Below are positions 1-24,873 of a stretch of DNA of 24,873 bases, in pieces. The stretch covers positions 1 through 24,873 of the forward strand of contig JWZX01002969.1 in assembly GCA_001275005.1 (NCBI GenBank). The letters run 5' to 3'. The translations under genes and the position numbers were made by a program. The notes under the pieces were generated by a model. It saw nothing but the letters and a program-made list of their open reading frames with translations, did no database searches and was not told the origin of the DNA. Numbering within the stretch: position 1 is the stretch's first letter; every line of letters begins with the position of its first letter. Origin of the DNA: Chrysochromulina tobinii (taxonomy: Eukaryota > Haptophyta > Prymnesiales > Chrysochromulinaceae).

Positions 1-335
1 TGGAGGACGAGCTCAGTCGCAAACTCAAGCACGTCGGCCTGCCAGGTCTGCATGCTTCCCGAGTGGTCGAACACAAGCACTAGGTCGATGGGCAGGCCGT
101 TGCTGCACTGGGGCGCACGCGGTGGCAGCGGAGGCCTCGCGGGGGGCGACGCCGATGGTGGTCGTGGTTGGCGAGGTCCACAGTCAACGCAGTCGGTGCC
201 GTAGGTGCACAGCGGGTACTCGGAGCCGGGACCGCCGTCGTCGCAGTAGTCATCGGATGCGTAGCTGCAGGTGTTGGTGCAAAACTGCCCCGCAGCTTGA
301 AGGCTGAGGACTAGGAAGACCACGACCAGCAACAT
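1..335 (-). CDS. Secreted Cys-rich/vWFA-domain protein, 5' part only
   Basis: Reading the minus strand from the ATG at 335 gives 111 codons before the window edge cuts the gene, so the C-terminus is missing. Residues 1-16 (MLLVVVFLVLSLQAAG) are a clear signal peptide. Residues 19-53 form a Cys-rich module containing YCDDGGPGSEY and ending DCVDCGPR, a motif seen in secreted proteins of many algae. Residues 55-76 are a Pro-rich linker (PRPPSASPP, ARPPLPP). A von Willebrand factor A domain begins at about residue 81: IDLVLVFDHSGSM holds the metal-binding MIDAS motif DxSxS as D90, S92 and S94. vWFA domains normally bind protein or glycan ligands, so a cell-surface or extracellular-matrix role is inferred. 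A TATA-like GTATAG lies on the minus strand at about 369-374, roughly 35 bases before the ATG. Nothing can be said about domains after the vWFA start. Confidence 0.8.
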   Translation of the reverse strand, partial: MLLVVVFLVLSLQAAGQFCTNTCSYASDDYCDDGGPGSEYPLCTYGTDCVDCGPRQPRPPSASPPARPPLPPRAPQCSNGLPIDLVLVFDHSGSMQTWQADVLEFATELVL

Positions 336-895
336 CCCGACGGCGTCTCTCTCGGACGAACACAGCCCCTATACTTTCTCATTGAGACTGGTGCTGCTGC
401 TGTGAAACACACAACGCGCGCGCTCTCCCCCCAAGCACGGGGGCCGCTATCGCAATGGCTGGAGGCGTGGCCGACACAGCCTGCTATTACACAGGCCGTT
501 AATCGGCGACGGGCGGGGGAAGGAGAAACCCTCCGCCCGCCGAGCCGACTCCCCTGTGGGGAAAACGGGGAGGAGTGGGTAGAACGGGGTCACTACTGTC
601 TGTTCTGTCCGGTAAGCGAAGTATTTTTTCAAATGACGCCTTGCGCCTCCTCCCGATCCTCATCCAGGCCGCCGGCGGCAGGCCGGAGCAAAACATGTCA
701 AACAGTGTTAAAACAGTGGCAGGTACGCTGGGTTCACCAGTTCCGGTACATGTTAAGTTACCAGCACCAGTATAAGCGCCGTGTTCCATCAACTTCCTCG
801 CGGGAGGTCACAGAGGACGGCGACACGGGAGAGGAGACCGCGGTCTGAGTTCAAAAAAACCATCTCCTGGTGGACCAATGGTGGGGTACCCCATG
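336..895. other. Intergenic, promoter side of the vWFA gene
   Basis: This 560-base gap lies between the start of the vWFA gene and the 3' end of the transporter gene, both on the minus strand. It must hold the vWFA promoter: a TATA-like GTATAG reads on the minus strand at about 369-374. An open plus-strand frame at 402-848 has a GTG start and no recognisable sequence. I see no RNA gene or mobile element. Confidence 0.5.
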
Positions 896-1903
896 TCAAC
901 TCCTCACAAAGGAATGCACTGGCAGCAGTGGCTGCTGCTCGGCCTGTCGCCGGGGCGGCGGCTTCTTGAGAGTGATGAAGGCACTACCGAAGACAAGGGC
1001 GGCGCCAAGCGGGTGGCCAATGCCAATGTGCTTCGGGAACAGGATGAAGGACGCGAAGAGCGTCAGCGCCTTGCGCACCGTGGTCACCACGATCGCGGTG
1101 ACGGCGGAGTACTCGTCCACGAGCCGCAGCACGAGCGCGGTGCCCGCGGTGATGCAGAGCGTCCACGACATGAGGGTGGCGCACACGCGCGCATCGCTCA
1201 CCAGAAGGTAGAGGCCGGGCCCAAGAGTGCCGTCAAGCACGCACGTGAACAGCATCAGGACGCCGCCGCACGCGCTCTGAGCGCACATGAGCTCGGCGAC
1301 AGTGATGCCGGCGTCCATCACGCGCTTCTGGTAGGGGCCGAGCAGCGCGTCGCAAGCGAGCGCGATCACGATGCACAACGCTCCCGCAAGTGTCGCCCGT
1401 GGCTCCGGAAAGTGCGTTGAGAGGTTGAACAGGGCGATGCCCGCGCAAAGGCACGCGGCCGCAAACCATTCGCGAGGCGAGTACCTCTTGCCAAGAATGA
1501 GGATCGAGCCGGCCATGACGGGAAGCAGCTTGGCCGACTTGAGTACGGTTTGCGTTGGCATGTCGATGTATCGCAGCGACGTCTTGGTGAGCGTGGTGGT
1601 GCCGACGTAGATCATCGAGACCTTAAGGAGTGCCATGCGACTAGATGCGGCGGACGACACTCGTCGTTCTCGGCCCGCATCGGAGCGGCGTGCGCGCATC
1701 ACGATGGGCAAGTAGACGAAGGCCGTGCATGAGTACATGAACAGAGTCATGAAGGCCCCGCCGGCAGCATGCTTAAACTCTTCGAGCGAGAAGAGCTCTT
1801 CCTCGAGGACCGTAACAATGGTATGAAAGAAGATGACGCCCAAGGCGAGCGTGAGCAGCTTCGCGGTGTCGCGAGAACCTGGCCTGATCCAAGTTGGTGT
1901 CAT
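896..1903 (-). CDS. SLC35B/UAA-family nucleotide-sugar or PAPS transporter
   Basis: A complete 335-residue multi-pass membrane protein starts at the ATG at 1903, with no intron. About nine or ten hydrophobic segments can be traced, the first at residues 14-33. Two family signatures of the UAA transporter group (SLC35B) are present: KSAKLLPVM at 122-130, followed by GKRYSPREW, and VTTVRKALTLFASFILFPK at 273-291. These proteins are antiporters that load the Golgi or ER lumen with nucleotide sugars or the sulfate donor PAPS, in exchange for nucleotide monophosphate. SLC35B2/B3 (PAPS) and SLC35B1/B4 (UDP-sugars, ATP) share these motifs, so the substrate is not decided. The C-terminus after residue 313 is a cytosolic Pro/Arg-rich tail (KKPPPRRQ). 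The gene is head-to-head with the beta-glucosidase, 140 bases apart. Confidence 0.85.
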   Translation of the reverse strand: MTPTWIRPGSRDTAKLLTLALGVIFFHTIVTVLEEELFSLEEFKHAAGGAFMTLFMYSCTAFVYLPIVMRARRSDAGRERRVSSAASSRMALLKVSMIYVGTTTLTKTSLRYIDMPTQTVLKSAKLLPVMAGSILILGKRYSPREWFAAACLCAGIALFNLSTHFPEPRATLAGALCIVIALACDALLGPYQKRVMDAGITVAELMCAQSACGGVLMLFTCVLDGTLGPGLYLLVSDARVCATLMSWTLCITAGTALVLRLVDEYSAVTAIVVTTVRKALTLFASFILFPKHIGIGHPLGAALVFGSAFITLKKPPPRRQAEQQPLLPVHSFVRS

Positions 1904-2043
1904 GTGGATGTGCCATGGATTGCGAGCCCGCGGTGTGGGAAATTTGGCGCTTCGCGCCTTACGGCGCGCTGGAGAAGCTTATAGCATTATGGACGGATGC
2001 ATTCTAAAAGCCACATACCTATTTTGGCAATTCTGTGCACGCC
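1904..2043. promoter_or_regulatory. Divergent promoter, transporter / beta-glucosidase
   Basis: These 140 bases separate two head-to-head start codons. TTATAG at 1979-1984 lies about 60 bases before the glucosidase ATG and is a plausible TATA element. Initiation about 30 bases downstream would skip two out-of-frame ATGs near 1989 and 1996. TTTGGCGC at 1943-1950 matches the E2F consensus TTTSGCGC, and the bases around it can pair (GGCGC TTC GCGCC). These sites are read by eye, so a function is only possible. Confidence 0.35.
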
Positions 2044-4143
2044 ATGCAGGCGCTGCTAGCGGCGTCGTCGACGGGCGTGTCCGACTCGGCGGAGAACATC
2101 TCATTCCCTGCGACATTCGCCTTCGGCACGGCGACTTCCGCGTACCAGATCGAAGGCGGTTGGCAGGAAGGCGGGCGTGGTCTCTCCATCTGGGACGCCT
2201 TTGCCCACGCGCCGGGAAAGGTCAAAACGGGCGAGACGGGCGACGTGGCCGCCGATCACTACCACCGCTGGCGCTCCGATGTGCAGCTGATGGCGCAGAT
2301 GCGACTGCGCTACTACCGCTTCTCGATCTCGTGGTCGCGCGTGCTGCCCAATGGCTATGGCGCGGTGAACGAGGAGGGCGTGCGCTTCTACTCGATGCTG
2401 ATTGACGAGCTGATAGCGCACGGAATCCACCCGGTGGTCACGCTCTACCACTGGGATCTGCCGCTCGTGCTGCAGGTCGAGCACGACGGCTGGCTTTCGG
2501 AGGCGACCGCGAGCGCCTTCGTCCAGTATGCGGCGTTTTGCTTCGCTCGCTTCGGCGACCGCGTCAAGCACTGGATCACGCTCAACGAGCCGGCCGTGCA
2601 CGCGGTGTACGGGCACGCGCGCGGCGAGCACGCGCCGGGGCGGCGCTCGCGGCCCAATCGCGAGCCATACGTGGCGGGTCATCACATGCTCCTCGCGCAC
2701 GCCTACACGGTCGCACGCTACCGAAAAGAGTTCGCGACCAAGCAAGCTGGGCTCATCTCAATTGCGCTCAACTCGGACTGGCGCGAGCCGGCGAGCGAGT
2801 CGGCGGCGGACGTGCTCGCCGCGCAGCGCTCCATGGAGTTCAACCTTGGCTGGTTTGCGGACCCGCTCTACACGGGCGACTACCCACCGAGCATGCGCAG
2901 TCGGCTAGGCACGCGGCTGCCCACATTCACAGCGGAGCAGCGTGGATATATAGCCAACTCGACGGACTTTTTTGCGCTGCAGCACTACGCATCCATGCTC
3001 GTCTCGGCACGCCCTGAGAGCGAGCCGCTGCCCGAGGGCTCCTTTTACGCCGACGAGGCCGCTCGCTACCACAGCCTCCCCGGCGCGCGCAAGAATGTGC
3101 TCGGGTGGGACGTGGCACCGTTCGGGATCTACCGGCTCGTCAAGTGGGTGCAGCGGCGGTACCGGCCGACGGGTGGGATTGTGATCACAGAGAACGGCTT
3201 CCCGCTGCGCGAGGAGAGCGCCGAGGAGGCCAGATACGATCTCGAGCGCATCTGCTATCTCAAGCAGTACCTGGTGCAGCTCGCGCGCGCCATGCAGGAG
3301 GGCGTGGTCGTGCGAGGCTACTTTGTGTGGACGCTGCTCGACAACTTTGAATGGGCGGAGGGCACAGCGGCGCGCTTTGGGCTGCTGCACGTCGACTTTG
3401 CCACGCAGCGCCGCTCAGCCAAGGGGTCCGCCGCCTTCTTTGCTCGCCTCTCGGAGACCCATTCCTTTCGGTATCATGCGGCCGAGTGCAACGCGACGGT
3501 GCCCGTGAACGCCGCCTTCTCGCAAGAGGCGATGCAGCTGCAGCTAATCATCAACCGGACGGCGGAGCTGCGTGCCCAGTCAGGGCGCAGCACGTCCGCC
3601 TCCGTCCGCTCGGCGATCATGGCGCGTGCCTCGCGTCTCGTCACCTTGGCCGACATGCAGGCGCGCCACACCGCCGAGAATGGTCTCTTCCGAGCCACGC
3701 GCTCGTGGCTGGCCAAGGCAGCCAAGATGCGCACCTTTGTCGAGCGCCAGCGCCTGCTACTCGAGCGCCTCCTTGCCGGTGGCGCTGAGGGCGGCGGCGG
3801 CGAGGGCGGCGGCGTTGAGGGCGGCGGCGCGCCTTCACAGTCACCTTCACAGGACGCCGCGGCGGCGGACAAGGCTTTCGGCGAGCCTTCGACTGCCGCG
3901 GCCGAGCCTCTCAGGCGGGCAGCGCAGGACCTCGAAGAGGAGGTGCGCCAGATTGAGAACGAGCTCGCGGGTTCACTCGCGGGCGGCGGCGAGATTGGCG
4001 TTGGCGAGGCCGAGATGGCCGTCGCGCCCATGATTGGCGAGGACGAGGAGCTGCCCGGCGTGGTGCCCGGCGTGGTGCCCGCCGAGGAGGACGCGACACG
4101 CGAGTTTGGGCGGCTGCAGACGGCCGTCATCGAAGTATTGTAG
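2044..4143 (+). CDS. GH1 family beta-glucosidase with C-terminal extension
   Basis: This glycoside hydrolase family 1 enzyme has 699 residues. The frame is open from a GTG at 2035, but the first ATG is at 2044 and is used here. All GH1 landmarks are present. The N-terminal substrate loop is FAFGTATSAYQIEGG (about 25-39). The acid/base Glu is E182 in TLNEP. The nucleophile Glu is E383 in ITENG, and the aglycone/sugar-binding WTLLDNFEW follows at about 429-437. The enzyme cleaves beta-glucosides with retention of configuration. The catalytic barrel ends near residue 475. The remaining ~220 residues are not GH1: a helical, Arg/Ala-rich stretch, a Gly/Glu repeat coded at 3781-3830, then an acidic tail with a 12-base tandem repeat (PGVVPGVVP, 4054-4077). 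No clear signal peptide is visible, so a cytosolic or organellar site is as likely as secretion. Confidence 0.92.
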   Translation: MQALLAASSTGVSDSAENISFPATFAFGTATSAYQIEGGWQEGGRGLSIWDAFAHAPGKVKTGETGDVAADHYHRWRSDVQLMAQMRLRYYRFSISWSRVLPNGYGAVNEEGVRFYSMLIDELIAHGIHPVVTLYHWDLPLVLQVEHDGWLSEATASAFVQYAAFCFARFGDRVKHWITLNEPAVHAVYGHARGEHAPGRRSRPNREPYVAGHHMLLAHAYTVARYRKEFATKQAGLISIALNSDWREPASESAADVLAAQRSMEFNLGWFADPLYTGDYPPSMRSRLGTRLPTFTAEQRGYIANSTDFFALQHYASMLVSARPESEPLPEGSFYADEAARYHSLPGARKNVLGWDVAPFGIYRLVKWVQRRYRPTGGIVITENGFPLREESAEEARYDLERICYLKQYLVQLARAMQEGVVVRGYFVWTLLDNFEWAEGTAARFGLLHVDFATQRRSAKGSAAFFARLSETHSFRYHAAECNATVPVNAAFSQEAMQLQLIINRTAELRAQSGRSTSASVRSAIMARASRLVTLADMQARHTAENGLFRATRSWLAKAAKMRTFVERQRLLLERLLAGGAEGGGGEGGGVEGGGAPSQSPSQDAAAADKAFGEPSTAAAEPLRRAAQDLEEEVRQIENELAGSLAGGGEIGVGEAEMAVAPMIGEDEELPGVVPGVVPAEEDATREFGRLQTAVIEVL

Positions 4144-4809
4144 TTCTAAGTTCACACGACGCGGCGTTCGTGCAGCGCTTGCTTTCTAGGCCCCCGGACC
4201 CGAAGCTCCCGGTCCACCCTCGGTGCTCGGACGAGGGTGGAGGGACGTATGACGACGTAACGTAAACACGAGAAAAAGATTCGACCCCCGCATCACCTGA
4301 CACCGCGATCCGGTGATCCGAAGGATCAACATGGTTACCTTAGGTACATGCGTGGTGCGAGGTCGAGCAGAAAAGTTTGTCATTTGTCTCACCGGACCGT
4401 ACCTGACGTGCTGACGAGGCGGTCAACCATCGCGGGGCGGCATTGCGACTCCCCCCTGGTGATGCGAGGAAAGCAGAAGTGGCCGAGTGATGCTACTCCG
4501 CAAGTAAGTCACGCCTTATTTTACCCAAGGGGTAGGGTAGGGATTAATTTCTGGATTTGCACCTTTCCTCATACCCTGAACATTTCAAACTGAGTGCTTT
4601 CGAGCGGTCGCGGGTCTGGGTTCCGGGTCGGAAATGTGCATCACTTTCGTTCAATCGGTCAACACCCTCCACGCTCTATCTCTACGGGATCTGTGGCCGT
4701 GCGTCTGGCAGTAATGGCTAATTAACGAAACGTGCGATGCGCTCTTCATGCTCATTTCGGCGCGTCGGATACATGTACACATTCTCAAAACGGCTCCACC
4801 CACCTTCAT
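4144..4809. other. Intergenic between glucosidase and SAM/TPR gene
   Basis: This 666-base gap holds the 3' end of the glucosidase gene, including a perfect 9-bp hairpin at 4214-4240, and the promoter of the next gene. An AT-richer stretch runs from about 4510 to 4590. A TACATGTA palindrome sits at 4770-4777, about 33 bases before the next ATG. The small open frame at 4348-4593 has no recognisable sequence. Confidence 0.5.
4214..4240 (+). repeat. Perfect 9-bp hairpin in the glucosidase 3' flank
   Basis: CCACCCTCG at 4214-4222 pairs perfectly with CGAGGGTGG at 4232-4240 across a 9-base loop, 71 bases after the glucosidase stop codon. In a nuclear gene it would lie in the 3' UTR or just beyond it. 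A role in RNA 3'-end formation or stability is possible but unproven. Confidence 0.5.
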
Positions 4810-6939
4810 ATGGACCCCATGTCCTTGCCGAGTTCGCCAATGTCGCGCCCTCCTCCAGCGGCGTGGATGAGCGCAGCCCTGACGGGTGTGGGTGGCCTCG
4901 GCGGTGGCGATCTCGTGCGGCCCGCGTCCGCACCATCGCTCGCTCGACGACCGCCGTCGGCCGGAGTCGAGCAGCAAAAGGCGAGGCCGAAGCAGCATGC
5001 GTTCTCCATTCACATTCCGGGCGTTGTGCCCAGGAAAGGCAAAGGCTTCGCAACCTCCGTGTCGATGAGCAGCCTCACGAAGAGCGACTCCCTGATCAGC
5101 CTCGCGCTGGCCAACTCGCAGCTGCAGCCCAATGTCTCGCTGTACGATCCGGAGCCCGGCGTCGTGCGAGTCCGGGAGCCCACCGAGATGGCGAAGCTTC
5201 GCCAAAAGGGCACCGACGCGTGGCTGGCGCGCGACTTTTTCTCTTCGGCGTCGGCCTTTGGTGACTTGGCGAGCCTGCTGGCAGAGGAGAAGGGTCTGCC
5301 GCACGCGCAGGCGCTGCGGCTACGTGGAGCTGCACTGCTCCGCACCAAGCAGTACGACGAGGCGCTCGTGACGGCGCTCACATCGCTCGCGAGCATCGGG
5401 CAGCCCGAGGCGGATCCGAAGACGGACAAGGAGTTCTTCGAGCTGGTGGCGCTCGCGGCGATGGGGAGCGACTCGGCAGCCATGGTGAGCCCGGAGGCGC
5501 TTCCAGCTTACCAGCTGCATGGCGAGGCGTGCCTCGGGCTTGGCCAGCACCAGGCGGCTGCGCACTCGCTCGGGCGTGCGCTGCTCTTGGCCACCGTCGA
5601 CAAATCGCACGGGCCGGCCTCGCGGGCTGTCCAGTCGCTGCTGGCGCAATTCCTTGACGCGAGCGGTCGAGCTTCAGTCGCCACGATGCCGCTGCAGGTG
5701 TACGCGGTCGCTGCTGAGGGGTTGAAGCAGGCTGCGGCTGCGGGCACCGTCTCGGCGTCGATGCGCGCGCGACGGCTCGGGCAGTACACTCCGACACCTT
5801 GCTTCCGGCTCGTGCTGCGCCCTCGCTTCGCGCCGTGGCCGCTCGAGATTCATCTGGCGGAGCTGCCAAGGGTGATGAGCGAAGAGCAAGATGGCGTGCG
5901 TCTCTCCTTCTTCTGCGCGTTCGAGCAGATGCCGAGCGAGCCTCACACGTGCCTGTACGCGAACCGCTCGGACAAGCACGCGCTCGTGCTCGTGAGCATC
6001 CGGCTCGATGGGCAGCTCGAACTCGTCTCAAACTCGACTGAAGCCTGCTGGGAGCAAGCGACTGCTCTATTCGGCCACCCGCCGCAGCCACGCTCCTTGC
6101 ACGACTTTGATGTCATCTCGTCGGGCTGGGCCGCCTCCGGCGTGGCCGTGCATGCCTTCGGCGCGCTCGTGCGGACAAAGTGGAAGGAGTGGGACGAGGG
6201 GCGTGGGCGCGCGGCGAAGGCACGCAAGCAGAAGGAGCGAGTACAGCGCGAGCGCCAGGCGGAATTGCTCCGCTGGTTACAAGATCTCGACCTCGACGAG
6301 CTGCATCCACTGCTGGTGCGGGAGGGCGTCGACCTGACCACGCTGCAGTACATCGCCGAGGATGACCTGAGCCGGCTCGGGGTCACGCAGCTCGGGCAGC
6401 GGCGCAAGCTGCTCGCGGCGGTGAGGACACAGGAGCAGTACAAGCATCTCACCGAAAAGCTAGCTACCCTCGAGGCTGAGAGGATCACCCTGATGCAGGA
6501 GCACGCGCGGCAGGGCTCCGAGCTTGACCAACGGACGGCCGAGCTGAGCGCGGCTTGCGCGGACGTGGGGCGGCTGACCTCCGCGCTCACAACCGCAGAG
6601 GCGGAGCGCGAGGCGGCGAGACGGGAGCAGCAGGGCACTGCGGCAGAGCTCGCGACCTCGAGCGAGAAAGTCACCGCCCTGCAGGCGAAATCGGACGCGT
6701 TCGCTGCGGACATCGAGGTGCTGCTCGAGCAGCTGCATGCATCCTCAGCCGGCCAGAGGAGGACCTTGCAAGAGATCCGCACGAGCATAGACGTCGAGAC
6801 GTTCAACCTCAAGGAGGCTGTGCGCAGAGGCCCGAATCTCATCCATCGCCCGATGCCTAAACGCCCCAGTGTCGCTCACGCAATGGAAGCGGGCGACTCC
6901 ATCCGCGGCACATCCGCGTCACAGGCTCGGCAGGCTTGA
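4810..6939 (+). CDS. TPR-like / SAM domain / coiled-coil scaffold protein
   Basis: The product is 709 residues from the first in-frame ATG at 4810; the frame opens at a GTG at 4732, which I do not take as a start. Residues 1-125 are low complexity, rich in Ser/Pro (RPASAPSLARRPPSAG). Residues 125-310 are helical and TPR-like: KLRQKGTDAWLARDFF, then AQALRLRGAALLRTKQYDEA, then a further pair at about 230-260 (YQLHGEACLGLGQHQAAAHS). Residues 325-455 form an unassigned globular region. A SAM domain lies at about 484-541 (LLRWLQDLDLDELHPLL, then EDDLSRLGV, then GQRRKLLAAV). A long coiled coil follows at about 541-660, then a basic tail. TPR and SAM modules bind proteins and SAM domains often polymerise, so a scaffold role is inferred. 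No catalytic motif was seen and no ortholog was recognised. Confidence 0.8.
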   Translation: MDPMSLPSSPMSRPPPAAWMSAALTGVGGLGGGDLVRPASAPSLARRPPSAGVEQQKARPKQHAFSIHIPGVVPRKGKGFATSVSMSSLTKSDSLISLALANSQLQPNVSLYDPEPGVVRVREPTEMAKLRQKGTDAWLARDFFSSASAFGDLASLLAEEKGLPHAQALRLRGAALLRTKQYDEALVTALTSLASIGQPEADPKTDKEFFELVALAAMGSDSAAMVSPEALPAYQLHGEACLGLGQHQAAAHSLGRALLLATVDKSHGPASRAVQSLLAQFLDASGRASVATMPLQVYAVAAEGLKQAAAAGTVSASMRARRLGQYTPTPCFRLVLRPRFAPWPLEIHLAELPRVMSEEQDGVRLSFFCAFEQMPSEPHTCLYANRSDKHALVLVSIRLDGQLELVSNSTEACWEQATALFGHPPQPRSLHDFDVISSGWAASGVAVHAFGALVRTKWKEWDEGRGRAAKARKQKERVQRERQAELLRWLQDLDLDELHPLLVREGVDLTTLQYIAEDDLSRLGVTQLGQRRKLLAAVRTQEQYKHLTEKLATLEAERITLMQEHARQGSELDQRTAELSAACADVGRLTSALTTAEAEREAARREQQGTAAELATSSEKVTALQAKSDAFAADIEVLLEQLHASSAGQRRTLQEIRTSIDVETFNLKEAVRRGPNLIHRPMPKRPSVAHAMEAGDSIRGTSASQARQA

Positions 6940-7539
6940 GGCAAGGGCAGCTCCATGCAAAGTGCGAAGCGCACGGACCGGGCCAAGCGGTGTGTACTCC
7001 ACCGTGCGGCCGCGCCGCAGAAAGCCCTGCGCGGGCACGCGTACGCAGTCGCCCGGCCCAGACTGAGTCCGGGCGCGCGTGTATTTTGAGTGGCGTAACC
7101 AGGCGGCCGTCGTGACGTAGGTCAACTTAAGAGGAAGTAAGAGGTCGTGCGCGGTGTCGCATCGCATGCGTCCGGCGGTCATGCCGCGGTGGTGTCCTCG
7201 GATCCGGCGACGTCGGCGCGGATGCGACTTATTTTTTATCTTAATTATATTCACCACCGTGGCAGAGCCGGTCCACCACGTACCACAGCAGTCATCGCAC
7301 GTCAGTGCGCGAGTGCAGCCCACAGTGTGTTCATACAACGGGGGGTGCACGCACACGAACAAACTGAAATGTGTAATGTGTGCAGGAGCCGCGTGACGGG
7401 ACGCGCGAGCGCGCACAGTGCCAAGGGCACACAGTAAACCACAGGTCGTACGACGATGATCTCCAGCATGCCGTGTCGCAACAACTTGAAGCCCCCCCAA
7501 AACGCGTCGCACCATGAGCCACAGAGGTTGACCTGAAAG
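6940..7539. other. Convergent intergenic region, 600 bases
   Basis: This region separates two converging 3' ends, the SAM/TPR gene on plus and the small membrane-protein gene on minus. A short AT-rich island (about 7228-7252) contrasts with the GC-rich surroundings and may mark a 3'-end processing signal. A long minus-strand open frame (6919-7515) overlaps the SAM/TPR stop codon. It has Arg/His/Cys-rich composition without motifs and was not accepted as a gene. Confidence 0.45.
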
Positions 7540-7922
7540 CTATGATTCCGCCACGCGTTCTGCGGCCTGCTTCGCCTTAATTCTCTTGCGTTGCTGAGCC
7601 CGGTCATAAATCTCCCATGACCCATATGCGATGAACGCTAACCCAGCCACAGAGACAACCGCAAGCCCAGTTACCACAACCTGCGTGGTCCACGAACAGA
7701 GTTTGTGATCACACGGAAAGGTGTTGTGTGGCACACGTTCGAAGCGCATACCCGCTGCATGAAGGTGAGAATGCGCTCGCTCATCGGCTCTGGCTGTGGT
7801 GTTGGCGGAGTCGCATCAGTACTCATTCCAGCACGGCGCACGCCGAGCATACGCGCTGAGCGTGCATCGGACAATCGCAGCGTGCGCGCTGGCAGCGTCA
7901 GACGAGTGAGCGACACGTGCAT
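7540..7922 (-). CDS. Small single-pass membrane protein, probably mitochondrial, two exons
   Basis: Exon 1 is 7922..7752 and exon 2 is 7680..7540, joined by a phase-0 GT-AG intron, giving 103 residues. The start is the ATG at 7922. Inner ATGs at 7850 and 7826 would give 79 or 71 residues. From 7922 the first 33 residues are Arg-rich with a single acidic residue (MHVSLTRLTLPARTLRLSDA), like a mitochondrial presequence. A short Pro-rich stretch follows (TPPTPQPEP). The splice falls just before one hydrophobic helix (VVVTGLAVVSVAGLAFIAYG, residues 58-77) and a basic, helical tail (YDRAQQRKRIKAKQAAERVAES). This layout resembles the small cytochrome oxidase assembly protein COX14, with one membrane helix followed by a basic RRAQRQAAEE-like tail. 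That resemblance is only architectural, so the function is left open. The gene is head-to-head with SDHAF2. Confidence 0.65.
7681..7751 (-). other. Intron, 71 bp, GT-AG
   Basis: On the minus strand the donor is CAGCGG|GTATGC and the acceptor is CCACGCAG|GTTGTG. Removing 71 bases joins two frames in phase 0, bringing the N-terminal presequence and the membrane helix into one protein. Without splicing, the upstream frame reads only a few meaningless residues before stopping. Confidence 0.7.
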
Positions 7923-8123
7923 TTCGTCTGGAGGTGTCCTGCGGAAGGCCTGTGGAAAGTTCCTGTGGAAAGTTCCTGACGAATGAGAAATGAACGGGTC
8001 CGACTTTAGAAGACCAGTATGACCAGTGAGTGGTCCCCGTCTCCTTCGGAGATATATAACATGGACAAGTACAAGTTAGGAGGATTCCACGAATTTTCGC
8101 CAGGTCAGGGTCGTCAGGAAGAA
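7923..8123. promoter_or_regulatory. Divergent promoter, small membrane protein / SDHAF2
   Basis: About 200 bases separate the two start codons. TATATAA at 8053-8059 faces SDHAF2 and is the best TATA box in the window. Initiation about 30 bases downstream falls after the in-frame ATGs at 8019 and 8061, leaving 8124 as first ATG. A 13-bp unit is tandemly repeated at 7949-7978, on the side nearest the small membrane-protein gene. Confidence 0.55.
7949..7978. repeat. 13-bp tandem repeat (2.3 copies)
   Basis: CCTGTGGAAAGTT occurs perfectly twice in tandem (7949-7961 and 7962-7974), followed by CCTG of a third copy. It lies in the divergent promoter, 27-56 bases upstream of the minus-strand ATG at 7922. 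It may be a tandem binding site or a simple replication slip. Confidence 0.75.
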
Positions 8124-8755
8124 ATGCTCACGCGCTTTATGCGCGGACTCCCGACGGTGGCCCGATCCGCAGTGCGCTCCCCTGCAAATGCGCTCCTGGC
8201 CGTGCAAATGCGCTGGGCGAATCAGCAGGCCCAGGCTCAATCGCACCTGTTTGCGGACGATGACAAGCTCCGACGGCGGCTGCTTTATCGGAGCAAGCAG
8301 CGGGGTGCGCAAGCGCCGCGCGAATTCCGTATACGTGCAACGACCTGCGTCATGCCACGCACCCGCTGACGGGATGTTCTTCCACCGTCCGCTCTTGGTA
8401 GGTTGGCTCGAGATGGACATCATGCTTGGCGACTGGGTGAGCGCCCTGCCACCACGCGCAGTTTGAAATCTTTAGAGCTGCTGCTCACCGTGCACGCCTC
8501 TTCGTCTGCTTCTCGGCGCATTCGCAGGCGGCGGCGAACTTGCAGAAACTGGATAGCGTCAAGCTGCAGCAGTTCCAGGAGATTATCGACATGGAGAACC
8601 CCGACCTGTTCAGGTGGCTCACCGGCCAAGCGCCCATCCCAGCCGAAATGAACAACCCGGTGCTGCGAACGCTCGTCGAAGATCTCCGTGGCTCAAGAGA
8701 GCCCAAAGTATCCGTGCGCAGCGCCGTGGGCTTCGAGGGAAAGGTCTGGGAGTGA
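8124..8755 (+). CDS. SDHAF2: Succinate dehydrogenase assembly factor 2 (Sdh5), three exons
   Basis: Exons 8124..8304, 8402..8436 and 8528..8755 join to a 147-residue protein; the human protein has 166. SDHAF2/Sdh5 binds the SDHA flavoprotein in the mitochondrial matrix and promotes covalent attachment of FAD, needed for complex II. The family core is unmistakable once spliced: LRRRLLYRSKQRG at the end of exon 1, WLEMDIMLGDW in exon 2, then LQQFQEIIDMENPDLFRWLT in exon 3. The first ~35 residues from 8124 (MLTRFMRGLPTVARSAVRS) look like a mitochondrial presequence. In-frame ATGs at 8019 and 8061 would add an acidic leader and flank the TATATAA at 8053, so 8124 is preferred. The gene is divergent from a small, probably mitochondrial membrane-protein gene. 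Confidence 0.9.
8305..8401 (+). other. SDHAF2 intron 1, 97 bp, GT-AG
   Basis: Donor CGGG|GTGCGC and acceptor TTGGTAG|GTTGG flank a phase-1 intron. Splicing restores the conserved RG-WLE junction of the SDHAF2 family (codon G|GT). Reading through instead leads to a stop at 8368 with no family similarity. Confidence 0.85.
8437..8527 (+). other. SDHAF2 intron 2, 91 bp, GT-AG
   Basis: Donor GACTGG|GTGAGC and acceptor CATTCGCAG|GCGGCG flank a phase-0 intron. It joins LGDW to AAANLQKLD, which gives the helix expected before the DMENPDLFRWLTGQ motif. The middle exon it defines is only 35 bases long. Confidence 0.85.
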
Positions 8756-9338
8756 GCTGCTGCACAGGTGCACAAGACTTTCGATCCCTCTGGCGATTCC
8801 ATGAGATACACTACGGTGTGGAGGCTCATTTCGATCGAAGAGAAATTAACATCGAGATCTGTTCATTGAAGAGTCTTACATCAGTCACTCAGCACTTCTC
8901 TTATCGGCGGGAAACCGCTATCAAGATCGTGAATTCTGTGTCAGCCTCGATGCATCGGTGCGCACGCGCCACGGTGGCCCCTGATCCCGGCCCTGAACGC
9001 CTGAAGGCACTTCAGAACACTTCCCAAATCCAGAAAAGAGAAATCACGCCCCTAATCCGTGTACCCGCTACTATTGTAGGAATTTCCTACATCGCTTTAA
9101 TGGTAGAAAACTTCCTGGAGGCTCTTTCGCACCCAGGTCCAGCGTCTCGACTCCGGTGTGAATAGCTTTGAGTTTGGTCTGTGCGTGTTGGTGTGTTGTG
9201 AATGAATAGATTAGACGGTTTGGTCAGATGGTCAGATAGGCTCGTCATCATCAGTCCACACGGACGACCGTGCACGTCGGCCAGACGCCAGGACTGGCTG
9301 ACGCTGACCGCTTCGCTCGGTACTCCAAGGGTCCACAG
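8756..9338. other. Intergenic between SDHAF2 and the methyltransferase
   Basis: This 583-base gap is AT-richer than its neighbours. It contains a perfect 17-base palindrome at 9075-9091 and an 8-bp tandem repeat (TGGTCAGA twice, 9221-9236). One frame stays open to 9165 but overlaps the SDHAF2 exon and shows no recognisable motif. It should hold the methyltransferase promoter. No TATA box was seen. Confidence 0.45.
9075..9091. repeat. 17-bp perfect palindrome
   Basis: TGTAGGAA and TTCCTACA are perfect inverted arms around one central T, about 250 bases upstream of the methyltransferase ATG. A symmetric site can bind a dimeric factor, but one such palindrome is not unexpected by chance in a window this size. 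Confidence 0.4.
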
Positions 9339-10052
9339 ATGGCGGTATTACTCCTCCTCACGGCACGCCTCGAGCATGCTACAAACTTGCTTGCGAATGC
9401 ATTTCCGGCACACCTTTACGGTGACCGCCTCACAGTCGGACGGCGCGCTCAGCTTGGCCCCGACATGGTATATCGGACTTCCATCGGTGGCAACAGCGTG
9501 GACAGCTCTCTGACCTACGGCGAGTACGACCTTGGGCACTTTGCGGCGCTTGTGGACCGTGCCCTCGAGGGCAAGGGGCAGCACGGACGTACGTTTGTGG
9601 ATGTTGGCTCTGGATGCGGTCGCCTGGTGTTTGCCGCCGCAGCACTGTGGCCCGCACTGGCTTGCGTAGCCGGCGTGGAGCGGATTGAGGAGATGCATGA
9701 GATGGCCATGGCGGCATGTGAACGTGTAACATTGCCGGAACCACCAACGCGGCGCTTCTTTCACGGCGATGCGGCGCACTTGTTGGGATCGGGTGGAGTT
9801 TTGGCGGACGCCGACGTTCTCTTCGCCTACTCATCGACCTGGGCTGGGTTTGGCGATGTGCTCACAGACTTTTCGGCCACCTGCGGTACACTTCTTCGAG
9901 TCGGGGCGCGCGTGGTCACCACGGACAAGCGGCTGATTGACGATCAGGATTGGTCCTTCCAGCTTCTCGAAGCGATTGACGGGCCGAACCGCGAGACCGG
10001 CGGATCGGTCGGTTATGTGCATGAGGTCACGCGCAGCATCAGAGGCGCCTAA
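9339..10052 (+). CDS. DOT1-like class I SAM-dependent methyltransferase
   Basis: The protein has 237 residues from the ATG at 9339; the frame opens earlier only with a GTG at 9270, and an upstream exon cannot be excluded. The class I Rossmann fold is clear. Motif I is FVDVGSGCGR (86-95), the cofactor-ribose acid is E114 in VAGVE, and the motif III acid is D144 in FHGDA. A strand at 160-168 reads VLFAYSSTW, followed by LLRVGARVVTTDK. Just before motif I the sequence TYGEYDLGHFAALVD resembles the DOT1 N-terminal helix that precedes its SAM site. DOT1 itself methylates histone H3 Lys79, but small single-domain relatives exist in protists and their targets are unknown. The substrate is therefore not assigned. 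The first 20 residues are hydrophobic (MAVLLLLTARLEHATNLLA). Confidence 0.75.
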   Translation: MAVLLLLTARLEHATNLLANAFPAHLYGDRLTVGRRAQLGPDMVYRTSIGGNSVDSSLTYGEYDLGHFAALVDRALEGKGQHGRTFVDVGSGCGRLVFAAAALWPALACVAGVERIEEMHEMAMAACERVTLPEPPTRRFFHGDAAHLLGSGGVLADADVLFAYSSTWAGFGDVLTDFSATCGTLLRVGARVVTTDKRLIDDQDWSFQLLEAIDGPNRETGGSVGYVHEVTRSIRGA

Positions 10053-10466
10053 GAGGCGCCGAGTAGGCATCTGTCCTAAAGCTGTCCCGCAGTGCACGCC
10101 AGTGGAGTTATGCCATAAGCGTTATGCTAGCGGGGAGCCCCAATTCAATTCAATACCATTCGGTTCGGGTGTGAGTGGGCTCGCTGCAGCCACACCCTGA
10201 GTCGCTCTAACTCAGTAACTCCATGTAACTCTACTGCATTGCTCTACTGCACAGCTCCTGCCAAACCACCCTATGAATTTTTTGGTTCCCCATAGTGTTT
10301 TGCCCCATGAAAACCCTCACTGTCGTGCGTGTTGCCGAGATGGCATTTACATGGCATTTAAAGCGTGAACGTGAATGTGAAACCCAAACATCAGGAAGTC
10401 TCAACGGCAATTGTGAGCCTCTCCGTCAACCGCGCCGTGTCGCTCCCGGCTGCCCGCTTCGCCGCC
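10053..10466. other. Intergenic, promoter side of DNAAF6
   Basis: This 414-base gap contains a cluster of short imperfect repeats at 10215-10251 (GTAACTC twice and CTCTACTGCA twice) and a TTTAAA at 10357-10362 that could act as a TATA-like element about 110 bases before the next ATG. No gene was recognised. Confidence 0.4.
10215..10251. repeat. Short direct repeats upstream of DNAAF6
   Basis: CTCTACTGCA occurs at 10229-10238 and 10242-10251 with a 13-base period, preceded by two GTAACTC copies. The array is small and may be slippage rather than a regulatory element. Confidence 0.45.
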
Positions 10467-11069
10467 ATGGGCGACTACCAAGCATGGGAGGCGCTCGACG
10501 CCATGATGAACAAACCCGCTGAGCCGCCTGCCACCGCACCCAAATCTTCGTATGGCCGTGATGCCCCGGTCACCGTCACCGGCCCGTCGCCAGGCATGAT
10601 AGGGCCGGCAAAGAAGGCGGCGCCGAAAAAGGCGGCGAAGAAGGCGGATCCGAACGAAATCTGGGCAGAGGCGGACGTGAAAGACGCTGGAGACATCGAT
10701 GACATCGACGATGGCCGCGCCTGCCCGGATTATGAGATCGTCTTCAAGCAAAACGTGACACCGCAGGACTTCTTCCTCGGCATAGACCCGCTGCGCCACG
10801 CAGGAATCTCCTGCAGCGACGAGCTCGTGCTCAAGGTCACGCTGCCCGGCACAAAGCTCGCGGATATTGACCTCGACGTGCGGCCCACCTTCGTGCGCAT
10901 CGGCGCGCCCAAGTATAAGCTCAAGGCACAGCTGGGCGAGAAGGTCAACGAGACCAAGGGCAACGCGAAGTGGGATGCGAGCAAATCCTTGCTGACCGTT
11001 ACGCTGCCCATCATCCACGACCTCGATAGCAAGATGACCACCACGAGCCAGAGCAACGAGATCGATTGA
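10467..11069 (+). CDS. DNAAF6: Dynein axonemal assembly factor 6 (PIH1D3 family)
   Basis: The ATG at 10467 sits in a perfect GCCGCCATGG context and gives 200 residues, close to the human protein (214). The frame opens upstream only at a GTG at 10365. The N-terminus is a flexible Ala/Lys-rich stretch (AKKAAPKKAAKKADPNEIW). It leads into a conserved acidic box and PDYEIVFKQNVTPQDFFLG, which closely matches the PIH1D3 core, and then a CS-like fold (DELVLKVTLPGTKLADIDLD, then KWDASKSLLTVTLPI). PIH proteins work with HSP90/R2TP in the cytoplasm to pre-assemble axonemal dynein arms. This gene therefore shows that the organism builds motile flagella. It is tail-to-tail with the NEK-IFT57 gene, another ciliary gene, 211 bases away. 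Confidence 0.9.
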   Translation: MGDYQAWEALDAMMNKPAEPPATAPKSSYGRDAPVTVTGPSPGMIGPAKKAAPKKAAKKADPNEIWAEADVKDAGDIDDIDDGRACPDYEIVFKQNVTPQDFFLGIDPLRHAGISCSDELVLKVTLPGTKLADIDLDVRPTFVRIGAPKYKLKAQLGEKVNETKGNAKWDASKSLLTVTLPIIHDLDSKMTTTSQSNEID

Positions 11070-11280
11070 GTGAACGTCTGTCGTGCTGACTCGCGACCCG
11101 GAGCGGGCGCGGTGTGACATCGAGGTAGTCAGAAAACATGTATCTTTAGGGCTGCTCCCGTCGATTGGCGGTGATACTGTATACAGGTGCAGATGTGCAC
11201 GCGCCGCGATAAATCAACGGTGTTCTCCGCCACCGTCGTTGTCGAGCGTGTCCAGGTCCAACACGGCTCGCGTGGCGGCC

Positions 11281-13600
11281 TCATCGCCCGCAGCCGCAGC
11301 TCTCCTGACACCCTCGCGCGCTTCGCGTCCGCGCAGCCCGCTCCTCGGCCCTGCGCCTGGTCGCGAGAGTCTTGCTGGCCATGGCCTCGCGCACCACGAG
11401 CGCTTTGACCTCTAGCCTAAGCGCCCGCAGCGCTGCGCGAATCTGATCGAGTGGCTGGCTTCCCGAGAGCTCGACACCCCGCCCGGCCGCCTGCGCCTTG
11501 GTCCTGCTGATCTCGTCCTCAAGGTTCATGAGCTCGCTCGAGAGCGCGTCGACACGCTGCTGCTTATTCGCGACCGCCTCGCTCGCGGCGTCACGCGTCG
11601 CTGCGGCTGCGTCGGCCTCCGCCTGCAGCGGTGCGACCGCGGCGACTCGCCCCGCATGCTGGCTACCAATCCGCTCGAGTGGCGCCTCGATGAAGGGCGC
11701 CTCGCGCGCAAAGGGAGGCGCGTGCTGCTGCGCGAGGGCTAGCCGGTGGCGCCACGCGAGCTTTTGCCAGCTCACCTGTAGCGTGAGCTGGCTGGCTAGC
11801 CTCTCGCTCTCTTCGGCCCAGGCACTCGCTGAAATCTTCGGAGGCCGGAGCGGCCGCCGCCGCCGGTAGCGGACCGTCGGCCGCGCGCGCCGAGCCCGCA
11901 CCGCCGACGTCGTCGACGTCGTCGACGCCGTCCTCGTCGTCAGCGGCCGCGTCGTCCTCGTCGCCTTCCTCGTCGGCCTTGGGCGGAGGGCCGTGGCGTG
12001 CGCGTTCGCGGCTCCTCCCCTGCTGCTGTAGATGTTGGCCATCATCCTCACGCCGCTCCGAGGGCTCCGCGCGCTTCGCTAGAGCGCGCGGGATCGCCTC
12101 GTCGGCGTCCCCCTCGAGCTCCTCCACATCTCCCTCGTCCTCGAGAGAGTGCCCATGCTGCGGTGTGGCCCAAACGAAGCCCGCCTTAGTGAGTGCGGCG
12201 TCGGTGAGCGCATCGAGCATCGCGCACACCTCCGCACCGCGCGCCGCGCGCAGCCGGTGCGGCGGCATCGCGCCCAGCGAGCCCAGCGGCGCGGGGGCCT
12301 TGCTCAGCGTGTGCAGCAGCGCGGCGCACGCGGCGCCGGCGTCGGCGTCGTAGGTGGCTGAGCTCGCTGTGGGAACGAGCTTCCACAGCTCGTGCCCAGG
12401 CGCAACTGACACCTGCAGCAGCCAGCACGTGAGCGTGTACAAGTACTCGAGCTGCGCTGCCTCCGCCGCCTCGACGGGTGCGCCTGTAAAGTACGCACAG
12501 GGCAGCGGCGGCAGGCTGCGCGCCCGGAGCAGCTGCCTCTCATAGTCGAGAAGCTTGAGTTTGTCGCCGACGGCCTCCATCACGATCAGGCAGTCCGAGA
12601 TAGCCATCGCCGCCGCCGCCACGCCATTGCCGCCACTGCCGGCAGCGGCGGCGGCGGCGCTGGCCGCCGCTCCGTTGGCTCCTGCGCCGTTCTGGCGTTC
12701 CAGCTCGTTCAGGGCCTTCTTGGCGAACTCGAGGGTTGCGTGGATGTCCAGGCGGCGCGTCGGGTCGAGCTGGATCATGTGCTGCACCAGCGACTGCAGC
12801 GCTGGGGAGTAGTGCGCAGGCAGCGCCTCATACTTGCCCACGGAGATCTTCTTGAACAGAGTGTACAGGTTATCGCCCTCTGCTTTGAAGGGCGAGCGTA
12901 GCGTTGCGAGCTCGTAGAGCAGGCAGCCGAGCGACCAGACATCGCTCTTCCACTCGTAGCCGCGCCCATCGAGCACCTCGGGGCTCATGTACAGCGGCGT
13001 GCCTACCTTGGAGAGCGCCTCGTACGTCTGCGACGAGAAGGCGCGCCCCAGCCCGAGGTCGCCCAGCTTCACTGACCCGTTGGATGCGAGGAAGATGTTG
13101 GCTGGCTTGATGTCACGGTGCATGATCCGCGCCTCGTGCATGTGCCGGATGCCGTCGCACACCTGGACAAAGTAGCGCCATACCTGAACCTCCTGCAGCG
13201 ATGTCTTTGACTCGTTGGCGCGGCGCAGCAGCCGACGCAGGTCGCCGTGCTCCGCCCACTCGAAGACAATGTAAAGCTCGCTATTGTCGATGAATGAGTC
13301 AATGTACTGGATGATGCAGGGGTGCGGCTTGAGCGTCTTGAGCAGGTCGACTTCCTTGAGGCAGCGATCGCGCGCCTTGGCATCGAGCATGTCAAAGATC
13401 TGCACCTTTTTCAGTGCGACGCGACGTTCATCCGAGCGCCGCACAGCGCGGTGTACGGTGCTGAAGTGCCCTCGGCCGATGGCCTTCTCGATCACATAAT
13501 CGGCCAGCGAGCCGCTCGATGCGGCCGAAATACCGGCCGTCGCTGCGGCTAGGCTGCTTTCGACGGTTGCAGCAGCCGAGACCGGCTCCGTGAGGGCCAT
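11281..13600 (-). CDS. NEK6/7-type kinase fused to intraflagellar transport protein IFT57
   Basis: Exon 1 is 13600..11902 and exon 2 is 11828..11281, giving 748 residues. Residues ~33-295 are a complete NEK6/NEK7-like kinase: glycine loop GRGHFSTV, catalytic Lys K64 in VALKK, helix-C E83, HRD at 161-163, the NEK6/7-typical DLG (181-183) in GDLGLGRAFSS, and VGTPLYMSPE. VALKKVQIFD and AKARDRCLKEVDLLK nearly copy NEK7. A ~35-residue Ala/Gly linker follows in the same frame. Residues ~335-480 match the IFT57 N-terminal CH-like domain (MEAVGDKLKLLDYE, YLYTLTCWLL, EVCAMLDALTDAAL, KAGFVWATP). An acidic linker comes next. After the intron lies the IFT57 coiled coil (AWAEESERLASQL, LEDEISRTKAQAAGRG, LDQIRAALRALRLEV). 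IFT57 is an IFT-B subunit, so the kinase would be built into the IFT train. The ATG at 13600 is preceded in frame only by a TTG. Confidence 0.85.
11829..11901 (-). other. Intron in the NEK-IFT57 gene, 73 bp, GT-AG
   Basis: On the minus strand the donor is GGCG|GTGCGG and the acceptor is GATTTCAG|CGAGTG, phase 1. The donor resembles that of SDHAF2 intron 1. Removal switches from the kinase/CH frame to the frame that encodes the IFT57 coiled coil. A weaker alternative donor at 11874 gives a 46-bp intron with the same frame change. Some frame change here is required, because the first frame turns into a non-conserved sequence and stops at 11663. Confidence 0.7.
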
Positions 13601-13916
13601 CAAACCCGCGGCGGGAGGACGGAGATGGGCAAGCCCGACTCCACCCTCGGAGGGCTCCGATACGAGCCGTTGCGTCGTCGCAGGCGCACAGCACAGCGCG
13701 CTCGCGCTGAACTTCTCCTGTTGGACTCAACGGGAGCCCGAAGCTGTAACGTCGAAAACGAACGTGCATTCATGCCGACGCCAACGTGTCCTTCTTTGAA
13801 CTTAACCGGAACTGCTGCGGGGACGACGGGGCACCCGCCAATTGGCACCCGCCCGCGCGCGCGCAATCAGTGGGAATCCCCCCTCTTTTACTCGTAAGTG
13901 CGAAGTGGGCGAGCTA
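13601..13916. other. Promoter region of NEK-IFT57, 3' flank of GT25 gene
   Basis: This 316-base gap lies between two minus-strand genes. A 10-bp direct repeat, GGCACCCGCC, occurs at 13830-13839 and 13844-13853, about 240 bases upstream of the kinase ATG. No TATA box and no clear X-box (the RFX site of many animal ciliary genes) was seen. Confidence 0.4.
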
Positions 13917-15218
13917 CTAACAGCGGAGACCGGTGAGCTTCATCATGGAGCCGCTGCCGAATATGCCCGTGAGCGCATCCTGGCTGTGGATGAAAGCGCC
14001 GAGCGTGCGATTCTGCACAAAGTGCCCAACGCCGTACAAGTCGGGCGCGCGCAGGCCTGCCCCGTCGAGTTGCTCTCGACGCCACGCACTCGCGGGCTTG
14101 AAGCAGTGCGGCGCGAGACGGTGGTCGCTTGGGCCCAAGTCGCGTGAGTCGCGTGTGGCTTGGCACAGTCGGTGGGTGTAGAAGTCGGCCGGCTCAGGAC
14201 AGCGTCGCGTCGCTGAGCGCTCGAGCAGCTGGCGCGCGCCCCAAGACGTCACGTACAGTGCATGCGTCGCCCAGTAGGCGTCGACGAAGCCGACAAAGAG
14301 AATCGCGCATTCGGGGCTCGCATCGCATCGCTGCACATCGGCATGCATCCGCAAGGCACTCGATGTGAGCTCAATGTCGTCTTCCAGAACGAGCATGGAG
14401 ACGTTCGTCGAGGCGATGAACGACCACGCGTTGCGATGCGAAGCCAACAGATTGCGCTCCGCCGGGGTCGGCCAGCTGCACTCGGGCCGATCGGGCGCCA
14501 CGTTCTGTGGAAAGACGGCGGGCAGCCAATTCGGGGCGAGATCGGCACGCCGTGCGACCGCTGCGGCGCGCTCATACCTTGACTCACATCCCGAGAGGAT
14601 GACGGCCGGTACGGTCCTTGCCGTACGCGTGCCGCGGGGTACAAGCAGCTCCAACTCGGCTGTGACGGCGCGCTCCGGGAGCGCATATGATGTGAAGGCA
14701 CGCTCCCACGCGGGCACCTGCTGCCGCCGAGTGCATGCGGCGCAAAGCGTGCACCGGCTGGGCGTGCGGCCACGGAACTCGTCCAAGCACTCCTCGGGCG
14801 CGTCCGAGAAGACATAATGCGAGCAACCGTGCGTGCGCGTGCACTTGGCGCGGCACGTGCTCGCGTTTGCATTTCCTGGCATGTCTCGAGCCCATGAGCT
14901 GCCAAATTCCAGGGTGGCTCCGTTGTCTGCACAGCAATGCACACCCTCAATGGGCATGTCGTCGGCTGAGGTGCTCGACACGGAGGGTGGTCTCCACTCA
15001 CACGGCACGCAGCTGCATTCAGTTTGCCGCTCGGATCCACGGCTTGAGCAAGATACTGAGTACGAGGTTGGCCCGCACCGAAACTTGCCGCGACAGCCGT
15101 TTGAGATATACATGCGCTGGGCAGACGTACAGCCGTAGGAGACGCCTGATGTGCAGTTGGCAATAGACGTTTGCTTCTCGAGCACGACACCGCAGGTGTC
15201 GGCAGGGGCTGACGCCAT
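13917..15218 (-). CDS. GT25-family glycosyltransferase with Cys-rich N-terminal modules
   Basis: The protein has 433 residues from the ATG at 15218. The frame stays open upstream to 15737, but that part runs antisense through the neighbouring gene and is not accepted. Residues ~20-57 form a Cys-rich module (ANCTSGVSYGC, MYISNGCRGKFRCG), a style common in secreted protist proteins. Residues ~92-162 form a second one resembling PAN/apple domains (CRAKCTRTHGCSHYVFSD). Residues ~203-412 match glycosyltransferase family 25: AVILSGCESRYERA, LASHRNAWSFI, the metal/nucleotide-binding LVLEDDIEL (276-284), then FVGFVDAYWATHALYVTSWG. GT25 enzymes add hexoses to proteins or glycans, for example galactose to collagen hydroxylysine, in the ER or Golgi. 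No signal peptide or membrane anchor is visible, so a missing 5' exon is possible. Acceptor unknown. Confidence 0.8.
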   Translation of the reverse strand: MASAPADTCGVVLEKQTSIANCTSGVSYGCTSAQRMYISNGCRGKFRCGPTSYSVSCSSRGSERQTECSCVPCEWRPPSVSSTSADDMPIEGVHCCADNGATLEFGSSWARDMPGNANASTCRAKCTRTHGCSHYVFSDAPEECLDEFRGRTPSRCTLCAACTRRQQVPAWERAFTSYALPERAVTAELELLVPRGTRTARTVPAVILSGCESRYERAAAVARRADLAPNWLPAVFPQNVAPDRPECSWPTPAERNLLASHRNAWSFIASTNVSMLVLEDDIELTSSALRMHADVQRCDASPECAILFVGFVDAYWATHALYVTSWGARQLLERSATRRCPEPADFYTHRLCQATRDSRDLGPSDHRLAPHCFKPASAWRREQLDGAGLRAPDLYGVGHFVQNRTLGAFIHSQDALTGIFGSGSMMKLTGLRC

Positions 15219-15386
15219 TTTATTGACTTGAAGCTTCAATCCTGGTGTGAAAAGGGTGTGAAACGTCTTGGAGTGCGGGAGCGTGCGAGCGCACCTCTCG
15301 GTGAGCCGAAAGGCACCGACTTTTGGGGGGGTAAATCTTGCCTGTGATCCGTACCGGTACGCCATTTTCGACAACTTTTTGGAGCG
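15219..15386. promoter_or_regulatory. Divergent promoter, GT25 / Cys-pair protein
   Basis: These 168 bases separate two head-to-head ATGs. GTACCGGTAC at 15351-15360 is a perfect 10-bp palindrome 27 bases before the plus-strand ATG. A run of G at 15325-15331 lies nearby. No TATA box was seen. Confidence 0.4.
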
Positions 15387-15968
15387 ATGGGCAACTGTTT
15401 GACCTGTTTCGCGCCGGCGCCACCACCAGTGGTCTTCACGGTCTGTCCCGTGGACTGCAAGCAGCACGAGTTCGGTGTGGCACCCAGGGATCTCACGGAT
15501 ACCAGCACTTGCCAAAAGTGTGGCATGACAAAGGCCCAGATCGACATGCGCTGCCGTGAATGCCGGATGGGCGATCATGAGTGGGTCCAGGACTTTGAGC
15601 CGTCGCCGCAGGCACAACATGTGCCGGCAAACCTGCAGCCAGCCGGTGGCCCTCCGGTGGCGCAGGGAGTGCCAGTATCCGGCGCTCCTCCGGTGGCGCA
15701 GGGAGTGCCTGTGGAAGTTCTGGTCAAATGTCGCCACTGCGGCCTCCGCATGCAGACCGGTCCGAACGGCGTCATCTACGATGATTACTACATGTACGGT
15801 GGTGGCTACATGTCTGGCATGGAAATGGGCCTCATGCTAGGAATCATGGGAGCGCATACCAACGCATACGCAGACCCGATGTACACCGATGGCTACTACG
15901 GTGACGACATGGGCTTTGGCGCCGACGAAGGATTCGACGACGGCGGTGACTTTGGCGGGTTTGAATGA
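15387..15968 (+). CDS. Predicted N-myristoylated protein with Cys-pair (zinc-ribbon-like) motifs
   Basis: The product is 193 residues from a clear ATG. MGNCLTC is a typical N-myristoylation signal (Gly2) with adjacent cysteines (C4, C7) suited to palmitoylation, so anchoring to the cytosolic face of a membrane is expected. Four Cys pairs follow: C20/C24, C42/C45 (CQKC), C56/C59 (CREC) and C115/C118 (CRHCG). These could bind two zinc ions. Between them a 12-residue unit is duplicated (PPVAQGVPV twice), coded by a 23-base direct repeat at 15651-15673 and 15687-15709. The C-terminal third is rich in Tyr, Met, Gly and Asp (YDDYYMYGGGYMSGMEMG) and ends in an acidic Gly/Phe tail. I recognise no family; the lipid anchor and metal binding are inferred from motifs. 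Confidence 0.8.
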   Translation: MGNCLTCFAPAPPPVVFTVCPVDCKQHEFGVAPRDLTDTSTCQKCGMTKAQIDMRCRECRMGDHEWVQDFEPSPQAQHVPANLQPAGGPPVAQGVPVSGAPPVAQGVPVEVLVKCRHCGLRMQTGPNGVIYDDYYMYGGGYMSGMEMGLMLGIMGAHTNAYADPMYTDGYYGDDMGFGADEGFDDGGDFGGFE

Positions 15969-16006
15969 TGTGTCAACTCCCAGGTCACCGAATTGAATGC
16001 GGTGTG

Positions 16007-16080
16007 ATTGGCTGGGAGATGCTCCTGTCGTGTAGTATCTCCGGATACGATGAGGGGGTTTGCTGTCCGGGCTTTATAGG
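16007..16080 (+). promoter_or_regulatory. CCAAT and TATA elements of the EF-hand gene
   Basis: An inverted CCAAT box (ATTGG) at 16007-16011 lies 66 bases before TTTATAGG at 16073-16080. Transcription would start near 16104, giving a leader of about a dozen bases before the ATG at 16116. The spacing is classic for a polymerase II core promoter. Confidence 0.45.
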
Positions 16081-16115
16081 GTAGTCGGTAGACAAGAGAG
16101 TCACGGTCACGAGAG

Positions 16116-17792
16116 ATGAACGAGAATACGGAGGGTGGGCCACCCAGAGCGATTGCATGGGCTTTGCGCGAGCGATGTTTCGAGAGACAGTGTTTGCATG
16201 CATTCCACAAAGACCAATCCCAGATGAAACGAAGCCATGCGAAGCGAAGACGTTTCGGAAGCCCCGCGACCCGGACGCCTTGCGATTTGCTCCGTGCGGC
16301 GGCGTCTGTGTGCATGTCGGCCCTTCCAATGCGCCCGACTGGAACCCGACCCTTATCGGCACCCCTGATGCTCGCTGCGAGGCAGCGCGAGGCCGAACTT
16401 TCCACCGCGGCTGCATTGCACAACCACTTGACGAACCGCCATGACCTTGACAGTATGCTCTCGTGGCGCTCCATCCCTCCCACACATGAGTCAGCGGTGC
16501 TCGCACAGCTGAGCATGAGGCGCTCCGACAGCCGCGACTTAGCGCTCGCAGCGATGTGCCATCGCGGGGAAGCTCGGATGGAGGCCCGGATGGAGCAGAT
16601 GGAGACCAAGGCCATGAAAATGACACGAACATTGTGCGCCTCCTCACTCTTGCAGTTGCACGAGCAGCAGGCTGCATCTCCGAGTGTCTATCCCACGCGA
16701 GCAGATAACGAGAGAATGGCCGCGGCCCATCGCCAGCTGCACGCGCTCCGGTACGTTGATCGGCAGGCCGTCGAGCAGGCGGCGCTGCCGCTGGGCTCCA
16801 CTCGTCAACTCACTCGTCCCGCATCTGCGGCTGCACCACCCAGAGCAGGGGCGCCAGTCAAGGCGGCCGAGAAGGCGGCCGGAGCGTCCGCGCTCGCACC
16901 GGCCGTGTACGGCATGAGCCGCTCGGAGAGCGCCATGTTCGTCAAAAGCGCGCAGCTCAGCCGCACGAGCCTTTCACGCGACGAAACCCGCAGATCGCTC
17001 CAGATCTACCAGCGCCCTGTTCCGCGGCGGCCGCGCACACCGCCACAGGAGCACCGGTCGATCAAAGCTATCATGTTCCCGACGCAACTCGCCGACGGAC
17101 CGTACCGCTCCCAGGCGCCGCTACCGCACGAGGAGAGCTACAAGGAGTTCGTGCTTCATCGTGATTCTCTCGTCAGCCTTCGACGAGCCAAGACCGCCGC
17201 CACGTTGGCCACGTTGGCGCCGCCGCCGCCCTTGCGCAAGAGGGCGCCCAAGATGGAGGAGCGCTCGTTGGCCCTGGCGTTCGACATGAAAGCAAACATG
17301 AGCGAGGTCCAGGTTACGACCGCCGCTGCGCACCTCGCGCCACCGGCGGCTGCGCCCCCGCCTCCGGCCAACAAGCCCATCGACCGCTCTGCGCTCAAGA
17401 AGAACAGCGCGATGGTGAGATCGGCTGTTGAGGGTCTCAACTCGCGCTTCTCGAACATGATGAAGGCCTTCCAGTACGTGGACCTCGATCGCTCGGGCAC
17501 GCTCAATAAAAAGGAGCTGGCACGCGCGCTCGATTTGTGGAATATCCCGATAGATAACGCCAAGCTCGACGAGCTCATCGCCGCGTGTGACGACGACGGC
17601 AACGGTGAGGTCAACTACAAAGAGTTTGTCGACGCACTCGCGCGTGACACGGTGGCACCAGCGGCCATGGGCAAGAGGGACATGCAGGCCAAGGAGGCGA
17701 TGGGTCAGGACGACGTTGAGGTCCTGTCGGAGCACATCAAGAGGCGGCCAAAGAAGAATGAGCGCTTCTCGCTCAATGCGGAAGTGCTTTAG
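16116..17792 (+). CDS. EF-hand calcium-binding protein with long disordered N-terminus
   Basis: The protein has 558 residues from the ATG at 16116. The first 66 residues are unusual in composition, and the ATG at 16314 is an alternative start (492 residues). Most of the length is Ala/Arg/Pro-rich and probably disordered, with short conserved-looking peptides such as TGTRPLSAPL and HRSIKAIMFP. One C-terminal EF-hand pair is complete. Loop 1 is DLDRSGTLNKKE (456-467) and loop 2 is DDDGNGEVNYKE (492-503), each with calcium-ligand positions 1, 3, 5 and 12 intact. The last residues are basic (HIKRRPKKNERFSLNAEVL). Calcium-dependent structural change is expected. The layout is reminiscent of axonemal EF-hand proteins, and two ciliary genes lie nearby, but no ortholog was recognised, so a flagellar role is only a guess. 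Confidence 0.8.
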   Translation: MNENTEGGPPRAIAWALRERCFERQCLHAFHKDQSQMKRSHAKRRRFGSPATRTPCDLLRAAASVCMSALPMRPTGTRPLSAPLMLAARQREAELSTAAALHNHLTNRHDLDSMLSWRSIPPTHESAVLAQLSMRRSDSRDLALAAMCHRGEARMEARMEQMETKAMKMTRTLCASSLLQLHEQQAASPSVYPTRADNERMAAAHRQLHALRYVDRQAVEQAALPLGSTRQLTRPASAAAPPRAGAPVKAAEKAAGASALAPAVYGMSRSESAMFVKSAQLSRTSLSRDETRRSLQIYQRPVPRRPRTPPQEHRSIKAIMFPTQLADGPYRSQAPLPHEESYKEFVLHRDSLVSLRRAKTAATLATLAPPPPLRKRAPKMEERSLALAFDMKANMSEVQVTTAAAHLAPPAAAPPPPANKPIDRSALKKNSAMVRSAVEGLNSRFSNMMKAFQYVDLDRSGTLNKKELARALDLWNIPIDNAKLDELIAACDDDGNGEVNYKEFVDALARDTVAPAAMGKRDMQAKEAMGQDDVEVLSEHIKRRPKKNERFSLNAEVL

Positions 17793-17954
17793 AGTTGGGT
17801 TGGGTTCGGACGACACAGAGTGTGATCGAGCAGCACGCAAGGTGAAGTTGGGTGATGATGTTTCTTGAGAAAGGGTCAGTTGAATCGACACACAAGGTAC
17901 CGACCAGCCACTACCACGCGAAACACAGACCATCTTGACATTTGCTTCACACGC

Positions 17955-18719
17955 ATGTTCACACCGCGAAGCTCCACGACAATGTCGTCGGGGACTCGCG
18001 CGTCTCTCATTGCCTCGCGCGTGCTGCGCGTTGCAGGCACACATCGACCCGCGCCTTCGCTCTTCTACTACCCCGGCCTCACGAGCAAAGCTTGGCATGA
18101 GCGATCGGCAACGTGGGCACAGCCCTGGATTCAGCAGCTCGAGGCGTCCACTGGTGCCATTCTCGAAGAGTACCAGGCTTTGAACAGCCTGAACTTGCCA
18201 TCCGACTACGAGGCCGACCAGACCGACCATGCGAGCGCGCTGCATACTGGCGCCAAAAAGTGGCATTGGGCGTCGCTCATCGACCGCGGCGTCCGGCGTC
18301 CGCAGATGATGGCGCGATGCCCGACGACGACGACGGTGCTTGAGTCAATCCCAGGTCTTTGTGTTGGAGATATGCCTTTTGCCTTCGCGTTCTTCTCAAC
18401 GCTCGCACCGAAGAGCAAGATTGCGCCGCACTGCGCGCCTGCCAATCTGCGCCTTCGCGTGCATCTGCCGCTGCTCGTGCCTGAGCCGGAGCGTTGCGGC
18501 ATCCGTGTCGCCGGAGAAACACGCCAGTGGGAAGTGGGCAAGGCGCTCATCTTCGACGACGCCTTCGAGCACGAAACATGGAACGACGGAGATGCCGATC
18601 GTGTCGTGCTTCTCTTCGACCTGTGGCACCCGGACCTGTCCCCGGAGGAGCGCGTGGCCATCCAGGCAATGTTCGCAGATGTAGATGACCGGAGGCGGAA
18701 AAGGGCGGCGGGCTTGTAG
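17955..18719 (+). CDS. Aspartyl/asparaginyl beta-hydroxylase (AspH family)
   Basis: The product is 254 residues from the ATG at 17955; the frame opens earlier at a TTG, and the ATG at 17982 is an alternative. The catalytic domain closely follows human ASPH: an iron His in KIAPHCAPANLRLRVHLPL (H159), GETRQWEVGKALIFDDAFEH with the second iron His (H206), then the 2-oxoglutarate-binding Arg in DRVVLLFDLWHPDL (R216). This family uses two His and no carboxylate at iron. It hydroxylates Asp or Asn in proteins, or in bacteria modifies lipids, using O2 and 2-oxoglutarate. Metazoan ASPH is an ER membrane enzyme acting on EGF domains; here there is no ER anchor. The N-terminus (MSSGTRASLIASRVLRVAGT) looks like a mitochondrial presequence, so the substrate may differ. 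Confidence 0.88.
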   Translation: MFTPRSSTTMSSGTRASLIASRVLRVAGTHRPAPSLFYYPGLTSKAWHERSATWAQPWIQQLEASTGAILEEYQALNSLNLPSDYEADQTDHASALHTGAKKWHWASLIDRGVRRPQMMARCPTTTTVLESIPGLCVGDMPFAFAFFSTLAPKSKIAPHCAPANLRLRVHLPLLVPEPERCGIRVAGETRQWEVGKALIFDDAFEHETWNDGDADRVVLLFDLWHPDLSPEERVAIQAMFADVDDRRRKRAAGL

Positions 18720-18960
18720 GAGAGGGTGCCCTGGCCATAACACGGGACGCATACAGGCACGACCTTTTCAACTGTGAGTTGGTGCCGAGAACACCCGTAC
18801 GCTCCGGCTCACAGCCGTTTCACACAGAGCTGGGACGCATAGGAATACATGTACAGTTCCACAGTACTTCCACGCAACTCGCCGTCGTACCGACACATTC
18901 ACACTCGAAGGTATTTCACACTCGAATGTTGTTTTCACAGAAGCCCGGAAGAACGTGAGG

Positions 18961-20028
18961 ATGCTCTTGCCATCCCTCGCCACGATGCTGATCTTGCGCG
19001 GCGAGCCGAATCCGCGAGCGTTAGCCATGGCGAGCGCCGCCTTTGATGCGCCTTCGTACGAGGCGGATCGTCTCGCGCGCGATGCCGAGGCGATGGCAGC
19101 TATGCAGGGGGAGGCTGATGCAGCGTTCGCTGGCCTGCGCACTCCCTGGAAGTGGGTGATTCGTAAGCGCATCTGGGACTATATGGAAGAGAAGGACATT
19201 GCGAGGCAGCCTCGTCCGGTGCATCACCGCATTCCTAATTTCGTCGGCGCTGACGAGGCGGCCGCACGACTCGGCGACCTACCTGAGTTTCAGGCTGCGC
19301 GCTGTGTGAAGGTCAACCCTGACACACCGCAGCGGCCGGTTCGACAAATGGTCCTCGAGCGTGACAAGGTGCTTCTCACGCCACAACCGCGGCTGCGCAC
19401 GGGCTTCTTCTCGACGGTCAGCGTGAAGGATAATATGCCAGCTGGTGGTACGATCGCAGACCTGACCAACTCCAAGGGCGTCGCGGAGCACGGGACACCG
19501 ATTGGGCTCGATGCCAAGTACACCGTAGATCTCGTGGTCGTAGGCTCGACCGCCGTGTGCCCAAGCACTGGCGCGCGCGTGGGCAAGGGTGAGGGCTTCG
19601 CCGAGCTAGAGTGGGGCATCCTCTCACTCATGGGCAACCTGGACGCAGCGTCCACGATAGTCGTGACTACGGTACACGACTGCCAGGTCGTCGACGACAT
19701 GCCAGGCGGAGCCTTGACGAAGCATGACGTGCCCGTGGATGTGATCGTGACTCCGACGCGCGTGATTCGCGTGGGCGAGGGCCGCGCGCCCAAGCCGAGC
19801 GGCGTGTATTGGGACTTGCTCTCCCCACAAAAGCTGGCGCAGATCCGTGTCCTGCAGACACTCAAGCAGCGGCTGGAGGCGGAGCGTGGCGCGCCGCTGC
19901 CGTCGGGTCCGGATGAGAAGCTGCCGCCACTCGCCGAGCGAGGGCCGCGCGGGCGTGGCAAGCCGCGGGGTAGGGGGCGGGGTGGGAGAGGCCGTGGACG
20001 AACCAGTGAGCCTTCAGCTTCACTGTGA
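18961..20028 (+). CDS. MTHFSD: MTHFSD-like protein with RG-rich C-terminus
   Basis: The protein has 355 residues from the ATG at 18961. The inner ATG at 19027 has a GCCATGG context and gives 333 residues, and may be the real start. The core matches the methenyltetrahydrofolate-synthetase-domain protein family: [13 protein letters not shown], then [17 protein letters not shown], then [28 protein letters not shown], and [14 protein letters not shown], the nucleotide-binding motif shared with 5-formyl-THF cyclo-ligase. [10 protein letters not shown] and [13 protein letters not shown] complete it. Whether this branch keeps cyclo-ligase activity is unclear. Vertebrate MTHFSD has a C-terminal RRM; here the same place is an RG repeat (residues ~327-347, [18 protein letters not shown]), also an RNA-binding type. 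A stop-terminated upstream ORF begins at the ATG at 18926. Confidence 0.88.
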
Positions 20029-20592
20029 ATTGAGATCTCTTGGAGCGAGAAGCGAAGACGGAGGAGAACCACGGTGAGCCAAGTCTCGGTACCACCGCAC
20101 GGCACCCAGGAGACCTTTAACTTAATGTTTAACCGTGTGGTGTGTTTATTAAGTATAACTTAGAGCCGAACGACTGGACAGCTGGATCCACGCAGAATCG
20201 CCACGGGGACTGCCGCAGCGCCGCGGCCCGCGCTCGCCGCTCTGACACCACCATCGACCATGACCGGTCTTCGGTCCATGGCACCCCCCCCCCGACACCG
20301 CCATGGACACCGCTCTGAACGCAGAGATTGCGTACTGTAGGATATGTGTGAAGGGCTAGAGTGCGGTGTGACGGACTCGATCGCAAAGGTACATGTTCCA
20401 GCCGCTGCAACGCGGTCGCATTGGGTTTGTGTAGGTCTCTGTGCATGCTCCGGACCGCGCCCGCCACGGCGCAAAACTTTTTTGCGTCGCGCCCGCCGAG
20501 AGAGAGAGTGTGGCTCCGATTTTGTGCATTTGGTGTCGCGAACGCGGTGGGCGACGGTGAAAGCGACGGTTGCCCCCTCGCCGGAGCTTAAC
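20029..20592. other. Intergenic before the type I membrane protein
   Basis: This 564-base gap holds an AT-rich stretch at about 20110-20165 that may mark the MTHFSD 3' end, and a hairpin around a run of ten C at 20274-20308. The membrane-protein frame stays open upstream to a GTG-less ATG at 20344, but that part is low-quality and lies before the signal peptide. No other gene was recognised. Confidence 0.4.
20274..20308. repeat. 9-bp inverted repeat around a C10 run
   Basis: GTCCATGGC at 20274-20282 and GCCATGGAC at 20300-20308 are perfect inverted arms around a 17-base loop that includes ten consecutive C (20284-20293). The homopolymer is prone to slippage and to sequencing error. Confidence 0.6.
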
Positions 20593-22200
20593 ATGCTGCT
20601 CGTGCTCACCGTCGCCATCGCGGGATCTTCGCTATGGGATGGCGACTTCTACGACCCTGACGACTTGAAGATCACGCTAAAGCGCTCGGGCGGCGATGAG
20701 CTGCTCGCGCACTCCGACGACTGGGACATCACAGGTACAGTCGTTGGCGATACAAAGGCCCATCTCGCAGGCCTTGAGGGTACACTCTCGCGTGAAGCTG
20801 TGACTTGGAGCAATGGAGTCGTGTGGACGCGACACTCATTGCCGACCTTGCTGCCTCCCCCAACATGGGCTGGTGAGTACCGTAACAAACAAGGGAACAT
20901 CGAGGTCGCCCTCAGTCTGCCCAGCCCCTCGACCGCCCGGGCCGAGTCGGACTTCTTCACTGCGCCGACGATGGGCTCTGTGAGCGGCGATACAATCCAC
21001 ATGTTCGGTGTGCTCGGCAAGCTTCGTGCCGGCTACGCGCTCGATGGTGGCATCAACAATGTCATCGATTGGAGCAACGGAGAGGTATGGACCAAGATGG
21101 TGTCACAGGGTCCGACTGAGCACCTCCCCGCCGCCAAACCTCGATCTTGGCCCCCGCCCCCGCCACCACTTCTCGCTGCGGGCACTCCCGGCGCTGGGCC
21201 AGACTACTGGGCCGCCGATTTCGCCGCCGCCGCGCATCGGCCCGCCGGCGAGAAGGCCCCAGTGAAGCCCCCAGTGAAGCCCCAAGCAGCAGCCTTCGCC
21301 GTCGATACGAGAGCCGCCGCCGCCGGAAGCAGTGGTGCTGCTTCCAGCATCTTGGGTGCATCGATGTACTCGCACGCTGCTGGAGTGTCGTCTGCCGATG
21401 TGTACTCGTACGAGCAAGGAGCACTAGAACCGCGTCCTCGCGCCGACGTGACCGCCGACGCTCGGAGCACACGTGGTGGCGGGGGCGGTGCTGGAACGCC
21501 TCTGCTGCTGCTGATGCTGATTAGCGGAGGCGCGTTCGCTGCCCACTCGTACCGGCGGCATGGAGTGTTGCAGAACCAGCTGCTGCGCGACGACGCGCGT
21601 GAGGTGCTCAGGAGGGCGCGTGAGCTACTCAGCAACTTACGCCGGCGCTCAAGAGAGCTGTCGCAGCATGGCGCGTATGCGAGCGCCGTGACCACCGAGG
21701 AGTCCGCAGATCGGCATGAGGATGCCAAGGAAGCCAAGGAGCTCCTCGGCGGCGGTTGGCTCCTCCTGTGGGGAACCCTCGGCTCTCTCAAGACGAGGCT
21801 GCCTGCCGTTTGCACCGAGGGGCTCGCGGCGCTCACGGCCGCGTACGGTGCCAGGGAGGTCGCGAGCGCGAGCGATGGGATCGGCACGGAGATCAAGGCC
21901 GAGATACAGTTTGGAGATTTTGAAGATACAGATGGCTGCTCGCCTCGCGAGGTGGAGCTGGACGAGTTCGGCGGCAGTACGAGGCTCCCTGGATTTTGCA
22001 TGGACAGGCTGCGCACGTCGTCGCTCGAAAAGCCAGTGAGCTATACGTGGGAGGGCGAGAAGCTCTCCTGGGAGGATGGACCTGTGAGTGGACCTGGAGC
22101 CGCGGGGAGAGGGGTGGAGCCCGAGGCCAGTTACGCGTCTCATCAGTCCGCTCGACCGACGTACGCTTACGTGGACGCCGAGCATGGCGAGGCGTGCTAG
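20593..22200 (+). CDS. Type I membrane protein with two WSNG repeats
   Basis: The ATG at 20593 starts a short signal peptide (MLLVLTVAIAGSS) and gives 535 residues. The frame is open from an ATG at 20344, but that 83-residue extension would bury the signal. Two related units follow: residues ~44-80 (TGTVVGDTKAHLAGLEG, then VTWSNGVVWTR) and ~126-168 (GSVSGDTIHMFGVLGKL, then IDWSNGEVWTKM). They are separated by a Pro/Ser stretch and followed by a Pro-rich stalk (SWPPPPPPLL) and an Ala/Ser-rich linker. A single membrane helix lies at ~302-319 (TPLLLLMLISGGAFAAHSY), preceded by a Gly run. The ~215-residue cytosolic tail starts with an Arg-rich helix (LRRARELLSNLRRRSRELS). A cell-surface adhesion or sensor role is plausible. 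The family was not recognised. Confidence 0.75.
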   Translation: MLLVLTVAIAGSSLWDGDFYDPDDLKITLKRSGGDELLAHSDDWDITGTVVGDTKAHLAGLEGTLSREAVTWSNGVVWTRHSLPTLLPPPTWAGEYRNKQGNIEVALSLPSPSTARAESDFFTAPTMGSVSGDTIHMFGVLGKLRAGYALDGGINNVIDWSNGEVWTKMVSQGPTEHLPAAKPRSWPPPPPPLLAAGTPGAGPDYWAADFAAAAHRPAGEKAPVKPPVKPQAAAFAVDTRAAAAGSSGAASSILGASMYSHAAGVSSADVYSYEQGALEPRPRADVTADARSTRGGGGGAGTPLLLLMLISGGAFAAHSYRRHGVLQNQLLRDDAREVLRRARELLSNLRRRSRELSQHGAYASAVTTEESADRHEDAKEAKELLGGGWLLLWGTLGSLKTRLPAVCTEGLAALTAAYGAREVASASDGIGTEIKAEIQFGDFEDTDGCSPREVELDEFGGSTRLPGFCMDRLRTSSLEKPVSYTWEGEKLSWEDGPVSGPGAAGRGVEPEASYASHQSARPTYAYVDAEHGEAC

Positions 22201-23242
22201 AGGCGTGCAAGCAGATGTGCAGATGATCACGCACGCCGAGATACCGAAGGTAACCCACGTGCGTGAGATGCTCTTCATTAAGCTGCACCCGAGTCGGCGC
22301 TCATCCCCCCCCCTCCCCCTCGGTTCGGTTGCGTTGGGCGCCATGTGCATGGCATCTATATCTCCATATAGTCGTTGGAGAGGCTCTCGGCGTCGCCGTC
22401 GGGTGGTGCGCGCGAGAGTGCGTAACGCGATGCGTCACGGTGTCGGTGTGAAGCGTGTCCGGGCGTGTGCCCGTGCGGTCTTTGCGACGCCTGCGTGACG
22501 ACCACACCATGAGAGCTGAGAACACGGTGTACATGACGGTGTAGTCCGGTCGAGAGCCGAACAGATGCCTCCCACCCGTCCGCCCCAGTCACATCTCACA
22601 TCTTCGCCGGTACACATATCTCTTTGCCCCGCGACCCGTACGCGACCCGCTGCGTCCGACTCACTCGCGCGGCAGCCACTGCCGCGTGCAGTCGAGTTGT
22701 ACAGTTCCCTGAAGGGTGTGCACCTCTCAAAGGCGGCTGGGAGAGAAAAGGTGCGTTGCCTGTCGCGTCGCCTCCGCTCTCAACAGGGGGGGTACGTTCA
22801 CATGGATGGCGCGTACGTTTGTGCTCTGCTGCTGCTGGGTTGTGGCATTGCGCCTTCTTGTGCGTTGTGCCGTCGCGTGGGGAATGCCTGTTGACGGAGG
22901 GCAGAAGCATCCCTCCCTTACCTCGGTGTTGTCCGACAATGATTGTCAAGCTGCTGCATGCACTGTTTCCGATGTGTGATATCTGAAGGCTCCAAATTTT
23001 GAGATCGAGAGAGGACCATAAGTTTCCCACTCCGCACAGGGCGCGCGCTCGCCAGGTCTGGCAACGCCAAGTGCCAGCGCCAAGTGCCTCACGCCCCGCC
23101 CAAAGTGCTGCTCCATATCACGCTGGTGATCGACTCTCTCTCTCTCTGCACCCGGGCAGGACAGACCACGGCTGCTGCTGAGCGGGGGGCCCACACAGTT
23201 GTGACCTTATCTCCAGCCGAAGGCACTTTTGGTCTGTGATCG
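22201..23242. other. Long intergenic region, 1042 bases
   Basis: This is the largest gap in the window. It has a small hairpin (CTATAT CTCC ATATAG, 22356-22371) and a CT dinucleotide run (23134-23147). At 22806 a short frame begins MARTFVLCCCWVVALRLLV, which looks like a signal peptide; the frame stops at 22979. It could be noise or a first exon of the downstream secreted protein. Other open frames on both strands show no motifs. Confidence 0.4.
23134..23147. repeat. CT microsatellite
   Basis: Seven perfect CT units lie about 95 bases before the ATG of the beta-helix gene. Pyrimidine tracts of this kind occur in promoters and before splice acceptors, but this one may simply be a microsatellite. 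Confidence 0.6.
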
Positions 23243-24873
23243 ATGGCTCGAGGACTACTGCACGGGATCATCGCCGTGACGGCCTCGACACATTCGCCTG
23301 TGCCGCCGCCTTCGATCGTAGTGCCGCCTCCGCCGCTCCCGCCCGCGCCCGACGGCGGCGGATCCAGCCCCTTGCAGGCGCCACGACCGCCTTCGACGGA
23401 GCTTGGACTAGCACTTCCGAGCAGCCAGCAGCATGGGCGAGAGCTCGCGCACTCCACGACCATCGTGGGCTCGGCGTCCCTTGTGCCCAGCCACCGCCGT
23501 GAGCTGCAGACCCAGGTGAGGACCAGCGCCGGCCTGACCAGTGCACTCGCCAACCCCGCCGTTGGCCATATTGTCCTTGCCGCCGGCACCTACGCCCTCA
23601 GCGCCGAGATCAGCATCACCAGGAGCGTCGTCATCGAGGCGGCGGCAGGAGCCACGGTCGTGCTTAATGCACAAGCCAGCTCATCGAGTCAGCGCCGTGT
23701 GCTGAACATCAACACGGGCTCATCGGGCGTCGTGCAACTGATCGGGCTCAGCATCACGGGAGGCTTCATCCTCGGGGAGGGATCGTCTGTGTGCACTTCT
23801 AATTGTGACGGCGGCGGTGTCTATGTCTCTTCCGGCACAGTCACGATAACGTCTTCCTCGATCTACTGGAACACAGCCGGCACTAATGGCGGTGGTGTCT
23901 TCGTCGGTGGAGGCACAGTCTCACTTGTCAACTGCCAAGTGTATTCCAACCGAGTTGACGTACCAGGCTGGTATGGCGGCGGCGTTCACATTGTTGGAGG
24001 CACAGTCTCAATCATCAACTCCCAGATCTACTCCAACTCAGCTCAATATGGTGGTGGTGTCGGCGTTGGTGGAGGCACGGTCTCAGTCATCAGCTCCAAG
24101 ATCGACTCCAACACAGCTTTCGGCGGTGTTTGGGTCTATGGCGGCACAGTCTCACTTGTCGACTGCCAAGTGTATTCCAACCAAGCTAACTGGGGGTCCC
24201 CCAATGTCTATGTCACCGGAGGCACCGTCTGCTCCTGGGCGACGACCCTAACCGAGGTCGTTGGCACAGTCTCAACTTGCCCGGCGCCGCCGCCGTCGCC
24301 TCCGCCGTCGCCTCCACCCTCACCGCCGCCACCGTCTCCGCCGCCGCACTCGCCAGGTCACGGCGGAAAAAGTACACCCGATGAGAAGCCAGCCGTAAAG
24401 TGGCGGGATGGCTTGGTGCGCCACCAGCACGTGCCCACAAGATCAAATCACCGGCAGATGATATTCCATGGCCACCATCCGCACCATCCGCACACACCGC
24501 ACACGCACTACCCCCCACCGCCGCCGTCTCCGCCGCCATCGCCGCCGCCACCCTCGCGACCCCCGTCACCTCCGCCCCCTAGCCCACCACCGTCTCCTCC
24601 TCCGCCACCTTCTCCCTTTGCACCCGAGCCATCTCCTCCAGCGCCTTCAAAGCCTCCGCCCTTCAGACCTCCGCCGCCCATACCACCACCTTCGCCACCA
24701 CCCTCGCCACCCCCGTCGCCTCCTCCTTCGCCACCTCCGCCATCACCCCCTCCTAGCCCACCCCCTCCGTCACCTAAACCTCCTCCATCGCCACCGCCCA
24801 GGCCGCCGCCCTTGCCGCCGCCAAAGCCTCCACCTCCAAGGCCACCCCCGGAGCCGCCCCCTCGGCCCCGCCG
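23243..24873 (+). CDS. Right-handed beta-helix / SPPP-repeat cell-surface protein, 3' end missing
   Basis: An open frame from the ATG at 23243 runs to the window edge (543 codons). An in-frame TGA lies 6 bases upstream. Residues ~1-85 are Pro/Ser-rich with only a weak signal-like start (MARGLLHGIIAVTAS). Residues ~100-340 form a pectin-lyase-like beta-helix: AVGHIVLAAGTYALSAEISI, then SGVVQLIGLSITGG, then five rungs of the form GGTVSLVNCQVYSN. Two rungs share 38 of 39 bases (23912-23950 and 24143-24181), a sign of recent duplication or conversion. From residue 347 the protein is SPPP-rich, as in algal hydroxyproline-rich wall proteins. This is interrupted at ~371-426 by a basic then His-rich segment (HGHHPHHPHTPHTH). 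An extracellular matrix role is inferred; polysaccharide binding or cleavage is possible but no catalytic residues can be assigned. Confidence 0.82.
   Translation, partial: MARGLLHGIIAVTASTHSPVPPPSIVVPPPPLPPAPDGGGSSPLQAPRPPSTELGLALPSSQQHGRELAHSTTIVGSASLVPSHRRELQTQVRTSAGLTSALANPAVGHIVLAAGTYALSAEISITRSVVIEAAAGATVVLNAQASSSSQRRVLNINTGSSGVVQLIGLSITGGFILGEGSSVCTSNCDGGGVYVSSGTVTITSSSIYWNTAGTNGGGVFVGGGTVSLVNCQVYSNRVDVPGWYGGGVHIVGGTVSIINSQIYSNSAQYGGGVGVGGGTVSVISSKIDSNTAFGGVWVYGGTVSLVDCQVYSNQANWGSPNVYVTGGTVCSWATTLTEVVGTVSTCPAPPPSPPPSPPPSPPPPSPPPHSPGHGGKSTPDEKPAVKWRDGLVRHQHVPTRSNHRQMIFHGHHPHHPHTPHTHYPPPPPSPPPSPPPPSRPPSPPPPSPPPSPPPPPSPFAPEPSPPAPSKPPPFRPPPPIPPPSPPPSPPPSPPPSPPPPSPPPSPPPPSPKPPPSPPPRPPPLPPPKPPPPRPPPEPPPRPR

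What the first reader, a model, noticed from the sequence alone, without database searches (positions are those of the whole stretch)
11281..13600. NEK6/7 kinase and IFT57 in one predicted protein
The sequence shows a complete NEK kinase domain with all catalytic motifs, a 35-residue Ala/Gly linker and a full-length IFT57 (CH-like domain plus coiled coil, about 415 residues, close to the usual ~430) read from one gene with no stop between them. NEK kinases act on cilia, centrosomes and microtubules, and IFT57 is an IFT-B subunit that moves along the axoneme. A fusion would tether a kinase at fixed stoichiometry to every IFT-B complex, with the catalytic domain beside the IFT57 CH domain. I know of no described NEK-IFT57 fusion. 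If real, it also predicts that NEK6/7-class kinases act on IFT57 partners in other organisms.
Basis: partly seen in the sequence, partly recalled or inferred. Interest (0 to 1): 0.87.

Follow-up and report, generated by a model that had tools for sequence, protein, structure and literature searches.

The report
Kinase fused to second ciliary-transport protein
In some haptophyte algae a cell-division-type protein kinase is joined in one protein to a second, altered copy of IFT57, a part of the machinery that carries cargo along flagella; the ordinary IFT57 is still present, so this looks like an extra kinase-carrying version rather than a replacement.

Summary
The fusion is real. The window is a Chrysochromulina tobinii contig. 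Its minus strand reads a complete NEK6/7-type kinase, an Ala/Gly linker and the N-terminal (CH) half of an IFT57 in one open frame. Eleven proteins from other contigs carry both domains in that order (9, 2 more); the only other named host is a Prymnesium MAG.

The main inference fails. The same genome holds a separate, intact, ordinary IFT57 (330 bits against 78 and 46), and Prymnesium also has both. A separate NEK6/7-type kinase exists too. So the fusion does not put a kinase on every train; it joins two paralogues.

The IFT57 halves form their own diverged clade, while the kinase half is strongly conserved (85.6% mean identity) with catalytic residues intact. Most likely it is an active kinase carried by a diverged IFT57-like tether to a minority of IFT-B assemblies or a related microtubule site. 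Expression and localisation are untested.

The parts
11214..13600 (-). whole gene: NEK6/7 kinase - linker - IFT57-like protein, ATG 13600-13598 to TGA 11216-11214, with two one-base frame offsets in this assembly
   Evidence: ORFs; Pfam; relatives' proteins; coordinates
12731..13498 (-). NEK6/7-type kinase domain (residues 35-290)
   Evidence: Pkinase 213 bits; NEK7 about 3e-87; catalytic residues and the counterparts of NEK7 Tyr97 and Ser195 conserved
12581..12730 (-). Ala/Gly-rich linker, poorly conserved (37.4% mean pairwise identity among ten proteins)
12161..12580 (-). IFT57-like N-terminal CH domain
11885..12160 (-). acidic, probably disordered linker between CH domain and coiled coil
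   Evidence: 33% D+E in P0002; pLDDT 28-35 over P0002 residues 481-580
11869..11884 (-). first one-base frame offset relative to P0001, P0002 and P0003
11347..11850 (-). IFT57-like coiled-coil half (second frame)
   Evidence: PF10498 positions 188-359, 46 bits, 50.5 bits
11332..11346 (-). second one-base frame offset relative to P0001, P0002 and P0003
11217..11336 (-). C-terminal tail in a third frame, matching the tails of P0001-P0003

Best explanation
A single polypeptide: an active NEK6/7-subfamily kinase joined through a flexible linker to a diverged second IFT57 (CH domain, acidic flexible linker, coiled coil). Shown by sequence: the domain order and its recurrence in other contigs, an intact catalytic set, and an ordinary IFT57 and another NEK6/7-type kinase in the same genome. 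Inferred: the IFT57-like half is the address and the kinase the payload. Most likely the coiled coil pairs with an IFT38-type partner and the CH domain docks on a WD-repeat protein such as IFT172, loading a minority of IFT-B assemblies, or a related ciliary, basal-body or haptonemal microtubule structure, with a kinase that phosphorylates nearby train, tubulin or cargo proteins. Crowding on trains could help activate the kinase, as NEK9-induced dimerisation activates NEK7.
Against: No transcript, peptide or localisation is shown. None of the 15 proteins P0001-P0015 is listed from MMETSP transcriptomes, whereas ordinary IFT57s of the haptophyte clade are (P0018, P0054, P0059); both fusion searches scored only about 8000 candidates, so this is weak. 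Residues near-invariant in ordinary IFT57 are replaced: D132 in 11 of 11, P134 in 10 of 11, I407 and G408 in 10 of 10, so canonical contacts may be lost; 10 of 28 CH and 22 of 39 coiled-coil columns fall short of the 80% mark. Hits with both domains are in frame by construction of the search; three IFT57-only pieces were also returned (P0003; P0013 on a 1.3-kb contig; P0014 on a 15-kb contig), and whether a kinase lies beside P0014 could not be read. The window copy has two frame offsets. IFT38 and IFT20 were not found by Pfam in the genome (the control genomes rang nowhere, so uninformative).
Confidence: 0.6

Rival explanations
1. The IFT57-like half has left IFT altogether and now targets the kinase to another microtubule structure (mitotic spindle, basal body or haptonema), as the related CH domains of Ndc80 and augmin do.
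Against: IFT57 is the best match in both halves, and the acidic linker between CH domain and coiled coil is kept. No localisation data either way.
Confidence: 0.25
2. The fusion is the working IFT57 of these algae and acts at fixed stoichiometry on every train.
For: Complete IFT57 architecture.
Against: A separate intact ordinary IFT57 with a far higher family score in the same genome, and both genes in the Prymnesium MAG. None of the 94 hits of the ordinary-IFT57 search lists a kinase domain (capped candidates, lengths about 244-777 aa).
Confidence: 0.05
3. Two neighbouring genes run together in the reading (annotation or assembly artefact), or a decaying pseudogene.
For: Two one-base frame offsets in the window copy; the deposited gene model (P0009, 499 aa) has odd junctions; three IFT57-only pieces among the hits.
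Against: Single predicted proteins with both halves from other contigs, two of them 95-96% identical to the window and collinear with it across the junction; strong conservation of the kinase; no conserved second start in the linker.
Confidence: 0.05

Closest known systems
NEK6/NEK7 subfamily of NIMA-related kinases
   Same: Kinase domain up to 58% identical to human NEK7 (P0008); catalytic motifs, activation-loop Ser195 and Tyr97 counterparts kept; starred group with NEK7
   Different: NEK6/7 are almost only a kinase domain (recalled); here an IFT57-like protein of about 460 residues follows (P0002)
IFT57 (IFT-B2 subunit; PF10498; chains 8bd7_M and 8ruy_M)
   Different: 24-27% identity to the ordinary IFT57 of the same species; separate clade; kinase added at the N-terminus; ordinary IFT57 coexists

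Membership tests
NEK6/7 kinase subfamily | closest sequence relative is NEK7 rather than other NEKs or other kinases | tested here: met
   NEK7 about 3e-87, NEK1 4e-54, NEK2 2e-46 among solved structures; group 98/98 with NEK7 and C659
NEK6/7 kinase subfamily | catalytic residues, activation-loop Ser195 and autoinhibitory Tyr97 positions | tested here: met
   invariant in 10 of 10 fusion proteins, except the HRD His, absent in P0011, whose predicted protein lacks 21 residues there
NEK6/7 kinase subfamily | stand-alone catalytic domain without a long C-terminal extension (recalled) | tested here: not met
   IFT57-like half of about 460 residues follows; so it carries a NEK6/7-type domain but is not a typical NEK6/7
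IFT57 | full-length IFT57 profile match | tested here: met
   P0002, P0007, P0010, P0011 and P0012 match from position 1 to 357-360 of 360 above the cut-off; the window in two frames
IFT57 | N-terminal CH domain of the IFT57 kind | tested here: met
IFT57 | one-to-one orthologue of ordinary IFT57 | tested here: not met
   separate ordinary IFT57 in the genome; fusion IFT57 halves form their own clade, 100/100
IFT57 | assembly into IFT-B2 (binding IFT38 and IFT172) | not testable with these tools
   needs biochemistry or localisation

The most novel reading that the evidence does not exclude
Haptophytes carry two kinds of IFT-B: an ordinary one, and a second in which IFT57 is swapped for a NEK6/7-IFT57 subunit, giving a subset of trains (for example those serving the haptonema or one of the two flagella) a built-in kinase. 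P0015, a far more divergent protein with a NEK7-like kinase part and an IFT57 part, hints that the arrangement is old.
Probability: 0.15. Interest if true: 0.85.

Novelty: new variant of a known kind. Interest (0 to 1): 0.6.

Why it matters
It is a recurrent natural tether between a NIMA-family kinase and an intraflagellar-transport-type protein. That gives a handle on which NEKs act on ciliary transport, and on what. It also shows IFT57 duplicated and diverged in a lineage that has an extra microtubule organelle, the haptonema, whose assembly genes are, as far as I recall, unidentified (I made no dedicated search for them beyond the listing).

Tried and rejected
Intron across the frame change in IFT57: considered because an acceptor-like CAG precedes the coiled coil; rejected because P0001-P0003 contain the residues that the window's two frames encode on either side of the stretch.

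Internal start in the linker: Met at that place in 3 of 10 proteins. The Met of the first CH helix is conserved, and P0014 begins there, but it is conserved in ordinary IFT57 as well.

First kinase tree: minus-strand loci were translated on the wrong strand and L007 was cut wrongly; discarded and replaced. One search holds 9 of the 11 two-domain proteins (P0001 and P0015 left out), human NEK7 and 14 of the 134 other kinase matches listed.

Duplication age: with P0015 in the tree the fusions are one side of a branch (96/93), but P0015 has a branch of 2.62. Without P0015 the fusion clade attaches between haptophyte and other ordinary IFT57s with weak support (84/61 and 87/65), so its age is unresolved. 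P0015, P0094 and P0097 (long branches) were dropped. Trees used 36 and 34 of the 94 proteins, chosen by hand for spread; two of them (P0076, P0080) are partial.

IFT38 and IFT20 in the genome by Pfam: none found, but the controls were silent too. In one search the IFT57 family rang in 3 of 14 control genomes (archaea), in none over the cut-off. G000 has 53.2 Mb in 2253 contigs, the published draft 59 Mb in 3472, so absences in it mean little.

Relatives in viral contigs and prokaryote genomes: none confirmed. No haptophyte genome other than G000 could be searched. Both fusion searches scored only the 7992-7996 candidates sharing most words; one search did not return P0010, whose own half was in the query, nor P0007, so the number of fusion proteins is a lower bound and absence in other haptophytes is not shown.

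Papers: passages read of PMC10191852, PMC4580454, PMC2784329 and PMC6224603; for all others only listings and starts of abstracts. PMC2784329 lists an Emiliania huxleyi 'IFT57, alternative version', not followed up.

Full report
Observation. The window is taken for a contig of Chrysochromulina tobinii because the deposited C. tobinii protein P0009 ('protein kinase 6') lies on a contig of exactly 24873 bases. On the minus strand a frame open from 13726 to 11663 encodes a kinase, an Ala/Gly linker and the first half of an IFT57. The second half of IFT57 lies in a second frame (11850-11368) and the tail in a third, ending at a TGA at 11216-11214. P0001, P0002 and P0003, near-identical proteins from other contigs, read through both places. 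The published draft is a 454 plus Illumina assembly (PMC4580454, passages). I take the offsets for assembly errors; this is inference.

Is the fusion real? One search returned 11 proteins: the window's own P0009, one IFT57-only piece cut at its start (P0003), and nine that carry both domains. One search returned 13, adding two two-domain proteins (P0012; P0015, very distant, with a partial kinase) and two IFT57-only pieces (P0013 on a 1.3-kb contig; P0014 on a 15-kb contig, unexplained). So eleven two-domain proteins come from other contigs. Proteins found with both domains are in frame by construction, so the frame alone is no independent test. But the distance between fixed marks on the two domains varies (52-94 residues in ten proteins, 270 in P0015) and the linker sequence is hardly conserved (37.4%). 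At about 2.8% stops per codon at this base composition, long open linkers that vary by whole codons in diverged proteins are hard to explain without a single translated protein. Apart from C. tobinii, only P0011 (Prymnesium sp. MAG, SGPRY_011199) has a named host; that the others are haptophytes is inferred from similarity.

The kinase. Human NEK7 is the best solved relative by a wide margin. Nine fusion kinases, human NEK7 and one other C. tobinii kinase (C659, itself closest to NEK7) form a well-supported group, 98/98. In ten fusion proteins the checked catalytic positions are invariant, as are the equivalents of NEK7 Tyr97 and Ser195; the one gap is the HRD His in P0011, whose predicted protein lacks 21 residues there. 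Mean pairwise identity among the ten is 85.6% in the kinase, 65.7% in the CH domain, 45.7% in the coiled coil and 37.4% in the linker. The catalytic part is thus the most constrained.

Not the cell's only IFT57. The genome (53 Mb, 2253 contigs) holds a separate, intact, ordinary IFT57 scoring 330 bits, against 78 and 46 for the window's two pieces. It is 24% (coiled coil) and 27% (CH) identical to P0002, 25% to P0011, and matches the solved IFT57 chains at 6e-61. The Prymnesium MAG likewise has an ordinary IFT57 (P0076, SGPRY_014775, partial) besides the fusion. None of the 94 proteins listed with the ordinary IFT57 carries a kinase domain in the table. The ten better-placed fusion IFT57 halves form one clade (100/100) outside the haptophyte ordinary IFT57s; its age is unresolved because of long branches.

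How it probably works. In ordinary IFT57 the CH domain contacts IFT172 through a long flexible linker, and the coiled coil pairs with IFT38 (passages of PMC10191852 and PMC6224603). The fusion keeps this layout, so the simplest reading is a kinase delivered by an IFT57-like address to a subset of trains or to a related microtubule site. NEK7 is activated by NEK9-induced dimerisation (abstract start, PMC4632185), and local crowding on trains could act similarly. These steps are inferred. The loss of near-invariant IFT57 residues leaves room for the rival that the domain has left IFT.

Novelty. In five full-text searches of the open-access library no listed title or abstract start describes a NEK-IFT57 fusion. 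Of those papers I looked into only PMC2784329; subscription papers and preprints are not covered. I file it as a new variant of a known kind: a kinase joined to a diverged paralogue of a known IFT protein, not a new type of system.

Noticed in passing
10362-11066 (+): Tail-to-tail neighbour with a PIH1 CS-like domain (PF18201, E 8e-11; no solved relative). Such domains occur in dynein-arm assembly factors (recalled), so it may be a second ciliary gene next to the fusion.
   Followed up: partly
16092-17789 (+): 566-codon frame with an EF-hand pair near its C-terminus.
   Followed up: no
4726-6936 (+): 737-codon frame with a SAM domain.
   Followed up: no
L001:1393-2817 (-): The ordinary C. tobinii IFT57, intact in a single 474-codon frame.
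   Followed up: yes
13600-11214 (-), database record P0009: The deposited 499-aa gene model ('protein kinase 6') leaves out the linker with the start of the CH domain, and the stretch from the end of the CH domain through the acidic linker into the coiled coil, all present in relatives; it appears mis-spliced.
   Followed up: partly
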